From: Candidatus Thorarchaeota archaeon AB_25
GTDB lineage: Archaea > Asgardarchaeota > Thorarchaeia > Thorarchaeales > Thorarchaeaceae
Length of the DNA stretch: 64,000 nt
Assembly: GCA_001940705.1 (NCBI GenBank)
Contig: MEHG01000002.1
Span: forward strand, 1 to 64,000
Reading direction: 5' to 3'
Part shown: in pieces, positions 1-64,000 of the stretch
Numbering within the stretch: position 1 is the stretch's first letter
How the letters are laid out: each line of letters opens with the position of its first letter
The notes under the pieces: model-generated
What the model was told of the DNA's origin: nothing
The model's input: the letters and a program-made list of their open reading frames with translations, nothing else
Databases searched by the model: none
Program-made: the position numbers and the translations under genes

Positions 1-1970
1 GTGATGAACTGACCAGATGGCAGTTTGTCAGTAATCAGGCTAACGTCATGAAGATGGACCTATCAAAACCAAGTGGTTTGGGCGACCTGTTCCCGCAGAA
101 ACCAATTGTGATGGTGACGGATAACACCATCTTTGGTACATGGGCGGCACCTGGAGATGGTAACACCCTAGAGGTGACCGTTACTACCTGGAAACTAGAG
201 ACTGACGCAAACATCGGCTTTGCAGCTAACGGTGATGACTGTGATGTCACACTGACAGCTCCGTCAGAGTATGGTATACATCAGGGCTTCATCAGTGTTA
301 ACGGCAGCTTCGCAATGCCATACACATACAATGTCTATGCAACATACGACACTGCTGACACACCTATGGAACTCGTTGAAGGCGTTGGTGTTGATAGAAC
401 TCCATACGAGCAAGGCGCATTCACTGGTGGCAAGGACAGCTCAACCTACTGGAGCGCTGCGTTCTCTGGTGACCACGCGTCATTCGTCGTTGACCTGACA
501 GACGCTACTGTGAATCACCTAGCAGCGAGGGTCAACTGGACACATGCTGACACTGACATGGATGTATCAATCGTCGATATGGTTGGCACTGAGCTGGCTC
601 TATCTGCAGATGGACTCAAGGATACAGATGACTCAGCAGTTGCCATTGCTGCAGTGAACGGAGCGACTGGAATGTACATCATCTACGTCACTTTGTGGGA
701 GATGGATGGCGCTGACGTGCCTGAAGACTTCACAGTGACCGTCGTTGGTTTCTCATCTCTTGATGAACCAACTCTAGCGCTGACTTACACCGCCAATGAT
801 GTCCTAACACCAACTCCTGTTAGTACAGGTGGTACCGCGTCTGGAGACCATGTAAAGATGAAGGCTACATGGACTGATGGAACTAATCCAGGCATTCCTG
901 AGTTTGGAATCGCCAGCATCGAGATGAAGGTACTCTATGGAAATCTCTTCTATAGAGAGGGCCTGAAGGTACACGCTTCAGATCCTGGTGGTGCATTCAG
1001 CGGACCAATCATTGAGTCTGATTATGCTTGGGAAACAGCTACTGGTTTCAGTGAGGGTGATGTCATACGAGTCGAATGTGACTTTGATGGTTCAGACGTC
1101 GACGTCATGGCATGGTGGTCTGATACTCCGATGGGAGATCGAACCTATGCCAACAACCTCTTGGGAAGTGATATGGCTAGTTCCAATCATCCTGAACACA
1201 CCACAATCACAGCTCTGCGAGATGGAGACATTGATGTAGGTATACTCGACTACGCTAATGACGGTGGATACTACTACCTGACCCTAGACAATAGGGTTGG
1301 TCTTGAGCCGACTGGAATTTCAGGTTCGGAGTTTGAGATTGATACCTATCCACTATTGGCTAACCTGCCATACTCAGTTCTTGTAGCAAGTGCTACTGGT
1401 ACTAACATCAGATACGACATTGAAATCGCAAACATCTTCATCGAAAACTTGTTCGCACCAGAAGTCACGGTCAATGCTCCTATTGATCTAGGCGGTGAAC
1501 TCTACAACTTCACTTGGGATGCCACTGACCGTAACCAGGATGACGACCTATTCTTCTCTGTCTGGATTAGTTCAGATGATGGAGACACCTTCCAAATCCT
1601 GGGACAGAACCTGACGGAGAACTTCTTAGTTTGGAGTGGATCTGGATGGTTTGAAGGCAGCTATATCTATAGGGTTAGAGCTTTCAGCTTTGACACTGTC
1701 TTCCTGTTAGACGGCGAACCACTAGGTACCCTTGACTCTCCACCGGTTTCATACGGTCCCTACTCACTCTACACTGATGGAGTGAGCGCAGCGTTCGATG
1801 CAGGTGATGTGCCAGTCCCAACACCGACACCTACACCTACACCGACACCCACACCTACACCGACTACAACAACACCACCACCATTCGATCCACTACTCAT
1901 TGGATTGATTGGAGGAATTGGCGTCGGCGTCGTTGTGCTACTCATACTCTTCCTAATCAGGAAGAAGTAG
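1..1970 (+). CDS. C-terminal part of a large secreted or surface-anchored protein (5' end outside window)
   Basis: The reading frame is open from base 3, so the ATG at 48 is probably internal and the gene starts upstream of the window. The visible part, about 655 residues, is rich in Asp, Thr, Gly and aromatic residues and reads as a series of beta-sandwich modules. The region near residues 115-230 (numbered from the ATG at 48) resembles the pre-peptidase C-terminal (PPC) modules found beside subtilisin-like proteases. The end holds a Thr-Pro repeat stalk (about 588-608), one hydrophobic helix (about 615-636) and a short Arg-Lys-Lys tail, the layout of a protein displayed outside the cell and anchored by its C-terminus. 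No catalytic domain is visible, so a subtilase identity is only a guess. Confidence 0.75.
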   Translation, partial: DELTRWQFVSNQANVMKMDLSKPSGLGDLFPQKPIVMVTDNTIFGTWAAPGDGNTLEVTVTTWKLETDANIGFAANGDDCDVTLTAPSEYGIHQGFISVNGSFAMPYTYNVYATYDTADTPMELVEGVGVDRTPYEQGAFTGGKDSSTYWSAAFSGDHASFVVDLTDATVNHLAARVNWTHADTDMDVSIVDMVGTELALSADGLKDTDDSAVAIAAVNGATGMYIIYVTLWEMDGADVPEDFTVTVVGFSSLDEPTLALTYTANDVLTPTPVSTGGTASGDHVKMKATWTDGTNPGIPEFGIASIEMKVLYGNLFYREGLKVHASDPGGAFSGPIIESDYAWETATGFSEGDVIRVECDFDGSDVDVMAWWSDTPMGDRTYANNLLGSDMASSNHPEHTTITALRDGDIDVGILDYANDGGYYYLTLDNRVGLEPTGISGSEFEIDTYPLLANLPYSVLVASATGTNIRYDIEIANIFIENLFAPEVTVNAPIDLGGELYNFTWDATDRNQDDDLFFSVWISSDDGDTFQILGQNLTENFLVWSGSGWFEGSYIYRVRAFSFDTVFLLDGEPLGTLDSPPVSYGPYSLYTDGVSAAFDAGDVPVPTPTPTPTPTPTPTPTTTTPPPFDPLLIGLIGGIGVGVVVLLILFLIRKK

Positions 1971-2004
1971 TTGTAGGAACGGTAAGCGTATAGTTTAAAG
2001 GAAC

Positions 2005-2040
2005 ATGGGGGCTTTGCCCCCATCCCCCTTCTTTTTTTTC
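2005..2040 (+). terminator. Hairpin plus T-run terminator after the surface-protein gene
   Basis: A perfect 8-bp stem (2005-2012 with 2016-2023) closes a TTT loop and is followed by a pyrimidine tract with eight or more T residues at 2029-2039. It lies 35 bases after the stop codon at 1970. Confidence 0.75.
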
Positions 2041-2139
2041 ATAACTCAGAATCGTAGAGAAAGTCCGAAACGATAAACGGATATCCCTAGTTTCCACCGA
2101 ATTTGTCATTGTCATGTGTTGAGGAGAAATGACCTGTTT

Positions 2140-2673
2140 CTATTCGAATCTCTCTTGAACAACAATCTCTGAAGCGTTCTTTCGTGGACGTCTGGGTGGA
2201 AGTTCTCCATCGATTTTTCCAACTGGTATCATCGCAACTGGTCGCATATTGGATGGGATGTTGAGTGTCTTCGAAACTGCATCCTCATTGAAAGCACCAA
2301 TCCAGCAAGCACCATACCCATGAAGATGCGCACCATACAGGATGTTCAATGTAAGTGCTGCAGTGTCTTGAAGTGCGTACAATGTTCTTCCACGCTCTTT
2401 GTAACGCTCCGCAGACTCTTCTGGGACTGCACACACGATATAGACTACAGGTGCAACAGCAATGAAGTTTTGATTATGGGCTGCATCAGCAAGCTTGACT
2501 CTCAACTCATTGTATGTGACGATTACGATTCTCCAAGGCTGGCGATTACCACCACTTGGTGCACTGATTCCTATCTTCACGATATCTTCGATTACTGAAT
2601 CAGGTATTGGCTCACTTGTGAACTTCCTGATTGACTGTCTGGATGTTATCATTTCTATGCAATCTTTGCTCAT
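2140..2673 (-). CDS. Nitroreductase family protein (FMN-dependent)
   Basis: A 177-residue protein of typical single-domain nitroreductase length. The N-terminal RQSIRKF segment (residues 12-18) and the SAPSGGNRQPW segment (38-48) match the FMN-phosphate-binding parts of the family. A Gly-rich GYGACWIGAF stretch near residue 120 matches the conserved centre. Such enzymes reduce nitro compounds, quinones or enones with NAD(P)H as homodimers; the substrate cannot be read from sequence. Its start codon directly abuts the stop codon of the upstream 2-hydroxyacid dehydrogenase (2674), so the two are probably cotranscribed. Confidence 0.9.
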   Translation of the reverse strand: MSKDCIEMITSRQSIRKFTSEPIPDSVIEDIVKIGISAPSGGNRQPWRIVIVTYNELRVKLADAAHNQNFIAVAPVVYIVCAVPEESAERYKERGRTLYALQDTAALTLNILYGAHLHGYGACWIGAFNEDAVSKTLNIPSNMRPVAMIPVGKIDGELPPRRPRKNASEIVVQERFE

Positions 2674-3657
2674 TCAAAGCACTTCCGGGTTGACAATATT
2701 TGGTGGTCTCTCACCATTAAGAGCAGCAATGATATTCTTGGCACACATGGTGGCCATTGTTGCTCTTGTATTTTTACTGGCGCTTCCTATGTGAGGGACC
2801 AGAACAACATTTGGTAGACCGATTAGCGGGCTATCCTTAGGAATTGGTTCTTCTGTGAAAACGTCAAGTCCTGCTCCCCCTAGATGTCCAGATGTAAGAG
2901 CACGATACAACGCATCCTGATCAACAACTTGACCTCTTGAAGTATTGACAAGGATGGAACCTTTCTTCATTATCCCCAATTCCTTCTCACCAATCAAGTG
3001 AATAGTTGCTGATGTGAGGGGAACATGTAGGCTAACAATGTCCGATTCGCGAAGCAGTGTATCTAGACTGGTCGACTGTGCACCAACTAATTCCTCCAAG
3101 GCTGCTATACTTTCATTATGGCTACGTGAGTGGAATAACACCCTCATGTTGAATCCTTGCGCTCTCCTAGCAACAGCCTTACCGATTCTTCCCATTCCGA
3201 TAATCCCTAGGGTAGCATCATATATGTCTGCTCCGAGAAGGAGTTGTGGTCCCCAAGCGACATTCCAGTTTCCCTTCCGGATATAGCGATCAGCTTCCAC
3301 AATACGTCTGGCTGTGGCCATTATGAGTGACCAAGTAAGATCTGCTGTGGTCTCTGTAAGGACCCCAGGAGTATTCGTGACAATGATTCCTCTGCGGGTT
3401 GCTTCTTTGACATCAATGTTGTCGTAGCCCACGGCATATTGCGTAATCACCTTGAGATTCGGCAAGTTAGTAATCATGTCCGCATCAATCGTGTCTGAGA
3501 GAAGGGTGATTAATCCTTGACAGTCTGCCGCCATTTCTACAATCTCCTCTTTACTAGGCGGATGTTCTGAAGGCCACGTCGTGACGTAGAACATTCCAGT
3601 AATCATATCTAAGCCCTCTTGAGGGATTTTTCTAGTGACAAACACTTTCTGGGTCAT
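2674..3657 (-). CDS. D-2-hydroxyacid dehydrogenase (glyoxylate/hydroxypyruvate reductase-like)
   Basis: An NAD(P)-dependent oxidoreductase of the D-isomer-specific 2-hydroxyacid dehydrogenase family. The Rossmann motif GMGRIG lies mid-protein. The catalytic set is visible as Arg in NTSRGQ, Glu in FTEEP and His in VPHIGSAS. An upstream ATG at 3702 is possible, but the MTQKVFVTRK start at 3657 aligns better with the family N-terminus. The likely reaction is reduction of glyoxylate, hydroxypyruvate or a similar 2-oxoacid. It is the first gene of a two-gene unit with the nitroreductase. Confidence 0.9.
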   Translation of the reverse strand: MTQKVFVTRKIPQEGLDMITGMFYVTTWPSEHPPSKEEIVEMAADCQGLITLLSDTIDADMITNLPNLKVITQYAVGYDNIDVKEATRRGIIVTNTPGVLTETTADLTWSLIMATARRIVEADRYIRKGNWNVAWGPQLLLGADIYDATLGIIGMGRIGKAVARRAQGFNMRVLFHSRSHNESIAALEELVGAQSTSLDTLLRESDIVSLHVPLTSATIHLIGEKELGIMKKGSILVNTSRGQVVDQDALYRALTSGHLGGAGLDVFTEEPIPKDSPLIGLPNVVLVPHIGSASKNTRATMATMCAKNIIAALNGERPPNIVNPEVL

Positions 3658-3788
3658 TGTACTCGCAATGGGTTTACTAAGGGAGCTCTTGAATCCTACC
3701 ATAGGGGATTATCTTGTTGTTCCTGCTGAGAACGGACTGCTTATATTCGATGAGAGAAATTATGAAGTTGTAGGATTGTGAGTTGCAG

Positions 3789-4091
3789 ATGTCATTGGTA
3801 CTTCCAAACAGTGCAATTTTAGTCCTTGGCAGTCTAGCTGCTGAGGGGCCAATGACTCCAAAGACCATTATCGAGAAGGTAGGTTTGGCACCACGTACAA
3901 TATCATTTGCTCTCAGGACGCTCGTTAGAGAGCAGGTCATCAAGAAGATTCCCAACTTCGCAGACATGCGTCAACCTATCTATCATATCGATATGAAACG
4001 AGTGAAAGAACTCCAGCTTCGTTTTGACTCGGGTCAGATCTCACAGTTCCCCTCTTCTTTCAGACCGTCTGGCCACTCTTTCAACCGTTAA
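3789..4091 (+). CDS. Winged-helix DNA-binding protein (MarR-like), paralogue 1
   Basis: A protein of about 100 residues with a single winged-helix domain. The segment from PMTPKTIIEKVGLAPRTIS to the KKIPN turn fits helix 2, the recognition helix and the wing. The ATG at 3789 is preferred over the TTG two codons upstream because MS.LP.SAI then aligns with the start of the paralogue at 4241. A TATA-like sequence lies at 3739-3747. The last 25 residues are Ser/Phe-rich and absent from the paralogue. Likely a small transcriptional regulator; target unknown. Confidence 0.8.
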   Translation: MSLVLPNSAILVLGSLAAEGPMTPKTIIEKVGLAPRTISFALRTLVREQVIKKIPNFADMRQPIYHIDMKRVKELQLRFDSGQISQFPSSFRPSGHSFNR

Positions 4092-4171
4092 TAGTAGAAA
4101 CACCGCAATAGTCCTTCTCAATGGTGAGTAGATACGCTTATTTGTAGAATACTGCTGCAAACCGTTTGTTT

Positions 4172-4194
4172 ATTAATTACAGCGTGTAATTAAT
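4172..4194. promoter_or_regulatory. Perfect inverted repeat in the promoter region of the second winged-helix gene
   Basis: ATTAATTAC (4172-4180) and GTAATTAAT (4186-4194) form 9-bp arms around a 5-base spacer, 46 bases before the ATG at 4241. The AT-rich arms also resemble a TATA element. The size and position fit an operator bound by a dimeric winged-helix protein, perhaps the neighbouring gene product; binding is inferred. Confidence 0.55.
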
Positions 4195-4240
4195 CAGTGG
4201 GAACAGAAAGACTCACTACTCAGAGGATGGTATAGACTAG

Positions 4241-4507
4241 ATGTCCATCGAACTACCACGCAGCGCTATTATTGTCTTGGACCGTCTGACTACCGAAGGT
4301 CCTATGACACCGAAGGACATTAGCAGCACAGTTGATCTTGCACCTCGAACTGTCAGTTTTGCATTGAGAAAATTAATAGGTCAAAAGTTGTGCAAGAAAA
4401 TACCAAATCTCACTGATATGCGACAACCTCTCTATGCTGCAGATATGGACCGCGCAAGAGAACTTAGGATGAAGTTCGAGCACGTCTTCAGGCAAGTTCT
4501 CGTGTGA
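4241..4507 (+). CDS. Winged-helix DNA-binding protein (MarR-like), paralogue 2
   Basis: An 88-residue single-domain winged-helix protein. It aligns along nearly its whole length with the gene at 3789: LP.SAI, EGPMTPK, VDLAPRT.SFALR.L, KKIPN..DMRQP.Y. This shows a tandem duplication. Identity is highest in the putative recognition helix and wing, so both may see similar DNA sites. The stop codon overlaps the GTG start of the next membrane-protein gene, which suggests a coupled two-gene unit. The perfect inverted repeat at 4172-4194 lies just upstream. Confidence 0.8.
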   Translation: MSIELPRSAIIVLDRLTTEGPMTPKDISSTVDLAPRTVSFALRKLIGQKLCKKIPNLTDMRQPLYAADMDRARELRMKFEHVFRQVLV

Positions 4508-4830
4508 GTACCCTTTGGCTATCACACATACAACTCATCGCTACATCTCCAGTGTTGAACATCACTGTCTTCTATGATTCTACTGAGATACACTACGATT
4601 ATGTTAATAACCCCACATGGTTTCGCAACGTCAGGCGTTACACGATGGCTCACGAAGGACTCGCAGCATTCATGATCATTCTTGGGGTACTCCTTCTCTT
4701 AGCTTACTATCTTGGTCCGAGGAATGAAGCACGATTGAGAAAACGGAAAGAAGGCCAGATGATGCTCATCCCATCTGCAGTCATACTCTTCTTTCTAGCA
4801 GTAGTTGTTTTCAGTGGAGTTCTAGGGTGA
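4504..4830 (+). CDS. Small two-helix membrane protein of unknown function
   Basis: A 108-residue ORF from a GTG that overlaps the stop of the winged-helix gene. It has two strongly hydrophobic helices (about residues 54-70 and 87-106) separated by a basic, charged loop rich in Arg and Lys. The N-terminal 45 residues have little hydrophobicity, so the true start could be the ATG at 4645, which would leave mainly the two helices. No family recognised. The overlap with the regulator suggests the pair acts together. Confidence 0.55.
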   Translation: MSTLWLSHIQLIATSPVLNITVFYDSTEIHYDYVNNPTWFRNVRRYTMAHEGLAAFMIILGVLLLLAYYLGPRNEARLRKRKEGQMMLIPSAVILFFLAVVVFSGVLG

Positions 4831-4833
4831 AAC

Positions 4834-5841
4834 TCAGTGAAAATCAAGTGCCACAAGTTTACAGAATATCCCCGCGGACACAAGATCCGCCGTGGTTCCT
4901 GGATTCAGGAGATTGCCTTCCTTTCTTAATTCCTCATCAAGATGTATCATGAGCTCTATAGGTCCTCTATCATGATTCCACGCCTTCATTGTCTTCTCGG
5001 CGAGTGCCCGGACTTCCTCGGCTCGTTTTTCACCAGCCTTCTTGGCGATGAGACCATCAGGTCGCAGAGATAGCAACCAGACAAATGTCTGGACAATACC
5101 CTCCTCCAAATTCTCAAGATTGTCTGTGATCTTGTCGAGGTATGGAAAGACCTGAGAGATTGTCAGCTGGAATTTGTTAGCCCACTCACTGCTAATCTCG
5201 TCGACATCTGCTGATAACTTGAAAAGATCATACAATGTCAGCTTGTCTTCGAGAATATTGTCCAATATTTGTGGGTTGTCAATATCATATCTGCTGTGGG
5301 TTTCTGTCCAATTTGCTGATCCCTCAACGCTTGGATTTGTCGACCTGATAAGGTGGAAGGTTTTGTAGAGATTCAGAGTATCGTCGACTGAAGTGTTCTT
5401 AGTAATTTCCTTCAACCATTTCACTAGACCTTCAGTCGAGAACCTTTTCTCCTGGGTCACTACTGCAGCACTGGCTACAACAAGCGGAATATAGAGGAGT
5501 ATTGTCCCAAGAATCGTGTTCCGTTTATTGATTCCGGTAAACGTGTCTTGAGCACTTAGATGAATCAGCTCTCCGATATTGATCTCTGAGGAGCTCAGTT
5601 TTCCCTCTGCTAGAGCCACCCCCCTAGAGGCACTCATATAAAGTCCTCTTGCCATCAAAGAGGCACTTGCAAGAAAATGTCTGTAGTCTGTGTCCGAGAA
5701 TCCAAAATGCCTGTTTACATTTCCTGGTTTTGGTGAACTCGCCTCAAGAAGAATTGATAGCTGGCCAATGCTGGAGAGTTTCCAAGAAGTGCGTTTCATT
5801 AGGTTCCCACGGGAATCATCGTCCGATTTAGACATTCGCAT
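4834..5841 (-). CDS. CitG/MdcB-like triphosphoribosyl-dephospho-CoA synthase family protein
   Basis: A 335-residue, mostly helical protein. The N-terminal SSPKPGNVNRHFGF segment and the C-terminal NPGTTADLVSAGIF segment are the two hallmarks of the CitG family. These enzymes make the 2'-(5''-triphosphoribosyl)-3'-dephospho-CoA precursor of citrate-lyase and malonate-decarboxylase cofactors. Archaeal members are common without those lyases, so the substrate here is open. No citrate-lyase or malonate-decarboxylase gene is in the window. Starts at residues 3 and 15 are possible alternatives. Confidence 0.8.
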   Translation of the reverse strand: MRMSKSDDDSRGNLMKRTSWKLSSIGQLSILLEASSPKPGNVNRHFGFSDTDYRHFLASASLMARGLYMSASRGVALAEGKLSSSEINIGELIHLSAQDTFTGINKRNTILGTILLYIPLVVASAAVVTQEKRFSTEGLVKWLKEITKNTSVDDTLNLYKTFHLIRSTNPSVEGSANWTETHSRYDIDNPQILDNILEDKLTLYDLFKLSADVDEISSEWANKFQLTISQVFPYLDKITDNLENLEEGIVQTFVWLLSLRPDGLIAKKAGEKRAEEVRALAEKTMKAWNHDRGPIELMIHLDEELRKEGNLLNPGTTADLVSAGIFCKLVALDFH

Positions 5842-5888
5842 TGTTCAATTCAGAAAGCGTAAAAAGGACTTTAATACGCTTCTCAAAC

Positions 5889-6233
5889 ATGTCGAAGGTG
5901 TTTATCCCCGCGCGCTTAACTTTTTCCCAAATTGGAATCTTCATGTCCATTATAGCTTATCTTGTAGTTCGGGGATTATTCGTTGTCTTGAGAATTGGAG
6001 GTTTACTTTGGTTTCAAGCGGGGGGATATCTAGCCATCGCTTTGCCACTTGCGCCTATCATCGTTTTAGGTTTCGCTTCATGTGTCATTTCCTATGCCTT
6101 TTCATACCTTGGTCTATGGATGATGGATAATAATCTGTACATTCTAGGTGTGCTTACGATATTTCTCTCAGTGATAATTATACCCGGCGCTCTTGCAGTC
6201 TACTCTTGGTTCGGATTTACGATAGCAGTCTAA
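5889..6233 (+). CDS. Multi-spanning membrane protein of unknown function
   Basis: About 114 residues with three or four hydrophobic segments and almost no charged loops. An ATG at 5841 would add 16 basic residues; the ATG at 5889 sits closer to the first helix and is preferred. It is divergent from the CitG-like gene and its stop overlaps the convergent sirtuin gene by four bases. No family recognised. Confidence 0.55.
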   Translation: MSKVFIPARLTFSQIGIFMSIIAYLVVRGLFVVLRIGGLLWFQAGGYLAIALPLAPIIVLGFASCVISYAFSYLGLWMMDNNLYILGVLTIFLSVIIIPGALAVYSWFGFTIAV

Positions 6234-6976
6234 TAATCTACTATTTTGGGTATTACTTCAGTAGCTCGACCTTTTAGGACGATGTCTGCCACTGAATCGC
6301 GGTTAGTACCTTCAAGATTCACTAGAATGACCTTAGCTCCTGAGTTCTTGGCCAACTGAGGTAAAAACGCTGCTGGATATATAGAAAGGCTTGTTCCAAT
6401 GACAAGCATCAGGTCAGTATTTCGACACATGTCAGCGGCTTTTGACATTGCAGCCTCTGGTAGTTGTTCGCCAAAAAGTATCGCCTCCGATTTGAGAACT
6501 CCGTTGCATTTCTCGCATTTCGGTGGAATCTCTCCATTGACCACACTCTGGTGAACTTTATCCCCTACATACTCTGCATTACATTCTATGCAATGTGCTC
6601 GCAGGTAGTTACCATGGAGCTCTACCACACGCTCATTTCCAGCTGCTTGATGTAAATTATCAATATTCTGAGTGATTACACCAATCAGTTTTCCGTCTGC
6701 CTCAAGTTTTGCGAGACCGTCATGCGCACTGTTTGGTTCAGCTTTCAAGATTGTTTTAGCTAGCTCGCGACCCATTGTCCAGAATTTAGTGGGGTTTTGC
6801 ATAAAACTCTCAATGGTGGCATACTCGTGAGGATCATATCGTTCCCATAAACCTCCTTCAGAACGAAAATCGGGAATTCCAGAGTCCACACTAATCCCCG
6901 CACCCGTGAAAGCTGTAATCTTCTTGCTTTTAGAAACAAGTTCCTTTGCGCGCTTAATTGCATCAATGTCTGCCAT
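6230..6976 (-). CDS. Sir2-family NAD-dependent protein deacylase
   Basis: A 248-residue sirtuin. GAGIS (25-29) and the following GIPDFR bind NAD, QNID (103-106) is intact, and His121 in LHGN is the catalytic base. Four Cys (129, 132, 154, 157) form the zinc site. It removes acyl groups from lysine using NAD; in archaea, chromatin protein Alba and acetyl-CoA synthetase are known targets of homologues. No acetyltransferase or Alba gene is nearby. It overlaps the convergent membrane-protein gene by four bases. Confidence 0.93.
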   Translation of the reverse strand: MADIDAIKRAKELVSKSKKITAFTGAGISVDSGIPDFRSEGGLWERYDPHEYATIESFMQNPTKFWTMGRELAKTILKAEPNSAHDGLAKLEADGKLIGVITQNIDNLHQAAGNERVVELHGNYLRAHCIECNAEYVGDKVHQSVVNGEIPPKCEKCNGVLKSEAILFGEQLPEAAMSKAADMCRNTDLMLVIGTSLSIYPAAFLPQLAKNSGAKVILVNLEGTNRDSVADIVLKGRATEVIPKIVDY

Positions 6977-7180
6977 CTTATGCTATTTCGAGAAGTTATC
7001 CTTGATTTTGTTTTCGGTTTCATCAAAATTTACCAAGTCGAAAAGTTTTTCTTTGTATAACAAAGGATTCGCCCGAGTCACCAAGGGAATCTGAAGCATA
7101 AAATCAGTACCCTACTTACGACCCCTTTCTGTATGGTTTGTCAGTCAGTGATTACTACGAATAGGCAGTGTGACCGTGGA

Positions 7181-7780
7181 ATGCACGAAAAGAATGAGAC
7201 GGATCAGGACATCGAGCTAGACCTCTCAGAGGAAGATGTTGATGGCGAAGATGTCTTTGAAATATCTCCTGAAGATCCACTTCATTCTCAACTTGATGAA
7301 GAGAGTGAGAAATCAAAGGACCTTCTTGACAAGCTTCAGAGATTGCAAGCTGAGTTTGATAATTACCGTAAACGAATGGATAGCCGTTTCACTGAGGTGG
7401 CTAAATTCGCCAGTGAAGACATACTTCTGAAAGTTCTTGATATCTATGACAATATTCTGCGAGCACTTGAGATGGATTTCACAGATGATCCTGATGCTGC
7501 AAAGAATGGCATCCAAGCGATTCAGCAACAACTTGACAAGATACTATCCATGGAAGGAGTTCGTCCTATAGAATCAGTTGGGAAGGAATTTGATCCATAC
7601 TATCAACATGCAGCGCAGCGAACGCTTGATCCTGAGAAACCAGATGGAATTATTCTGGAGGAATATCAGAGAGGATACATGCTCAAGGAGAAGGTCTTGC
7701 GTCCTGCTGTAGTCCGTGTGAATCGTCACGAAGATCCCACTGCTGAAACAAATAAAGATGAAGACAATAATGGTGAATGA
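7181..7780 (+). CDS. grpE: Nucleotide exchange factor GrpE
   Basis: About 199 residues from the ATG at 7181; an upstream ATG at 7133 would add 16 residues that look unlike the family. An acidic N-terminal tail (about 1-45) leads into a long dimerisation helix and then the C-terminal beta wing with the family signature around LRPAVVRVN. GrpE releases ADP from DnaK. First gene of a grpE-dnaK-dnaJ unit; its stop overlaps the dnaK start. Confidence 0.93.
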
Positions 7781-9672
7781 TAATGGCAGGTAAGATTGTA
7801 GGAATTGATTTAGGCACTACGAATAGCGGCATCGCATATATGGAGGGTGGAAAACCAACCATAATTCCGAATGCCGAAGGAAAACGATTGACTCCCTCTG
7901 TTGTGGGTATCACACCCAAGGGTGAGATCATTGTGGGTGAATTAGCGAAGCGACAGGCAGTTTCCATGCCAGAACGCACAGTCCGATCAATCAAACGAAA
8001 GATGGGACAAGATTACAAGGTGAAGATTGGTGACAAGGAATATACTCCTCAAGAAATCTCTGCCATGATTCTGACCAAGATGAAGCGGGATGCGGAGGCA
8101 TTTCTCGGAGAACCAATTGAGAATGCAGTCATAACCGTACCTGCATACTTCAATGATAGCCAGCGACAAGCCACACGAGACGCTGGGAGAATTGCAGGGT
8201 TTGAAGTCGAGAGAATCGTGAACGAACCAACTGCTTCCGCACTAGCTTATGGACTTGACAAGAGCAAGGAAGTCAAGGTCTTAGTTTACGACCTTGGTGG
8301 TGGTACTTTTGATGTGTCAATCTTGGACATTGGCACGGTTGATGGAGACACTGTTTACGAGGTCCTATCAACAAGTGGTAACACACAACTTGGTGGAGAT
8401 GACTGGGACAAGAGAGTCATCGACTGGATGGTTGAAGAGTTCAAGAACCAGACTGGTGTCGATCTATCTAAGGATCTTTCTGCCATGCAGAGGGTTCGTG
8501 ATGCTGCAGAACAGGCGAAAATAGAACTGACAACAGTAATGCAGACTAACATCAATCTTCCATACGTCACCGCAGATGAAAGTGGTCCAAAACATCTCAA
8601 TCTGGATCTTGCACGTTCCAAATTTGAAAAGATGACAGACGACCTTGTTGATGCTACCGTCGGACCCATTCGACAAGCACTTAGCGACGCAAAGTTAGAG
8701 CCTGAACAGGTTAACAAGATTCTACTCGTTGGTGGTGCAACCAGAATGCCGATGATTCAGAACATCATCCGTGATTTATTTGGCAAAGAAGGGGACAAGA
8801 GTATCAACCCAGACGAATGTGTTGCTCTTGGTGCAGCCGCACAAGCTGGAGTAATGTCTGGAGATGTGAAGGACATTCTCCTATTGGATGTAACACCTCT
8901 CACACTTAGTATCGAAACTCTTGGTGGCATTGCGACCCCTCTGATCGAGCGCAACACCACTGTTCCGACTAGAAAGAGCAAGACGTTCACGACTGCTGCT
9001 GATGGGCAGACTGCTGTAGACATTCATGTTGTTCAGGGTGAGCGGAAGATGGTTGCTGATAACATGACCCTCGGGAGATTTCAACTTGTAGGTATCCCTC
9101 CTGCTCCTCGTAACACTCCCCAGATTGAGGTCTCCTTTGACATCGATGCAAATGGAATTGTCAATGTCAAAGCCAGGGACACAGCCACTGGAAATGAACA
9201 GGGAATCACAATCACTGCAAGTACTAACCTCTCCGACGGCGATGTTGATAGAATGGTCAAAGACGCAGAGAAATATGCAGAGGAAGATGCCAAACGTGAG
9301 GATGAAGTTCAGACAAGAAACAATGCAGACCAGATGATTTTCCAAGGTGAGAAGCTTCTCAAGGACTTGGGGGAGAAAGTTCCCGCAGATCTAAAGAAGG
9401 ATTTTGAAACAAAGGCTGCTGAAGTACAGAGAGCAATCGAAACTGATGACTTGGAGAAGATGAAATCTGGTACGGAAGAACTTCAACAGATAATCTACAA
9501 GATCTCAGAGAAGGTCTACGGATCCACTGGTCAAGGTGCTCCAGATCCAGGTGCAGCAGGGTTTGATCCTAGCCAAATGGCAGGTGCAGGGTCTGCTGGT
9601 CCAACGCCTGAACAGACTCCTCAAGAGGATGAAGAAGACGTAGTAGACGTAGACTTTGAGGATCTCGAGTGA
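7777..9672 (+). CDS. dnaK: Hsp70 chaperone DnaK
   Basis: A 631-residue Hsp70. IDLGTTNS opens the actin-like ATPase domain, [10 protein letters not shown] is the second phosphate motif, and VGGATRMP lies near its end. The linker [12 protein letters not shown] leads to the substrate-binding domain from about residue 375. It ends in [11 protein letters not shown], like bacterial DnaK tails. The long insert near residue 80 of proteobacterial DnaK is absent, as in Gram-positive and archaeal versions. The start could be the ATG at 7777, overlapping the grpE stop, or the ATG at 7783. Confidence 0.96.
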
Positions 9673-9695
9673 GTCTAAACGATAGGTGATACTCC

Positions 9696-10724
9696 TTGGC
9701 TGAAGATGACTATTATGACCTTCTGGGTGTAAGTCGGAGAGCTACTCAGGATGAGATAAAGAAGGCATATCGTCGACTAGCTAGAGAGTTTCACCCAGAT
9801 CGTAATCCTGAGAAAGGCGCAGAGGAGAAACTCAAGCGAATAAATGAGGCCTATGATGTCTTGAGTGACTCTGAGAAACGAGCCAACTACGACCGATACG
9901 GCACTGCAGATTTTCAAGGTATCAACATGGATGGGTTTGGAGATATCTTCAGTTCTCTATTTCGAGGGTTTGGTGGTTTTGGTGGAGGAAGAGGTAGAGC
10001 TGGACCGCCTCCAGGTCAAACACTTCGTATGACCATCAATCTGAGTTTCGAGGAAGCGTTCTTTGGTTCGGAAAAGGAGATTGCCTTCGGAAGGAAAATC
10101 AAATGTGACAACTGTGGTGGAAGTGGAGCCAAGCCCGGTTCTTCACCTACACAATGTCGAACATGTGGGGGTCAAGGTCAAGTTGTTAGATCGATGGGTG
10201 GATTCATGAGTGTCGCTCAGACGTGCCCAACCTGTCGAGGTCTCGGTGAGTCAATCGAATCACCTTGTCCCAAGTGTAAGGGCCAAGGACTACAGAAAGA
10301 AAGGAAAGAGACCACGGTGCCCATACCTCCAGGTGTAGAGGATGGGCAAGGAATTCGAATCCAAGGTGGGGGTAATTTTGGATTGAGGGGTGGACCTCCT
10401 GGAGATCTCATACTCATGTTCTCGGTGAAACCTCACGATTCATTTGTACGAAGAGGTCTTCATGTCTATATGGAGACCGATATACCTTTCTCAATTGCTG
10501 TCTTGGGGGGTGAGGTAGAAGTACCAACCATGTGGGGGAATAGCAAGATAAAGGTGAAAAAAGGGACCGATGGTGGTACCCTATTCCGGATGAAAGGGAA
10601 AGGGGTTCACACTGAGGGTGGTCGGACTGGAGATCAACTTGTACGAGTGAATATCCACATACCACAGAAATTGAACAAGGAACAGAAGGAACTTCTGAAG
10701 CAATTTGATGAGGTTTTTGATTAG
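9696..10724 (+). CDS. dnaJ: Chaperone DnaJ (type I Hsp40)
   Basis: A 342-residue co-chaperone that stimulates DnaK ATPase activity. It has a J domain with HPD at residues 33-35, a Gly/Phe-rich linker around 85-110, and a zinc-binding domain with four CxxCxGxG repeats ([32 protein letters not shown]). Two C-terminal substrate-binding domains follow. The start is a TTG; the J domain fits directly after it. Its last four bases overlap the convergent gene at 10721. With grpE and dnaK it forms a complete bacterial-type system. Confidence 0.95.
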
Positions 10725-11293
10725 AACTCCAGAGGTTTGCAGAGACATGCCTTCATTCTCATTTTCGTGAATGCATGTGAGTTTGCTGGTCTAATGACCC
10801 ATGCAGTATCAGCACCTCTTCCAGTTCCTCCAACACATACAACATCTTTGTCTACAGGGACAAGACCTGCGTCCGCAGCCATCATCGCAATCTCTGCACA
10901 GACTTTGGTTCCCTGACCAAATGTCTTGAGCGCCACAGCAACGATCTCAGTGGTCATCCAGGTGCCTAATTCCTTCCTGAAGCTCCGAGCAATACCTGCA
11001 AAGACATGAGTTGCAGTCAAAACCTCTGCCCCCAGTTTCTCAATCTGAAGTCTATTGGCATCACTAAGCTCATTCTCGTTCTCCACCGCAAATCCTGTCT
11101 GATGCGATACTACGATAACCTTATTGTCTGGGAATTCCTTTGCAGCTGCAATTCCTGTAGCCCCCTCTGTTGTAGCCACAACAACATGTTCAATATCGGG
11201 ATTGTCGATTAGATACTCCTTTGCCAAAGCAAGTACTTTTCCAGTATGTTTTGAAGATGCTTTGTCAAAATAGTATGTTTTTACTGACATCAT
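10721..11293 (-). CDS. Pyruvate-kinase C-terminal-domain-like protein
   Basis: A 190-residue alpha/beta protein resembling the stand-alone C-terminal (allosteric) domain of pyruvate kinase. It lacks the catalytic barrel. Segments such as [21 protein letters not shown] and [14 protein letters not shown] match this archaeal/bacterial family. Function is not established; it may bind a nucleotide or sugar-phosphate ligand. It abuts the HAAS-domain gene upstream (one base apart), so it may be the third gene of the PadR unit. Confidence 0.75.
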
Positions 11294-11740
11294 TCATGCA
11301 TCCTTTGTCTGTTGAGTCCTTACCAGCCATTCAAGGACTGCAAAAGCCAGTAGAACAACTACTGCCAATATGAAGTCAACTGCCCCCTCAGTAAGGACAG
11401 AAGCCACCCATGAAGCTAAAACTACTACAAGAACTACAAGCGTCAAGCGCATAGTGTAGTATATCCATCTATCAATGTTACTCTTTCTCTCCTCTTCGTC
11501 AACCTCTTCTTTTCCATACTCCTCCGCGATTTCTTCTGGTGTGCCTAGCGCTTCAAGCACTTCTCTGACCATAGATTGTTTGTCCTCATCAGGATTCTTC
11601 TGAACTTTGTCATTATATGAATCATTGATATGAACTCTCAGATCTTCCAACAGATCTTCTGTTTCAAAGCTATCTGGTAAAATTTTTCGGATCTTCTTCA
11701 AATAATCCTCTATAACGCGATTGATTTCATCATTTCTCAT
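11294..11740 (-). CDS. HAAS/DUF1700-like membrane protein partnered with PadR
   Basis: A 148-residue protein. An N-terminal helical domain (about 1-75) with the pattern IEDYLKKI..LP and LGTPEEIAEEYGKEE matches the HAAS/DUF1700 module. Two close transmembrane helices follow (about 95-138). Such proteins are usually encoded with PadR regulators and are thought to sense or modulate membrane state. Its start overlaps the padR stop by four bases, supporting a coupled pair. Confidence 0.75.
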   Translation of the reverse strand: MRNDEINRVIEDYLKKIRKILPDSFETEDLLEDLRVHINDSYNDKVQKNPDEDKQSMVREVLEALGTPEEIAEEYGKEEVDEEERKSNIDRWIYYTMRLTLVVLVVVLASWVASVLTEGAVDFILAVVVLLAFAVLEWLVRTQQTKDA

Positions 11741-12117
11741 TCTTTCAGAGCCTCCAGTTTCTCAAAGATGTCCCCAACTAGTAAGGTCAGGTGCCGAAAC
11801 ACACGGTCTCCTTCTCCAGTCAAAACGTAGACTTTCCTACTGGGCCCGGACTCGGATTTTTCTGTATGAACATTGAGGAGTCGTTCCTTTCGAAGCCTAT
11901 GGAGAATTGGATATAGCGTACCCTCTTTCACCTGAAGTAGACCATCAGTTCGTTCCTCAAGTTCACGAGCAATACCATAACCATGAATTCCTTTCTCGTG
12001 ACGATTTACAATGGCAAGGACTGCATATTGAAGAATCCCTCTTCTGATTTCTACCTTCCAAGTATCTTCAAAGCTGGGTCCTTTCACCAACCTGATGCAA
12101 TCCTTTCTATTATTCAA
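11737..12117 (-). CDS. PadR-family transcriptional regulator
   Basis: A 126-residue winged-helix protein. The core reads ILQYAVLAIV, HGYGIARELEERT and EGTLYPILHRLRKERLL, the classic PadR helix-turn-helix and wing, followed by a C-terminal dimerisation helix. PadR proteins repress small operons and release DNA on ligand or stress signals. It heads a minus-strand unit with the HAAS membrane protein and the pyruvate-kinase-C-like gene. Confidence 0.88.
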   Translation of the reverse strand: MNNRKDCIRLVKGPSFEDTWKVEIRRGILQYAVLAIVNRHEKGIHGYGIARELEERTDGLLQVKEGTLYPILHRLRKERLLNVHTEKSESGPSRKVYVLTGEGDRVFRHLTLLVGDIFEKLEALKE

Positions 12118-12156
12118 GAAAGTGGATTCTATTACATCTCCTTAAGTATGTCTATT

Positions 12157-13542
12157 CTAAACGATATCCGCATCATGTCGTCTACCAGGAAGACGTGCAC
12201 TAATTTCTAGCCATAGTGTGGAGGAGTACTCCCTTGGTTCTCGTATGAGAAGATAGAAGAATGAAGCAAAGAAACGTAAGACCCCACTGAGTAGTAGCAT
12301 GAAGAACACAGAAAGATATTCACTTCCAAAGGCAATGAGTATTAGTTGCCCAAGCACACCTGCTATCAATGAACCACAAAGATACACGACTCCTGTGAAT
12401 GTGTTGTATACGGCGAGATGAGATCCTCTTTCCTCCTCAGGTGATATATCATAGATGTAAGCGGTTATTGCATTCATACCAGATGCAACACAAAAGCCTG
12501 CAAGTATGTTGGCAGTATAAACATAGTACACATTTTGAGCAAAGGCATACATGATTGGTACAATGAACAGAAGTCCTCTCCCTAGAAGTATTAGGGGTTT
12601 TCTCCCAACCCTATCACTAAGTCTTCCGAACGGCACAGTGAATATGATTATGGACATGGTCATGACAGCAGAAGCAATTGCTATCTCAAGATTGGAGTTA
12701 TTCAACCATGATTTTTGAACGACAATGAAGTAGGGCCATGCCATAGACATTGCAAATGAAAAGAAAACAGCGATGAAACAGAAACGTCTGAAATCACCCG
12801 GTTGAGAGAGCAGTCGATGAATTGGTGGGAATTTCCGTGGACCATCCTGAGGCTTCGGACGTTCTTTGATAGTAGTTGACAGTAACGACGAGATGATTCC
12901 TACAATGGCTGTGAAGAAGAACGGACCATAATAGGCTTCTCTGAATGCTTGTTCATCCATTTGAATGGGGAAAAGGATGGGTCCTAGACCCCCAAACAGA
13001 TTTCTAAGAAATGGTACGAGGGCAGGTAGCACTGCAATGAAACCTGAGATCAGGGTGGCTGATAGAGAAGCAATGTTAGTTGCAAGTCCAAGCTTTCCAA
13101 GCTCATCTCCTCTCTTTCTGTCATCCATCAAACCTCCAACCAGCGACAACCAGGTGGGAATCTGAATGCTGAACAGAATTGATTGAATTGCGTAGAGTAC
13201 GATCATCTCAAGAGGTGAAGATGCCCACAAGAACATGTACACGACTAAGAACCCGGTTATTGTGCCAAAAGCAACGAATGCTTTGGTATTCCTGACTCTG
13301 TCAGATGTTGCTCCCCATGCTGGTTGAAGAACTGTTGGTGCAAAATTCCCGACACTTCGGAATGCCCCTTGTTCTGCGAAGTTCTGAACGCCTCGGAGTG
13401 CAACTTGCATATCAATTAGATAAGCTTGAAGGAATGGTGAATACAGACCTACTCCAAACTGGGTTAATGCTCCAACAAGGTACGCACGTGCTGGTAACTT
13501 CCTAGGCTCAGGGCTTTCAGTTTGTGTGTCAGTTTCAGTCAT
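12157..13542 (-). CDS. MFS transporter
   Basis: A 461-residue protein with about 12 hydrophobic helices split by a central charged loop near residue 235. The GRLSDRVGRKPL loop between helices is the major facilitator superfamily motif A in the second half; the matching N-terminal loop reads GATSDRVRN. An acidic/polar N-terminal tail of about 17 residues precedes helix 1. Substrate unknown; drug or metabolite export is the usual role of this type. Confidence 0.88.
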   Translation of the reverse strand: MTETDTQTESPEPRKLPARAYLVGALTQFGVGLYSPFLQAYLIDMQVALRGVQNFAEQGAFRSVGNFAPTVLQPAWGATSDRVRNTKAFVAFGTITGFLVVYMFLWASSPLEMIVLYAIQSILFSIQIPTWLSLVGGLMDDRKRGDELGKLGLATNIASLSATLISGFIAVLPALVPFLRNLFGGLGPILFPIQMDEQAFREAYYGPFFFTAIVGIISSLLSTTIKERPKPQDGPRKFPPIHRLLSQPGDFRRFCFIAVFFSFAMSMAWPYFIVVQKSWLNNSNLEIAIASAVMTMSIIIFTVPFGRLSDRVGRKPLILLGRGLLFIVPIMYAFAQNVYYVYTANILAGFCVASGMNAITAYIYDISPEEERGSHLAVYNTFTGVVYLCGSLIAGVLGQLILIAFGSEYLSVFFMLLLSGVLRFFASFFYLLIREPREYSSTLWLEISARLPGRRHDADIV

Positions 13543-13628
13543 CCTTGTTTTTCGAAATCCTTAGACCACCTATTAACTCTAATTCCTACAATACCTGTTG
13601 ACCTGACCGTCACGGTTATCTGGAACCG

Positions 13629-13637
13629 ATTATATAC
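13629..13637 (+). promoter_or_regulatory. TATA box of the M24 peptidase gene
   Basis: The sequence ATTATATAC lies 25-33 bases before the ATG at 13662, after a purine-rich BRE-like stretch. The spacing predicts a nearly leaderless transcript. Confidence 0.6.
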
Positions 13638-13661
13638 TCTCTTGGTTGTGAGAGATCAGCA

Positions 13662-14771
13662 ATGCTCGACGAATCTATTTACAGGGAACGGATTGAACTA
13701 GTGCAAAAACATCTTGATTCATCCAATGTTGATTTTGCATTTCTGACACCATCATCGAATTTTCAGTACCTTACAGGATACACGTATACTATGCATGAGC
13801 GACTAACCGCGCTTGTGATAAGAAGGGATGAAGGGCCACAGATCGTTGCACCTGCATTCGAGGTGTCTGGTCAGTCATCCAAAACATGGATCAATGATTT
13901 TGTTCCTTGGGCAGAGGATGAAGACCCCTACGTCATTGTTGCCAATCTTGTTGGAGAAAAGAGCGGAGGTCATTCAGTCGTTCTTGATGATAGCACTACG
14001 CTAGGAGTATATTGGGCGCTTGAGGCCGCTCTTGGCGGATTTGCCAAGACTGCATCCCTGAGTTCTAAGATTAATGCGATGCGCATCACCAAATCCGACA
14101 AGGAAATCGAATTGATGAAAAAAGCGGGTCAAATCATTAATGATGCAGTTCTCAAAGCTTTTGAAGAAGCAAAGATTGGTATGACTGAACTTGAAGTACA
14201 ACAGATTGTGCAAAAGGAGATTTGTCATCAAGGAGCAACTCCAACTTTTGCAGCTATCCAATTTGGTGAGAACAGTGCAATTCCACATGCAGCAGCTAGT
14301 AATAGAGCGTTGAAGAAGGGCGACGTTGTCCTCATGGATTGTGGCTGCGCATTAGATGGTTACAATACTGATATGACCAGGATAGGTGTCGTCGGTACTC
14401 CCTCGGAAGAAGTAAAGCGTGTCTATTCAACAGTCCTTCATGCTGTAGAGACCGCTCTTGAGAATATAGGTCCTGGTATGGCATGTGGAACTGCTGATGG
14501 TCTGGCTCGCCGAGTCATCGATGAGGCTGGGTATGGTGATTACTTCACCCATCGTCTTGGTCATGGTATCGGTCTTGAGGTTCATGAACCCCCATATATT
14601 GTCAGAGGTAGTTCTGAGGAACTGCAATCTGGAATGTGTCATAGTATTGAACCAGGAATCTACCTTGAAGGCAAGTTTGGTATACGGATTGAAGACTTGG
14701 TGTGCATCCGAGAGGATGGTCCTGAGCTATTGACATTCATGCCCCGGGATCTTGTTCAGATTGACCAGTAG
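13662..14771 (+). CDS. M24B metallopeptidase (Xaa-Pro dipeptidase/aminopeptidase)
   Basis: A 369-residue protein. The N-terminal creatinase-like domain covers about residues 1-130 and the pita-bread catalytic domain about 140-365. Metal ligands are visible: two Asp in LMDCGCALDGYNTDMTR, His in HRLGHGIGLEVHE, Glu in SIEPGIYLEG and Glu in GIRIEDL. It cleaves the bond before proline in short peptides with two divalent metal ions, in the cytoplasm. A TATA box sits 25 bases upstream. Its last 35 bases overlap the convergent Fe-S cluster protein gene. Confidence 0.93.
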   Translation: MLDESIYRERIELVQKHLDSSNVDFAFLTPSSNFQYLTGYTYTMHERLTALVIRRDEGPQIVAPAFEVSGQSSKTWINDFVPWAEDEDPYVIVANLVGEKSGGHSVVLDDSTTLGVYWALEAALGGFAKTASLSSKINAMRITKSDKEIELMKKAGQIINDAVLKAFEEAKIGMTELEVQQIVQKEICHQGATPTFAAIQFGENSAIPHAAASNRALKKGDVVLMDCGCALDGYNTDMTRIGVVGTPSEEVKRVYSTVLHAVETALENIGPGMACGTADGLARRVIDEAGYGDYFTHRLGHGIGLEVHEPPYIVRGSSEELQSGMCHSIEPGIYLEGKFGIRIEDLVCIREDGPELLTFMPRDLVQIDQ

Positions 14772-15381
14772 AGGTTCCTTCTTCGCCTTCAGATCCCTCA
14801 TTTGATTTAGCTAAGATTTCATCCATCTTCTTGCGGTCTTCCTCGGAGAGATTCTGCATTGCCTCCGCTGACTGCTTAAGCATCTGATTCATCAATACGG
14901 AATAGATTGCAGGAAGGGCTACTGTAGTTTCTTTGCGTTCATTGAATTCTTGCTCAGCCAAGTTTCTTGCTTCTTGAAGCGCTTCCTTGGTCACTTCACC
15001 CTCTCCCACACCAGGACAGTCCTTGCTGCTCAAGACAAATTTCTCTCCATTAAACTCGAGTGGGTAGGTCTGACATGAGATTGGTCTACCGTATCTAATC
15101 TCACAAGCATTTGCTTGTTCATTATAAAAAATGCAAGACGTTGTTTCTGGATCGCTCTCCAGAGGTTTTCGGAGAGTCTCGAAGTAAAAGGAATCGTGTT
15201 CTGACTCAGGCATGTGAATACCGATGCCTGGTAGAATATTCATTACGAATCCTTGATTCATCCATCGTGCAAAATCACCAAAAGTTACCAGAATCTGTGG
15301 TCTGATGTGACATGCCTTCGTATCACATTTTTGTTCCAAACACTTGAACGTGTACTTTGATTTCTCAGACAATCTAATCAC
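14737..15381 (-). CDS. YkgJ-type cysteine-cluster protein (putative metal or Fe-S binding)
   Basis: A 214-residue protein with Cys at 14, 19, 24, 83, 93, 103 and 122, the spacing seen in YkgJ/UPF0153 proteins. The GRPISCQTYPLEF segment is diagnostic. The family is thought to hold a zinc or iron-sulfur centre; the reaction is unknown. The C-terminal 45 residues are acidic and Ser/Gly-rich, probably disordered. The gene overlaps the peptidase gene tail-to-tail by 35 bases. Confidence 0.82.
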   Translation of the reverse strand: MIRLSEKSKYTFKCLEQKCDTKACHIRPQILVTFGDFARWMNQGFVMNILPGIGIHMPESEHDSFYFETLRKPLESDPETTSCIFYNEQANACEIRYGRPISCQTYPLEFNGEKFVLSSKDCPGVGEGEVTKEALQEARNLAEQEFNERKETTVALPAIYSVLMNQMLKQSAEAMQNLSEEDRKKMDEILAKSNEGSEGEEGTSTGQSEQDPGA

Positions 15382-15528
15382 CTAATGGTGCAGCTACACG
15401 GTTCGTTCCTACAGTCTCTTTAACAGTTTCGAAATAGGTTATTCCGAGTCCGATAGGTTTTTGTTCAATTACCTAGCGGTCAATATCAATCTCAGAGTAG
15501 AGTTTTCCTTACACTCGGAGTATTAAAA

Positions 15529-18357
15529 ATGACTGAGTGGTACAGCAACGACATTGAACACGTAGTTCAACGCCTTGAATCAACACCTGAGGGTCTCACA
15601 CACACGGAAGCAGATATCAGGTTCAATGAATATGGGCCGAATGAGCTTGTTGAAACAGGGGGTATTAATCCGCTACGTATGTTTCTCCAGCAGTTCATGG
15701 ACCCAATGGTGATTATTCTTCTCATTGCCATTTTGATTTCATTGCTCACAACTGTTCTTTCGTCTGGGGGATCTGACCACGAGAGCGGGATAATTGATGC
15801 AATTGTAATCTCCTTTATCGTGATTTTCAACGCTATCTTTGGTTTTGTTCAGGAGTACAAGTCTGAACAAGCCTTGGAAGCACTGAAGGAGATGGCCGCA
15901 CCAAAAGCGCGAGTTATGCGAGATGGACTCTGGACAGTTATTGACTCACGTGATGTCGTACCCGGTGACCTGCTTGGCTTTGAAGCTGGTGATCGAATTC
16001 CTGCTGATGCTCGGGTTTCCTATGCAGTAGGCCTCTCAGCTGATGAAGCTCCACTCACTGGAGAGTCTGTTGCTGTTCGCAAGATGATTGACCCCATCCA
16101 CCTTCTTACTCCTGTTGTTGGTGACATGAAGAACATGGTGTTTCAAGGGACTACAATAACAGCAGGAAAGGGTCATGCACTTGTTACTGCAACAGGAATG
16201 AGGACTCAGTTTGGGAAGATTGCTGAACTCGTTCAAGAAAGCGAGAAGACCATGACCCCTCTTCAGATAGATTTGGATGATCTTGGAAAGAAACTTGGTC
16301 TTTTGATAATCGTTCTATGTATCATTGTCTTTGGTGCAGAGGTCTTAGAACATGCTACTGACACTATTATGGAAGCACTCTTGGCTGCAATCGCTCTTGC
16401 TGTGTCTGCTATTCCTGAAGGGTTGCCTGCGGTTGTGACAATCACACTCGCTATAGGCGTTCAACGCATGGTTGCGAGAAATGCTATAGTTCGGAGACTA
16501 CCCTCAGTTGAAACCTTAGGTTCTACTACAATCATCTGCTCAGACAAAACTGGTACCATCACAAAGAATGAGATGACCGCCACTACATTGTTTGTCAATG
16601 GGATGACGATTTCGGTCAGTGGTGTTGGTTACAGAAAGGATGGCAAATTCACAAGAGCTAGTGAAGACTATGGAGTCATGGGCGACCCCCATATTGTAAA
16701 ACTTCTAGAAATTGGGCAACTATGCACTAATTCTGTTCTACAGACTGACCCCTCTGGAAAGGCTGATTGGAGTGTGGTTGGCGACCCCACCGAAGGAGCA
16801 CTTCTGGTTCTCGCAGAAAAGGCTGGTCTCTCTCATCAAGACACACTATCTCGAAACACCGAGATAACAGAGATCTCATTCGACTCGGCGAGGAAACGAA
16901 TGACCTCCATCATCCGTGATGAAGATGGTAATCTTGTTGCTAATGCAAAGGGAGCTCCTGAAGTTCTGCTTCCTCTCTGTACGCATATCTATGAGAATGA
17001 CCACATCCGTGAATTGTCCTATGAGGAGAAGGAGAATATAATCCAGATAAACGCTGGATTCGCAGAGGGTGCTTTGAGGGTTCTTGCATTTGCGTATCGC
17101 CCTCTGGAAGAGGAGATTCCTCTTTGGGAACCTGAGAAGGTAGAACGTAATCTTATCTTTGTAGGACTCATCGGGATGATTGATCCACCACGAGATGAAG
17201 TTAGAGATGCAATGCGAATTTGTAAGATTGCTGGAATTCGTCCCATTATGATTACTGGTGACCATATGCTTACAGCCCGCGCAATCGCACGAGATGTTGG
17301 ACTGATTGAGCACGATGGTGAGGTCCTGAGTGGCGTTGATCTTGACAATATGAGTTACGAGGATTACAAAGAAGCCGTCAAGCGTTGTAACGTGTTCGCT
17401 CGAGTTGCTCCGGAACATAAGCTTGAGATTGTGCGTGCTCTGAAGGATAATAACCAAGTTGTTGCGATGACAGGAGATGGCGTGAATGACGCTCCTGCTA
17501 TCAAGACCGCAGATGTTGGCATTGCAATGGGTATACGAGGAGCGGATGTTACAAAGGAAGCGTCAGATGTTATCTTGACAGATGACAACTTTGCTACAAT
17601 TGTCTCTGCAGTAGAGAAAGGTCGCGAGATTTATTCCAACATCAGAAAGTTCGTTCGATTCCTGCTGGCAGCGAACTTCGATGAGGTCTTTCTAATTTTC
17701 ACAGTCATCATGTTGGGACTACCGTTGCCCATCACTGCGATTCAGATTCTTTGGCTCAACTTAGCAACGGATGGCTTTCCCGCTCTAGCTCTTGGAGTCG
17801 ACCCTCCTGAGACCGGAGTGATGAACAGGCCACCACGTGAACCTGGTGCGAAGATGATGGACCGAGGAATGATTTCCTTCATCATCATTGCTGGATTTAC
17901 TGCCTTTCTAGCATCAGTGACAGTGTTCATGTGGTCACTGTGGGCATATGGTGGCTGGATTCCTGGTGTGACTGGTCCAGTCGTTGAATGGACTACGGAT
18001 ATTTCATCCATTACAGGAATGTCCTGGGAGTATGTGCTTGATCATGGAAGAACTGCAGTCTTTGCCAGTGTAGTGTGCTTTGAACTTCTGTTCGTTTGGA
18101 ACTGCAGGGATGAATACCATCCTATTTGGAGAACCGAGGTCCGTGGATCAAAGGTCTTGATGGGTGCAGTTGCATTATCAGCTGTTTTGACCCTTGCAAC
18201 AATCTACTTCCCACCGATGGCGTTGCTCTTTCAGACAGTACCAATCAATGCGATTGACTGGGGTATTATTCTACTGACTTGTATTCCCGCGTTGCTAATT
18301 CCACCACACATAATCTTTGGGCACCATCGAAAGAAAAAGCAGGTTGAACAGGTCTAG
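15529..18357 (+). CDS. P2A-type calcium-transporting ATPase (SERCA/PMR1-like)
   Basis: A 942-residue P-type ATPase. LTGES is the actuator loop, Asp339 in SDKTGT is phosphorylated, KGAPE marks the nucleotide-binding domain, and TGD and GDGVNDAPA are in the P domain. Transport residues resemble SERCA: IPEGLP in M4, N..E in M5 (AANFDEV) and NLATDG in M6. Calcium export, or perhaps manganese, is the likely role at the cell membrane. The six C-terminal helices are complete. Its stop overlaps the convergent hydrolase by four bases. Confidence 0.93.
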   Translation: MTEWYSNDIEHVVQRLESTPEGLTHTEADIRFNEYGPNELVETGGINPLRMFLQQFMDPMVIILLIAILISLLTTVLSSGGSDHESGIIDAIVISFIVIFNAIFGFVQEYKSEQALEALKEMAAPKARVMRDGLWTVIDSRDVVPGDLLGFEAGDRIPADARVSYAVGLSADEAPLTGESVAVRKMIDPIHLLTPVVGDMKNMVFQGTTITAGKGHALVTATGMRTQFGKIAELVQESEKTMTPLQIDLDDLGKKLGLLIIVLCIIVFGAEVLEHATDTIMEALLAAIALAVSAIPEGLPAVVTITLAIGVQRMVARNAIVRRLPSVETLGSTTIICSDKTGTITKNEMTATTLFVNGMTISVSGVGYRKDGKFTRASEDYGVMGDPHIVKLLEIGQLCTNSVLQTDPSGKADWSVVGDPTEGALLVLAEKAGLSHQDTLSRNTEITEISFDSARKRMTSIIRDEDGNLVANAKGAPEVLLPLCTHIYENDHIRELSYEEKENIIQINAGFAEGALRVLAFAYRPLEEEIPLWEPEKVERNLIFVGLIGMIDPPRDEVRDAMRICKIAGIRPIMITGDHMLTARAIARDVGLIEHDGEVLSGVDLDNMSYEDYKEAVKRCNVFARVAPEHKLEIVRALKDNNQVVAMTGDGVNDAPAIKTADVGIAMGIRGADVTKEASDVILTDDNFATIVSAVEKGREIYSNIRKFVRFLLAANFDEVFLIFTVIMLGLPLPITAIQILWLNLATDGFPALALGVDPPETGVMNRPPREPGAKMMDRGMISFIIIAGFTAFLASVTVFMWSLWAYGGWIPGVTGPVVEWTTDISSITGMSWEYVLDHGRTAVFASVVCFELLFVWNCRDEYHPIWRTEVRGSKVLMGAVALSAVLTLATIYFPPMALLFQTVPINAIDWGIILLTCIPALLIPPHIIFGHHRKKKQVEQV

Positions 18358-19208
18358 GCTGGAAGACGCTTATCCAGCCAGCTATAGAGGTCTCCAAGAA
18401 CTTGGTCTTTCTCTGGTTCTTCATGGAGTTGATGATAAAGACCATCATAGAGGTGCCAAGTTTTGTCAGCTGAGCCAAGATTGTCAAAGAACTCCTTGCT
18501 CTTCTCTGGTATCACGAATTTATCCGCCCCTGCCTGTTGCAGTAGGACTGGCATGGTTATGTTTGGTGCGGAACGAAACGCTTCCTTCATTGTCTTTAAC
18601 GCCTCCATACCAAACCGAGGAGTGACCGTTGTGAATCTCAGAGGATCGTTTTCCAACCTCTTCACATTCTCAGGATTTCTAGAAGCCTCTGAATAGCTCA
18701 ACTCATTAGAGAAGTATCTCTTCACATTTAAGACTGAGAGAATTCTACCAGCGAATTTCTTTCCAACTCCAATGCTAAGGCTCTGGCTCACCGCTGGACA
18801 ATGCAAGAGTAGCCCATCCACAGTTCTTGGATACTTAGAGACATACCGAATTGCGTGTTGTCCACCCAGCGAGGCTCCGAAAAGAAAAGTGATTTTGTTC
18901 AAGTATGTATCCTTTACTTGCATGATTAGGTTTTGAAGGTCTTCTACATACTCTTCAAAACTCATGACATGACCCTTTGTACCTGAGTAGTGTCCAAAAC
19001 CCCTCAGGTCTGGTGCAAATACAGTGAGTCCTTTTTCTGCGAGATATTCTCCAATATTCTTCATATCGCCCGCATGACCACTAAGTCCGTGAAGTGCTAC
19101 AACTAGGGCTCTTGGTTTGTCATCATCAGGACGCCAAAGTGCCATGAACATCCTGGTCCCATCAAAACCGATGTACTTGCTTTCCTTGTAAATCAAAATG
19201 GACACCAC
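18354..19208 (-). CDS. Alpha/beta hydrolase, monoacylglycerol-lipase-like
   Basis: A 284-residue serine hydrolase of the Hydrolase_4/monoglyceride lipase type. HGLSGHAGD is the oxyanion-hole region, GASLGG (about residues 110-115) carries the nucleophile Ser, GADKFV carries the acid Asp, and LYHQLHEE near residue 260 carries the His. It probably cleaves a carboxylic ester of a lipid or similar compound. No signal peptide, so likely cytoplasmic. Confidence 0.88.
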   Translation of the reverse strand: MVSILIYKESKYIGFDGTRMFMALWRPDDDKPRALVVALHGLSGHAGDMKNIGEYLAEKGLTVFAPDLRGFGHYSGTKGHVMSFEEYVEDLQNLIMQVKDTYLNKITFLFGASLGGQHAIRYVSKYPRTVDGLLLHCPAVSQSLSIGVGKKFAGRILSVLNVKRYFSNELSYSEASRNPENVKRLENDPLRFTTVTPRFGMEALKTMKEAFRSAPNITMPVLLQQAGADKFVIPEKSKEFFDNLGSADKTWHLYDGLYHQLHEEPEKDQVLGDLYSWLDKRLPA

Positions 19209-19249
19209 TGTTTGGACTTAATCAGTTACCGCTATTTATCTTGTCTATA

Positions 19250-19286
19250 TAAAAGAAGAGAGCGACTGGCCCCTCAAGGACCAGTC
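19250..19286 (-). terminator. Terminator hairpin downstream of 3-hydroxyacyl-CoA dehydrogenase
   Basis: On the minus strand GACTGG pairs with CCAGTC (19264-19269 with 19281-19286), with further GC pairs inside, and a T-rich stretch (complement of 19250-19260) follows. It lies just past the stop at 19299. Confidence 0.5.
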
Positions 19287-19298
19287 TTAAGGCAACAC

Positions 19299-20183
19299 TC
19301 AGAATCGGTTTGGCTTGGGCTTGTCTCCAGAATAATCGTAGAAGCCCATGCCAGATTTCCTACCATACCAGCCTGCACGCACCATCTTCCTCAGTAGCGT
19401 GGGCGCTCTGTACTTGCTGTCTTTGAACTCTTCAACAAAGTAGTCTGAGATGTGGAGCGTTGTATCGAGACCCACAAAGTCTAGCAGAGTCAATGGACCC
19501 ATTGGCCAATTCAATCCGAGCCGAATCGACGTATCCATATCTTCTACTGTAGCTACACCTTCCTGAATGGCAAATACCGCCTCAAGTAATGCTGGTACAA
19601 GTATGCGATTAACAGCAAAACCCGGGGCTTCATTGACTAGCACAGTTTCCTTTCCGACCTTCTTAGACACGTCCTCAATAATTTTGACAGTCTTGTCATC
19701 GGTGGCTTGTCCCTTGATGATCTCAACAAGCCCCATTAAGGGCACTGGATTGAAAAAGTGCATCCCAATGAACTTCTCAGGTCTCTTAGTTACAGCTGCC
19801 ATCTGAGTTATACTAATGCTTGAAGTATTCGAAGCAAAGATGGCATGTTCTGGTGCTGCCTCATCGACCACTTTCCAATTGTCAAGCTTCAGGCTGACAA
19901 TCTCTGGAATTGCTTCAATAACAAGGTCTGCATCTTTCACAGATTCTTTAAGATCTAGAACTCCTTCAATCCTCCCAAGGATGGCATCAATCTCCTCTTG
20001 AGTGATTCTACCCTTCTTGAGACCTCTCTCTAAGTTCTTCTTAATCGTAGCAAGGCCATTGTCAATGAACTTCTGGTCAATGTCCCGCATTTTAACTTCA
20101 TAACCTGCTTGAGCACAGACATGGGCAATACCATTTCCCATCAGGCCTGCACCCAAGACTGCAATTTTCTTAATCTCCAACAT
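19299..20183 (-). CDS. 3-hydroxyacyl-CoA dehydrogenase (3-hydroxybutyryl-CoA dehydrogenase type)
   Basis: A 294-residue NAD-dependent dehydrogenase. GAGLMG (residues 11-16) binds NAD, the catalytic His lies in GMHFFNPVPLM, and the Ser/Asn partners lie in SNTSSISIT. The C-terminal domain PMGPLTLLDFVGLDT and GRKSGMGFYDY matches the 3HCDH dimerisation domain. It interconverts 3-hydroxyacyl-CoA and 3-oxoacyl-CoA in beta-oxidation or butyrate-type metabolism. No hydratase or thiolase lies next to it. Confidence 0.95.
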   Translation of the reverse strand: MLEIKKIAVLGAGLMGNGIAHVCAQAGYEVKMRDIDQKFIDNGLATIKKNLERGLKKGRITQEEIDAILGRIEGVLDLKESVKDADLVIEAIPEIVSLKLDNWKVVDEAAPEHAIFASNTSSISITQMAAVTKRPEKFIGMHFFNPVPLMGLVEIIKGQATDDKTVKIIEDVSKKVGKETVLVNEAPGFAVNRILVPALLEAVFAIQEGVATVEDMDTSIRLGLNWPMGPLTLLDFVGLDTTLHISDYFVEEFKDSKYRAPTLLRKMVRAGWYGRKSGMGFYDYSGDKPKPNRF

Positions 20184-20275
20184 AATCCGCCTCTATTTTG
20201 TCTGTAGGTTGTACCTTTGGCTCGTGCCTGCCTCTAAATATGTCTAACTGATGAAAATGAAAAGCTGACAAATCC

Positions 20276-20902
20276 CTATTTCTTACAATATCTGAAGGTA
20301 CACCGCTTGTCCCCAGTTGCAATGGTTTCATGACGGGTGAAATGTATCCAGCTCTCAAAGGCCTCTGCTAGGATGTTATCATAGTCGCAGAGTATCGGTC
20401 CCAGCTCAGGTTTGCCTGCCTCTCGAAGGATATCAAAATAGAGGCATTTCTGAATGTCAAAACCAAAGCATTCGTCTTCCTGTTCAACCTCTAGAACTTG
20501 GAAATACTCGTTGTTGTAGTTTGCTTCGTTCCCCTTCCGTATCCACTCGACAAAAGAGTCCCACGGATTATCAGCCTGTTCGAGTGTCGTAGCTTCAGCT
20601 TTGAAGAACTCCTGAAGCATGGCTCGATAAATGGATAGCACGGTCTCCTTAAGCTCAGAGAATGAAGATTTGACCTCACACATCACATCGTCAAGAGCCA
20701 TCACAAAGAGTGAGTTGACACCATGCCTCTTTTCGAGGGGATCTGACATCATATGCTCATAGTTGTTGTAATGGATTTTGAACTGCCGCGTGAAGAGCTT
20801 GTGCATCGATTCTCCCTTGTCATCAAACTGTTTGTTCAATTCTTGTAAAGTCAACTCTGAAAAGTAATCAATCAGCTGCTGGGTCTGTTCATCAGGGGCC
20901 AT
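20276..20902 (-). CDS. ATC-hydrolase-like protein (L-2-amino-thiazoline-4-carboxylate hydrolase family)
   Basis: A 208-residue protein. The C-terminal half has the family pattern CLYFDILREAGKPELGP, LCDYDN, and a closing TRHETIATGDKRCTFRY with a conserved Gly-Asp-x-x-Cys. The first 90 residues are helical. Family members are annotated from a cysteine-synthesis hydrolase, but most archaeal relatives have no tested function. A second protein of this fold is encoded at 58485. Confidence 0.65.
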   Translation of the reverse strand: MAPDEQTQQLIDYFSELTLQELNKQFDDKGESMHKLFTRQFKIHYNNYEHMMSDPLEKRHGVNSLFVMALDDVMCEVKSSFSELKETVLSIYRAMLQEFFKAEATTLEQADNPWDSFVEWIRKGNEANYNNEYFQVLEVEQEDECFGFDIQKCLYFDILREAGKPELGPILCDYDNILAEAFESWIHFTRHETIATGDKRCTFRYCKK

Positions 20903-21040
20903 TGTTCAATCACTTTTTTCGAACTTGTAGTGCATTTGAGCCTCTGGTTGGGCTTGATATTCTTGTCTATGTTGTATCGAATCATCTCCTGATAGTAACA
21001 ATATGTGACTCCAATCTGTGACCCTCACAAGTGGCTCCGC

Positions 21041-21049
21041 TATATATAC
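21041..21049 (+). promoter_or_regulatory. TATA box ahead of the micro-ORF cluster
   Basis: TATATATAC ends 31 bases before the ATG at 21081, the right distance for an archaeal promoter with a very short leader. The region from 20903 to 21040 shows no gene. Confidence 0.6.
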
Positions 21050-21080
21050 TAAATCTGAGTAGTAATTCTTGTGAAATATC

Positions 21081-21182
21081 ATGGCTCTAACAACTAACTC
21101 ACGAACAACATCCAAACTGAAGAACAACAAAGCAAAGGTTTCGACATTTGCTCTGACTCACGCTATGCTCTATCGGAGGTAG
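21081..21182 (+). CDS. Micro-ORF 1: 33-residue basic peptide of a three-member family
   Basis: Starts MALTTNSRTTSKL and ends in STFALTHAMLYRR. It is strongly basic and has no acidic residue. The last 13 residues align with those of the micro-ORFs at 21332 and 21433, with Thr, Ala, Thr and the terminal Arg-Arg kept. Matched Thr-His-Ala codons differ at a third position, which favours a coding signal. A TATA box lies 31 bases upstream. The terminal CGG AGG codons also spell a Shine-Dalgarno core ahead of the ATG at 21187. Function unknown; an RNA- or DNA-binding peptide is possible from its charge. Confidence 0.55.
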   Translation: MALTTNSRTTSKLKNNKAKVSTFALTHAMLYRR

Positions 21183-21186
21183 TCGA

Positions 21187-21318
21187 ATGGTGTTTTCTGA
21201 GCATCTAATCTGTTGGATATCTGCCCATCTAGATGTGGCTAGTGACTGGTCACCTGGTGGTCACAGAACTGGTCAGTTAGTCTCAGAAACAGCATATCAT
21301 GTGACCAACCTATACTAG
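21187..21318 (+). CDS. Possible small ORF (43 residues) following micro-ORF 1
   Basis: An ATG four bases after the stop of micro-ORF 1, with GGAGGT at its end (21176-21180 region) serving as a possible ribosome site. The product begins MVFSEHLICWISAHL and has no clear relatives that I can name. It is unlike the micro-ORFs in composition. It may be real and translationally coupled, or chance. Confidence 0.25.
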   Translation: MVFSEHLICWISAHLDVASDWSPGGHRTGQLVSETAYHVTNLY

Positions 21319-21331
21319 GTTGTGAATAATC

Positions 21332-21427
21332 ATGGCTTTACCAAAGAACGATAACCGGTCTGTGCTGAAATACAACCGCGCGCTTCAAACCCGCGCAATC
21401 ACTCATGCTTACACCTACAGGAGGTAA
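21332..21427 (+). CDS. Micro-ORF 2: 31-residue basic peptide of the same family
   Basis: Starts MALPKNDNRSVLKYNRALQ and ends TRAITHAYTYRR. The MAL start, an LK..N.A block and the THA..YRR end match micro-ORF 1; TRAIT matches micro-ORF 3. The eleven to thirteen bases before each ATG of copies 1 and 2 are also similar (AT-rich, then ATCATGGCT). The stop TAA follows AGG AGG, which forms a perfect Shine-Dalgarno for the next ORF five to eight bases on. Confidence 0.55.
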   Translation: MALPKNDNRSVLKYNRALQTRAITHAYTYRR

Positions 21428-21432
21428 GATGC

Positions 21433-21501
21433 TTGAAAAAGAAGTACAAATCACAGAACATCTCCACTCGTGCAATCACTGATGTCTACTTTAGGAGGTA
21501 G
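21433..21501 (+). CDS. Micro-ORF 3: 22-residue basic peptide of the same family (TTG start)
   Basis: Read from the TTG at 21433 it gives (M)KKKYKSQNI followed by STRAITDVYFRR, in register with micro-ORFs 1 and 2. AGGAGGT at 21419-21425 lies seven bases upstream. A competing ATG at 21429 opens another frame of only 17 codons. The stop TAG again follows AGG AGG. Six basic residues in 22. Confidence 0.5.
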   Translation: MKKKYKSQNISTRAITDVYFRR

Positions 21502-21507
21502 AAATCA

Positions 21508-21666
21508 ATGAGTATCACGTATAACACACTTAATTTTGGTCTGTTTTACAAACAAAATTGTGATTTTAAGTACGGGATACAAAATAATGCTTTGAGAAAA
21601 ATGCTTATATCCAAACCATTAACAAATAATGGTTGGTGTAGCAAACTATATTACGTTTGGAGTTAG
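21508..21666 (+). CDS. Possible small ORF (52 residues) following micro-ORF 3
   Basis: ATG seven bases after the AGGAGGTA at the end of micro-ORF 3. The product (MSITYNTLNFGLFYK at the start) is Asn/Tyr-rich and encoded by AT-rich DNA that also contains a TATA-like CTTATAT at 21604. It shows no family features. The good ribosome site is the only support. Confidence 0.2.
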   Translation: MSITYNTLNFGLFYKQNCDFKYGIQNNALRKMLISKPLTNNGWCSKLYYVWS

Positions 21667-21702
21667 AGCAATACAGCTTTCACATTACAGTTACACCGGA
21701 CA

Positions 21703-21776
21703 AATCTCCTATCTCCGAATCTCCTAAGGTGGAGATTCAGCAGCGGCCCTCGTTTGTGTGATCCGGGGGCCGTTGC
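21703..21776 (+). other. Strongly paired RNA element: two adjacent hairpins with alternative pairings
   Basis: Hairpin 1: GAATCTCC (21717-21724) pairs perfectly with GGAGATTC (21731-21738). Hairpin 2: 21740-21749 pairs with 21767-21776 over 10 bp with one G-U. ATCTCC also occurs at 21704-21709 and 21711-21716, so GGAGAT can pair with any of three tandem copies. A TATA-like CTTATAT at 21604-21610 could start a transcript here. It lies before a small ORF (21799) and an MFS gene, so a leader switch or a small RNA are both possible. Confidence 0.45.
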
Positions 21777-21798
21777 AATCCATAGGAAGTTGACAGAC

Positions 21799-21906
21799 AT
21801 GAAACGTGAATCAGAACTCCCAAACAAGGCTATTAAACGTACACGCCTAGAAAGGGTATCAACTTCGATTTCATACAAAGATCACAACCAAAAAATAGAG
21901 TGTTGA
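21799..21906 (+). CDS. Possible small basic ORF (35 residues) before the MFS gene
   Basis: Starts MKRESELPNKAIKRTRLER. AGGAAG (21784-21789) lies nine bases before the ATG, and the stop is six bases before the ATG of the MFS gene at 21913, the spacing of a coupled leader peptide. It is basic but does not share the Arg-Arg ending of the micro-ORFs. No function can be given. Confidence 0.3.
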   Translation: MKRESELPNKAIKRTRLERVSTSISYKDHNQKIEC

Positions 21907-21912
21907 AACGTC

Positions 21913-23424
21913 ATGAGTAGGATGAAATCCTTCCTAGGCTTGCCAGACGCCACTGACAAAGTCTTAAGACTGGCAAAAATCATGGGGATCTTGGGACCAT
22001 TAGCCAATGTTATTTTCACCCTGTCTACAACCTTCTTCGTGATCTTTGTAGCTGAAGCTCTTGGTGGGGGTCCTGGAATGTATCTCCAGGGTATGGGGCT
22101 TGTTGGAACTCTTGTGGTTGTGCAGATGGTTGTTCAGATACTGCTCGACTATCCAACTGGCGCAATAGGTGATTGGATTGGCCAGCGATATATAATCGCA
22201 GGCGCCCAGATTTCATATGGTATTGCATTCCTTCTGATTTCCTTTGTCACAGTTGACTCCCCCTACATCTACCTAGTAGGTGTCTATGCATTGATGGGCT
22301 TTGCTCAATCACAGTCGAGCGGAGCTTGGGGTGCCTGGTTTGACAATAACTACAGAGTTGCTATGCCCGGAGATACAGACAGGAAGCAGTATGGCGTATT
22401 CTGGGGCAGGATGGGCATGATGATGCAAATCATAGCAACAGCCTCTTTGATTCCAGGAAGTATCCTAGCAGTGGTGTTCTCAAGGGCTTGGGTGTTTCAA
22501 CTACAAGGCGTCCTAGCATTTGTATTTGCTATGGCTGTCTTTAGACTAGTACGGGACTTCCCTGAAGTCGAAGAAGCGAGAGCTCAGAACGGCGGTCGTC
22601 CAGACATGGGTGAATATGTTTCCATCCTCAAAGGTGGAGTCACTTATCTTTTCAGACATGCATTCGTTCGATACATTGCGATAGGTACCATGCTTGCAGT
22701 GAGCAGCATTATGGTCTGGGGTAATCTCATCCTCTTTCCAATGTATTACCTCTACCTGATCACAGATGTTGGAGTTGCTAGTTTCAGAACACTACTCTTC
22801 ATTCCAGGTATCTTCTCACAAGAGCGTTCTGGAGTCTGGTCACGAAGGTTTGAGCCAAAGAAGTGGATTCCACGGTTCCGCCTGATGCAGACCTGTGGTT
22901 TCATCTTCTTCTGGGTGTTTGCAGCAATCATGACGTTCTTCCCACCTGCAGCGTCTAGCACAAACATCTTGACTCTCTATTGGCCGTTCTCTAGTATTGA
23001 GCTACTGACACTCCCAGTGGAGAACATCGTGCCGATTGCCCTCATATTCACGACCTTTGTATCAACCAGTTTCTTTGGAGGGTTTGCTGAGATTCTGACT
23101 CAGAGAGTGCTGATAGATGTTATTCCAAATAGGATCAGGAACTCTATGTATTCCTTGTTCCCGACTCTCGCAACTCTATTTGCGATTCCACAGATAGCTC
23201 TGTTTGGTTGGTTGATAACCATCATTGGATTCCCCATGACTTTAGCATCATGTGGAGTTGTGTCCTTCATGGGCGTCATGTTGATCATTTATGGTTTCAG
23301 ACATGAAGCTCCAGAGCTTGATGGAGAGACTTGGGCAAATGGGAATGCTGTTCTTCCTCCTGAGGAAGCTGCAGCTGGTGGTGCAGTGGAAGAGTTCGTT
23401 GAAGGAATTCAGCAAGAAGACTAA
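21913..23424 (+). CDS. MFS-like transporter
   Basis: A 503-residue integral membrane protein with about 12 hydrophobic helices. The loop after helix 2 reads YPTGAIGDWIGQR, a form of the MFS motif A. An amphipathic, charged region (about residues 215-235) separates the two halves, and the C-terminal 40 residues are acidic and soluble. Substrate unknown. A hairpin terminator follows the stop. Confidence 0.82.
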   Translation: MSRMKSFLGLPDATDKVLRLAKIMGILGPLANVIFTLSTTFFVIFVAEALGGGPGMYLQGMGLVGTLVVVQMVVQILLDYPTGAIGDWIGQRYIIAGAQISYGIAFLLISFVTVDSPYIYLVGVYALMGFAQSQSSGAWGAWFDNNYRVAMPGDTDRKQYGVFWGRMGMMMQIIATASLIPGSILAVVFSRAWVFQLQGVLAFVFAMAVFRLVRDFPEVEEARAQNGGRPDMGEYVSILKGGVTYLFRHAFVRYIAIGTMLAVSSIMVWGNLILFPMYYLYLITDVGVASFRTLLFIPGIFSQERSGVWSRRFEPKKWIPRFRLMQTCGFIFFWVFAAIMTFFPPAASSTNILTLYWPFSSIELLTLPVENIVPIALIFTTFVSTSFFGGFAEILTQRVLIDVIPNRIRNSMYSLFPTLATLFAIPQIALFGWLITIIGFPMTLASCGVVSFMGVMLIIYGFRHEAPELDGETWANGNAVLPPEEAAAGGAVEEFVEGIQQED

Positions 23425-23435
23425 AATCAGTTGAA

Positions 23436-23470
23436 AGGCTGTGTATTTAGACAGCCTCACTTTCATTTTA
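23436..23470 (+). terminator. Terminator after the MFS-like gene
   Basis: AGGCTGT (23436-23442) pairs with ACAGCCT (23451-23457) around an 8-base loop, followed by a T-rich stretch to 23470. It lies 12 bases past the stop codon. Confidence 0.6.
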
Positions 23471-23525
23471 TCTGCAGGCACTAAGTTTATACTCTCTACC
23501 GTTGAATGAACCTCGGTGCTTACAA

Positions 23526-24347
23526 TTGACAGACAGACCTCAGTTTTTGACCGTTTCATATTCTGATTCAGGACTTCAAACCATGAATCATGAACGCAAG
23601 ATGGTCCGCGAGAAAGATGTGAAATTTGATGGAGAGGATGGGTCGCTCGAGCTTACTGATGTTCGCCTGGTATGGTACAAGAAACCATCTAGGAAAGGTG
23701 GACTGAAAAAATGGGGGGCTCTTGCTGGTGCAGTCGCTGGTGCAGCTCTGCTTGAAGGAGCCGGACGACAAATGGGTGGCGTTGGCCGCCATGTCACACG
23801 TTCACTAGCTCGAGGCATTACCTATGCAGCTGTTGGAACAGCAATTTCTTCCTGGACTGCTGATTCTTATTATAACAAAGATAAGGATGGAAACACGGAG
23901 AGTATGGCTCTTCCTCTTATTGCAATCAGTAATGCAAGTCAGAGTGGTGACAGACTGATTGTCGAGCTGAAATCCGGTGGATCGATGGACTTCAAATTCA
24001 AACAGAAGAGAGTGATTCCCTCGATAATTGCTAACGTTTCCTCCGCGCAAAGCCAAGGCAAGTGCCCCTATTGCGGGACCAATGCTGGCAATGTTCCCAG
24101 TTGTCCAAATTGTGGTGGCGTCATCGAAGGTGGAGCCCCCGCACCAGGAGCTGGAGCGCCTGCAGGTGGAGCAGGGTCGATGACTATTCACTATCAAGAC
24201 CGAGATGGAGATGGTGAACCAGATTCGGTCACAGTCACAGGTGCTGGTGCTCCTGGTGGTGGCCAAGCTGGCTTCTGTATGAATTGTGGTCAACCCTATC
24301 CACAGGGTGCAAGATTCTGTAACGGCTGTGGCCAGAAGGTTGGATAG
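23526..24347 (+). CDS. Zinc-ribbon protein with glycine-rich helix region and DxDxD loop; unknown function
   Basis: About 273 residues from a TTG at 23526. A TATA box at 23486-23493 predicts a transcript start near 23515, so the ATG at 23502 is probably too far upstream; the ATG at 23583 is another option. Order of parts: a basic beta-rich domain, a Gly/Ala-rich, weakly hydrophobic segment, a PH-like beta region ending near residue 180, a zinc ribbon (CPYC..CPNC), a Gly/Ala/Pro linker, a DRDGDGEPD loop of calcium-binding type, and a second zinc ribbon (CMNC..CNGC) at the end. No family recognised. Confidence 0.7.
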   Translation: MTDRPQFLTVSYSDSGLQTMNHERKMVREKDVKFDGEDGSLELTDVRLVWYKKPSRKGGLKKWGALAGAVAGAALLEGAGRQMGGVGRHVTRSLARGITYAAVGTAISSWTADSYYNKDKDGNTESMALPLIAISNASQSGDRLIVELKSGGSMDFKFKQKRVIPSIIANVSSAQSQGKCPYCGTNAGNVPSCPNCGGVIEGGAPAPGAGAPAGGAGSMTIHYQDRDGDGEPDSVTVTGAGAPGGGQAGFCMNCGQPYPQGARFCNGCGQKVG

Positions 24348-24360
24348 TTCATATAATTGA

Positions 24361-24396
24361 AGGGCTCTCTTTTTGAGCCCTCACTAATTCTTTTTC
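24361..24396. terminator. Terminator between convergent genes (zinc-ribbon protein and CofE)
   Basis: AGGGCTC (24361-24367) pairs with GAGCCCT (24375-24381) around a T-rich loop, with a T-run at 24390-24395. It sits between two convergent stops and could serve both strands. Confidence 0.55.
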
Positions 24397-24401
24397 CAGA
24401 A

Positions 24402-25157
24402 TTATCGAAACAGGTCTTCATCTCTAGACCTTATGATATCTGAACTGGTTTCACTTCCGTCCTGATACTCATAACCCCTTATTATAACAACTGGGACTTT
24501 TTCTCCTGCTTGACCCATGAGTGGTTCTGCAAGGGATGCAAGTTCATCAATCTGACAGACAGTCGATCGTTTCAATACTCTTCCATGGAGGTCAGTTTTT
24601 CCCTTGTTATACTTGAAGGCGTTAATTCCTGCGCATCCTATGGCAACATTGACTGAGCCCTTTCTCCAGGGTCGACCCTGTGTGTCTGAGATTACCACTG
24701 CAAGATTCAGGTCTGTTTCTTTCATGAGACCCTCACGAATACTCTCTGCAGATTGGTCGGGTTTTGTTGGTAGCAGGACATACTCTTCCTCAGGGGCATT
24801 AGACTTGTCAATCCCACTGAAATTACAGATAAAACCTGAATGAGTTTCTGTGATTAGTACACCATCACTTCTAATGACCTCAACGGATTCACTAAGGGCT
24901 AGTTCAACATGGATTGGGTCAAATCCATTCTTCTCTGCGATCTCTTTAGCTCTCTTTGACACCTTGACTTTTGATGCCTTCACTAGTCTGTTCTCAGCTT
25001 TGGAAACAATCTTGGACGCAATCACAAAGACATCACCACTGTTCACGTTGATGTCAGTTTCCCTGATTGATTTGAGTATCAACTCAACTAGACTATCTCC
25101 CGGTTCAACAATCGGAATCGAAGATAATGCAATTGCACTGATGATTTTAGGTGTCAT
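24402..25157 (-). CDS. cofE: Coenzyme F420-0:L-glutamate ligase
   Basis: About 251 residues. It adds gamma-linked glutamates to F420-0 with GTP, a late step of coenzyme F420 synthesis. Family segments are visible: GDVFVIASKIVSKAE near the start, ITETHSGFICNFSGID, VVISDTQGRPWRKG and NVAIGCAGI. An upstream ATG at 25205 would add 16 residues, but a TATA-like element near 25207-25218 suggests transcription starts after it, so 25157 is preferred. No other F420 gene is in the window. Confidence 0.92.
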   Translation of the reverse strand: MTPKIISAIALSSIPIVEPGDSLVELILKSIRETDINVNSGDVFVIASKIVSKAENRLVKASKVKVSKRAKEIAEKNGFDPIHVELALSESVEVIRSDGVLITETHSGFICNFSGIDKSNAPEEEYVLLPTKPDQSAESIREGLMKETDLNLAVVISDTQGRPWRKGSVNVAIGCAGINAFKYNKGKTDLHGRVLKRSTVCQIDELASLAEPLMGQAGEKVPVVIIRGYEYQDGSETSSDIIRSRDEDLFR

Positions 25158-25349
25158 TATTCCATTCTTGTTTTCGATGTTAATCCTACGGAAAAGTTTG
25201 TTCATCCCATATTCATAGCCGATGCACTTAGAACACGTGTTGAAAATAACAAGTATACTCGTGTTTCACCCTCGATATGACTTCAAAAGTGTCCTCTGAG
25301 GTATAAAATCGCAGAAAGAAACGTTTTGAGGGGATTAGTGACAGAAATC

Positions 25350-25360
25350 ATTAATATACG
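25350..25360 (+). promoter_or_regulatory. TATA box of the topoisomerase VI operon
   Basis: ATTAATATACG lies 30-40 bases before the ATG at 25390, which supports that start codon and a short leader. The interval 25206-25349 holds no gene. Confidence 0.6.
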
Positions 25361-25389
25361 ATAAAAGAAATCTCGTTATTCAACACAGA

Positions 25390-27501
25390 ATGCCGTTTCG
25401 TGAGGAAACCTGTCCTAGCGAATTGACATGGGATGCATATCATATCCATACTTTGGAGCGAACTATATTGAGTCCACCCAAAAAGTCCAAGCCTAAAAAG
25501 AATGACAAACCCAAGGCACCCCGTACTCCATCCCCTGCACCAGTTATGTCTGATTCAGGAGATATCAAACAGGGTACGATTGCAAAATTCATGCGAAAGC
25601 GAACTCAGCTAGTGGGTTTTGAAACTGGACTCAACAAACACACGCAATATGCGATTGAATTTTTGGATAATGCAATTGATGCACTTGAGAGTTGGTGGTG
25701 GAAGGCCAAGCGGCGACCTCGACTTCAAGAGCAGTTGGATCCAAAGGTTGTAGAAGAAGTCCGTGCTAAACTTGAGGAAGGTCAGATTGATACTATCGCT
25801 ATTAGTAAACAGCTTGAACGAGATGTAAGGGCTGGAAAGGAAGTTGAGATACCACCAAGGCGTAAAGAAACGATTGAAGAGCGAATCACAGAGTTCAGAA
25901 AATTCGTAATGCCTCTAAGACCTTTATTGTCAAAGAGAGAGCCTCTTGTGGTCATAGAGCTGAAAGAAATTCAAATGCCTGATCTTGTATCCGTCGATGA
26001 TGAGGAGGGATTCAAGGTCTATGAGTTCACCTGCTTTGATACAGGGGTTGGAATGGTCCCAACTGATCTTGAAAAATTTGGTATATATCTTGCTTCTAGT
26101 AAATCTGAGAAACTCAGACAAACACGAGGGAGTCAAGGTTTTGGTGCACCATCAGCATTTAGTGATGCCCAGAATACTACTGGAAAACCCATTTTCACCA
26201 TATCAAAACGATTCACTTCGGATGACGCGACGGTCACAAACTTCTACACTACTACTGCAAACACAAAGGACCACGTTGGCGGACCCGTTGATATGGACCT
26301 TCCGTTCAATCATGGGACCTACATTAGACTGTATTATCTGAACATCCAATACCGGCGAGGATACGCTGATATCTACTCTGAGATGGCTTCACTCCTTAAC
26401 TCTCATGTGACAATCATTTTCATTGACCCGTATGGCAAAGTTCACATTTATCCAAGAAGAGTAAACGCTTTCCCTGAGGAACCAAAATATGCACAACCGC
26501 ATCCTGCGAGTATCCGAATTGGTGAGTTTCAAGACCTGCTCAGGGAAACAAGAGAAACGGAATTGAGAGGATTTTTGACAAAGGCATTTTGCCGACTGAG
26601 CACCAACAAGGCAAAAACGATTGTGTCCAATGCAAGCAAGGACCTCAGAAGACGTCATCTTGATGACCTAAAAATGAGCACGCCAACTGACTCGCTGTCA
26701 AAAACAGAGGTTGAGTTACTCTATCGATCATTCTCAAATGAAGACTATATCGCCCCACCCACAGACACAGTGGTCCCGGTGGGTGAAGAGGTGTTCGAAC
26801 AAACAATAGATCTTGCCTATAATCCAGACTTTGTTACTGCAGTTACTAGGAAACCGACATCAGGTAAGGGACTCTCATTTGCTATAGAAGTTTGCATAGC
26901 TTATGGTGGAGAAATCAAACCGGCAACATCTGCTCCAATGGTCCTCTGGCGTTTTGTAAACCGAGTACCAAAGCTTCGAGACAATAGCGACTGTGCCACA
27001 TGGAAAGCAACAGCATCTGTCAATTGGAAGAATTATAAAGTAGCCACATTCGACAACGGAATTCCTCGTGGACCCTTGATGGTATTCATTCATGTTGCGG
27101 GAGCATACGTTCATGTCATGTTCAAAGGTCAGAGTAAACAGGCTTTGGCAGAAGATGAAGTGCTCCTTAGGGAGATCAAACTAGCACTTGAGGATGCAGG
27201 TAGAAGATTCAGACGGTTCATAACAAGGCGAGAAACTGCTCAAAGGAAAGCAAAGCGTGCTGGGATTCTTGCTATGTACGCAGACCAATTTGCACAGAGC
27301 CTTACAACTATTGTAAATTCTGGCAAACGAAAACCGCTCTTTGATGCTGAAACAATCGCTAGCAAACTTAGGGATTCAATCACTGGATTCGAAACTGTTG
27401 AGGATCAAGAGGAAATAGAAACAGATGCTGCTGGGACTGATCTTGTTGCAGACATCTCCTTAGATGATGTGGGAGATAATGAAGGAGGTGAGCTTGAATG
27501 A
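25390..27501 (+). CDS. top6B: DNA topoisomerase VI subunit B
   Basis: A 703-residue type IIB topoisomerase ATPase subunit. The GHKL fold is seen in EFLDNAIDAL (N box, residues about 90-99), CFDTGVGM and GSQGFGAPSAF. The transducer domain follows from about residue 430. Before the fold lies a 50-residue Lys/Pro-rich tail, and a charged insert (about 105-190, rich in Arg, Lys and Glu) splits the usual N-box region, so it is longer than the usual 500-600 residues. It closes on ATP to drive strand passage with subunit A. Its stop overlaps the top6A start (ATGA). Confidence 0.95.
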   Translation: MPFREETCPSELTWDAYHIHTLERTILSPPKKSKPKKNDKPKAPRTPSPAPVMSDSGDIKQGTIAKFMRKRTQLVGFETGLNKHTQYAIEFLDNAIDALESWWWKAKRRPRLQEQLDPKVVEEVRAKLEEGQIDTIAISKQLERDVRAGKEVEIPPRRKETIEERITEFRKFVMPLRPLLSKREPLVVIELKEIQMPDLVSVDDEEGFKVYEFTCFDTGVGMVPTDLEKFGIYLASSKSEKLRQTRGSQGFGAPSAFSDAQNTTGKPIFTISKRFTSDDATVTNFYTTTANTKDHVGGPVDMDLPFNHGTYIRLYYLNIQYRRGYADIYSEMASLLNSHVTIIFIDPYGKVHIYPRRVNAFPEEPKYAQPHPASIRIGEFQDLLRETRETELRGFLTKAFCRLSTNKAKTIVSNASKDLRRRHLDDLKMSTPTDSLSKTEVELLYRSFSNEDYIAPPTDTVVPVGEEVFEQTIDLAYNPDFVTAVTRKPTSGKGLSFAIEVCIAYGGEIKPATSAPMVLWRFVNRVPKLRDNSDCATWKATASVNWKNYKVATFDNGIPRGPLMVFIHVAGAYVHVMFKGQSKQALAEDEVLLREIKLALEDAGRRFRRFITRRETAQRKAKRAGILAMYADQFAQSLTTIVNSGKRKPLFDAETIASKLRDSITGFETVEDQEEIETDAAGTDLVADISLDDVGDNEGGELE

Positions 27502-29657
27502 GCCGCAAGAAGTCGAAGAAGAAACCAGAAACCGTTCAAGCAACTTTGGGTGAGGTAATAGCTGACTCGAAACCAAAGAAGACCACTAAGAAGACTACAA
27601 AGAAAAAGGCCGCAAGTAAACCCAAGAGAACAACTACTAAGAAGAAAGCCCCTGCTATGAAGAAGGCACCTTCTGAGAAGAAAGCACCCACCAAGAAGAA
27701 ACCGGCAAAGAAAAAGAAGACTCCAGCAAAGAAGAAAGAACCTCCTAAGAAGAAAGAGGTACCAGCTGCTCCTGAGAGTACTTTTAGCCTGAAGCAACTA
27801 CCTGGCGTCGGACCTAAGCTAGAGGAGAAACTCAAGAAAGCGAAATACGAAACGGTCGAGAAAATATCGCGTGCTAGGTCAACCTCAATCGCCAAGAAAG
27901 TGGATGGACTGAGCAAAGCAGGTGCGAGGAAACTCGTAGATGCTGCAAAGGATCTGGTCAAGACAGGCAAGACTCCAGAGAAATCAGTTGAAACTTCAGA
28001 GGAAAGTCCAACTGATGAGGTTGCCCCTCCAAGACTCTCCCTTACAGATGTCCCGGGTCTAGGGTCTAAACTCGCTTCATCAATGGAGCGAGCAGGTTAT
28101 GATTCAGTTGCACGACTTGCGAGAGCAACACCTGGGAATGTCGCGAAGAAAGTCGACGGTCTAAGTTCAGCCAAAGCCAATTCAATTGTAGCCGCTGCGA
28201 AAGATCTGATACGCAGACAAGAAATGGCACGATTGACTGAAGAGCCAGTAGCTGTGATTGCTGCAAAACCCACAAAAGATGCTAAAACTCCACCTAAGAA
28301 GGAAGAGGCAGTGACAGAAACACCAACTACGCCAACTAGGAAGAAAGCTCCAAAGAAAGCTGCTCCAAAGACGAAAGCACCTGCTAAGAAGAAACGTGCT
28401 AAGAAACCCAAAGCTCCGCCTAAACGGATCAAACCAAAAGCAATCCGAAAAGAGTCTGGACTACCAGTTCCAAAAGCTGTAGAAGATTTGGCAGTTGAAC
28501 TAAAGGAAAAATGGGCTGCTGCAGATAAGAGAGTAGAGGATGCAAAGCTGCCCGGTCATATTGCCCTACCTCAGGTTGAAACCGTTCAAGTTGTGAGTCT
28601 AGCAGTTGATGATACAACTGAACGGATTGTGGACACGGCATTAGATATACTCAATGATACTATGACAAGTGGTCGCCCCGCCTTTGAAATTCCAAGCAGG
28701 TCGGGTGACAATATTGTCTGGGATGAGATTCGAGACCTCCTACTTCTAGGAATGCGTACTATCTCGCGTCCATATCACTCACTAGCATCAGTGGTCGACG
28801 CCACAAGAACTGCACGAGTGATGGAGATTGTGTTCAACCTACTGAAATCCAATTTACACGCAACTAAACGTGAGGTCTACTATAGCGATGTTAACCTGTT
28901 CAGAGAACAGAAGTATAGTGACAAAATCATCGAAGATGTGGCCTCTATGATTAAGACCACCCGTGACAGCATTCATGTTGTTGCATCTGCTCGTGGGTCA
29001 GCAATGGGTCGTGTGACCATCCGAGATGGTGGCGACCTCATTGATCTCACTAAGATGGGTACTGGTGGTTGGGCTGTTACACCTTTCTTGGATCAGCTTG
29101 AGATTGTAGAGAGTGATGCAGAATTCATCATACTGTCAGAGAAAGATGCCGCAGTCATGCGACTGGCTGAAGCAAAGTACTGGAATCGCCAGCCGTGTAT
29201 TGTGATCACTGGAAAGGGTTCGGGTGACATTGCTACCAGAGCTTTTCTCAAGATGTTAGTCAAGGAACTTGAGATTCCTGCCTTCGCACTGGTCGACTCT
29301 GACCCCTATGGACACTATATCTACTCGGTATTCCTACGAGGCAGTAAGAGACTGAGCTACGAATCTCCATTCATCGCCACACCCGAACTAAAACTATTGG
29401 GTGTATTAAGCCGTGACTTGGATGAGTACAAGATTCCAAAGGCAGTCAGGATTCCTATGCAGCCTACTGACATCAAACGTGTCAAGGATATGTTGAAGGA
29501 ACCATTTGTTCAGAGGAACAAACCCTGGGTAGAAGACCTGGAGTTGATGCTCAAGCTCAAAGAGAAAGCTGAGATTCAGGCTTTCGCTAGCCACAGTTTC
29601 GAATACCTGACAGATGATTATATTCCACGCAAGCTCGAAACTGGTGACTGGATCTAG
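27498..29657 (+). CDS. top6A: DNA topoisomerase VI subunit A with lysine-rich and double helix-hairpin-helix N-terminal extension
   Basis: A 719-residue Spo11-like subunit; typical archaeal ones have 350-400. The core starts near residue 340: REVYYSDV puts the tandem Tyr at 461-462, the second matching Spo11 Tyr135. The Toprim domain has Glu near 548 (LSEKDA) and DSDPYG with Asp 600 and 602. The extra half has a Lys/Pro/Ala-rich stretch (1-95) like histone H1 tails, two helix-hairpin-helix units (LPGVGPKL near 99 and VPGLGSKL near 183) of the type at the RadA N-terminus, and a second Lys-rich stretch (about 265-320). These should bind DNA non-specifically; the role is inferred. Confidence 0.95.
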   Translation: MSRKKSKKKPETVQATLGEVIADSKPKKTTKKTTKKKAASKPKRTTTKKKAPAMKKAPSEKKAPTKKKPAKKKKTPAKKKEPPKKKEVPAAPESTFSLKQLPGVGPKLEEKLKKAKYETVEKISRARSTSIAKKVDGLSKAGARKLVDAAKDLVKTGKTPEKSVETSEESPTDEVAPPRLSLTDVPGLGSKLASSMERAGYDSVARLARATPGNVAKKVDGLSSAKANSIVAAAKDLIRRQEMARLTEEPVAVIAAKPTKDAKTPPKKEEAVTETPTTPTRKKAPKKAAPKTKAPAKKKRAKKPKAPPKRIKPKAIRKESGLPVPKAVEDLAVELKEKWAAADKRVEDAKLPGHIALPQVETVQVVSLAVDDTTERIVDTALDILNDTMTSGRPAFEIPSRSGDNIVWDEIRDLLLLGMRTISRPYHSLASVVDATRTARVMEIVFNLLKSNLHATKREVYYSDVNLFREQKYSDKIIEDVASMIKTTRDSIHVVASARGSAMGRVTIRDGGDLIDLTKMGTGGWAVTPFLDQLEIVESDAEFIILSEKDAAVMRLAEAKYWNRQPCIVITGKGSGDIATRAFLKMLVKELEIPAFALVDSDPYGHYIYSVFLRGSKRLSYESPFIATPELKLLGVLSRDLDEYKIPKAVRIPMQPTDIKRVKDMLKEPFVQRNKPWVEDLELMLKLKEKAEIQAFASHSFEYLTDDYIPRKLETGDWI

Positions 29658-29749
29658 ATTCCCGAGCATTCTGTGCCACAAGTGAGCTCTTATTACTGGA
29701 TGAGGGTGCTGAAACATAACTATAGAGAATTTTAGGGGACATTATAGCA

Positions 29750-30667
29750 GTGATTTCGAAAGTTGGAACTGAAGTAATTGATAGTCATGCACACTTCTTC
29801 ACATATGATACAATAAAGAGATGGTTAGCCAGTGGGGCTTCACTGGAACGAATGCAGAGCAGGGTTTCTTTTCAGACTGACATGCCACAGTTAACAATTC
29901 CGGATGAGAGCTGGGATCCTGGTCAGATGTGGGCTGATGAACTGGACAAGTATGGAATCACAGCTATTGGTATGATGATTGGAGAAGAAGTCTGGGACGA
30001 GTTCAATGAAACTCGGAAACGGTTTCCAGGTCGGTTCCTAGGTTATGCCAATATCAATCCTGCTGATGAAAATGCAGTTGATATGGTAAAGCGAGCTGGA
30101 AAGGATGGCTTCCAAGGCATCAAACTCTATCCTAGTTCATGGGACTTTCATGCATATGATGAACGTGTATATCCTGTCTATGAGGAGGCGAAAAAACAAA
30201 ACCTGCTAGTCATCCTCCACTTTGGCATCACCATTGGGACTCAGGCGAATCTTCGATATGGAAACCCTCTTGACATTCAGAAACCCGCACTTGACTTTCC
30301 TGACCAGAATTTCATGATTGCCCACTTTGGAGCAGGATTCTTCCGTGAAGTATTGATGCTCATGTATCAAACACACAATGTCGTGATGGATACTAGCGGG
30401 AGTAATAGCTGGATGACATACTTACCGTATGACCTTACAATCACAAAAATCTTCGAACGCGCTTTGAAAGCTGGTGCTTCATGCAGGGTTGTATTTGGTA
30501 CTGACTCATCATTCTTCCCACGTGGATTTAGGTATAACATTCTCGAAGAACAATACAACGCAGTTAAGTCACTGTTGCCCCAGTTCAACTATACCCAAGA
30601 AGATATTGATCTTATATTTAGAGACAATATCCTGAGACTCACTGGTTTCAAGCCAAGGACGAGTTAG
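29750..30667 (+). CDS. Amidohydrolase-2 family metal-dependent hydrolase or decarboxylase
   Basis: A 305-residue TIM-barrel protein from a GTG start. DSHAHFF (residues 10-16) gives the first metal ligands, and later barrel strands show GIKLYPS, ILHFG, IAHFG and FGTDSSF. This is the COG2159 group, which includes ACMSD-type decarboxylases and lactone hydrolases. The substrate cannot be read. It follows top6A by about 90 bases and may have its own promoter. Confidence 0.85.
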   Translation: MISKVGTEVIDSHAHFFTYDTIKRWLASGASLERMQSRVSFQTDMPQLTIPDESWDPGQMWADELDKYGITAIGMMIGEEVWDEFNETRKRFPGRFLGYANINPADENAVDMVKRAGKDGFQGIKLYPSSWDFHAYDERVYPVYEEAKKQNLLVILHFGITIGTQANLRYGNPLDIQKPALDFPDQNFMIAHFGAGFFREVLMLMYQTHNVVMDTSGSNSWMTYLPYDLTITKIFERALKAGASCRVVFGTDSSFFPRGFRYNILEEQYNAVKSLLPQFNYTQEDIDLIFRDNILRLTGFKPRTS

Positions 30668-30672
30668 AGGAT

Positions 30673-31908
30673 TTATGCTTTCCTTATCTTCTTCTCAAGA
30701 CCTTTGAGTTTCTTATTGTCTTGCCCCTCACGATATTTTGCAGCCGCTTCTTGATACTTTGCTAAGGCATCTCTTGAGTCACCCTGCTTAGACAAGTGGT
30801 CTCCCTGTGTTTCCAGATTTTTCCCCCACTCTACGTATGCTTCTCGGACCTTCTCTGAACAGTGAGCTCTCTTCTTGGCATCTGTACTAAACATATAGAG
30901 TTCTCTTGCTTTCCTATATTGTACAATCGCCCATTCAAACTCATGGGCTTTCATGTGGTTGTCACCCTGATCGAAATGGAATCTGGCCATAGCGTCGTAT
31001 CCAATATCAACTCTCTTCGTGCTCTCTGCGACACCCTTCTCATTCCCAGCTCTTTCAAAGAGCATCTTTGCTATCTCAAACGATTCAATTGCTTTTTCAT
31101 GTTCGTTCTCTTGTAGGTGATGTTCACCGTACTCAAGCCGTGCTTTCCCCATAGCATCAAAAACATAGGGAGGATACTCAAACTCGTCTGAAGAGAGTGC
31201 AATACCACAATTGGGACATGCAGGAGTTTCAAGCTCTTGGAGTGGTCCCTTTAATCCCACCTTATCTGGTTTCCCAACTACTACATCAATAAATGTTGTA
31301 GTTGTACTTCCTCTTCCTTCAGGGAATAAGTGCTCCACAGCCTCTTTAGTTTCTTCACGAATCTCTTTGGGAGCACCTTCAGGGAATAGGTGCTCAAGAG
31401 CTTCTTCAGTGCTCACCGGAATTTCTTCATCATAAACTCTCGGAGGTTCAACCTCTGTGAAGGGCATTCCTTCTTTGATCTCATAACCACCCTCTTCCCA
31501 AGACATATCTGTACTTCGACCAGAAGGTGATTCAGGCTCTCCAATTGGGAGTAAGGGTGGTCCTTCTGATTCTCCCGCTACCAAAGTTTTCTCATCAGAC
31601 GAGAGGCTTTCTTCAATTTGCAGTGGCTCATGTGCTGGAACAGACTCATCCCAACTAAGGTCCTCATCAACTGCAGGCAAGACCTCTGGTTCAGAGACGG
31701 GTGGTGTTTCGGGTGGTAGATCCTCTAATCCTGAGTCTTCTAGATTGGGTAGATCCTCTGTGTCATCTAAGTCCTCAGGTTCTTCGAGTGTGGGTTCTGG
31801 TGGGGCGGTTGGCAAATTTTCAGGCACTTTGTTTCCACAACCTATACAGAATGTCGATCCTTTTCTAATGCGGTTTTGGCATGACGGACAAATTACTTGT
31901 TCCTGCAT
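30673..31908 (-). CDS. Zinc-ribbon, acidic linker and TPR protein
   Basis: A 411-residue protein. The N-terminal zinc ribbon (CPSC..CIGC, residues 8-25) is followed by about 200 residues rich in Glu, Pro and Asp, probably disordered. The linker contains the motif EHLFPEG twice (near 160 and 190). A short CPNC half-ribbon leads to five or so TPR-like helical repeats (about 240-405) with the A/Y/G/A pattern, such as KAIESFEIAKMLFERAG. It looks like a scaffold that binds other proteins. Function unknown. Confidence 0.7.
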   Translation of the reverse strand: MQEQVICPSCQNRIRKGSTFCIGCGNKVPENLPTAPPEPTLEEPEDLDDTEDLPNLEDSGLEDLPPETPPVSEPEVLPAVDEDLSWDESVPAHEPLQIEESLSSDEKTLVAGESEGPPLLPIGEPESPSGRSTDMSWEEGGYEIKEGMPFTEVEPPRVYDEEIPVSTEEALEHLFPEGAPKEIREETKEAVEHLFPEGRGSTTTTFIDVVVGKPDKVGLKGPLQELETPACPNCGIALSSDEFEYPPYVFDAMGKARLEYGEHHLQENEHEKAIESFEIAKMLFERAGNEKGVAESTKRVDIGYDAMARFHFDQGDNHMKAHEFEWAIVQYRKARELYMFSTDAKKRAHCSEKVREAYVEWGKNLETQGDHLSKQGDSRDALAKYQEAAAKYREGQDNKKLKGLEKKIRKA

Positions 31909-32284
31909 TTTCGAATCGCATTCCTATAGTTAGACAGCATAATAACTGCATGTAAGAAAATTGAGAGTTCACATATGAACTGTTTTCGTACAAAATCATT
32001 GAATGCGCATTCTCTCCCTCAAGCTAAATAAACGAAAAAAACGAAAATAGGTTTTTGATAGCTTCTCCCCAAGAAAGTTGTGTTCTTTGCTTATGGTTGA
32101 GTCCAGTAGTCACTAGTTCCGATATTCTAGTCATCGGATGTATTTTAGTGGTTCAAGTCTATAAGGGCGAGAATCATTCATTCTCAGAAGTGGGAATAAT
32201 TGCATTCATATATGCGTATAATTATCATAAGGTTCGAGCAGTACTAGAAACGACTTTGAATTTAGAAATAGGGAGTGAAATAGC
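31909..32284. other. Intergenic region without a supported gene
   Basis: AT-rich DNA before the small zinc-finger gene. It holds an imperfect palindrome GTTCA-CATA-TGAAC at 31967-31980 and TATA-like stretches near 32207-32222. A 77-codon frame (TTG at 32055 to 32288) crosses it but has poor codon character, and I do not call it. Confidence 0.5.
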
Positions 32285-32419
32285 ATAAGCGAGAAATATT
32301 GTCATGTCTGCAATAAGAAACTTCTCAAAAATGCCAATATCACAAAGACAAAGAAAGATGGTAGAATTGTCTACTACTGTTCTTTAGGTTGTAAGTGGAG
32401 TGATGAAGAGGAAGAATAA
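32285..32419 (+). CDS. Small zinc-finger protein with an apparent ATA start codon
   Basis: A 44-residue reading frame giving (I/M)SEKYCHVCNKKLL, then a Lys-rich turn and YYCSLGCKW with an acidic tail. Cys 6, 9, 32 and 36 form a treble-clef or TRASH/YHS-like zinc site. The frame has a stop nine bases upstream and no ATG, GTG or TTG, so translation would have to begin at ATA (32285). GGAGTG lies seven bases before it. A homologue would be expected to begin MSEKYC. Either a rare start codon or a point mutation. Confidence 0.6.
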   Translation: MSEKYCHVCNKKLLKNANITKTKKDGRIVYYCSLGCKWSDEEEE

Positions 32420-32494
32420 GACTGATTAATACTCCTTCTTTTTACGAGAGATGAGCTGTTATCATACAGAATCATTGAATATACATTTTTGTTC

Positions 32495-33148
32495 TCATGA
32501 CATATAGAGTATGAAATAGGTGATCCACGAGATTATAACCGCGAGAATAACTCCTGTAATTGACTGTTTTAGAGAATGTTGTTTCAAGGTTACCCTGGAG
32601 TAAATCACTAGCATCCAGACAAAGACGACAAAAAGCGCGAATGGGCCATAGACGTAGATTAGGGCTGCACCCGGACCTCCAACTCCTGCTCCATGTACAG
32701 ATATCTTTGATTTACAGCTAACTAAAAGAACTCCTGCAGTCACAGAAAAGTATGCTGCTGCAAGGGTGCTCATGATGTGACAGCCAAAGTATCCATACAC
32801 AACAAACGCTATGACATCGCACATCATCGAGAACGCAAAGAATTTTGTCCTGCTCTCTCTCACAGACACATCTAGGTCTACATTCCCTTTCCAAGCCTCG
32901 TACACGATGGGTGCAATGGGAAGAATAACCATCACGACGAGACAAATTAGAATCGAGGCCAAAGGAGTGAGAACTGGTCCTAGTCCAATTGGTGAAGCTA
33001 ACGAAAAGATGATACCAACGTAGAGGTTGATGAGCGGTGCTGGAGTGAGTCTCGAAATCACACGAGAAATGGTCACTCGTGATCCCTGCAATTCTAACAG
33101 CTCATCGTGGTACTTCACTAGACTCACCGAGTTAATTCGAGGTTTCAA
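32495..33148 (-). CDS. Multi-spanning membrane protein, weakly PAP2-like
   Basis: A 217-residue protein with about six hydrophobic helices. The short segment KISVHGAGVGGPGA resembles the phosphate-binding loop (K.S.H..G) of archaeal PAP2-related phosphatases, but the other PAP2 motifs are not clear. The N-terminal 30 residues are soluble. It is followed upstream by the ICMT-like gene, ten bases away, so the two may share a transcript and act on lipids; this is inferred. Confidence 0.55.
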   Translation of the reverse strand: MKPRINSVSLVKYHDELLELQGSRVTISRVISRLTPAPLINLYVGIIFSLASPIGLGPVLTPLASILICLVVMVILPIAPIVYEAWKGNVDLDVSVRESRTKFFAFSMMCDVIAFVVYGYFGCHIMSTLAAAYFSVTAGVLLVSCKSKISVHGAGVGGPGAALIYVYGPFALFVVFVWMLVIYSRVTLKQHSLKQSITGVILAVIISWITYFILYMS

Positions 33149-33158
33149 AACCCTATCT

Positions 33159-33758
33159 TCACTCTTTTCTTCGAATTAGAGGGAGAAACCTACCTGTTCG
33201 TTTCATGTAACTCTGATATTCCTCCCCGAATTGGTCGGTCAGCATGCGTTCCTCTTTTTGAGTAATCCACTGAAATGGAATTGCTATTAGTATCGCAAAC
33301 ACAATCATTAGCAAGTTTGACGAGATTAATGCCACAGCCAGAGAGAACAGAATGAAGACAGTGTACATCGGATGCCTGACTTTATTGTATGGACCTGCCT
33401 TGATTAGTGCGTGTTCTTTTTGAATCTCCAATTTGGCCGCGTACTGCCGTCCGAGCGTATGATGAATCCAGGCCAGAAGTCCAATACCTAGGGCTGCAAG
33501 TGCGAGTCCTGCCCAACGGATGACAATATGGAGATCAAGGTGTGCCCAGAATATCCAGTTTGGTATTAGAATATAGATGAACATCGATGCGAAGTATGCA
33601 AGGATAACAACTGAAAGGAAGATTGTTGGTTTATCCATCAGAGACTCTTCCTTCTCGCTCTCCCTGCCAATTGTCTGGCTCCTATAGTAGATACGAATGG
33701 AACCAAAAATGGAGTAGGTCAGAACGAATATGATGCGAAACATGAGTTCTTCTTCCAA
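33159..33758 (-). CDS. Isoprenylcysteine carboxyl methyltransferase (ICMT)-like membrane protein
   Basis: A 199-residue protein with about five membrane helices. GPYNKVRHPMY and the closing E.R.L...FGEEYQSYMKRTGRFLP are the SAM- and substrate-binding hallmarks of the ICMT/PEMT family. Prokaryotic members methylate small lipids, amines or unknown acceptors; none here is proven to act on prenylated proteins. It overlaps the upstream part of the Roadblock-like frame on the other strand only in the region before that gene's likely start. Confidence 0.82.
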   Translation of the reverse strand: MEEELMFRIIFVLTYSIFGSIRIYYRSQTIGRESEKEESLMDKPTIFLSVVILAYFASMFIYILIPNWIFWAHLDLHIVIRWAGLALAALGIGLLAWIHHTLGRQYAAKLEIQKEHALIKAGPYNKVRHPMYTVFILFSLAVALISSNLLMIVFAILIAIPFQWITQKEERMLTDQFGEEYQSYMKRTGRFLPLIRRKE

Positions 33759-33852
33759 TACTTCTTCACTCCTGAGCTACTGGTTATATGACAACAAGCT
33801 TTTTCTTTGTCCATTTAACACCTTTCAGATACCAGAACACCCTGAAACTGCT

Positions 33853-34179
33853 ATGGATGTGCACAAAAACATGACCGCAATGCCAAAACGCGAGATTTTC
33901 GAGAGAATCATTCAAAATATCACAAGCAAGTTTCCAGATGTCTATGCAGCTCTCTTCATCAGTCCTGAAGGATTTCCCATTAACACTTGGGGAGTCACAC
34001 TAGAGAGGGCTGAGGAGATATCAGCTCTTCTGAGTGCATTGATTGGCAAGACTTGGGAAATAGTCAGGGGCGTTAAGGAAGGCGGAGAGTTGGCATTCAT
34101 CCAAATTCAGACAAACATGGGTGGTATCCGAATTGCTCCCCAAGAAGAGTTCATTCTGGTCACCTTGACACGTGGTTAG
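33853..34179 (+). CDS. Roadblock/LC7-like domain protein
   Basis: About 108 residues from the ATG at 33853; a longer frame back to 33730 has poor coding character. The layout of a helix (REIFERIIQNITSKFPD), strand (AALFISPEGFPI), helix (EEISALLSALIGKTWEIVRGV) and strands (LAFIQIQTNMGGIRIAPQEEFILVTLT) is that of Roadblock/LC7 proteins. In Asgard archaea and bacteria these regulate small GTPases. Two such GTPases are encoded 3-6 kb downstream. A TATA-like TTTAACA lies about 35 bases upstream. Confidence 0.72.
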   Translation: MDVHKNMTAMPKREIFERIIQNITSKFPDVYAALFISPEGFPINTWGVTLERAEEISALLSALIGKTWEIVRGVKEGGELAFIQIQTNMGGIRIAPQEEFILVTLTRG

Positions 34180-34394
34180 ATTCTCATCTTTTCATTGAAT
34201 TCTGTTACATCTAAGAATTAGTCGATCTAAGAATAGTTTGTGCATGGAGAGCTAACTTCTCAGGAATCGATATAGTCCCCTCACTCGGTTTGTCCACTAG
34301 TGCCATTTTTATATGCAGTGAATCGACACTAACACGTCTACATACTCAACGAAGTTCATAGATAGAAGTTGGGTGATATAGGGAGGTCTTCTAC

Positions 34395-35450
34395 TTGTCA
34401 CCAAAGAAGGAAGCAGATGCAGAAAAAGACAACGATGAAATTGACTACGAGGAATTTGAAGGTAATGAACAGGAAACCCTGAATGAGGTTGGAGGCGACG
34501 ACTCCAGTGTTTCTGGTATTGAAGTCACGGATCTTCCCGGCGTAGGTCCAGCTATTGGAAAACGATTAGCCGAATCTGGCTACAAGAGTGTTGAAGCAAT
34601 CGCTGTTGCTTCACCCGGTGAACTTGCTGCGGCAGGATCAATCGGTGAAACCACAGCTACTAAGATTATCAAGGCAGCTCGTGAGATGCTTGATATCGGT
34701 TTTGAAACTGCAGATCTTCTTCTAGAACGGCGAAAGATTGCTGGTCGAATCTCAACAGGTTCAAAGGCACTGGATGAAATGTTTGGAGGAGGACTTGAAA
34801 CTCAAGCCATTACTGAGATGTATGGGTCTTTCAGATCTGGAAAAACCCAGATGGCGCATCAATTATCTGTAATGGTACAACGACCTCCTGGAGAAGGAGG
34901 ATTGAGTGCGAAGGCAATCTATGTTGATACTGAAGGAACATTTCGACCAGAGCGCTTAGTTGATATGGCAGAAGCCTACGGAATGGATACTGCCAAAGTC
35001 TTGAAGAATGTCGTATGGGCTCGAGCCTATAATTCAGACCATCAAATATTGCTATGCGACCAAGCTATGGAGATGGCGACTGAGCATAATGCCAAATTAC
35101 TGGTTGTGGACTCAGTCACAAGCCACTTCAGAGCTGAATATACTGGTAGAGGCACTCTTGCAGCAAGACAACAAAAACTAAACAAACACTTGCATCATCT
35201 ACAGCGAGGCGCAGAGATCAACAACCTGGCAGTCTATATCACAAATCAGGTGATGTCTCGACCCGATGCTTTCTTTGGAGACCCAACAGCTCCTGTGGGT
35301 GGTCACGTATTGGCACATGTACCACAGACTCGTTGTTATCTCAGGAAATCAAAAGGTGAGCGAAGAATCTGTCGTCTTGTGGACTCACCTAATCTCCCTG
35401 AAGGTGAAGCCGTCTTCACCGTTGTGAAAGATGGTATTCGTGATGTCTAA
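34395..35450 (+). CDS. radA: DNA repair and recombination protein RadA
   Basis: A 351-residue RecA-family recombinase. The acidic N-terminus leads to a helix-hairpin-helix domain ([12 protein letters not shown] near residue 47), the Walker [10 protein letters not shown] (about 143-151), Walker B LLVVDSV, and DNA-binding loops around 265-300. It forms filaments on single-stranded DNA for strand exchange. The start is a TTG with GGGAGGT eight bases upstream (34381-34387). Its helix-hairpin-helix unit resembles those fused to topoisomerase VI A in this window. Confidence 0.96.
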
Positions 35451-35462
35451 GTACTAGAGGTA

Positions 35463-35490
35463 GATGGTCTCCAAGGGACCATCACTTCTC
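35463..35490. terminator. Terminator between radA and the convergent flavoprotein gene
   Basis: GATGGTC (35463-35469) pairs with GACCATC (35477-35483), followed by a pyrimidine-rich tract. It lies in the 42 bases between convergent stops. Confidence 0.55.
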
Positions 35491-35492
35491 TT

Positions 35493-36845
35493 CTATTCAA
35501 AATTAGCTGATTCGATTATTCCTAAGACTGTCTCTTCCCAGTCCTCGAGTTTGTCTGGGCTGTCTGGATAATTGATATAGGCTTTATTCATCTTCTTCAT
35601 TAAGCCAGCAGCTTTTTGCAATTTCATTAGGAGTGATATCTTACCTGCCCCTCTCTTCACTCTCTTTAGTTTATCTGCCATACTAAGAGAGATTCCATCA
35701 CCAGCGTTTGCAGCCATTAGATCTTTTGCCTCGAGGAGTCTTCTTTCAAAGCCAAAGTCCATATCCTCATCGGAAACACCTTGGAGAAGTCTTCGGAAGA
35801 TTTCGAGTGATGCCAGTCTCCTACCAAAATTGGGAAGATACCGAGTGTTGTACGACCATAGACCCGTCGCAGAGAGGTCTCTCCTTGCTATTGCTCCTCG
35901 TACAACCTCGCCAAGGATTATTCCAGCTCTCATACCAGCTCCAATTCCTCCACCATGGATTGGATTAACCTGAAGGGCTGCATCTCCAACAAAAGCGACT
36001 CCATGTCCCACCATACTCTTGAGAGGTCTCCGAACTGGGACTGCACCCCCCTTTCCATCAATCAACTCTGTCCCAAAGAGAAGTGGATATTTCTTCTTGA
36101 ATTTTATGAAGTGTGATTTAGGTGACCCTCGACCTTTGCCTCCGGTTATCCCAACGCCTGCATTGATTTCTTGGACTCCCTTTGGGAAAATCCATGCGTA
36201 TCCTTGAGGCGCAATCTCTCCTCCAAGAAAGACACGAGCGACTTCTGGTTCAGCTAATGGCATCTTTAGAGTGAGTATCTCCCTATAACAGAGGGCAATG
36301 TCTCTTTTGTCGATGTCATTCTCAATCAAAGAACTTTCTAGTTTGTTTCTGATTACTGCAGCAAAACCGCTAGCATCAACAACAATCTTGCTCTTAACAA
36401 TGACCTCCTGCCCAGATGAGAGGTCCTTGTACTCAACACCTGTTACCTGCTCTCCTATCACCATAGGCATGCCAACATGGATGTTTGGAAGGAATTTGGC
36501 GCCAGCATCAATCGCTTCTTGTAAGAGCCGCTGTCCCCACGATAGTCTGTTCACAGTCCAGCCATCAAACTCTGACCATCCTCGGACCCGCAACTCGTTC
36601 TTCATATTTGGTGGATAAACATCGGCACCTGCAATTACAGAGGATATTTCATCATCCGCCGGATATTCGATTCCCGTTGCCTCAAAGTGTGATTTACTGA
36701 CTTCATCTCCACATACTTTCTGTCCGACTTCTTTCTTTGGTTTTCTGTCCAAAAGGAGTGTCTTCAATCCAAGTTCAGCACATCTTCTTGCAGTAACGCA
36801 TCCAGCGGATCCAGCTCCAACAATTACAACGTCAGGTCTCTTCAA
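35493..36845 (-). CDS. Geranylgeranyl reductase family FAD-dependent oxidoreductase
   Basis: A 450-residue flavoprotein. GAGSAGCVTARR (residues 10-21) binds the FAD ADP part, KVCGDEVS is the Cys-containing loop typical of the family, and GDAALQVNPIHGGGIGAGM is the second FAD motif. Members saturate the isoprenoid chains of archaeal lipids or of prenyl precursors. The last 100 residues are helical. The exact lipid substrate is not visible. Confidence 0.88.
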   Translation of the reverse strand: MKRPDVVIVGAGSAGCVTARRCAELGLKTLLLDRKPKKEVGQKVCGDEVSKSHFEATGIEYPADDEISSVIAGADVYPPNMKNELRVRGWSEFDGWTVNRLSWGQRLLQEAIDAGAKFLPNIHVGMPMVIGEQVTGVEYKDLSSGQEVIVKSKIVVDASGFAAVIRNKLESSLIENDIDKRDIALCYREILTLKMPLAEPEVARVFLGGEIAPQGYAWIFPKGVQEINAGVGITGGKGRGSPKSHFIKFKKKYPLLFGTELIDGKGGAVPVRRPLKSMVGHGVAFVGDAALQVNPIHGGGIGAGMRAGIILGEVVRGAIARRDLSATGLWSYNTRYLPNFGRRLASLEIFRRLLQGVSDEDMDFGFERRLLEAKDLMAANAGDGISLSMADKLKRVKRGAGKISLLMKLQKAAGLMKKMNKAYINYPDSPDKLEDWEETVLGIIESANFE

Positions 36846-37015
36846 GGTCTATCGACATCATAGAGGCGCTCTGTAATTTAAATGCCTGCATGATTGCCAA
36901 GTTCAACCTCGCGTTTCTTGCTAGGTAGAATGGTTATCTGCAACCATCCATGGATCGAAAAAATAAATTTCTCGCAGAGCTAAGTCGTTGTTGAATTGCA
37001 GCAGGATGACGAATC

Positions 37016-37552
37016 CTAAACATGCCGTCTCTCTATCATCACGATTGATATAACAATGACTCCTGCTATAATGAGAAGTAACGGTGGAGCGTAATTTAGG
37101 AATATCCCAAAGTACTGGACAATTCTTGATGGGTCTAGTGCAATTATGGTGAGGTGTCCCCAAACTAGGAGAAATCCATAGATTGCGAAAATTGGATAGA
37201 GAATTGGACCACCAGTAATAACAAGTAGGAGAATGATAACTGCAAGACGATTCTTTGTGGGGTCAAAAAGAGGTATTGTTATTGTCTCCTCGTCGCCAAC
37301 ATCGAAGTAGTACAGGATGAGAATGGTTGGGGTCCTCATTTTTATGAATTCTAAAATCTGAACGCCTTGCTGTACTGCTAGAAGGACGAAGGTGTGGACT
37401 AGCATATACCCTAAGACCAATATATTAAGGAAAGGTAATGTTGGTGAAAAGAGTTGAAGGCTCTCAATTATTCCAACAAGCACTGAGAAATTGACCAATA
37501 GCAGAAATAGATGTCCAATTGCACCTCTCAAATACTGAGTTTTAGAAACCAT
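37016..37552 (-). CDS. Membrane protein of unknown function
   Basis: A 178-residue protein with five hydrophobic helices. The central loop (about residues 65-100) is charged. Its stop to start distance from the upstream GTPase gene is 23 bases, so it is probably cotranscribed with it. No family recognised. Confidence 0.6.
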   Translation of the reverse strand: MVSKTQYLRGAIGHLFLLLVNFSVLVGIIESLQLFSPTLPFLNILVLGYMLVHTFVLLAVQQGVQILEFIKMRTPTILILYYFDVGDEETITIPLFDPTKNRLAVIILLLVITGGPILYPIFAIYGFLLVWGHLTIIALDPSRIVQYFGIFLNYAPPLLLIIAGVIVISIVMIERRHV

Positions 37553-37575
37553 CCATATCCTTCCTAGTAGTCCTC

Positions 37576-38175
37576 TCAGACGCCTAGCTTGAATGGTTTT
37601 GGTGGTTGGGTCCCTGAAAGCGAATCGAGCGAACCCAATTCCGCTTGTTTAGCAATCGCTCGTTGGACCAAATCCGTGAAGAGAGTATCTACGTTCTCAC
37701 CAGTCTTGGCTGAGGTTTCGTAGTGAAGGACATCTAACCACTGATTGACCATATTGCCGGCTTCTGGTGGGACAAGTCTGTCCTCGCGGTCTATTTTGTT
37801 TGCTACAACCGCAACGACAGCATTTGGACACACAGTGATAAACTTGGTGAACCATTCACCAATGTCTAGAAAGGTCTGAGGTCGAGTCACATCATATACT
37901 ATTATGGCCATTGTAGCCCCGGCCATATATCTACGTCTTAATTCGTTGTAGGTCGGTTGACCTGCCAGATCCCATAGAACTACTCGAGCTGTAACAGTAC
38001 TCCCACTTGGTAGGACAGTGTCTACAGTCTTCAAGGCAAAGGTTGTGCCAATAGTGGCTATGTATCTCTCACTGAAGCTACCCTCTGTGTATCTCTTAAT
38101 GCAACTGGTTTTTCCCACTGCCCCGTTACCAAGGGCTACCAGTTTGAACATGTGTGATACATCAGAAGTTGACAT
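37576..38175 (-). CDS. Rab/Ras-like small GTPase, copy 1
   Basis: A 199-residue GTPase. P-loop GNGAVGKT (16-23), switch I Thr in ATIGTTF, switch II WDLAGQ, NKID for guanine and ETSAKTG. The switch II carries Ala-Gly-Gln, so the catalytic Gln of Ras (Q61) is kept. No C-terminal Cys for prenylation. Asgard archaea carry many such eukaryotic-type GTPases. It shares the TIGTTFA switch I and YNELRRRYM segment with the copy at 39501, where the matching segment is YRELRRQFM. Followed by a membrane protein gene in the same unit. Confidence 0.93.
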   Translation of the reverse strand: MSTSDVSHMFKLVALGNGAVGKTSCIKRYTEGSFSERYIATIGTTFALKTVDTVLPSGSTVTARVVLWDLAGQPTYNELRRRYMAGATMAIIVYDVTRPQTFLDIGEWFTKFITVCPNAVVAVVANKIDREDRLVPPEAGNMVNQWLDVLHYETSAKTGENVDTLFTDLVQRAIAKQAELGSLDSLSGTQPPKPFKLGV

Positions 38176-38364
38176 TGTTCTCAGTCCTAAGTTTCACTAC
38201 CAAGTATATCTGCTTAGGTTTGGTTAATAATAGTTCTGAGTATATCATCGTAGTATTGAACCGTTTACGTAAAATGACACAACAGTGTTATGGGTTCATC
38301 ATAGTAAGGATTATACTGGAGATTTTCCATATTCGGATGAATTTCCAGACACAGGTGACACATC

Positions 38365-39066
38365 ATGGCAGAGCAATTCCTTGGCCGATTGACGAAGATC
38401 GAAGATAGCATCAACCAACTAGGTGAAACTCTCAAACGAATGATTACAATACTGGGCACAGTCACTGAGATAAAATCTGAGGTACGTGTCGCTAAGGACG
38501 AAATCATAGCTGCTCTAGAAAAACAAGCCCAAGCTGCTCCAGCTGCTGACAATCAAGAAGCCCTGGCTTCAATGGTGGTTCAGGAAGTAGGGGCGATCCG
38601 GGTTTTTGTACAAGAATCCATGGAGAAACTGCGTAACGAAATGCTTGAGATTATCAAGGAAATGCCAGCTCCAGTAGTTCCTGCTGCTCCAGCTCCTGCC
38701 CCTGTTGCGCCTGCACCTCCTCCAACACCTGCACCAGCTCCTACACCTGCCCCTGCACCAGCTCCTACACCTTCAGTAGCTCCATCATCAGTTCCAGCAG
38801 ATCGAGCAATGCAGATTGCAGATCATCTTGATTCAATCATCAAGTCTTTGAAGATGGGCTGCAAAGCTGGAGCTGTCTTGGATTCGATGGCTGAGGCAAA
38901 AGACGCCATTACAAAAATAGTGCCTAGTGATCCAATCATGGTCCATATTGATCGATGGGCTGGTGTTGTGGGTGGATATCAGAAACGCAAAGAGCTCCAG
39001 GCACGAGACATTCTGAAACTAAAGAAAGAGATCAAAGCCGAGATCCCAAAATACAGACCTGCTTAG
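38365..39066 (+). CDS. Coiled-coil, Pro/Ala-linker and helical domain protein of unknown function
   Basis: A 233-residue protein. The N-terminal 100 residues form helical coiled-coil segments. A Pro/Ala/Thr linker (about 102-142) made of repeated APAPTP-like units follows. The C-terminal domain (about 145-233) is helical with a Lys-rich end. It sits between two GTPase genes on the other strand and ends with a four-base overlap of the CBS gene. It could be a GTPase partner or scaffold; that is inference. SD GGTGAC lies just upstream. Confidence 0.65.
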   Translation: MAEQFLGRLTKIEDSINQLGETLKRMITILGTVTEIKSEVRVAKDEIIAALEKQAQAAPAADNQEALASMVVQEVGAIRVFVQESMEKLRNEMLEIIKEMPAPVVPAAPAPAPVAPAPPPTPAPAPTPAPAPAPTPSVAPSSVPADRAMQIADHLDSIIKSLKMGCKAGAVLDSMAEAKDAITKIVPSDPIMVHIDRWAGVVGGYQKRKELQARDILKLKKEIKAEIPKYRPA

Positions 39067-39485
39067 TCCTCACCTAGTGGTGCACCATCAGCAATGAGCT
39101 TCATTGTTGCCAATACTCTGATTATATCTGTAGCAGCCACTAGTCCAATGATATCATTCCCTTCGATGACTGGTATGTGATGTTTTCCTGTCTGATTCAT
39201 TAGAGCAATTGCCTGTCCAATGTCCGCTTCTGGGCCAATTGTCACAACAGGTGTGGTCATGATATCTTCTACACGAAGAGATTGAAAGGACTCCTCAGAG
39301 AGAAGCTGAGCACCAATGACCTCACGACGAGTAATCATCCCTGCAAGAACATCTGCCTTTGTAATAAGAAGACTCCCAATATCTTCAGCCGCCATCAATT
39401 TAGCGGCATCTACAACTAGAGTGTCTTCTTCAGCTGTCATAATCAATGCAGTCATGAAATCCCGTACTTTCATGTTCCCGTCCAC
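39063..39485 (-). CDS. Two-CBS-domain protein
   Basis: A 140-residue protein made of two CBS modules. MKVRDFMT and VEDIMTTPVVTI begin each half, and the pattern ending TRREVIG and ATDIIR closes them. Such proteins bind adenine nucleotides and regulate partners. Its start is 16 bases after the stop of the small GTPase gene at 39501, so the two are probably one transcript. Confidence 0.9.
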   Translation of the reverse strand: MDGNMKVRDFMTALIMTAEEDTLVVDAAKLMAAEDIGSLLITKADVLAGMITRREVIGAQLLSEESFQSLRVEDIMTTPVVTIGPEADIGQAIALMNQTGKHHIPVIEGNDIIGLVAATDIIRVLATMKLIADGAPLGED

Positions 39486-39500
39486 CTCACCTGGAAGAAA

Positions 39501-40097
39501 TCACATCAGAGGACCTTTGCTCTCCGAAAGTGCCTTTTCCAGAACAACCTCCGCAACGCGTGTAAACACATTGTTGACAGCATCGCCGGTCTTTGCCGAA
39601 GTTTCAAAATACTCTGCTTGGAACCAATCCTGCAGCATCATTCCGGGCTCATTAGGGACCATTCTCATGTCTGAAAGATCCACCTTGTTGGCACTAATAA
39701 TGACAGGTGAATCTGGACAGACTTCTTTGAATGATTCAAACCAATTGTTCATCGCCATGAATGTTTCAGGACGAGTAACATCGTATACAATAATAGCCCC
39801 TGAGGCACCTTTCATGAACTGTCTGCGAAGCTCTCTGTAGGTCGATTGACCTCCCATATCCCATACATTCAAACGAACTTTACGAACGTTGCCATCACTA
39901 TCGGTCACATCAATGTCCTTAGTGGCAAAGGTCGTTCCAATGGTCTGTTTGTATTCCTCATCAAAGACGTTCTCAGTGTATCTCCTCACAAGCGACGTCT
40001 TTCCTACAGCTGCCTCACCTAGTAAAACCACTCGAAACTTGTATCCTTCGAACCCATCGTCAGATGTGGCATCTGAAGTATCATCTCTCTGAGTCAT
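39501..40097 (-). CDS. Rab/Ras-like small GTPase, copy 2
   Basis: A 198-residue GTPase with P-loop GEAAVGKT (27-34), switch I QTIGTTFATK, switch II WDMGGQ, NKVD and ETSAKTG. It keeps the Gln of Ras Q61 after Gly-Gly. An acidic 20-residue N-terminal tail precedes the fold. It has no C-terminal Cys. It is clearly paralogous to the copy at 37576, about 1.3 kb away. A TATA box lies at 40154-40165. Confidence 0.93.
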   Translation of the reverse strand: MTQRDDTSDATSDDGFEGYKFRVVLLGEAAVGKTSLVRRYTENVFDEEYKQTIGTTFATKDIDVTDSDGNVRKVRLNVWDMGGQSTYRELRRQFMKGASGAIIVYDVTRPETFMAMNNWFESFKEVCPDSPVIISANKVDLSDMRMVPNEPGMMLQDWFQAEYFETSAKTGDAVNNVFTRVAEVVLEKALSESKGPLM

Positions 40098-40153
40098 GCA
40101 GAAGCACCCTAGGATATCGCTTACCGGATGTACTCTGACACTTCACAGGTCTT

Positions 40154-40165
40154 GCTATATATCTT
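40154..40165 (-). promoter_or_regulatory. TATA box for the GTPase-CBS transcript
   Basis: AAGATATATAGC on the minus strand, about 57 bases before the ATG at 40097. The leader would be roughly 30 bases. Confidence 0.45.
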
Positions 40166-40198
40166 TTCTGCGGAGATTCTCAAGGTGTCAGATTGACA

Positions 40199-41878
40199 TT
40201 ACTTAAGCCAATCCATGTTCCTGGGAATGAAAATCTCGAAAGCTACCAAAGGATAACCAATACCGAAATTCGAGAGTATCTTAGGAGAGACCTCACCAAA
40301 CGTCCCCCATTTGTTACCATCAACTATGATACTTGCAGACCTGCCCTCTATGTAATCTAAGTTCTTCTCTGACTCGAAAGTAAAGCGCTCTTCAAGTCCA
40401 AGGTTTCGTAACAGGAATCCAATCTCTGACATGAGTTTAGTGATGTTAACTTTGACATCGGTTTCCAGACCACAAATAGAGGGAACCTGGTCAACACGTG
40501 TTTCTTTGGACTCATCAGGAATTACCACGTCTCCGACCTCGAAGATCTTCTGTGGATAGTCTGCATGCTGATTCTGTGAGGTGAAATCAAGAAGAATCGG
40601 CAAAAGCGAATTTCTGAGTACAGAGTAGTTTCGACTCTTTGGATTCTCAGTGGTCATCACAGGTCGGTCTCGAAGCACTTTGTCATTAAGTAAATCAGGA
40701 GATGTCATTATGTAGCTCATGACTTCGTGATAGCCCAAACCCACCATGAGGTCTCTTACCTTGTTCTTGATTCTGGTCACTGGATTGATCTTCCCCGTGG
40801 TCATTGTCTGTGGCATTGCTGGTTCCAGATTATCAAATCCATATCCAATGGCAATGTCCTCCATGATGTCAACAGGATGAAGAATGTCCATCCGGAACTT
40901 GGGAATAAGGACTTGTATCTGCTTTGTCTTCACGACCTTTGCTCCATAGCCTATTCTCCCCAGAGCTTGGATTATCTCGTCCTCTGTCAAATCAAGTCCA
41001 ATTAACGCAATGATGTCCTCGATTTTGAGTGTCATCTTTTCAGGATTGAAATCTGGAGTCTCATCTGTAGAACCATCCGGGTAGACCACAGTCATCGACT
41101 CAATCTTTCCTCCCCTTTCTGCAAGAGATGCTGTTATGATGTTTAGGGCTTGATGGACTGTGGGAAGATGGGTCCCTGTAACCTCTACAAAGAGGTTCTT
41201 GGTTTCTGTGGTCATGCGACCAAGGCTGTTGCTATTGATGATTGGTGGAAGACTCAATACCTGATTGCTTGAGTCGTAAAGCAGTGGCCATTTCTTGTGC
41301 CTCTTAATGATTGGTCCAAATTCGACTCCCTTTTCGTGATCAGTCAAAATTGTTGGGCCATCCATCTCGACCTCAAAACCTAATGGTACGAACTTGATTT
41401 TCTCAGGAGTCTGGGGTCCATAGATAATTGGGAACTTAAGGTCATCATAGACGTAGAGACCTATGCTAGCCTTGCTTCTGTTCCTTCCATGTGTTGATGT
41501 AAGTGCATCCTGCAGGTGCATATACTCCTTGATCAACTCATCATCCGCTGGGATGCCTTTGATGATTGAACAACAAATGAATGGTCTGATTTTGCTAAGA
41601 CCTGGTTTTACGATGATCTGTTTTCCAGACTTTTTCACAGTATAGTTCTTCAATCCAGAGTCAAGACCTATAAATGACCTGACAGCTCGTGCTATCCCCT
41701 CGGTGGACAACATATCTTGACGGTCTGGATTCACCTCTATCTCGATGATGTTCCCCTCAATCTTCTCAACCTCTGCTTTTATCAGAAAGAGCATGTCCTC
41801 TAGTTGCTCAAGGGTCAGTTTCTTTCCAATCAGAGAAAGAAGGTCATCGATTCTACATTCTACGATCATAGCTTTCAC
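40199..41878 (-). CDS. pheT: Phenylalanyl-tRNA synthetase beta subunit
   Basis: A 559-residue archaeal-type beta subunit. It has the B3/B4 editing-type module in its first half (RAVRSFIGL, GLYVYDD, PLLYDS), the B5 domain around MTLKIEDIIALIGLDLT, and a catalytic-like class II fold in the last 200 residues (YHEVMSYIMT, NPKSRNYSVLRNSLLP). The bacterial N-terminal tRNA-binding (EMAP-like) and C-terminal anticodon-binding domains are lacking, as usual in archaea. Its start overlaps the pheS stop by four bases. Confidence 0.96.
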   Translation of the reverse strand: MKAMIVECRIDDLLSLIGKKLTLEQLEDMLFLIKAEVEKIEGNIIEIEVNPDRQDMLSTEGIARAVRSFIGLDSGLKNYTVKKSGKQIIVKPGLSKIRPFICCSIIKGIPADDELIKEYMHLQDALTSTHGRNRSKASIGLYVYDDLKFPIIYGPQTPEKIKFVPLGFEVEMDGPTILTDHEKGVEFGPIIKRHKKWPLLYDSSNQVLSLPPIINSNSLGRMTTETKNLFVEVTGTHLPTVHQALNIITASLAERGGKIESMTVVYPDGSTDETPDFNPEKMTLKIEDIIALIGLDLTEDEIIQALGRIGYGAKVVKTKQIQVLIPKFRMDILHPVDIMEDIAIGYGFDNLEPAMPQTMTTGKINPVTRIKNKVRDLMVGLGYHEVMSYIMTSPDLLNDKVLRDRPVMTTENPKSRNYSVLRNSLLPILLDFTSQNQHADYPQKIFEVGDVVIPDESKETRVDQVPSICGLETDVKVNITKLMSEIGFLLRNLGLEERFTFESEKNLDYIEGRSASIIVDGNKWGTFGEVSPKILSNFGIGYPLVAFEIFIPRNMDWLK

Positions 41879-43386
41879 CTACTCACGAAATGGCTCCTCC
41901 TAAGCCAATTCAGATCTCGCGAGAAGAGATCTCTGATGTCATTGATACCCATTGCTGCCATGTAGAGCCTTCCAGATCCAATCCCCCAAGCGAGGACTGG
42001 CTCCTTTATTCCAAGGGGCTGCGTGACCTCTGGTCTGAAGATTCCTGAACCCCCAAGTTCAATCCACCCAAGTTTTTCGTGTTTGCCGAAGGTTTCAACA
42101 CTCGGTTCCGTGAAAGGGAACTGTCCAGGTTTGAACTTGAGTTTCTCAATACCCACTGCCTTGCATATTGATGTGAGGTATCCTAGCAGGTCTCTTAGGC
42201 TCAATCCTTTGTCCATGATGATTCCTTCACACTGATTGAACTCCTGTGCATGTGTTGCACTGAGTGTTTCTGACCTGAAGTTTCGATCAATGATAAACAT
42301 CTTCTGAGGCCCTTCACGATGTTCATAGAGGTACCTCATTGATACTGGAGTTGTGTGTGGACGAAGACAGAGTCTGGTTGCTATCTCTTCACTATATGGC
42401 CAATCCCATCCCTTTGATCCTGTGTCACCACCGTTCTCATGGACTGCCCTCACTGCCTTGAAGTACTTCCTATCCGTAATATGTCCATGATCATAAGGAG
42501 ATGCAACTCGGAATTGATCCTGTACTTCTCTTGAAACATGATCTTGAGGTACGAACAGGGTGTCATGGCCCCAGAACTCCGTTTCTACATAAGGTCCAAA
42601 CCATTCTGTGAAGCCTAAACCCACCATAATCTCTCTGAGCCAGTCATTGAACTCTGCGTATGGATGCTTTTTTCCATAGTTAGCGTATGCTGGTACGATG
42701 CCTACATTGTAAGGTCTGAATGACTCTTCCTTCCAAGCACCACTTGCAAGTATCTCTGGAGTAAGGTCTCCAATGCCCTTCACACCCATAGATACTAGTC
42801 GGTCTATTTCTCCGATCTTAGTTCCAACAATTTCAGCTTCGAACTTCTTTGTGATTATCTCAGAGACCAGTTTCCTTTCAAGAGCTTGGTTCAGAGAATC
42901 GGTATGTGTCGAAGATACTGACTCTTTTCCTGAAAAGAGTTGTGAGAGCACATCCAACACGTCAGATTCAGGTGATTCAACCAGAGAACGTAGCACTGTC
43001 GCTCCATCATCTTTGGATATCTCTAACCATCCATTTTTTCGAGCCCAATTCATGGCGATGCCCTTGGTCTTTGGATTAAGTCCTGAATGAGCAACAGCAT
43101 CATCAAAGAAGGCCTTGCCACCAAGATCCTTCACCCCATTAAAGAGTCGGACCTCGGGAAGTCCAGAATCAACATATTCCAGTCCTTCATCAGTAAGTGA
43201 ATGCGACACAATCTCTCGAGTATGAATCTGTACTAGACTCCTACTTGCCAGTGAGTTGAGAATTGAGATTACTCGTTCTTCACCCTGATTGAGATTATTT
43301 GCAAGCTGTGAAGCTGGAACGCGCTGACCTAGGTTCATTAGTTCTCTGAGTACGGTTCTCTCTCCTTTAGTCAACTGTTCGCTCAT
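41875..43386 (-). CDS. pheS: Phenylalanyl-tRNA synthetase alpha subunit
   Basis: A 503-residue archaeal/eukaryotic-type alpha subunit. The N-terminal 80 residues form a winged-helix region that binds tRNA or DNA-like surfaces in the family. The class II catalytic core has motif 2 in FRSETLSATHAQEF and motif 3 near GIFRPEV and AWGIGSGRLYM. With PheT it forms an alpha2beta2 enzyme that attaches phenylalanine to tRNA-Phe. Operon with pheT. Confidence 0.96.
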   Translation of the reverse strand: MSEQLTKGERTVLRELMNLGQRVPASQLANNLNQGEERVISILNSLASRSLVQIHTREIVSHSLTDEGLEYVDSGLPEVRLFNGVKDLGGKAFFDDAVAHSGLNPKTKGIAMNWARKNGWLEISKDDGATVLRSLVESPESDVLDVLSQLFSGKESVSSTHTDSLNQALERKLVSEIITKKFEAEIVGTKIGEIDRLVSMGVKGIGDLTPEILASGAWKEESFRPYNVGIVPAYANYGKKHPYAEFNDWLREIMVGLGFTEWFGPYVETEFWGHDTLFVPQDHVSREVQDQFRVASPYDHGHITDRKYFKAVRAVHENGGDTGSKGWDWPYSEEIATRLCLRPHTTPVSMRYLYEHREGPQKMFIIDRNFRSETLSATHAQEFNQCEGIIMDKGLSLRDLLGYLTSICKAVGIEKLKFKPGQFPFTEPSVETFGKHEKLGWIELGGSGIFRPEVTQPLGIKEPVLAWGIGSGRLYMAAMGINDIRDLFSRDLNWLRRSHFVSR

Positions 43387-43646
43387 GTGTCAATCAAAAC
43401 TCCTACGTTTAGATTCAATAGGGACAGACACGCCGCATTACTTCTGTTTTGGTACAATGAGTTACCCCCTATGGGGTGAGTGTAAATTGGCGGTTATCCA
43501 TCCGTCCTTCACCTGTTTGAACCTGAAACAACGAGTTCACCTTTTTAATCTGTCGCCAAAAACCTGTTTTTATGGATGAAGAGAGCCAACTTGGGTGGCA
43601 TGTCGCAATGTTAAAATACGCTCACTCGGGATTCTCAGTCGGCAGG

Positions 43647-43654
43647 TATAAACC
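43647..43654 (+). promoter_or_regulatory. TATA box of the release-factor gene, in a gene-free stretch (43387-43707)
   Basis: GTATAAAC lies about 55 bases before the ATG at 43708. The rest of the 320-base region between pheS and the release factor holds a small hairpin (ACCCC 43464-43468 with GGGGT 43473-43477) and no gene that I can support. Confidence 0.5.
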
Positions 43655-43707
43655 GCCTCTGATTTTGATGAAATCAGTAAAACCGTAATAGAATGAAGGT
43701 GAAGAAC

Positions 43708-44787
43708 ATGTCCGCAGAGAGACACAAGCTCCGGCGAAAGGTAGAGCAGCTCAAGGCTTACCAAGGACGCCACAGTTCGTTCACCACTATTTACGTTCCT
43801 CCCTCTAAGAACCTCACCGATGTCATCAGCTTCGTAAAGTCAGAGCTTGCGGGTGCGGAGAATATCAAGAGTAAGGCAAACCGAAAGCATGTTTCGGACA
43901 ACCTCACAGCAATACTTAGTGAACTCACAAAGATTGATGGGCTTCCTGATAATGGCTTAGCATTCTTCTACGGTGTTGAGGAAGAAGGTGGTACCGAGAG
44001 GGAGATTCGAGAATTAGTAGTCCCACCCATACCGATCTCTCAGTTCATCTATCTCTGTGGGCGAGAGTTTGTCACTGAAGAACTTGAGAACATGACGAAA
44101 CCCAAGAGTCTGGTTGTAATCGTTCTGATTGAAGGTGGAAAAGTAACCGTCGGATATCTCCGGGGAAAGCACATGGAGCTAATTCGTGATGAGGACTTCT
44201 ACATCATTGGAAAGACACGAGCTGGAGGTCAATCAGCAAAGAGATACATGCGACTCCGTGAGGAGAAGATGATGGAGTTCTTCAAATTTGTGGGCCGATT
44301 ACTCAATACACTCCTGCTTGATGATCTCGAGAACGTTGATGCAATTGTCCTGGGAGGGAATACAATCCGTGCCCAAGAGTTCCTGGAGAAGGGTGATCTT
44401 GACTATAGACTCCGCGAGAAGGTTGCAGAGACTATCATCCCTGTGAGCATAATCGACGAGACCGGTCTCTACCAAGCCATGAAGGAAGCATCACGGGTTC
44501 TTCGTGAGACTGAGATCTATGCTGAACGACAGGCTTGGGACAGTTTCATAGAAGACTTGATGAAAGGTCTAAACACTGTGACTTATGGTAAGAAAGAAGT
44601 CATGGATGCAATGCGTGAAGGACGAGTGGATACTATAATGGTGCTCGAAGATCTCTCTGATCAGATGGATGAGCTCTATGACGAAGTAACCGCATATGGT
44701 AGCAAGTTGATGGTTTTCTCAAACCAGACTGAATCAGGAGCACAACTGAAGTCATTTGGCGGAATGGCTGCTCGTTTACGATGGTAG
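43708..44787 (+). CDS. prf1: Peptide chain release factor aRF1, short form without mini-domain
   Basis: A 359-residue class I release factor that frees the finished protein at stop codons. NIKS (52-55) and YLCGREF (YxCxxxF) in the N domain read the stop codon; GGQ (173-175) in KTRAGGQSAKRY catalyses peptide release. The ATG at 43708 has AGGTGA seven bases upstream and is preferred over 43693. Usual archaeal aRF1 has about 410 residues. Here TIMVLEDL runs almost directly into MDELYDEV, where the zinc-type mini-domain of domain 3 normally sits, so that part seems to be lost. Confidence 0.9.
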   Translation: MSAERHKLRRKVEQLKAYQGRHSSFTTIYVPPSKNLTDVISFVKSELAGAENIKSKANRKHVSDNLTAILSELTKIDGLPDNGLAFFYGVEEEGGTEREIRELVVPPIPISQFIYLCGREFVTEELENMTKPKSLVVIVLIEGGKVTVGYLRGKHMELIRDEDFYIIGKTRAGGQSAKRYMRLREEKMMEFFKFVGRLLNTLLLDDLENVDAIVLGGNTIRAQEFLEKGDLDYRLREKVAETIIPVSIIDETGLYQAMKEASRVLRETEIYAERQAWDSFIEDLMKGLNTVTYGKKEVMDAMREGRVDTIMVLEDLSDQMDELYDEVTAYGSKLMVFSNQTESGAQLKSFGGMAARLRW

Positions 44788-44802
44788 TAAAATAATGCGA
44801 TT

Positions 44803-45219
44803 CTACCCTCTGGGTGGTCGAGGTAATCCCTTCATTGTTTCAATATCTTCAATCCACTTTGTCAACTCGTTGTTGATTCCATTTATGTATTCCAAGAGGA
44901 CCTGTTGATATTTTCGTAAATGCTGCTGCTCTAGTTTCTTCGACTTCGTAAGGAAATCTTTTGACCGTCTTGGAAAACCAGTTGACCAACGTCGAAGATT
45001 GAGCTCAGCCTTTCGATCCTCAAGTACCTTTTTGGCCAAGCGAATAGTGCGACGTTTAGTAAGGAGGTCTTCAAGCAACTTTTGTAGTGTAATTGTGGCT
45101 GCAACAAGCTCCTTTGCATCGAATTTTGTATCCTGATTTCGTGCGGTGTAGTAGACACGCTTGAGGTCTCTTTTAGCTGTCATCACATGTGTCAGGAGTC
45201 TTGTCAATGAATGAACCAT
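44803..45219 (-). CDS. Helical, basic coiled-coil protein of unknown function
   Basis: A 138-residue protein predicted to be almost all helix, with many Lys, Arg and Leu in heptad-like spacing and a Pro/Arg tail (GLPRPPRG). No hydrophobic segment. Convergent with the release factor, 15 bases apart. No family recognised. Confidence 0.55.
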   Translation of the reverse strand: MVHSLTRLLTHVMTAKRDLKRVYYTARNQDTKFDAKELVAATITLQKLLEDLLTKRRTIRLAKKVLEDRKAELNLRRWSTGFPRRSKDFLTKSKKLEQQHLRKYQQVLLEYINGINNELTKWIEDIETMKGLPRPPRG

Positions 45220-45283
45220 GGTATCTTTGTGTTGAGTCTATGACGTAAAAAGGTCTGTGTTGCTGTATCCTTCGTTGTCCTCG

Positions 45284-45943
45284 TCAGACTAGGGAGTAAT
45301 TACATCTGTCCTTGCTATACGGACAAACTCTGCAGTTACGTTGTTCCTGAGTAGGTCTAGGCCGTTTTCCATTGTACCAGACTTCATCCAGTCTTCCTAA
45401 CTTTCTGAGCACATTCTTTGGTTTGAATCGAGTCACGTATGTTTTACCACCACTACATCGCCAACATTCTTTGGTTGATTTCTTGTCAAGGCATCTTTTT
45501 GCCTTATCTTGTAAACAGTAGACCGTTACAAGCCTTGTTGATGAACATGAAATACCACTCTCAAGAAGTGCCAGTGCATAGAGACCTGATTGAAAGACAT
45601 CCTCTGGATTTGCCTGTTTTGGCAGATGCTTCAAAGGAAACTTGTACTCAATGACAAGGTCCAATATCGGTGTTTTTTCATGGTGGAGAATCGCTCCATC
45701 AAGTCTTCCAACAAACCTGTGACCTAAGGACCTAACGTTCTCTTCGGAGAAGAAGTAAAACTGATTGACCTTCCATCGATTAGGCCTCTCCTTGAGAAAT
45801 TCTGATAAGCTCCATGGAGCTGGAATCGCTCGCCTCATCTTCATTCCAGTTGTAGCAAAACCTGTTCTTGGCTGTAGTGCAAGAAGAAGAATAACTCCAG
45901 CGATGAACACTACCATCATGATCAGACTAGCCAAACCACTCAT
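45284..45943 (-). CDS. Cas4-like PD-(D/E)XK nuclease, C-terminal half, membrane-anchored
   Basis: About 219 residues from the ATG at 45943, with an alternative ATG at 45976. One membrane helix (about 2-22) opens the protein. The nuclease core follows: Asp82 in GRLDG, Glu99-Tyr-Lys101 in DLVIEYKF and Gln118 in FQSGLYALAL, the standard PD-(D/E)XK order. Three Cys (204, 207, 214) in CRVCPYSKDRC form the C-terminal part of a Cas4-type iron-sulfur site. The first Cys and the leading His of this fold are missing here but are present in the gene directly upstream. Confidence 0.7.
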   Translation of the reverse strand: MSGLASLIMMVVFIAGVILLLALQPRTGFATTGMKMRRAIPAPWSLSEFLKERPNRWKVNQFYFFSEENVRSLGHRFVGRLDGAILHHEKTPILDLVIEYKFPLKHLPKQANPEDVFQSGLYALALLESGISCSSTRLVTVYCLQDKAKRCLDKKSTKECWRCSGGKTYVTRFKPKNVLRKLGRLDEVWYNGKRPRPTQEQRNCRVCPYSKDRCNYSLV

Positions 45944-45947
45944 CCAA

Positions 45948-46217
45948 TCACCACAAAATCCACAAGACCCCTGCAATCAGGGTCAGGATTATTATCAGCA
46001 TGGGTGCAATCCGGCTCTCTGTCTTCCCTGTATATTGACTATCTGATTGGATTGACACACGCCGATGCAACTCTGTCCCAGTGACACTAGCTGGAGAGTG
46101 TGAATCTCCAAATTTGTGCCTGAGATGCAGTCGATACTCGCACTGGAACTGTGTTCTCAATTCCGATACTTCACGCATCTTGTGAAATGGTTCTTTTTCA
46201 GCCTCGGTCAGTCTCAT
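45948..46217 (-). CDS. Cas4-like nuclease, N-terminal half, with C-terminal membrane helix
   Basis: An 89-residue protein. VSELRTQFQCEYRLHLRHKF and the GTELHRRV segment match the N-terminal part of Cas4/RecB-type nucleases: Cys26 is the first cluster ligand and His51 the first active-site residue. It then runs into one membrane helix (about 71-89) and stops. The next gene starts four bases later and carries the rest of the fold after its own membrane helix. No CRISPR array or cas gene is in the window, so this is not evidence of CRISPR adaptation. Confidence 0.65.
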   Translation of the reverse strand: MRLTEAEKEPFHKMREVSELRTQFQCEYRLHLRHKFGDSHSPASVTGTELHRRVSIQSDSQYTGKTESRIAPMLIIILTLIAGVLWILW

Positions 46218-46345
46218 TACATGTCAGAGTAGTGTTTCTGACAATACTACAAAAGGGCCACACATCAGACCAAACAGTAGAGATTCACTTATATTCAACT
46301 CTTACAATTTACATCATCAGGATTTCGCTACGGAGACAAATACTG

Positions 46346-46768
46346 ATGGCAGACGAAACCTATGAAGGCGCAACCGCCGGAAAAGTACTAGTTTTTGATG
46401 CAAGTGAGACCGTAAAATTCCCAACTGCCTTCAAAAACGCCATGGGAACAGGTCAAGGTCTAATGGTGCTAGTGCACAAAGACCGACTCATTAAGATATT
46501 TCCTCTCGAGAGCGACGAAGTATTGTTTCTCAGTCTCGAGATTGGAAAACTCACAAATGACTTCTTGACCAAACTATCTCAAATATTCAAGAAGGCAGGT
46601 CTCGTTGATCTCCTATTTTCAACGGGTGTGTGTCTCCGAGGAACAAGATGTTTCTACGAGTGCTACTTTAACCCCGGACAACTCAGCTCAGACCTTACAG
46701 ACCTGGAGAGCTCACTCAAGGTTCTGGATGGAGTTCAAAGAGTTGTTGTTGAAAAGGTGTCAGTTTGA
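46346..46768 (+). CDS. Unknown alpha/beta protein
   Basis: About 140 residues from the ATG at 46346, which has CGGAGAC nine bases upstream. The frame is open back to 46151, but that part has no coding character. The predicted pattern is beta-beta-alpha-beta-alpha-beta; it starts MADETYEGATAGKVLVFDASE and has CLRGTRCFYECYF with three Cys. It may be a ferredoxin-like or ACT-like fold, but I cannot name a family. Confidence 0.55.
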   Translation: MADETYEGATAGKVLVFDASETVKFPTAFKNAMGTGQGLMVLVHKDRLIKIFPLESDEVLFLSLEIGKLTNDFLTKLSQIFKKAGLVDLLFSTGVCLRGTRCFYECYFNPGQLSSDLTDLESSLKVLDGVQRVVVEKVSV

Positions 46769-46804
46769 TCTAGAAAATCAAGCAGTAGCATTGGTGCCCT
46801 TGAC

Positions 46805-47494
46805 ATGCAGAATATTTTCCAATTCATAACAGACATGATTAGTCAGGGGTATGTTGGTCTCTTCATCATCTGCTTTGCTATCAACATGATTCCATTTCTC
46901 AGTCCTAGTAATATGGTCCTTGCTGGAGCTGCAGTATTGACCTTCTCAATCTTAGGACCTGTTGGAATAACAGAGGCACTCCTCATAGGAATAATCGTGG
47001 CAATAACTGCCACACTTGCAAAGTTGATTCATTTCTATGTTGTCAGAGGGTCAAGAGTAGTTCTCTCTGAGGAGCGACTGAAATCTCTAGATTCAGAAAA
47101 GCAGCGTGTTGAGAAATGGGGGGCGCTTGCACTGTTCATTGCAGCAGCTTCACCAGTCCCAGATGATCCTTTGATAGTCTATGTTGGCCTCACGAAATAT
47201 AACACTGCTAAGTTCATAATCAGCTATTTCACAGGAAAAGTAGCTGTGACAATCGCTGGAGCAGTCATTGCTCTTTTCGGACTCACTTTGGGAGGAGGAT
47301 TCTTTGAGTCAATGCCTATTGTTGTAGCATCAATCGCCCTAACTGTTATTATTACAGGGATTCTATTCAAACGAAAGACTGAGGGACAAGAGTCTGATAT
47401 GCTCCAAGATATTCTTGAAGATGAGTTAATCCATGACGAAGAGTCTTTGAACACGAGAAATGATGATGAAAAAACCGATTCTGAGGATTATTGA
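46805..47494 (+). CDS. VTT/DedA-like membrane protein
   Basis: A 229-residue protein with about five hydrophobic helices. The segment ASPVPDDPLIVYVGLTKYNT and the following GKVAVTIAGA match the VTT (SNARE-associated, DedA) core with its re-entrant loop. Relatives flip lipids across membranes. The last 40 residues are acidic and soluble. Its start lies 36 bases after the upstream stop. Confidence 0.72.
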   Translation: MQNIFQFITDMISQGYVGLFIICFAINMIPFLSPSNMVLAGAAVLTFSILGPVGITEALLIGIIVAITATLAKLIHFYVVRGSRVVLSEERLKSLDSEKQRVEKWGALALFIAAASPVPDDPLIVYVGLTKYNTAKFIISYFTGKVAVTIAGAVIALFGLTLGGGFFESMPIVVASIALTVIITGILFKRKTEGQESDMLQDILEDELIHDEESLNTRNDDEKTDSEDY

Positions 47495-47543
47495 CTAGTA
47501 CGGAATTCTTAAGAGGCAACCAAAGAGATTCTATTTTGTTTAG

Positions 47544-47948
47544 GTGACAATTTTGACCAGTACAAGTCTAGCAGAAGTGAAATGCACAAAATGCAAGAAG
47601 GTCTATGAAACAGATGTAGTGGATCATATCGATTTGTCTGAAGACCGAGATTTGATCAATGCGTTGAAAACTGGCAAAGCAAATCGAGTTCAATGTCCTA
47701 AGTGCAAGAAAGTGATGTACTTGAATAGGAGCATCGTCGTGAACTTCGAACCTGAGAATAGAATTGTTGTCTTCGATCCAGCAGCCCGAACTAAAGCTGC
47801 TAAAGAGGATTTCATACAAGATTTTCATAGTGTCATTTCTTTCAATGAAACCCTCAGTGAGATTGGTGAGGAAACTGAATTCCTCGTCATTAGCAAAATT
47901 GACAAGCTTAAAACTATGCTTGACGACTATCTCAAAGCATACAAGTAG
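47544..47948 (+). CDS. CpXC-domain zinc protein
   Basis: A 134-residue protein from a GTG start. CTKC (14-17) and CPKC (51-54) bracket a strand-rich region with DRDLINALKTGKANRVQ, the pattern of the CpXC family. The C-terminal half is helical. Family function is unknown. The convergent ino1 gene ends four bases from its stop. Confidence 0.7.
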   Translation: MTILTSTSLAEVKCTKCKKVYETDVVDHIDLSEDRDLINALKTGKANRVQCPKCKKVMYLNRSIVVNFEPENRIVVFDPAARTKAAKEDFIQDFHSVISFNETLSEIGEETEFLVISKIDKLKTMLDDYLKAYK

Positions 47949-47952
47949 TTCC

Positions 47953-49029
47953 CTAGAGTCTTCGTTTTCCTAGAAGGAACTCCTCCACCCATCTCTCAGC
48001 TCTGTACATTGTTGTGGGTGTTGGAGGCATTTTGAAGCCATATGCTGAGATCGATTCCAGAGACCCACTAAGACCTCTCTTTAGAGCGAGCTTTGTTCCT
48101 CTGATTGTATCCATGAGAATTGGACCCGCATTTGGACCGTCTGTGACTTCCATTCTGATATCAATCTTGATTGGTGCACCGCCAAACTGGCGACCGTTTA
48201 TATAGAAGAATGAATCCCGGCTATTGTCCATAAAGGAAACGAAATCGCTTGATCCAGCAACGAGTGGTGCATCATATGGAAGATCTTGACTGATTGCCTC
48301 GCTCTTCACCCCTCTCTTCCTCATCCTTCCTCTGTAGTGGGAATCGAGCGACTCAGCCCCACCACCAATATCGAGCTGGTAGCTCTTGTCTACATGGACA
48401 CCTCTTGATACTAAGAGCTGGAGGATGCTGCGATGAAGTACTGTAGAGCCCAGCTGGTCTTGAATGTCATCTCCAACTAATGGAAGACCTTTCTCTTCGA
48501 ATTTCTTACTCCATTCAAGATCTGATGCAATAGGAATCGGGGCACCATTGATGAAAGCACAACCAGCTTCGAGAGCTACGTTCGCATAGTACTTGGTAGC
48601 TTCTTCTGCTGAACCGGGAATAAGGTTGATGAGGATCTCTGCTTTTGAATCCTTGAGAACTTTCACCACATCGGCATCTTTGACTGTTGAAACAGTGACA
48701 AGCGCTTTGAGCATGTCATCAACACCATCAAGTGCAGGTCCCTTCATTACTTCAACACCTGTCTTCGGAACGCTGGCAAAAGCCATCACGTTGTTTGGTT
48801 TGGCAAAAATGGCCTCTGAAAGATCAAAGCCTACCTTGGTGTTAGCAACATCAAAGGCTGCAACAAACTGGATGTCCTTGATGTGAAAACCTGCAAAGTC
48901 CGGATGTCCGAGCCCGATATTCTCACTATCTGCTCTGGCTTCTTTGTAGAATTCAACACCTTGCACAAGTGCGCTTGCGCAGTTGCCTACTCCAACAATA
49001 GCGACCTTTATTCCGTTCAAATATGTCAC
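47953..49029 (-). CDS. ino1: Myo-inositol-1-phosphate synthase
   Basis: A 358-residue archaeal-type enzyme. GVGNCASALVQG near the start binds NAD; SAEEATKYYANVALEAGCAFINGAPIP-type core (read in parts: LINLIPGS, AFINGAPIPIA, GDDIQDQLGSTVLH) and DIGGGAESLD mark the catalytic domain. It makes inositol phosphate from glucose 6-phosphate for archaeal inositol lipids or compatible solutes. A TATA-like element at 49062-49070 lies about 35 bases before the start. Confidence 0.93.
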   Translation of the reverse strand: MTYLNGIKVAIVGVGNCASALVQGVEFYKEARADSENIGLGHPDFAGFHIKDIQFVAAFDVANTKVGFDLSEAIFAKPNNVMAFASVPKTGVEVMKGPALDGVDDMLKALVTVSTVKDADVVKVLKDSKAEILINLIPGSAEEATKYYANVALEAGCAFINGAPIPIASDLEWSKKFEEKGLPLVGDDIQDQLGSTVLHRSILQLLVSRGVHVDKSYQLDIGGGAESLDSHYRGRMRKRGVKSEAISQDLPYDAPLVAGSSDFVSFMDNSRDSFFYINGRQFGGAPIKIDIRMEVTDGPNAGPILMDTIRGTKLALKRGLSGSLESISAYGFKMPPTPTTMYRAERWVEEFLLGKRRL

Positions 49030-49132
49030 CTCTGGCTCTATTCCTGCAAAATCCGGTGAATTTCTTATAAGTTATTCTATGAGTATAGAATAGTTGCATA
49101 CTCAGAACACTTATGTTGGTATGTTGCGTACA

Positions 49133-49394
49133 GTATGGTGGACGATTGGTCGGATGCCCCGTTGCTCCAAGCATCGTCGATAAGTCGTGGGAACGATGCG
49201 ACACATTTGTAATGGCGTATACGAATATCCTTCTGCAGGGAAATTCGGATCTCTCACCCCCGAGGGTTCAGAGAAGTGTCTTAGCAATGTGTGCACTGGA
49301 GCGCCACTCATGTTCAAAATAACAAAAGAGGGTGGACCTCGAGCCCGCAAAATCGGGCACCAAGTCTTAGGTGTCCACCATCGTCCACCTTTTC
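49133..49394 (+). ncRNA. Candidate structured RNA of about 260 nt, family unknown
   Basis: A fully nested set of helices: an outer 10-bp stem (49137-49146 with 49380-49389), a hairpin (49171-49177 with 49193-49199), a long-range stem (49201-49207 with 49286-49292) that encloses two hairpins (49222-49226/49243-49247 and 49250-49254/49270-49274), and a three-way junction (49331-49337 with 49373-49379). A TATA-like ACTTATGTT at 49109 and a TTTT run at 49390-49393 fit a plus-strand transcript. Ribonuclease P and SRP signatures were not found. The 536-base gap holds no convincing protein gene. Confidence 0.6.
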
Positions 49395-49565
49395 TGTGAT
49401 TTTCAAGGTTTAGCTAAGAGTTTAAAGGGAAATGTACTACCACGAAGGATAGCAGTGCCCTCAAACATTAGTTGAATCACAAGCTCCAGAGTTCCAGGCA
49501 CAGCTTTGCGATCCCTGAGGAAGATTCTACTTTTGAAGACCTGCAAATCAAAGACGTGAGAGATT

Positions 49566-50039
49566 ATGGGATATCAAGAGAGAGAGCCAATTGAGGCTCA
49601 GATTTCAGAACTGAAACCGAGAATGAAGAGTGTGAACATTTCGTTCAAGGTCATCGAAAAAGGCGAAGTCAGGGAAGTGACATCCAGAGCTGACGGAGAA
49701 CAGCACCGCGTATGCGACACAGTTGTTGGTGATAGCACTGGTCTTGTGACCGTCCCACTTTGGGATGCCGCGATTGATGAAGTCGTGGATGAAAAGACCT
49801 ATCGTCTTGAGAATGGTTATACTACTCTCTTCCAAGGACACCTCCGGCTCAACATAGGCCGATATGGCACGCTGAAGGAGGCCGAGGAAGCCATTGAAGA
49901 AGTCAACAATGAAGTTGATATGAGCGCCGAAGAGCACGAGCGCCGACCAAGATATGGTGGTGGCGGAGGCGGCCGAGGTGGCGGTAGAGACCGTCGTGGT
50001 GGCGGTGGTGGATACCGCGATAGGGACGGCGGCTACTAG
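49566..50039 (+). CDS. RPA/SSB-like OB-fold protein with RG-rich tail
   Basis: A 157-residue single-stranded-nucleic-acid-binding protein. An OB fold spans about residues 15-115 (ISELKPRMKSVN, FKVIEKGEVREVT, VTVPLWDAAIDEV), resembling archaeal SSB/RPA and human hSSB1. The last 35 residues are Gly/Arg-rich (RGG-like) and end in Gly-Gly-Tyr. A TATA-like element lies near 49418, so the leader would be over 100 bases. A TTG-started frame of 40 codons (49472-49594) overlaps the gene start; it may be a leader ORF or chance. Confidence 0.85.
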   Translation: MGYQEREPIEAQISELKPRMKSVNISFKVIEKGEVREVTSRADGEQHRVCDTVVGDSTGLVTVPLWDAAIDEVVDEKTYRLENGYTTLFQGHLRLNIGRYGTLKEAEEAIEEVNNEVDMSAEEHERRPRYGGGGGGRGGGRDRRGGGGGYRDRDGGY

Positions 50040-50069
50040 TTCAAATTCATAATCAATCAATTATGGCTG

Positions 50070-50108
50070 ACGCTACTTCGTGTAGCGTTTGCCCATCTTC
50101 TTTTTTCA
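50070..50108 (+). terminator. Terminator after the OB-fold gene
   Basis: ACGCTAC (50070-50076) pairs with GTAGCGT (50082-50088) around TTCGT, followed by a T-run at 50099-50108. It ends beside the convergent GlcF-like stop. Confidence 0.7.
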
Positions 50109-51266
50109 TTTCAGACTTTCAGCAAGCAAGTCTACAACATCAACGACACGAATCTTACTTTCAATCTGTTTCGCACCTGCCTCGAGATTATTTTCACAGA
50201 ATGGACAAGCAGTAGCGATTATTTCAGCATCAATTTCCATTGCACTCTTCACTCTATCTGCAGCCATCCTCTTAGACAATTCTGCATCATATGATCGGAG
50301 CCCTCCTCCAGCACCGCAGCACATCGCAGTGTTTCTGTTGGTCTCCATTTCCACGAGTTCAACACCTGGGATTGATCTAATTATCTCTCTCGGGTCATCA
50401 TAGACCCCGGCAGCCCTCGAAAGATGGCATGGATCATGGTATGTTACCTTTACTCCCTTACCCAGTGGTTTTAGCTTGAGTTTCTTTCCTTGGACAATCT
50501 CCTGAAGGGCTTCAGTTATATGAAGGATCTCTGGAAGTTCTAAACCGAGCTTTGGATAATCATTCCTGAGAGTCTTCAAACATCCTGCACATGTCACGAG
50601 TATCTTCTTGGCTCCCGAGTTTTTAATGACCTCTACAAACTTCTCAGCATTCTTCTGTGCATCTTCTACTCTTCCTGTGCGAAGCATGACGCTACCACAA
50701 CACGGCTCTTCTTCAAGTACTGCAAAATCAATGCCAGCTGCCTTGAGAATCTTAGCAGTGGACTTGGCTATGTTTGGCAGTCTCATACCTGCTGTGCAAC
50801 CAGTGTAGTAGAGCACCTCTCCAGTTGTTGGGACATCGAAACCGACCTCTTTGACCCAGTTCCGCTTGATCTTGTTATCTTCCTCGTATGGATTATCATA
50901 TTTCATGATTTTCTCTGCAATGGTGTCGTGAACGTCATTGGGAATATCATTTAGAACTGCTCTTACCTTCTCAAGGCACTCAGTCGGGTCGAACTCTGCT
51001 GCACAGATTTCAGTGCAATTCCCACAGAGTGTGCAGGTAAATAACGATTCAGCATTCTCTGGTGTTTTCTCAAGTGTGCCATCAAGCAGAGCTAGTGCCA
51101 CTTGAATTCTACCACGCATGAAACTGGTTTCAAAGCCGGAAGAGTTCCTCCAGACTGGACAGACTCCATCAAATCCTCTATCTTCGTACACAGCATTACG
51201 ACAGATGCCGCATCTGCGACATTGCATCAAGTTCTCAACGAGTTCATCAAGGTCTATCTCTATCAT
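50106..51266 (-). CDS. GlcF/HdrB-like Fe-S oxidoreductase subunit, copy 1
   Basis: A 386-residue protein. Two 4Fe-4S motifs (CRRCGICR..CP near 17 and CTLCGNCTEIC near 95) precede two CCG domains (TGCTAG, CCGSV, CAGC and HDPCHLS, CCGAGGG). This is the partner of the flavin subunit encoded just upstream, three bases away. Together they oxidise a 2-hydroxyacid such as lactate or glycolate and pass electrons on. It ends the minus-strand operon. Confidence 0.9.
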   Translation of the reverse strand: MIEIDLDELVENLMQCRRCGICRNAVYEDRGFDGVCPVWRNSSGFETSFMRGRIQVALALLDGTLEKTPENAESLFTCTLCGNCTEICAAEFDPTECLEKVRAVLNDIPNDVHDTIAEKIMKYDNPYEEDNKIKRNWVKEVGFDVPTTGEVLYYTGCTAGMRLPNIAKSTAKILKAAGIDFAVLEEEPCCGSVMLRTGRVEDAQKNAEKFVEVIKNSGAKKILVTCAGCLKTLRNDYPKLGLELPEILHITEALQEIVQGKKLKLKPLGKGVKVTYHDPCHLSRAAGVYDDPREIIRSIPGVELVEMETNRNTAMCCGAGGGLRSYDAELSKRMAADRVKSAMEIDAEIIATACPFCENNLEAGAKQIESKIRVVDVVDLLAESLK

Positions 51267-51269
51267 CCG

Positions 51270-52682
51270 TTAGATACCTCCTAGGACTCCTGGGTTCATT
51301 ATGTTACTCGGGTCGATGGTGTTTTTGAGTAGCTTGAGGAATGCCATATAGTCGTCCATGTCTTCAATCGCATCTTTCCAATACTCTGCAAGTTTGAATG
51401 GGACTGCGCCTGATCTGAACAATGTCTTCGCGATTTCTTTATGGGCTTCTACTACCTTTCTTTCCTCTTCTTTGTCTTGGGGGTCAAAGTAGAGATGAGG
51501 ATATAGGTTCATTGATGAATGTCCAGTATGAAATCCTGCGGTGTGGCCTAGGAATTTGTACTTGTCCATCGCTTCCATTATGATGTCCACTGACTTGTGT
51601 GAATTGGTTGGTGTCTGATGATGGTAAAGTGTTCTCCAGTGCCAACCGTGTAAGTATGAGGCGCGTACAAAATTCCAGAATCGACCTTCCCATTCCTGCT
51701 GTGGCATCTCTGGAACCTCCAACACCTTGCCTCCCAAGTCCTCACAAATCTCACGAGCAAGTTTGGCATCGCTCTCCACCATGTCCTCTCGTACTCTACC
51801 TATTGTCATTGATACAGTACGTCTTGAATGTTCAAAACTAGGAAAACCGAGTTCCTCAGACAGCATATCCATGAACAGGTCAAGAACTTCTCCCGAATAG
51901 ATCGAAGTAAAGAGACCATTGATATCATTCTGCTTTACCTCGACTAGGAACTTCTCTGCCTGTTGTTCGGTATCAAACCCATACATGTTGTAATTGAAGT
52001 ACTTCATTCGCTTGAATGTCTTCACCGATACCTTTGTGATAATTCCGAAACTTCCGAGTGACCCTATGAACAGACCTGTTAGATCCGGACCAAAGGCGTA
52101 ACGAATGAATGGTCCAGGAGCATTTGGATTGGCTTCTGAGCCGGTCTGGATGACTGTACCATCAGGTAGGACAATCTCAAGACCAAGAACCATCTCTGCA
52201 ATGCTACCATAGAGACTTGAACCAGGCCCAGCACCATTAACTGCAACATTACCTGCTACAGTACAAATCAAAGAAGACTCTGGATAGACCGGCAGAAAGA
52301 GGCCATGTTTTGTTAGGAATTTGTCTAACTCTCCATAAGTGACTCCAGCCCCTACCGTCACAGATCTGAGATCCTCGTAAAGCGTTATCCCCCCCAACCT
52401 CAATAAATCAACCACTATTCCACCAGGTTTTGGTATTGCCTCACCCTGAAGACTTGATCCTCCCGATCGGGGAGTCACTGGCACCTTGTACTTATTTGCT
52501 AGTTTTAGGATTTGAGAAACTTCATTGGCATTTGCTGGCCGAACGACAACAGCTGGAATGACTGGTTTGACTGCCATTGATGCGGTCTGCGAATATGTCA
52601 ACAAAACATCAGGTTTTGTTGATACAAATTCTGCTCCGACTATTTCTTCAAACCTCTTGACTATCTTCACATTCATTGCCAC
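51270..52682 (-). CDS. GlcD-like FAD-dependent 2-hydroxyacid oxidoreductase, copy 1
   Basis: A 470-residue flavoprotein. The PCMH FAD fold is seen in VTPRSGGSSLQG, VGAGVTYGEL, NVAVNGAGPGSSLYGS and GSLGSFGIITKV. The C-terminal domain includes HTGHSSMNLYPHLYFD and the closing NTIDPSNIMNPG. Sequence cannot distinguish glycolate, D-lactate or another 2-hydroxyacid. Fifth from the end of the seven-gene unit by layout, directly before the Fe-S subunit. Confidence 0.92.
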   Translation of the reverse strand: MAMNVKIVKRFEEIVGAEFVSTKPDVLLTYSQTASMAVKPVIPAVVVRPANANEVSQILKLANKYKVPVTPRSGGSSLQGEAIPKPGGIVVDLLRLGGITLYEDLRSVTVGAGVTYGELDKFLTKHGLFLPVYPESSLICTVAGNVAVNGAGPGSSLYGSIAEMVLGLEIVLPDGTVIQTGSEANPNAPGPFIRYAFGPDLTGLFIGSLGSFGIITKVSVKTFKRMKYFNYNMYGFDTEQQAEKFLVEVKQNDINGLFTSIYSGEVLDLFMDMLSEELGFPSFEHSRRTVSMTIGRVREDMVESDAKLAREICEDLGGKVLEVPEMPQQEWEGRFWNFVRASYLHGWHWRTLYHHQTPTNSHKSVDIIMEAMDKYKFLGHTAGFHTGHSSMNLYPHLYFDPQDKEEERKVVEAHKEIAKTLFRSGAVPFKLAEYWKDAIEDMDDYMAFLKLLKNTIDPSNIMNPGVLGGI

Positions 52683-52699
52683 TCATTCTCCCCTAATAT

Positions 52700-53026
52700 T
52701 TAGAAGATGTGTCTTAATTTCATTAGATCGGAGGTTGACCCTTTCACCTTCAACTTCCTTTTGAAGAGAGCCGCGGTAGCACTCATTTCCTCGAGGAAAA
52801 GCTTGCGTATTGTTTCTTCATCACTCTGAATTCTCATGTCTGCATCATCTAATGGTCCTTCATGAAGTGTGATAGTGTTGTCTTTTACGATGAAGTGGTA
52901 TACAGGCCCTTCCTTCAAGGTAAGTTGTGCCGTTCGTTCCCATCCCTCGATGGCGTCAATTGTCGCTTCTCGTTCAAGTCCAATTGCGAGTCGCTCTCGC
53001 ATGAGTTCTAGTAAGTCATGAGTCAT
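52700..53026 (-). CDS. SCP2-like sterol-carrier-domain protein
   Basis: About 108 residues from the ATG at 53026, which has GGAG about nine bases upstream; a TTG at 53041 is possible. The fold pattern (AQLTLKEGPVYHFIVKDNTITLHEG, DADMRIQSDEETIRKLF, then KRKLKVKGSTSDLMKL) is that of SCP2 lipid-binding domains. It may bind an acyl-CoA or lipid. It sits between the aldolase and the GlcD-like gene. Confidence 0.75.
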   Translation of the reverse strand: MTHDLLELMRERLAIGLEREATIDAIEGWERTAQLTLKEGPVYHFIVKDNTITLHEGPLDDADMRIQSDEETIRKLFLEEMSATAALFKRKLKVKGSTSDLMKLRHIF

Positions 53027-53084
53027 CTTGGTGCGCTCCAATGCCCACGTGCTGGCTCAGAGCTAGATTTAGTTGTTTCCCTTC

Positions 53085-53735
53085 CTAGCTTCTGTGCTTT
53101 TTTACAATATCAAGGAAGTTTCTGACGTTCTCGGTAATCACCTCAAACCTACCCTCCTTGATTGCTTTCTTGTCTGTGATAGCTCCACCTACTCCAAGAG
53201 CATAAGCGCCTGCATCAAGCATGGGTCCTGCTGTATCAAGATTAACTCCTCCAGTTGGAACAAGGGGGATTTGCGGTAAGGGACCTCTGATGGCTTTCAG
53301 ATACGCAGCCCCTCCCACCGTTCCACAGGGGAAGACTTTCACAGCATCTGCTCCCATCGTGTAAGCATCAAAGATTTCTGTAGGTGTGAGAGCTCCTGGG
53401 ATTATGGGTTTGTTATGCTTGATTGCAGTTTCAATTAGATTTTGTGAGTAGTTTGGGCTTACAATGAACTCGCTTCCGGCTTTGATGACCTCCTCTGCCA
53501 TCTTCCCATCAACGACTGTTCCGGTACCAATCAGAACCTTGTCACCGAATTTCTCAATAAGTTGTTTCACAACATCAATGGCACCGGGAACACTCATCGT
53601 CACTTCAATGATGTTGATATTTCCCTCAAGGAACGCATCTGCCACCTTGAAAGCAATATCTGCAGACTCAACACGGATTATCGGTATGAGACCGGTGTTA
53701 TAGATCAGTTTCATTGCCTTTTCTTTTGTCCACAT
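53085..53735 (-). CDS. eda: 2-keto-3-deoxy-6-phosphogluconate (KDPG) aldolase
   Basis: A 216-residue class I aldolase of the bacterial Eda type. VIEVTMS, GTGTV, the Schiff-base Lys in DAVKVFPC and PTGGV are in place. It splits KDPG to pyruvate and glyceraldehyde 3-phosphate. The kinase that makes KDPG is encoded six bases upstream, so the two give a complete lower Entner-Doudoroff step. Confidence 0.92.
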   Translation of the reverse strand: MWTKEKAMKLIYNTGLIPIIRVESADIAFKVADAFLEGNINIIEVTMSVPGAIDVVKQLIEKFGDKVLIGTGTVVDGKMAEEVIKAGSEFIVSPNYSQNLIETAIKHNKPIIPGALTPTEIFDAYTMGADAVKVFPCGTVGGAAYLKAIRGPLPQIPLVPTGGVNLDTAGPMLDAGAYALGVGGAITDKKAIKEGRFEVITENVRNFLDIVKKHRS

Positions 53736-53741
53736 CTAAAC

Positions 53742-54737
53742 TCACCTATCAATGCGAAGGCCTCTCTCGCGTCCCTTGATTAGTTTCTCAACCTCTGACT
53801 TGTAGATAAATGCTAAGTCTCCAGGGACTGAGTGCTTCAATGCTGAGAATGCTGAACCGAAATCAACTGCTTTCTGCAAGTCCTTCAACTCAAGATAACC
53901 GTAAATGAATCCTGCACTACACGAATCGCCTCCACCTAGACGGTCCACTACTTCCACGTCATAGACAGGACTTCTGAAGACCTTGCCATCAGAATATGCA
54001 AAGACTGACCACTTATTCAACCAGACTGATGGGGTTTCTCTCAGTGTTATGACGACTACTTCGAATCCAAACTTGTTAATCAGTTTCGCTGCAACATCCT
54101 CGTAGTCTTTTCCTTCAATCCCATAGACTACCTTAGTGTCCTCTTCTGTCGTGATTAAAACGTCAATGAACTCTGAGGCAGGTTCTGTGAACTTCTGAGC
54201 CTCTTTGGGAGTCCATAGTTTCCCTCTATAGTTAACATCGTAAGACACCTTGACTCCCTGCTCCTTCGCTAGCCTGAGAGCTTCATCTGTTGCCTTCGCA
54301 CAACTAACACTAAGGGCGGGAGTGATACCACTGGTGTGAAATAATTTTGTGCCTTTCAGGATTTTCTTCCAATCAACCTCTCCCGGTTTTATCTTACTTA
54401 TTGCGGACTCCTTCCGGTCATAGATTACACGATTAGTTCGAGGGGCCGCCCCAAATTCAACAAAATAAACTCCACATCGACTGTCTGAATCCCATAGAAT
54501 GTGAGATGTGTCAACCCCATGTTCACGTGCTTTGTTTCGAATGAAATGGCCAATGGAGTTGTCACCTAGTTTGGTGACGTAGGCTGAGTTTAACTCTAAT
54601 CTCGCACATGCTACAGCAACATTCATCTCAGCGCCACCTGCGTGAGCGTTAAAGTTCTCAGTTTGCTCAAATCTCTTGAAGTCAGGAGGGGAGAGGCGAA
54701 GCATTACTTCTCCAAAGGTCACTACGTCATAACCCAT
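53742..54737 (-). CDS. kdgK: 2-keto-3-deoxygluconate kinase (PfkB family)
   Basis: A 331-residue ribokinase-fold sugar kinase. GEVMLRLSP and GGAEMNVAVACARL open it; the second PfkB signature DRLGGGDSCSAGFIYG holds the anion hole and catalytic Asp near residue 270. It phosphorylates 2-keto-3-deoxygluconate. Operon with the aldolase; an unrelated sugar substrate is possible, though the gene pair favours KDG. Confidence 0.9.
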   Translation of the reverse strand: MGYDVVTFGEVMLRLSPPDFKRFEQTENFNAHAGGAEMNVAVACARLELNSAYVTKLGDNSIGHFIRNKAREHGVDTSHILWDSDSRCGVYFVEFGAAPRTNRVIYDRKESAISKIKPGEVDWKKILKGTKLFHTSGITPALSVSCAKATDEALRLAKEQGVKVSYDVNYRGKLWTPKEAQKFTEPASEFIDVLITTEEDTKVVYGIEGKDYEDVAAKLINKFGFEVVVITLRETPSVWLNKWSVFAYSDGKVFRSPVYDVEVVDRLGGGDSCSAGFIYGYLELKDLQKAVDFGSAFSALKHSVPGDLAFIYKSEVEKLIKGRERGLRIDR

Positions 54738-54805
54738 CTGTCACAACTCGCTAGATGTTTAACAAATGATTACTGTCTCATGGAAATGTTAAATCTGCCG
54801 TTGAG

Positions 54806-57118
54806 TCAAGAGAACTCAGTCCGTGCTATCACTTCGTCTTGCACAAATGGATCAAGCTCGATAAAGTATGCACTATATCCTGCTACACGAACAATGAGGT
54901 CTCTGTGCTGCATAGGATTGACTTTGGCATCCTCAAGGGTCTCTCGTGAAACCACATTGTACTGAACATGGAATCCACCCATTCCGAAGTATGCGTCAAC
55001 CATGCTGATGAACTTCTTTCTTCTCGACTCAGTATCGAAAAAGTCAGGTGTGAACTTCATGTTGTAGAGAGTTCCGTTGTAGCACAGTGTATGATCGAGT
55101 CTAGCAACCGATTTCATCGCCGCAGTAGGTCCGTTGACATCCCTGTTCTGAGTGGGCGAAACCCCATCTGAGATCATATAGCCAGCTTTTCTTCCATCAG
55201 GAGTTGCTCCAAGGACCTCCCCTTGGGGAATATACATGGACACAGAGAAGAGGGCTCCATGATATGGACCATTTCTTGTTGTCATCCTGCTCTGTATTGA
55301 ATTGCAGAATGCTCTTCCTGTATCTCTTGCAAGGATGTCAACTCTCTCAATGTCATTACCGTACTTCGATGGATCGTTCTCTACTCTGACCCTCAGTTCC
55401 TCATGCCCTTCGTAATCATTTGCTAGGATCTGAAGTAAGTCATCCATCGAGAGTTCCTTCTCCTCGAAGATGTATTTTCTTAGAACTTCCAGCGAGTCTG
55501 CTACAATCGCAATTCCAACGCCCATTATTCCACCGGAGTTGTAGACCGCTCCACCCTCCTGCATTGTCTTTCCAGACTCATTACATCCGTCCAGAAGTGA
55601 TGAAATGAAGGGGGTGGGTGTATTCTCTGCTAGGACTCCTGCTGCGACTCTGTCCGCAAGTGTTAGCATCTCTATTGTATAATCAATCTGTTCTTCAAAT
55701 GCTAACCATAGTTCATCGAATGATTTGAAACTTTGAGGGTTTCCGGTCTCTCTCCCAACTAGCGCGCCTGTCTTTGGATCCTTACCATTGTTAAGGGTGA
55801 TCTCAAGGATCTTTGGTAAGTTGACATATCCGATGTTCTGTCTTGGGTCCGACTTTCCACCAATGATAGGCTCCACACAACCGAGTACAGAATACTCATG
55901 AACCTCTGAGCTGTCAGTGCCTTTCTCAATCATCATTGGAATGATTGCATCGTCGTTGAAGAGACCTGGCATACCTAAACCCTTTGAGATAACATCAACT
56001 ACCTGCAGTTTGACATCCTCTGGTGTGTTCTTGTGCCACCGGAATGAAACACTAGGTTGAGTGACACGTATGTTTGCAGTAGCTTGAAGAATCAGTCTTG
56101 TGAGGTCGTTTGTGGCATCAGTCCCATCTGCGTTCTGACCGCCAATCGTGAGGTTCTGGAACATTGGATGACCGGCAAATGCGATGCTATAGTATTCATT
56201 TCTAATCTTGATGAGAGAGGTCATCTTGACCCAGAGCAGCTCAAGGAGTTCAAGAGCTGCTTCTTCGTCTATCCGGTTGTTCTTGATGTCCTCGTTGTAG
56301 AACGGAAACATGTACTGATCGAACCTACCTGTGGACATGGAATGACCATTTGACTCAGTTTGTATCAATAGGTGGATGAACCAGAAAGACTGGATTGCCT
56401 CGTGGAATGACCCCGCTGGTTCAGCCGGGACCTTCTTACAGATTCTAGCAATCTCAAGCAGCTCGCCCTTTCGGTCTTCATCAGTTTCTTTCTTGGCTAA
56501 ATGAGATGCAAGATTCGAGAAGCGCTCAGCGAACCTGAGAACTGCAATTATCTCAGTACGGACTGCATCGTGGTAATTACCCTTTTCACCTTCTATCTCG
56601 TCAAGGATTCTCAGGAGACCCTTTCTCAGGACATTCTCATAATTCACAATGACATGTCCAATGCCCGTTCCTGGTGCTCCTATCGTGAATAATCCCGCCT
56701 TAGATGCCTCAATCGACTCCTTGGGCATCACAGTTGCAGCGATTTCTGCTGTGCTCTTTCCTTTCCAGAACTTGAAGACCTCACGTAGATTCTTCTTATC
56801 TTCATCAGTGATTGAAAATCGCTCAGTCCTTCTTTTGTCAAACCTATCGAGTTCCTTCTCAATCCATTGCCAGCTATACTCTGGAAAGACTTGACAAGAA
56901 CGAGGAGTTGGACCCATGTTGCCAACAATCAGTTCCTCTGGCTCTATTCTGATGGTCATATTATCAAGAACATCAGCAAAGGCACCAGCAAGTCGGAGTA
57001 AAGTTGGCTCAGACTCATGTTCTTTCATGTACCCTGTGAAAAGGACTGCTCTCTCTGACGAGATCGTAGGCTCAGAATCAAGCATCCTTTGCTTGAGTCG
57101 CTTACTCCGGGATGTCAT
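54806..57118 (-). CDS. Glycyl radical enzyme (dehydratase/lyase type)
   Basis: A 770-residue enzyme of the pyruvate-formate-lyase superfamily. The glycyl radical is expected at Gly747 in RVAGYSAYF. The active-site Cys414 and Glu416 lie in GCVEP, the pair found in CutC, glycerol dehydratase and related eliminases; PFL itself has Cys-Cys. So it is a dehydratase or C-X lyase, not PFL. The substrate is not readable. No radical-SAM activating enzyme is in the window. Needs anaerobic life. Confidence 0.92.
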   Translation of the reverse strand: MTSRSKRLKQRMLDSEPTISSERAVLFTGYMKEHESEPTLLRLAGAFADVLDNMTIRIEPEELIVGNMGPTPRSCQVFPEYSWQWIEKELDRFDKRRTERFSITDEDKKNLREVFKFWKGKSTAEIAATVMPKESIEASKAGLFTIGAPGTGIGHVIVNYENVLRKGLLRILDEIEGEKGNYHDAVRTEIIAVLRFAERFSNLASHLAKKETDEDRKGELLEIARICKKVPAEPAGSFHEAIQSFWFIHLLIQTESNGHSMSTGRFDQYMFPFYNEDIKNNRIDEEAALELLELLWVKMTSLIKIRNEYYSIAFAGHPMFQNLTIGGQNADGTDATNDLTRLILQATANIRVTQPSVSFRWHKNTPEDVKLQVVDVISKGLGMPGLFNDDAIIPMMIEKGTDSSEVHEYSVLGCVEPIIGGKSDPRQNIGYVNLPKILEITLNNGKDPKTGALVGRETGNPQSFKSFDELWLAFEEQIDYTIEMLTLADRVAAGVLAENTPTPFISSLLDGCNESGKTMQEGGAVYNSGGIMGVGIAIVADSLEVLRKYIFEEKELSMDDLLQILANDYEGHEELRVRVENDPSKYGNDIERVDILARDTGRAFCNSIQSRMTTRNGPYHGALFSVSMYIPQGEVLGATPDGRKAGYMISDGVSPTQNRDVNGPTAAMKSVARLDHTLCYNGTLYNMKFTPDFFDTESRRKKFISMVDAYFGMGGFHVQYNVVSRETLEDAKVNPMQHRDLIVRVAGYSAYFIELDPFVQDEVIARTEFS

Positions 57119-57170
57119 CTCAAAACCTACTGTTTTTTCTATTCATTACTTTTCGCATCTGACATAACTA

Positions 57171-58328
57171 TCATAGTAATTTCGGCAGATAGCTGTCTAG
57201 CCTGCTCAGAGCCTCATTGATTCTCTCAGTTGAAACAGCATAACATAATCTCAGGAATCCTTCTCCGTATTTTCCAAAGGCTGTCCCATGGACAGTTACA
57301 ACATTTGTTTCATTCAGAATCTTGTGCACGAGATCGAACGATTTTACGTCATAGGCTGATACATCCGGGAATGCATAGAACGCACCTCCTGGAGGTTGCA
57401 GGTCTACACCCTCGATGTCATTGAGTCCCTTTGTGATGAGATCCCGTCGCTTTCGAAATGCCTGGAGCATTTCTTCAACACAGTCTTGAGGTCCAATGGC
57501 TGCAGCCGCGGCTGCTTTTTGTGCAATCGAAGTTGGCATTGCTATGACATGTTCCTGGAGCTTGGTCATTGCACCAATTATCTTGCTTGAACCAGTAGCA
57601 ACAGCGATGCGCCACCCTGTCATTGCGTAGGTTTTAGAGAAAGAGAATATTGAAACAGTTCTCTCTTTCATCCCGGGGAGTGAGCCAATGAATAGAGGTT
57701 TTTCATCCACGTATCTGAATTTCTCATAGGCCTCATCAGCAATCACGAAGATATCCTTATCAATGCAGAGCTCTGCAATTCGTTTCAATTCCATATTGGA
57801 AATGACCCCACCAGTTGGATTGTTTGGTGAGTTAAGCACAATCATCTTTGTCTTGGGTGTGATTTTACTTTCAACATCCTCTGCCGTGAAACCGAATCCA
57901 TGTTCTTTCTTCAGCTGAACAGGAACCGGAATTCCTCCTGCAAGTTTGATGTGTGCAAAGTGACTTACAAAACCAGGGTCAGGATAGATCACCTCATCAC
58001 CGGGGTTCACAAGAACCATATTTGCTAGCATGAGTGCTCCCATCCCACCTGCTGTACAGACTAGCTCAGTTTCAGGGTCTGCAACAATGTTGTTATCCCG
58101 CTTCAGTTTCTGTGCGAGCGCCTCCCTGACCTCAATGTAACCTGCATTGTGGGTATATGTTGTAAATCCATCATCAATGGCTTTCTTTGCAGCATCTTTG
58201 ATGTGTTCAGGTGTATCAAAATCAGGAATGCCAGCGGTCATGTCAAAGACATCAGTTCTTCCGATAATCTTGTTGTAGATCAATCGAATTTCGCTAGCAG
58301 GAACATTTACGTTTCTCTCAGCAAGCAT
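57171..58328 (-). CDS. Class I PLP-dependent aminotransferase
   Basis: About 385 residues. The ATG at 58328 has GGGTGAT just upstream, so it is preferred to the GTG at 58337. PLP-binding residues: NSPNNPTGG (Asn), DEAYEKF (Asp/Tyr) and Lys in SFSKTYAMTGWR (residue 235 of the longer form). This is the aspartate-aminotransferase-like group that uses an amino acid and a 2-oxoacid. A TATA box lies at 58366-58374. First gene of the seven-gene minus-strand unit. Confidence 0.92.
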   Translation of the reverse strand: MLAERNVNVPASEIRLIYNKIIGRTDVFDMTAGIPDFDTPEHIKDAAKKAIDDGFTTYTHNAGYIEVREALAQKLKRDNNIVADPETELVCTAGGMGALMLANMVLVNPGDEVIYPDPGFVSHFAHIKLAGGIPVPVQLKKEHGFGFTAEDVESKITPKTKMIVLNSPNNPTGGVISNMELKRIAELCIDKDIFVIADEAYEKFRYVDEKPLFIGSLPGMKERTVSIFSFSKTYAMTGWRIAVATGSSKIIGAMTKLQEHVIAMPTSIAQKAAAAAAIGPQDCVEEMLQAFRKRRDLITKGLNDIEGVDLQPPGGAFYAFPDVSAYDVKSFDLVHKILNETNVVTVHGTAFGKYGEGFLRLCYAVSTERINEALSRLDSYLPKLL

Positions 58329-58365
58329 TAATATCACCCGTCTGACCCTGCGGGGATATTCCCAG

Positions 58366-58374
58366 TTTATATAA
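58366..58374 (-). promoter_or_regulatory. TATA box of the aminotransferase-to-GlcF operon
   Basis: TTATATAAA on the minus strand, 38-46 bases before the ATG at 58328. It is the strongest promoter-like element before the seven-gene run. Confidence 0.6.
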
Positions 58375-58484
58375 CCTATCGAATGGACCTCTTTGATTTA
58401 AGAAACGACATGTCCTGTTCTCAGAGGAGTTTTAAGACACCTCACTAATCCTTTGTATCAACTCGCAACGGATAGTGTTGAACA

Positions 58485-58958
58485 ATGTCGAATCCAAGTG
58501 CAGATGATTTTCGGAGGGCCAACATGAATACACTCGCTGACGCCCACGCAATCTATGTGGAAGCAATCCGCAGTCTGATGGGAGATGAAGGATTGAAGGC
58601 GATTAGTGAGGTTAATCGTCTCCATGGTCTGGAGCTCGGAAAAGCAGGAATTGAGCAGAGAACTCTGCGGAAGGGGGACTTTCGGTCTATCTTCGAATTC
58701 TTTGATGGAGGTCGTCCCTACTTTGGATTTGATCTCTCGATAGGTGCTCTGACTGACAAGAGATTCGACCTAAAAGTTACGTCTTGCCCATGGATAGAAT
58801 CGTTCAAGGCTAGAGGTGCTGGTTCGGACCTATGTGAATATGTGACAAAGATCGACGAGGGAATAGGCCAGGTAGTTGATCCTGATGTTTCAATGTCAAT
58901 ACCAAAATGCATGATGCGCGGTGATGATCACTGCATCTATCGCTGGGTGACGGAGTGA
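58485..58958 (+). CDS. ATC-hydrolase-like small protein
   Basis: A 157-residue protein. Its end (SIPKCMMRGDDHCIYRW) has the Gly-Asp-x-x-Cys closing of the family seen at 20276, and the middle holds CPWIESFKARG. It appears to be a shorter relative. Its stop overlaps the start of the RraA-like gene by four bases, so the two are coupled. Function unknown; a hydrolase or ligand-binding role is possible. Confidence 0.6.
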   Translation: MSNPSADDFRRANMNTLADAHAIYVEAIRSLMGDEGLKAISEVNRLHGLELGKAGIEQRTLRKGDFRSIFEFFDGGRPYFGFDLSIGALTDKRFDLKVTSCPWIESFKARGAGSDLCEYVTKIDEGIGQVVDPDVSMSIPKCMMRGDDHCIYRWVTE

Positions 58959-59629
58959 CAACTATGACCGATAGGAATACCATTATTGATCGAACAATGA
59001 AACTCTATGTAGCAGCGCTTTCTGATGCCGCGGATGAGATAGGGCTCGAGAAAGTGTGTATGGACAGAGGTATTATACCTCTAACAAAGAACAAACGAAT
59101 GGCGGGATTTGCTAGAACTGGAAAACTGATCCGGTCTCCTGCAAATCAACCATATGATGAGAAACAACTGGATGTCTTCATGAGTCTTGGAACTGAGGCT
59201 ATTGATGGTGATTTGCTTGTTATTGACATGGCGGGTGCAACTGATTGTTCCGCTTGGGGTCAGATATTGACAAAGATAGGAATACCAAAAGGAGTCCGAG
59301 GGGCGGTGGTTGATGGGACCTCACGAGATATCCATGATATAGACAAGATGAACTTCACAGTCTTTGCCCGGGGTCGTCATCCTGGAACCATGAGAGGTCG
59401 CCTAGACATGGAGTCTGTACAGAAACCCATTGTCTGTGGTGGTGTCACTGTTAATCCTGGAAACCTCGTATTTGGAGATGGTGATGGAATCGTTGTGATT
59501 CCTGCTGATCGCATTGAAGAAGTCCTCACTCATGCTGAGGAGGTTGTAGCAACCGACGATTGGTGGTCAAACAAATTAGACGAAGGTGAAGACCCTCATG
59601 ATCTTCACAAAGAGAAACCTATCCCTTGA
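58955..59629 (+). CDS. RraA/HMG aldolase-like protein
   Basis: A 224-residue protein of the RraA fold. DMAGATDCSAWGQI, GAVVDGTSRDI, VFARGRHPGT and GDGDGIVVIPADR match the family, with the Arg/Asp metal-site residues in GTSRDI. Members include 4-hydroxy-4-methyl-2-oxoglutarate aldolase and RNase E inhibitor RraA. The aldolase or oxaloacetate-decarboxylase type is likelier in this metabolic region. Confidence 0.85.
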   Translation: MTTMTDRNTIIDRTMKLYVAALSDAADEIGLEKVCMDRGIIPLTKNKRMAGFARTGKLIRSPANQPYDEKQLDVFMSLGTEAIDGDLLVIDMAGATDCSAWGQILTKIGIPKGVRGAVVDGTSRDIHDIDKMNFTVFARGRHPGTMRGRLDMESVQKPIVCGGVTVNPGNLVFGDGDGIVVIPADRIEEVLTHAEEVVATDDWWSNKLDEGEDPHDLHKEKPIP

Positions 59630-59634
59630 CCCAT

Positions 59635-60762
59635 CTATTTCAATGGATAAACACCTTTCTTCGTAGCGTAATCATATAATTCCAGAATCTGTTCCGGGGT
59701 AGACTCTGGTTGGATGTTATGAGCAGGAGCTAGTATGTAACCTCCACCGTGTGCAAGTGCATCTATTCGAGTGTCAACCTCTGCACGTATATCTTCAAGA
59801 GTGCCTTGAGCTGACATTGCACGTTGAAGGTCTATGCCACCATGGAATGTCAATTTGTCTCCGTATTTCTTCTTGAGTTCAGCTGAATCCATTCCCTTCG
59901 CCAACGGTTGGATTGGATTCAGGATATCCACATCAACTTCAATCAGATCCGGTATCATCTGCTCAATTGCTCCGCATGAGTGATAGAGAATCCTTACATG
60001 CGCTGCTTTCTTGTGGATGTCACTATAGACCTTCTTATGACGGTGTTTCACCATGTTTCTATAGATTCTTGGACTTATGAGAAGTCCATCCTGATGACCT
60101 AGGTCATCACCAACTTGCACTATATCTAGGTATTCACCAACTTCATCAAGAAGGACTCGATTCATCTCCAAAGCAAGTTCCATGCTTTTGTCCATCATTG
60201 CTTCTGCGAGGTCTGGTCGTCGAAGTAGGTCAACAAGGAACTTATCGAAGCCTCTCATGTAATGAGCGACAACCTCGAAAACTCCCCACGGTCCGCCTAC
60301 CATCCCAACAACAGCATAATCGGTTTCCTCATGGAGATATTTTGCCCACTCCCGGACTCCTTCCATTCTTGAAGGGTCATCCGGGTTTATCCACTCGAAC
60401 TCCTCGACCTGTTCAACTTCTGAGAACTCTGCCCATGGATAGTATGTGACCTCGTAGTATCCCCCAATCAGTTTCATTCCACACTTAAACTCTGTTTCAA
60501 TTGATCCATCTGGCAGAGGTTGTGGTTCAAAGCCTGCTGCTGGGTTCATATAGACACGTCTGAAGTCTACATTGAGCCGTTTCAGCAACTCCTCTGATGT
60601 TTTCCATGAAGACATTATTCCCCATTCTTGTGTTTCAGGTGTCGTGATGCCTAGGTGGTCTCTTAGGTTCTCATATGCCTGAGGAGTTGTCCAATAATCC
60701 AATGGAACTCGGTCGGGCTCTTCATGATTCACTACTGCATGGAACCTCTCTCTTGGTTTCAT
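59635..60762 (-). CDS. Uroporphyrinogen decarboxylase (URO-D)-family protein
   Basis: About 375 residues. The ATG at 60762 lies about 25 bases after a TATA box, so it is chosen over the GTG at 60780. MKPRERFHAVVNHEEPDRVPLDYW opens many archaeal members (read in parts), and the late barrel strands show HSCGAIEQMIPDL, GGIDLQR and ILAPAHNIQ. The His/Cys arrangement resembles corrinoid methyltransferase MtaA-like members more than heme-making HemE. The substrate is unknown and no corrinoid protein is nearby. Confidence 0.85.
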   Translation of the reverse strand: MKPRERFHAVVNHEEPDRVPLDYWTTPQAYENLRDHLGITTPETQEWGIMSSWKTSEELLKRLNVDFRRVYMNPAAGFEPQPLPDGSIETEFKCGMKLIGGYYEVTYYPWAEFSEVEQVEEFEWINPDDPSRMEGVREWAKYLHEETDYAVVGMVGGPWGVFEVVAHYMRGFDKFLVDLLRRPDLAEAMMDKSMELALEMNRVLLDEVGEYLDIVQVGDDLGHQDGLLISPRIYRNMVKHRHKKVYSDIHKKAAHVRILYHSCGAIEQMIPDLIEVDVDILNPIQPLAKGMDSAELKKKYGDKLTFHGGIDLQRAMSAQGTLEDIRAEVDTRIDALAHGGGYILAPAHNIQPESTPEQILELYDYATKKGVYPLK

Positions 60763-60786
60763 ATGAACATCATCCCACACTTGAAG

Positions 60787-60796
60787 ATTTTATAAT
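60787..60796 (-). promoter_or_regulatory. TATA box of the URO-D-family gene
   Basis: ATTATAAAAT on the minus strand, 25-34 bases before the ATG at 60762; the transcript is probably leaderless. Confidence 0.55.
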
Positions 60797-60876
60797 CTCT
60801 ACTTAAATTGGGTTCGGACCGTAGTCTTTAATTAATCGGTAGGTTATACCCTGACAGTTAGTCATTGGAGATAATC

Positions 60877-62262
60877 ATGATGGTCGACATCAAGAAGGTC
60901 ACATCTCTGCTGCAAGAGGTTGTGAGCTCGAGTCGAGTCACCGACAGGGACTTTGACTTGATTCCGTATAGTCGTGACCTGAGTCCGGCAGAACAAAAGA
61001 TACCAACTCATGTTGTCATGCCTGAAACTCCTGAGGAGATTCAGGCTATTCTGAAGATAGCGAATGATCAGGATGTTCCTGTGTATATACGCGGTGGTGG
61101 TACCTCCCATTGGGATGGCTTTCTACCTCAAGAACCTGGAATCATGCTCGATTTAGGTCGCATGAACAAAGTGCTAGAAATCAACGACCGTGATCTTGTC
61201 GCAACCGTACAACCCAACTGCACTTGGGCTAAACTAGACCAAGAATTGCGTAAACAAGGTTTGACTTACCTTTGTAGTGAGGCTGGTGGTCCTGCGATGA
61301 CTATTGGCGGATCGGTCATGAAAGCAGGAGGCGGACCACACTCGACTGCTAAGTTTGGGTTCCATGGTAATCAAGACATTGTAACTCTTGAGATGGTTCT
61401 TCCAAACGGGGACATTGTTGAGACTGGTTCTGCAGCCTGGCCAAGCGCCGGTAAGTTCAAGCGTCAGTGTCTAGGTCCTGATCTTGCTGGAATGTTCATC
61501 GGTGCAGAAGGTATTCTTGGAGTATGTACAGAACTCACTGTGAGGATTCGACCAGCAACCGATATTTCTGAGCGTCTCACAGCGACGATGAAGACACTTG
61601 ATGATGTCATAGAATTCGGTCACTTCATCAATAGACACGTAGGTGATGAGTATATGCAGGGTATCTATCTCTGGGTAGATCCCTCAGCACCCGAAGTATT
61701 CTTCCTGATGATGGACATTTTCGGTTATGAGCAGGAGATTGTCGACCACAGGAAAAAGAAGATCATTGAGAAACTCAATGAATTGGGTGGAGAGATTGGT
61801 GACCGTGCTCCGGCCGATGACTATTTTGGAAGAATGCTCACAGGACTCACGGGCTTGTTCACAGCTGGTGTATGGCACTTCTTTGGCTCTGGGTCTCTCA
61901 GAATAGACGACATTCCATTTGTATACAAGACTTGGAAAGAGGAGCTCCTCGAGAAACGAGGATATACCAAGGCTGGTTTTGGTGGACAGATTCTCCCAAG
62001 AGACTGGCTTGCGTTTATGGTGACCAACTATAGAGAACCAGAAGAATGGCAAGAACTAGTCAAGATGGCTGATGAGATTGATGAGATCATACTAAGTGGT
62101 CCAGTTGTGCCTTACGGAATAGGCGGAAAAGATGGTCTTCGCAGATTTGTAGCAGAGAGAGACACCGGGTACTATAGGTTACTGAAGACGCTCAAGAAGA
62201 CTCTAGATCCCAAGAACATCTTGCAGAGAGGAATATTCATCCCACAGGAGGACTTGAAATGA
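60877..62262 (+). CDS. GlcD-like FAD-dependent 2-hydroxyacid oxidoreductase, copy 2
   Basis: About 461 residues from the ATG at 60877 with GGAG six bases upstream. The PCMH FAD fold shows YIRGGGTSHWDGF, NCTWAKLDQEL, TIGGSVMKAGGG and GAEGILGVCTELT. The end reads KTLDPKNILQRG. It differs from copy 1 in many active-site loops, so a different 2-hydroxyacid is likely. The stop overlaps the next start by four bases. Confidence 0.9.
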   Translation: MMVDIKKVTSLLQEVVSSSRVTDRDFDLIPYSRDLSPAEQKIPTHVVMPETPEEIQAILKIANDQDVPVYIRGGGTSHWDGFLPQEPGIMLDLGRMNKVLEINDRDLVATVQPNCTWAKLDQELRKQGLTYLCSEAGGPAMTIGGSVMKAGGGPHSTAKFGFHGNQDIVTLEMVLPNGDIVETGSAAWPSAGKFKRQCLGPDLAGMFIGAEGILGVCTELTVRIRPATDISERLTATMKTLDDVIEFGHFINRHVGDEYMQGIYLWVDPSAPEVFFLMMDIFGYEQEIVDHRKKKIIEKLNELGGEIGDRAPADDYFGRMLTGLTGLFTAGVWHFFGSGSLRIDDIPFVYKTWKEELLEKRGYTKAGFGGQILPRDWLAFMVTNYREPEEWQELVKMADEIDEIILSGPVVPYGIGGKDGLRRFVAERDTGYYRLLKTLKKTLDPKNILQRGIFIPQEDLK

Positions 62263-63452
62263 GAATCGAAGAGTACAAGGACATGATCTACGCCTGTGGT
62301 AGATGTGAGATTTGCCGAGGAATTGACTACAATGAACGATGTCCTGAGGTTTTCACACAACACTGGGAGTCCTCTACTGCTCGAGGCAGAATGGCAATTG
62401 CCAGAGCTATCCTTGAAGGCAAACTTGAGTATTCTGAAGACCTTGCAGAGAGAATCTTCGGCTGCTTCATGTGTGGGAGATGTAAAGAGGAGTGTAAGAT
62501 TGCAGCTCAGATTGATGTGATTGCAATAACCAAGGCTATGCGACAGGACTTCATTGACCTAGGAATTAAGATTCCTGAAGCTGGGGCAAATATGGCAGAC
62601 ACAGTCACCTCATCTGGGAACATCTTTGCTGACCCTCCTACGGTACACAACAAGTGGGCCGAGGGACTCGATTTCAAAGAGGGTTCGGGAACATTGTTCT
62701 ATCCTGGCTGTCTAGCAAGTCACCGGTTCAAAGAGAAGACAAACATCCTTGTCCAGCTTCTTCAAGCGGCAGGATATGACCTAGATTTCCTTGGCGATGA
62801 CCAAGACTGTTGTGGCACTCCATACTGGATAACTGGAAAGATGGAGAACGCAAAAGACTATGCCAAGGCATACCTGAAGAAACTGCAGGACCGGGGTGTG
62901 AAAGAGATCATTACACCCTGTCCAAGTTGTTTCAGGGCGTTTGATGAAGAATATCCTCATCTGCTAGGAATGGAGGAGTTCCCAATCAAGGTTCGCCACA
63001 CAAGTGATGTCCTTTTAGAGATCGTTGAGCAGAAGAAACTGAAGTTCAAACCAGTCAAGAAGAAAGTGTCCTACCATGACCCCTGCGAGATTGGACGCTA
63101 CCGAGATATCTATGACCCACCACGAAAGGTGCTAGAAGCAATCCCTGGTCTGGAGCTCATCGAGATGTCCAGAAATCGTGAGCAAGCCTTCTGTTGCGGT
63201 GGAGGTGGAGGGTGCAAGATTATGTTCCCTGACCACTCACAAAAAGTGTCAGACGAGCGCATCCGTGACTTTGTGGAAACCAATGCTGAGCTGATGACTA
63301 CGATCTGTCCTGCGTGCGAGATGAATCTGACACACGGAATGTATGAAGCAGATCTAGCTGTCAGAGTACTAGATATAGCAGAGATACTGGCTGTTTCAGC
63401 AGGTGTTGTTGACCCCGAGATTCTAGAACCGGATTACTTCCCTGAAGACTGA
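62259..63452 (+). CDS. GlcF/HdrB-like Fe-S oxidoreductase subunit, copy 2
   Basis: A 397-residue partner of copy 2 GlcD. Fe-S motifs CGRCEICR..CP near 13 and CFMCGRCKEEC near 69 are followed by two CCG domains (YPGCLAS, DCCGTP, CPSC and HDPCEIG, CCGGGGG). It passes electrons from the flavin to an acceptor, perhaps a quinone or a heterodisulfide-reductase-like complex. The gene order matches copy 1 (flavin, then Fe-S). Confidence 0.9.
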   Translation: MRIEEYKDMIYACGRCEICRGIDYNERCPEVFTQHWESSTARGRMAIARAILEGKLEYSEDLAERIFGCFMCGRCKEECKIAAQIDVIAITKAMRQDFIDLGIKIPEAGANMADTVTSSGNIFADPPTVHNKWAEGLDFKEGSGTLFYPGCLASHRFKEKTNILVQLLQAAGYDLDFLGDDQDCCGTPYWITGKMENAKDYAKAYLKKLQDRGVKEIITPCPSCFRAFDEEYPHLLGMEEFPIKVRHTSDVLLEIVEQKKLKFKPVKKKVSYHDPCEIGRYRDIYDPPRKVLEAIPGLELIEMSRNREQAFCCGGGGGCKIMFPDHSQKVSDERIRDFVETNAELMTTICPACEMNLTHGMYEADLAVRVLDIAEILAVSAGVVDPEILEPDYFPED

Positions 63453-63454
63453 TT

Positions 63455-63473
63455 GAGGGTGAGTTTCACCCTC
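63455..63473. terminator. Hairpin between GlcF copy 2 and the convergent MoaD-like gene
   Basis: GAGGGTGA (63455-63462) pairs perfectly with TCACCCTC (63466-63473) around a GTT loop in the gap between convergent stops. Confidence 0.6.
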
Positions 63474-63485
63474 TCTCCTATGTTT

Positions 63486-63776
63486 TCATCCACCCACTGC
63501 GGCAATCATGAACACGATGAGGTCTCCTTTGGATAACCTTGTCTTCTCTCCTTTTCGAGCAACCATGTTCATTCCGTTGACAACAACCACTGCATCTCTT
63601 CTCAGAACTCGTTTCTCTTTGTCTTCAAGATAGACTTCGAATCTCTCCCCGTACTCTTCATGTAGCTCATCAATCAAATCTTGGACAGTTGCATCTTCTT
63701 TGGTTTCAAATGTAAACTTGTCATGTTCCGAGTATTTGAGCCCTTTATTCATAAGCTTCACAAAGACTTCTGTCAA
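63486..63776 (-). CDS. MoaD/ThiS-like ubiquitin-fold sulfur carrier
   Basis: A 96-residue beta-grasp protein that ends in AAVGG, the free Gly-Gly that is adenylated in MoaD and ThiS. The pattern TVQDLIDEL, VVVVNGMN and LSKGDLIVFMIAAVGG fits molybdopterin-synthase small subunits, but stand-alone versions also serve in protein modification in archaea. No MoaE or E1-like gene is in the window. Confidence 0.85.
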   Translation of the reverse strand: MTEVFVKLMNKGLKYSEHDKFTFETKEDATVQDLIDELHEEYGERFEVYLEDKEKRVLRRDAVVVVNGMNMVARKGEKTRLSKGDLIVFMIAAVGG

Positions 63777-63935
63777 TTTTCCAATTCACCACTCACTCTT
63801 TTTAGTACATCATTAAATTTCATATTAAGTATGTCGAAGTAGGTCTCAATACCACTTTCAGGTTTCGTAAATCTTAAGCGGAAATGTTTATGTAGTTCGC
63901 TGAGTCAGGACATCTTCTTGAGGAGGTTCTACGAT

Positions 63936-64000
63936 TTGGGAAAGATGAAAGCTGGTATCCTATATGGCCCTAGGGATTTACGGATTGAGGAAATTGATAT
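63936..64000 (+). CDS. Zinc-type alcohol dehydrogenase, N-terminal end (truncated by window edge)
   Basis: The visible product MGKMKAGILYGPRDLRIEEID is the typical opening of the medium-chain zinc alcohol dehydrogenase family. GAGGAGGT at 63920-63927 lies eight bases before the TTG at 63936, better spaced than for the ATG at 63945. The rest lies outside the window, so the metal ligands cannot be checked. Confidence 0.7.
   Translation, partial: MGKMKAGILYGPRDLRIEEID

Follow-up and report, generated by a model that had tools for sequence, protein, structure and literature searches.

A conserved gene pair of Thorarchaeota predicted to encode a Cas4/Exo5-type nuclease as two membrane-anchored halves

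Gene pair, motifs and membrane helices

Two adjacent genes on the minus strand of a Thorarchaeota contig raise the question of whether one nuclease can be divided between two membrane proteins. They lie in a stretch of 64,000 nucleotides from Candidatus Thorarchaeota archaeon AB_25 (contig MEHG01000002.1; hereafter the window) and were originally predicted, from the sequence alone, to encode a membrane-anchored Cas4-like nuclease in two pieces. We refer to the upstream gene as UP and to the downstream gene as DOWN. Both frames, their lengths, the gap of four bases between the TGA of UP and the start of DOWN, and every residue named in the original prediction were matched exactly on recheck; its residue list had, however, omitted a second invariant set of four cysteines in DOWN (143, 151, 160, 163). 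The pair contains the following elements.

46140..46142, minus strand: UP Cys26, predicted first Fe-S cluster ligand (codon checked; invariant)
46065..46067, minus strand: UP His51 of Gly-x-x-Leu-His, RecB/Cas4 motif I (invariant)
45954..46010, minus strand: UP transmembrane helix, residues 70-88 (from hydropathy and Lys/Arg bias; C terminus predicted outside)
45948..46217, minus strand: UP subunit gene, 89 aa (UP profile A2; matches in 38 of the 47 genomes of the family), with the N-terminal helical part of a Cas4-type fold, the first cluster cysteine, GxxLH and a C-terminal transmembrane helix
45947..45952, minus strand: GGTGAT, Shine-Dalgarno-like, overlapping the UP stop codon and three bases before the ATG of DOWN
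45284..45943, minus strand: DOWN subunit gene, 219 aa (PADLOC Cas4 profile; AF2 model), with an N-terminal transmembrane helix, the PD-(D/E)XK catalytic core, the extra four-Cys insert and a C-terminal CxxC...C
45878..45934, minus strand: DOWN transmembrane helix, residues 4-22 (from Lys/Arg bias; N terminus predicted outside)
45698..45700, minus strand: DOWN Asp82 of GRxD, motif II (invariant)
45641..45649, minus strand: DOWN Glu99-x-Lys101, motif III (invariant)
45578..45592, minus strand: DOWN Gln118-xxx-Tyr122, QxxxY motif (invariant)
45455..45517, minus strand: DOWN Cys143-x7-Cys151-x8-Cys160-xx-Cys163, candidate second metal site (invariant in 27 rows)
45302..45334, minus strand: DOWN Cys204/207/214, predicted other three Fe-S cluster ligands (invariant)

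The motifs of RecB-like PD-(D/E)XK nucleases occur in order and are divided between the two products, with GxxLH in UP and GRxD, ExK and QxxxY in DOWN. The 1+3 cysteine pattern of Cas4, whose metal binding is predicted only, is likewise made up from both, by Cys26 of UP and Cys204, Cys207 and Cys214 of DOWN. Cys26, Gly47, Leu50 and His51 of UP are invariant in 22 aligned rows. The same is true of Cys204/207/214 of DOWN in a 22-row alignment, and Glu67, Gly79, Asp82, Glu99, Lys101, Gln118 and Tyr122 of DOWN are invariant among 22-27 relatives. Wherever dN/dS was calculable, it was 0.06-0.21 for both genes, indicating purifying selection. Judged from the sequences, the pair's residues and reading frames are far beyond chance. 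In the model of the window DOWN, the extra four-Cys insert sits between two core strands; it could bind zinc and is a testable candidate for a second metal site.

We also assessed the orientation of the two membrane helices. Summed over relatives, Lys and Arg residues beside the UP helix number 59 on the N side and 3 on the C side, and those beside the DOWN helix 3 on the N side and 93 on the C side. According to the positive-inside rule, this bias places both soluble parts in the cytosol, with the two helices forming a hairpin from two chains. The hairpin of the original prediction, with both halves on the same side of the membrane, is thus supported.

Relationship to nuclease families and predicted fold

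A Pfam search with UP or DOWN singly gave no match. The window DOWN matches a PADLOC Cas4 profile (3.9e-6), and a PADLOC Cas4 profile is colinear over a spliced window pair, in which the soluble part of UP was placed before DOWN, at residues 14-242 and hence across both halves. Splicing also improved the best E values, from 2.7e-4 for DOWN alone to 3.7e-6 with Pfam PDDEXK_1 and from 6.8e-6 to 1.5e-7 with the Cas4 profile TIGR00372, in a comparison between member sets that overlap and are not identical. The best Pfam match of the joined proteins was pfam12705, reached by 8 of 18 members (best 3.7e-6). Pfam Exo5 was weakly reached by four of the 18 (best E 0.0065), the window pair not being among them, and Exo5 was the only plausible sequence-level match among solved structures (DOWN profile, E 0.001).

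The window pair scores 16.8 bits with TIGR00372 against a curated cut-off of 65, and no PF01930 match was listed for it. UP alone gave one weak match to Cas4g/Cas1g (E 0.14) and none to any other Cas4 profile. When compared by hhalign, with small alignments in both cases, the probability was 2.7 against five Thorarchaeota Cas4 proteins and 87 against four Exo5-like Asgard proteins, in the latter case over the C-terminal part only. The original term "Cas4-like" stands in the sense of a RecB-like PD-(D/E)XK nuclease of the Cas4/Exo5/MGME1 type, but not in that of a CRISPR-linked protein above the curated Cas4 cut-off.

For structure prediction, a joined chain was taken from the locus L054, where UP and DOWN lie in one frame and were read through the single TGA between them. 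L054 is divergent, its DOWN being 38% identical to that of the window. Alignment A5, in which UP membrane helices align to DOWN helix columns, was used for modelling; A6 and A7 were left out because their UP rows were misplaced. The joined chain, whose input rows for UP and DOWN were unpaired and whose linkage forces the two parts into proximity, reached a pLDDT of 80 and a pTM of 0.76, with local pLDDT values of 51-85 in the UP blocks and 41-53 in the C-terminal Cys region. In VIA-align, its top rows were Cas4, MGME1, DinG nuclease, Exo5 and AdnA (Z 8.7-11.7). The match to Cas4 7mi4 (Geobacter Cas4-Cas1) had a Z of 11.7 and an rmsd of 6.7 (152 aligned, chain 5-181), that to MGME1 a Z of 10.8 (residues 119-336) and that to Exo5 a Z of 9.6; in all three the model range covers both halves.

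The window DOWN modelled alone (pLDDT 81.5; Z up to 10.6) was still recognised as a RecB-like core. However, the match to Cas4 7mi4 began only at residue 54, and that to MGME1 at 211, no longer at 119. As DOWN alone misses the N-terminal part of Cas4 and MGME1 that the joined chain covers, UP appears to fill the missing part. Predicted structures that keep the halves apart had been named as a refutation in the original prediction; the joined chain of L054 instead folds as one RecB-like nuclease, in which UP matches what DOWN lacks. Taken together, the complementary invariant residues, the better profile matches of the spliced pair and the joined fold lead us to read UP and DOWN as one enzyme.

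Distribution, common fate and surroundings of the pair

The DOWN profile matches 38 of the 47 genomes of the window's family (Thorarchaeota, Asgard), in 37 of them as a full or near-full protein and in one (G007) as a stub; outside the family it matches three other proteins in the phylum, weakly. With a joined UP+DOWN profile, a UP match was detected in all 37 genomes that have a full or near-full DOWN, plus a truncated UP in G018. Hence, no intact half was found alone, DOWN being accompanied by a UP match in each of these 37 of the family's 47 genomes. The split is present across the genera of the family, at one conserved chromosomal position. A scan of public genome contigs gave no match with a single protein and 26 loci with a profile.

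Relatives in which the two halves form a single uninterrupted gene would speak against the split. None was found in the family, and no fused membrane relative was retrieved with the joined profile from 227 genomes of the phylum. The candidates fetched in this search were one-piece Cas4/Exo5-like proteins, which are distant and lie elsewhere in the phylum; judged by eye, ten such Asgard proteins have neither the membrane hairpin nor the extra four-Cys motif. Another Asgard family, f22 (L090, L091, L092, L098), has conserved one-piece Cas4/Exo5-like proteins of 312-323 aa with a Cys + GxxxH pattern and a long insert, which are possibly archaeal relatives of Exo5. Two further proteins of 548-560 aa (L096, L097) carry, by eye, an N-terminal Cas4-like domain, and their C-terminal region, also read by eye, may be a nucleotidyltransferase-like domain.

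The two genes also share their fate where the pair is incomplete or absent. In G025 and G035 (genus g11) both are absent and both flanking genes are kept; the phylogeny of their eRF1-like neighbour does not tell loss from original absence in this genus. In G007, UP is gone and DOWN is reduced to its last 22 residues, and G018 has a truncated UP and no DOWN. Mirror-tree analysis of 18 loci gave a correlation of 0.87 between UP and DOWN distances (pairs of loci not being independent, nominal p-values are unreliable here) and a partial correlation of 0.67 after removal of three neighbouring genes; the partial correlations with the next gene were 0.26 for UP and 0.15 for DOWN. In two genomes of genus g4 (L045, L043), a TnpB-type insertion lies inside UP and DOWN stays open, so that these genomes can dispense with the system and may be losing it. 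The regions concerned are L045:225-8608 and L043:1-384, and the TnpB-type gene encodes 723 aa in L045. In L045, a reverse-strand protein of 1788 aa, long relatives of which occur in L037 and L038, lies beside this gene, and the membrane helix of UP is separated from its soluble part.

Could DOWN be a nuclease by itself, with UP as a separate small membrane protein, a regulator or an anchor, and motif I and the first cysteine dispensable? The recognisable RecB-like core of DOWN, the lack of a clear family for UP by itself and the L045 locus, in which the insertion has cost UP its membrane helix and left DOWN intact, would all be compatible with this. Nevertheless, we consider it unlikely, since the very Cys and GxxLH absent from DOWN are retained in UP and invariant over 22 rows, the helices of UP match the N-terminal part of Cas4 for which DOWN has no counterpart, and the two proteins co-evolve and are found together. 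Given the conserved split, the invariant catalytic residues, the common inheritance and the predicted common fold, we favor, with a probability of about 0.73, the reading that UP and DOWN are obligate subunits of one RecB-like DNA nuclease of the Cas4/Exo5/MGME1 type that is membrane-tethered, cytosol-facing and CRISPR-independent.

The boundary between the genes was then compared among relatives. A script placed UP in a frame of its own before DOWN in 28 of 30 loci, and reading by eye added a 29th; an insertion cuts the remaining locus, L016. A stop codon separates the two in all 29 adjacent pairs inspected. Relative to UP, the frame of DOWN is +1, +2 or 0, and in the window the two frames are one base apart. 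A GGTGA that overlaps the stop of UP and closely precedes the start of DOWN is present in 20 of 28 loci, which points to an own, coupled initiation of DOWN. Programmed frameshifting or readthrough of the stop might instead yield a single chain, in favor of which two genomes have both genes in one frame, separated by a single TGA. Such synthesis as one chain is very improbable, as the relative frame varies and DOWN usually has its own start preceded by GGTGA.

We also inspected the genomic surroundings. In the window, genes for a CpXC protein, a VTT protein and a 140 aa protein diverge from UP, DOWN and a gene for a 138 aa protein, followed by genes for an eRF1-like protein, PheS, PheT and a small GTPase.

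44803..45219, minus strand: downstream helical protein, 138 aa, conserved neighbour

Apart from local gaps, 26 other loci share this gene order, and the locus is thus part of the core chromosome with housekeeping neighbours and not a defence island. The 138 aa helical protein was considered as a third subunit, but this is not supported, as it is kept in the four genomes that lack an intact nuclease (G025, G035, G007 and G018). The divergent 140 aa protein (window:46346-46768) is AbrB/ACT-like by eye and has no Pfam match; its distances and those of the 138 aa protein, which flank the pair on either side, correlate at 0.89, and the two may work together. The eRF1-like protein (364 aa, window:43693-44787) has all three eRF1 domains in Pfam and is present in 25 of 27 loci compared.

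The weak but consistent matches to Cas4 profiles might also be explained by a CRISPR or mobile-element Cas4 that lies here by chance. The conserved neighbourhood argues against this, as does the distribution of Cas1, which occurs in just 11 of the 47 family genomes (PF01930 Cas4 in 12 of 47); neither was detected in the window genome, which is 85% complete. Moreover, ordinary one-piece Cas4 exists separately from the pair in the family, several copies adjoining Cas1, and searches of IMG/VR, phages and plasmids, at the sensitivity applied, gave no copy of UP-DOWN. A Cas4 of this origin is likewise very improbable, and the original remark that no CRISPR genes are near agrees with the housekeeping surroundings. 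Finally, an error in sequencing or assembly that interrupts a single gene (suspected at 45940-45980), or a decaying pseudogene, would produce the one-base difference between the window frames, but is of negligible probability: the break recurs in 29 loci from independent assemblies and in all three relative frames, which rules out both a local error and a conserved frameshift, the Shine-Dalgarno-like site is conserved, and dN/dS is low.

Proposed mechanism and comparison with known systems

From these results we infer how UP and DOWN might assemble in the cell, which metal they would bind and how they would act as a nuclease. UP would insert into the membrane first. DOWN, made from its own start by translation coupled to that of UP, would insert beside it, and the two transmembrane helices would pair side by side as a hairpin of two chains. 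Two N-terminal helices, with the histidine of motif I and the first of the cluster cysteines, would come from UP. DOWN would contribute the core beta sheet with the other three of these cysteines and with Asp, Glu-x-Lys and Gln/Tyr. The cytosolic parts would then close into one nuclease, whose active site and cluster form only where UP and DOWN meet; the four-Cys cluster, ligated from both chains, would probably be [4Fe-4S].

Such an enzyme would most likely cut or trim DNA at the inner face of the membrane, for example incoming or broken DNA, and by analogy with its family its substrate is probably ended or single-stranded DNA. Its cellular role is a guess: destruction of DNA on its entry or breakage at the membrane would fit the location most simply, and repair is equally plausible given the housekeeping neighbours. 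It is also conceivable, with the odds somewhat against it, that the nuclease is licensed by assembly in the membrane, with site and Fe-S cluster present only at the interface, and serves this Asgard lineage, on the inner side of the membrane, as a CRISPR-independent barrier to DNA or as a processor of DNA ends. If so, the division into two chains would keep nuclease activity at the membrane, each half being inactive alone.

Cas4-like nucleases of the pfam12705 type outside CRISPR resemble UP-DOWN in being CRISPR-independent; they have been described as single proteins or helicase fusions (PMC5704561). The same phylogenomic study of Cas4 contains neither the word split nor the word transmembrane (PMC5704561). 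A split or membrane-bound Cas4 was not found in the literature searched, in which coverage of subscription journals was limited, in line with the original statement that such enzymes were not known. As far as the sequences tell, the parts are known, namely a RecB-like nuclease and the Cas4 cysteine pattern, and it is the two-gene membrane arrangement for which we found no description.

If our reading is true, UP-DOWN is a natural split nuclease in which the break in a Cas4-type domain falls precisely between motifs I and II, each half has its own membrane anchor and a predicted Fe-S cluster bridges two chains. This would be one way for a cell to restrict a potentially harmful nuclease to the membrane. 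It would also extend the Cas4/Exo5 type by a branch that is independent of CRISPR in the Asgard archaea, to which eukaryotes are most closely related, and provide a ready split-enzyme scaffold.

Among known systems, RmuC-type proteins are membrane-anchored PD-(D/E)XK proteins with a predicted nuclease domain behind one membrane helix; they are single chains and are not known to carry the Cas4-type cysteine cluster. Their likeness to UP-DOWN is a possible lead. MGME1 has the RecB-like exonuclease fold (Z 10.8), and is a mitochondrial, single-chain protein that is not known to carry the four-Cys cluster. Exonuclease V (Exo5), a Cas4-like Fe-S exonuclease, shares the fold (Z 9.6), but is one soluble chain. 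Cas4 (type I-C Cas4, Geobacter Cas4-Cas1, SSO0001, Pcal_0546) shares with UP-DOWN the fold, the order GxxH, GRxD, ExK and QxxxY, and the 1+3 cysteines. However, Cas4 is one soluble chain that usually adjoins cas1/cas2, whereas UP-DOWN consists of two membrane proteins with no CRISPR link, an extra four-Cys insert and a Cas4 score below the cut-off.

Follow-up and report, generated by a model that had tools for sequence, protein, structure and literature searches.

The stretch between a gene for an inositol-1-phosphate synthase and a gene for an Ssb-like OB-fold protein raises the question of whether it holds an RNA gene and, if so, of which kind. The locus belongs to contig C2 of genome G000, a Thorarchaeota metagenome-assembled genome that is the source of the window, i.e., the whole stretch of 64,000 nucleotides analyzed here. 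An earlier note had proposed a structured RNA of about 260 nt at this place, and both the stability of its fold and the covariation among its relatives now bear the proposal out: the locus is almost certainly a structured non-coding RNA gene. The covariance model matches 49136-49391 at 234 bits, and the RNA measures about 255-262 nt in the window genome and roughly 220-260 nt in the relatives.

The segment 49125-49400 has a folding energy of -103.6 kcal/mol, compared with -81.3 ± 5.5 kcal/mol for its dinucleotide shuffles (z = -4.1), none of the 200 shuffles being as good. Of the 60 consensus pairs available in the window sequence, 49 are recovered in this single-sequence fold. The perfect 10-bp outer stem described previously lies exactly where it had been placed, with GGTGGACGAT (49137-49146) pairing with ATCGTCCACC (49380-49389). 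Its conserved part is the helix P1, and the outermost GG/CC is not conserved. Among the relatives, P1 undergoes changes from A-U to G-C, from C-G to U-A, and from G-C to A-U.

Table 1. Coordinates of the predicted RNA gene, its structural parts and the neighboring genes (window numbering).
Feature	Position	Strand	Basis or remark
Structured ncRNA gene, predicted transcript	49137..49395 (ends ± about 5 nt)	+	Covariance model, covariation, TATA spacing
TATA-like promoter box CTTATGTT	49110..49117	+	30 nt 5' of P1 GGA; about 27 nt before RNA start
P1 5' strand TGGACGA	49139..49145	+	Pairs with 49381-49387
P1 3' strand TCGTCCA	49381..49387	+	Pairs with 49139-49145
P2 5' strand GGTCGGATGCC	49148..49158	+	Pairs with 49370-49379; strong covariation
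P2 3' strand GGTGTCCACC	49370..49379	+	Covariation
P3 5' strand GCTCC	49164..49168	+	Pairs with GGAGC 49298-49302
P3 3' strand GGAGC	49298..49302	+	Pairs with GCTCC 49164-49168
P4 hairpin GCATCG...CGATGC	49171..49199	+	Double changes in 6/6 pairs
P5/P5b arm	49203..49291 (49203-49209/49285-49291; 49214-49217/49277-49280)	+	Double changes in 11/11 pairs
P6 hairpin CGAAT-A-TCC / GGA-A-ATTCG, conserved purine-purine mismatch	49222..49247	+	Covariation
P7 hairpin CTCTC-ACC / GGT-TCA-GAG.., conserved 3-nt bulge TCA	49251..49275	+	92.5-92.9% paired
Unpaired conserved motif TCATGTTCA, consensus TNAYGTTCA	49308..49316	+	Alignments
P8 hairpin GAGG-GTGGA-CCTC	49328..49340	+	94.4% paired
P9 hairpin GCCC...GGGC	49343..49358	+	Double changes in 4/4 pairs
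Conserved unpaired ACCAAG, directly after P9	49359-49364	+	Alignments
Pyrimidine-rich 3' tail, presumed terminator	49390..49404	+	Tail composition in relatives
Inositol-1-phosphate synthase gene	47953-49029	-	Pfam; divergent from RNA
Ssb-like OB-fold gene	49566-50039	+	Pfam; 3' of RNA

Homologues from the genus and from other members of the family were retrieved by DNA search, and the strand-corrected alignment comprises the conserved promoter region and the RNA. The consensus structure P1-P9 was written by hand from alignment A4, which consists of 17 sequences aligned by sequence alone. In A4, 89.5% of the cells are paired, compared with 36-46% when the partners are slid by 1-3 columns, and double changes occur in 24 of the 62 pairs versus 11.8 in shuffled alignments (0 of 500 shuffles reach 24). 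After a first covariance model (R1), a second one (R2) was rebuilt on 34 sequences, and a third (R3) was made from the 17 sequences of A4 without pairs. The 34-sequence alignment was fitted to the model and is hence biased towards it; in this alignment 90% of the cells pair, 50 of the 62 pairs show double changes (30.2 ± 2.3 shuffled, reached in 0 of 500 shuffles; 19-30 slid), the double-change cells number 264 versus 78 shuffled, and the covariation score is 0.382, compared with 0.169 shuffled and at most 0.083 slid. The earlier note had named stem-breaking mutations without compensation as evidence that would speak against the fold; the stems in the relatives are compensated and not broken. 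Because the 34-sequence alignment leans towards the model, a held-out test was also made, in which the paired model surpassed the sequence-only R3 by 23-48 bits in all 15 diverged homologues outside A4 (49.1 vs 19.8 bits for locus L094, 63.6 vs 32.0 for L056, 84.1 vs 37.9 for L051, and 76.3 vs 53.3 for L092). When all column pairs were scanned, 8 of the top 10 were pairs of the model; one of the others adjoins P6, and one is unrelated. No clear additional helix that could form a pseudoknot appeared in the covariation scan, only one pair that extends P6.

Both strands of the window sequence fold far better than shuffles (z of -4.1 on the plus strand and -4.4 on the minus strand), so that a single sequence does not reveal the direction of the gene. 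The relatives do: G.U outnumbers A.C in the paired columns (156 vs 61), indicating that the plus strand is the RNA, and in 30 of 33 homologues this strand has the more extreme z-score. The TATA-like element that had been noticed upstream recurs with the same spacing, since a YTTA[TA] box lies 29-31 nt 5' of the first GG of P1 (GGA) in all 32 homologues checked. The distance between TATA box and start is well established in archaea, and together with the position of the box it places the start of the RNA at about 49137, just outside P1. At the 3' end, the T-run described in the earlier note is present here as TTTT (49390-49393), but the relatives carry a pyrimidine-rich tail (on average 10.3 T in 23 nt) instead of a strict T-run.

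The stems vary among the relatives yet stay paired, whereas the P8 loop GTGGA, the P7 bulge TCA, the ACCAAG segment, and the TNAYGTTCA motif located between P3 and P8 are nearly invariant. P3 is paired in 98% of the cells with an almost invariant sequence, and P6 in 98.9%, with double changes in 7 of its 8 pairs. P6 and P7 branch from the P5/P5b arm at a three-way junction. In the alignment, P7 is missing from genome G016, and the GTGGA loop is altered in genus g5 and in genome G040. The loss of P7 in G016 and the altered loop in g5 indicate that not every motif is essential. A pairing of the P8 loop region GGTGGAC with GTCCACC at the 3' end, chosen by RNAalifold on A4, was rejected because five loci (L047, L049, L050, L065, and L066) carry CGTCCCC or CGTCCTC there and still keep the GTGGA loop.

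In diverged members of the family, R1 located the RNA 5' of the inositol-phosphate synthase gene, also by whole-genome search. The search of Asgard genomes with a covariance model, recommended in the earlier note, was run with R2 on 227 genomes of the phylum (47 of the family of the window and 180 others, E up to 0.01). The RNA was found in 33 of the 47 family genomes, as a single copy in each, and in none of the 180 genomes outside the family; among the 22 family genomes with a completeness of 90% or more, 21 have it. Weak matches outside the family (15 bits in G057 with R1; others of at most 13.7 bits with R2) were judged to be due to chance, and a more permissive model search of 28 genomes yielded only matches of at most 14.3 bits. 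No phage or viral homologues were found. Seven family genomes (G001, G002, G004, G005, G017, G020, and G047) contain neither the RNA nor the orthologous synthase gene, and thus the region is probably missing from their assemblies; in G014, a fragment of the RNA lies at a contig edge. Genome G023 (93% complete, genus g9) truly lacks the RNA at the usual site, where about 125 bases separate the flanking genes, and no convincing copy was detected elsewhere in that genome (best match 14 bits). With its flanking genes almost touching, G023 shows that the RNA is not indispensable in that genus. The empty site corresponds to locus L119 (G023:C6), 1903-2029.

We consider that the RNA is most probably a stand-alone, constitutive ribonucleoprotein RNA with a housekeeping-type role special to the lineage and with its stems serving as a scaffold; we give this reading a probability of roughly 55%. 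An archaeal promoter of its own and a pyrimidine-rich end would delimit a single-copy RNA gene. In the predicted structure, P1 would join the extreme 5' and 3' ends, P2, P3, P8, and P9 would make a central multi-branch junction, and the P3 arm would bear P4 and the P5 arm, the latter forking into P6 and P7. The stems may present the near-invariant unpaired pieces to one or more proteins, and the resulting ribonucleoprotein would be constitutive. The variable stems, the invariant joining segments, and both ends locked in P1 point to a scaffold on which elements for binding or for an active site are displayed. Transcription, protein binding, and a housekeeping role are what we infer for this RNA. 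Its confinement to one family is unusual for a housekeeping RNA and counts against the ribonucleoprotein reading. To our knowledge, large single-copy multi-branched RNAs kept by nearly all members of a lineage are rare. The best known RNAs of this type, RNase P RNA, SRP RNA, and tmRNA, belong to the core machinery of the cell. The chances are about even that we are dealing with an undescribed large multi-branched RNA of the RNase P size class that is at the heart of a ribonucleoprotein or ribozyme confined to Thorarchaeota. If this is true, a lineage near the ancestry of eukaryotes would possess a new RNA machine. The RNA, with its predicted ends, strand, promoter, and covariance model, is a defined and testable Asgard object, and Asgard genomes contain structured RNAs absent from Rfam.

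Several known RNA classes were compared with the new family. Neither in the window nor in eight loci that contain diverged homologues does any Rfam family reach its gathering threshold, in accordance with the proposal that the RNA was undescribed; permissive E-values gave only chance-level matches, and no tRNA was found in the window. Box C (RTGATGA) of C/D guides occurs in none of 33 homologues. As to H/ACA guides, there is no Rfam match and, comparing contiguous stretches, no rRNA complementarity common to the genomes. In four family genomes, the SSU and LSU rRNA loci contain no complementary stretch within the rRNA that is common to the genomes, and the longest complementarity, 17 nt in G018, falls in a protein gene beside the SSU gene. 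Y RNAs are likewise stand-alone RNAs with closed ends and form a ribonucleoprotein with Ro60, but no Ro60 (TROVE) protein was detected in the 25 family genomes searched. The large structured RNAs OLE, GOLLD, and ROOL, discovered through covariation, resemble the present RNA in being stand-alone, ornate, and restricted to certain lineages. They are larger and come from bacteria or phages, whereas the RNA described here has 220-260 nt, is archaeal, has a fixed chromosomal neighborhood, and is unmatched in Rfam. OLE, GOLLD, and ROOL have been studied by cryo-EM (PMC12286853). Structured non-coding RNAs are known as a broad kind, but this family differs in architecture and distribution from all RNA classes tested; a covarying secondary structure, a lack of coding, and a promoter box of its own, as found here, mark a self-standing structured non-coding RNA. 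No description was found in the literature searched, the coverage of which was partial, so that an account elsewhere is possible.

Among the other explanations, the one that invokes chance folding or protein coding could appeal to the open frames present on both strands, with ORFs of 69-79 aa overlapping the RNA. Only 9 of the 132 indels relative to the window genome are multiples of three, and the 123 frame-breaking ones, together with the lack of a Pfam match for two overlapping ORFs, show that this is not a protein gene; the covariation, far above shuffled and slid controls, rules out chance, and this explanation can be regarded as refuted. It is also highly improbable that the RNA is a diverged RNase P RNA, SRP RNA, or other known archaeal RNA. 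It shares with archaeal RNase P RNA (RF00373) the size class, the single copy, the ends paired in P1, the multi-branched shape, and a TATA-type promoter of similar look in the family genomes, and with archaeal SRP RNA (RF01857; about 300 nt) the paired ends and the stand-alone gene. However, the same genome has its true RNase P RNA gene (G000:C173, above cut-off) and its SRP RNA gene (G000:C114, E 1.5e-18) at other places, and neither of the two archaeal covariance models matches the window, as the absence of their signatures reported in the earlier note had anticipated. Four RNase P loci searched with the model of the new RNA gave no match at E values up to 10, and of the 33 homologues only 2 contain the RNase P P4 core motif GGAAAGTCC with one mismatch and 9 a bare ACARAA. 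SRP RNA is moreover a long rod with helix 8, unlike this multi-branched RNA. Within the reach of sequence and covariance models, the reading as a diverged known RNA is refuted. The gene order bears on a further, very improbable explanation, namely that the RNA is a leader controlling the OB-fold gene at 49566 or an element controlling the divergent synthase gene. In the window genome and in several relatives, the RNA is followed by the OB-fold gene in the same orientation, and the synthase gene is divergent and adjoining in most loci. Nevertheless, the RNA is retained where the next gene lies on the opposite strand (G008, G009, and G013) or where the OB-fold gene is missing (G018), and in two cases (loci L091 and L092; genomes G041 and G044) the synthase gene does not adjoin it. 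These arrangements, which largely refute the leader reading, indicate that the RNA stands alone.

A trans-acting regulatory RNA that base-pairs with mRNAs through conserved unpaired segments such as TNAYGTTCA is an unlikely but more serious candidate. The motif is short, conserved, and unpaired, with a length comparable to that of an sRNA seed, its complement TGAACRTNA contains ATG or GTG, and the gene is a stand-alone unit with its own promoter box. The selection acting on the whole 250-nt architecture goes far beyond the needs of a seed, though, conserved joining segments between variable stems typify RNAs that bind proteins or ligands, and no conserved target was found in the rRNA loci of the four family genomes. 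More doubtful still is a ribozyme or a small-molecule-binding RNA, the conserved junction segments of which would be the active site or pocket: the several junctions and the nearly invariant unpaired positions would suit it, but neither ribozymes nor riboswitches of Rfam match, and the RNA does not occupy the constant position 5' of a regulated gene expected of a riboswitch or cis-leader. The ribonucleoprotein reading is the one that we prefer.

Some further observations concern the surroundings. Beyond the OB-fold gene lie a gene of the heterodisulfide-reductase type (CCG/Fer4) and an FAD-oxidase gene (Pfam). Within 46805-52682, the order VTT-domain membrane protein, CpXC protein, inositol-phosphate synthase, and CCG/Fer4 protein is kept across much of the family. 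A palindrome, ATTCTATNNNNATAGAAT, adjoins the TATA box of the synthase gene at 49074-49091 (ATTCTATGAGTATAGAAT) and 49064-49071 (CTTATAAG). It is kept within the genus and degenerate farther out, and it is also found 5' of a second synthase paralogue in G009 (L117:1204) and G013 (L118:2065) and 5' of a membrane-protein gene in G006 (L116:2025). This palindrome is probably the operator of an inositol-related regulon. A link between the RNA and this ATTCTAT palindrome was considered and dropped, the element being part of inositol-phosphate synthase promoters; it is retained in G023, the genome without the RNA, which also argues against the RNA as an element controlling the synthase. Among the rRNA genes, the SSU match of G022 (G022:C2:589938-592348, L131) spans 2411 bases for 1478 model positions, suggesting that about 0.9 kb of this gene is an intron or insertion, and the LSU rRNA matches of G018 and G019 also exceed the length of the model.
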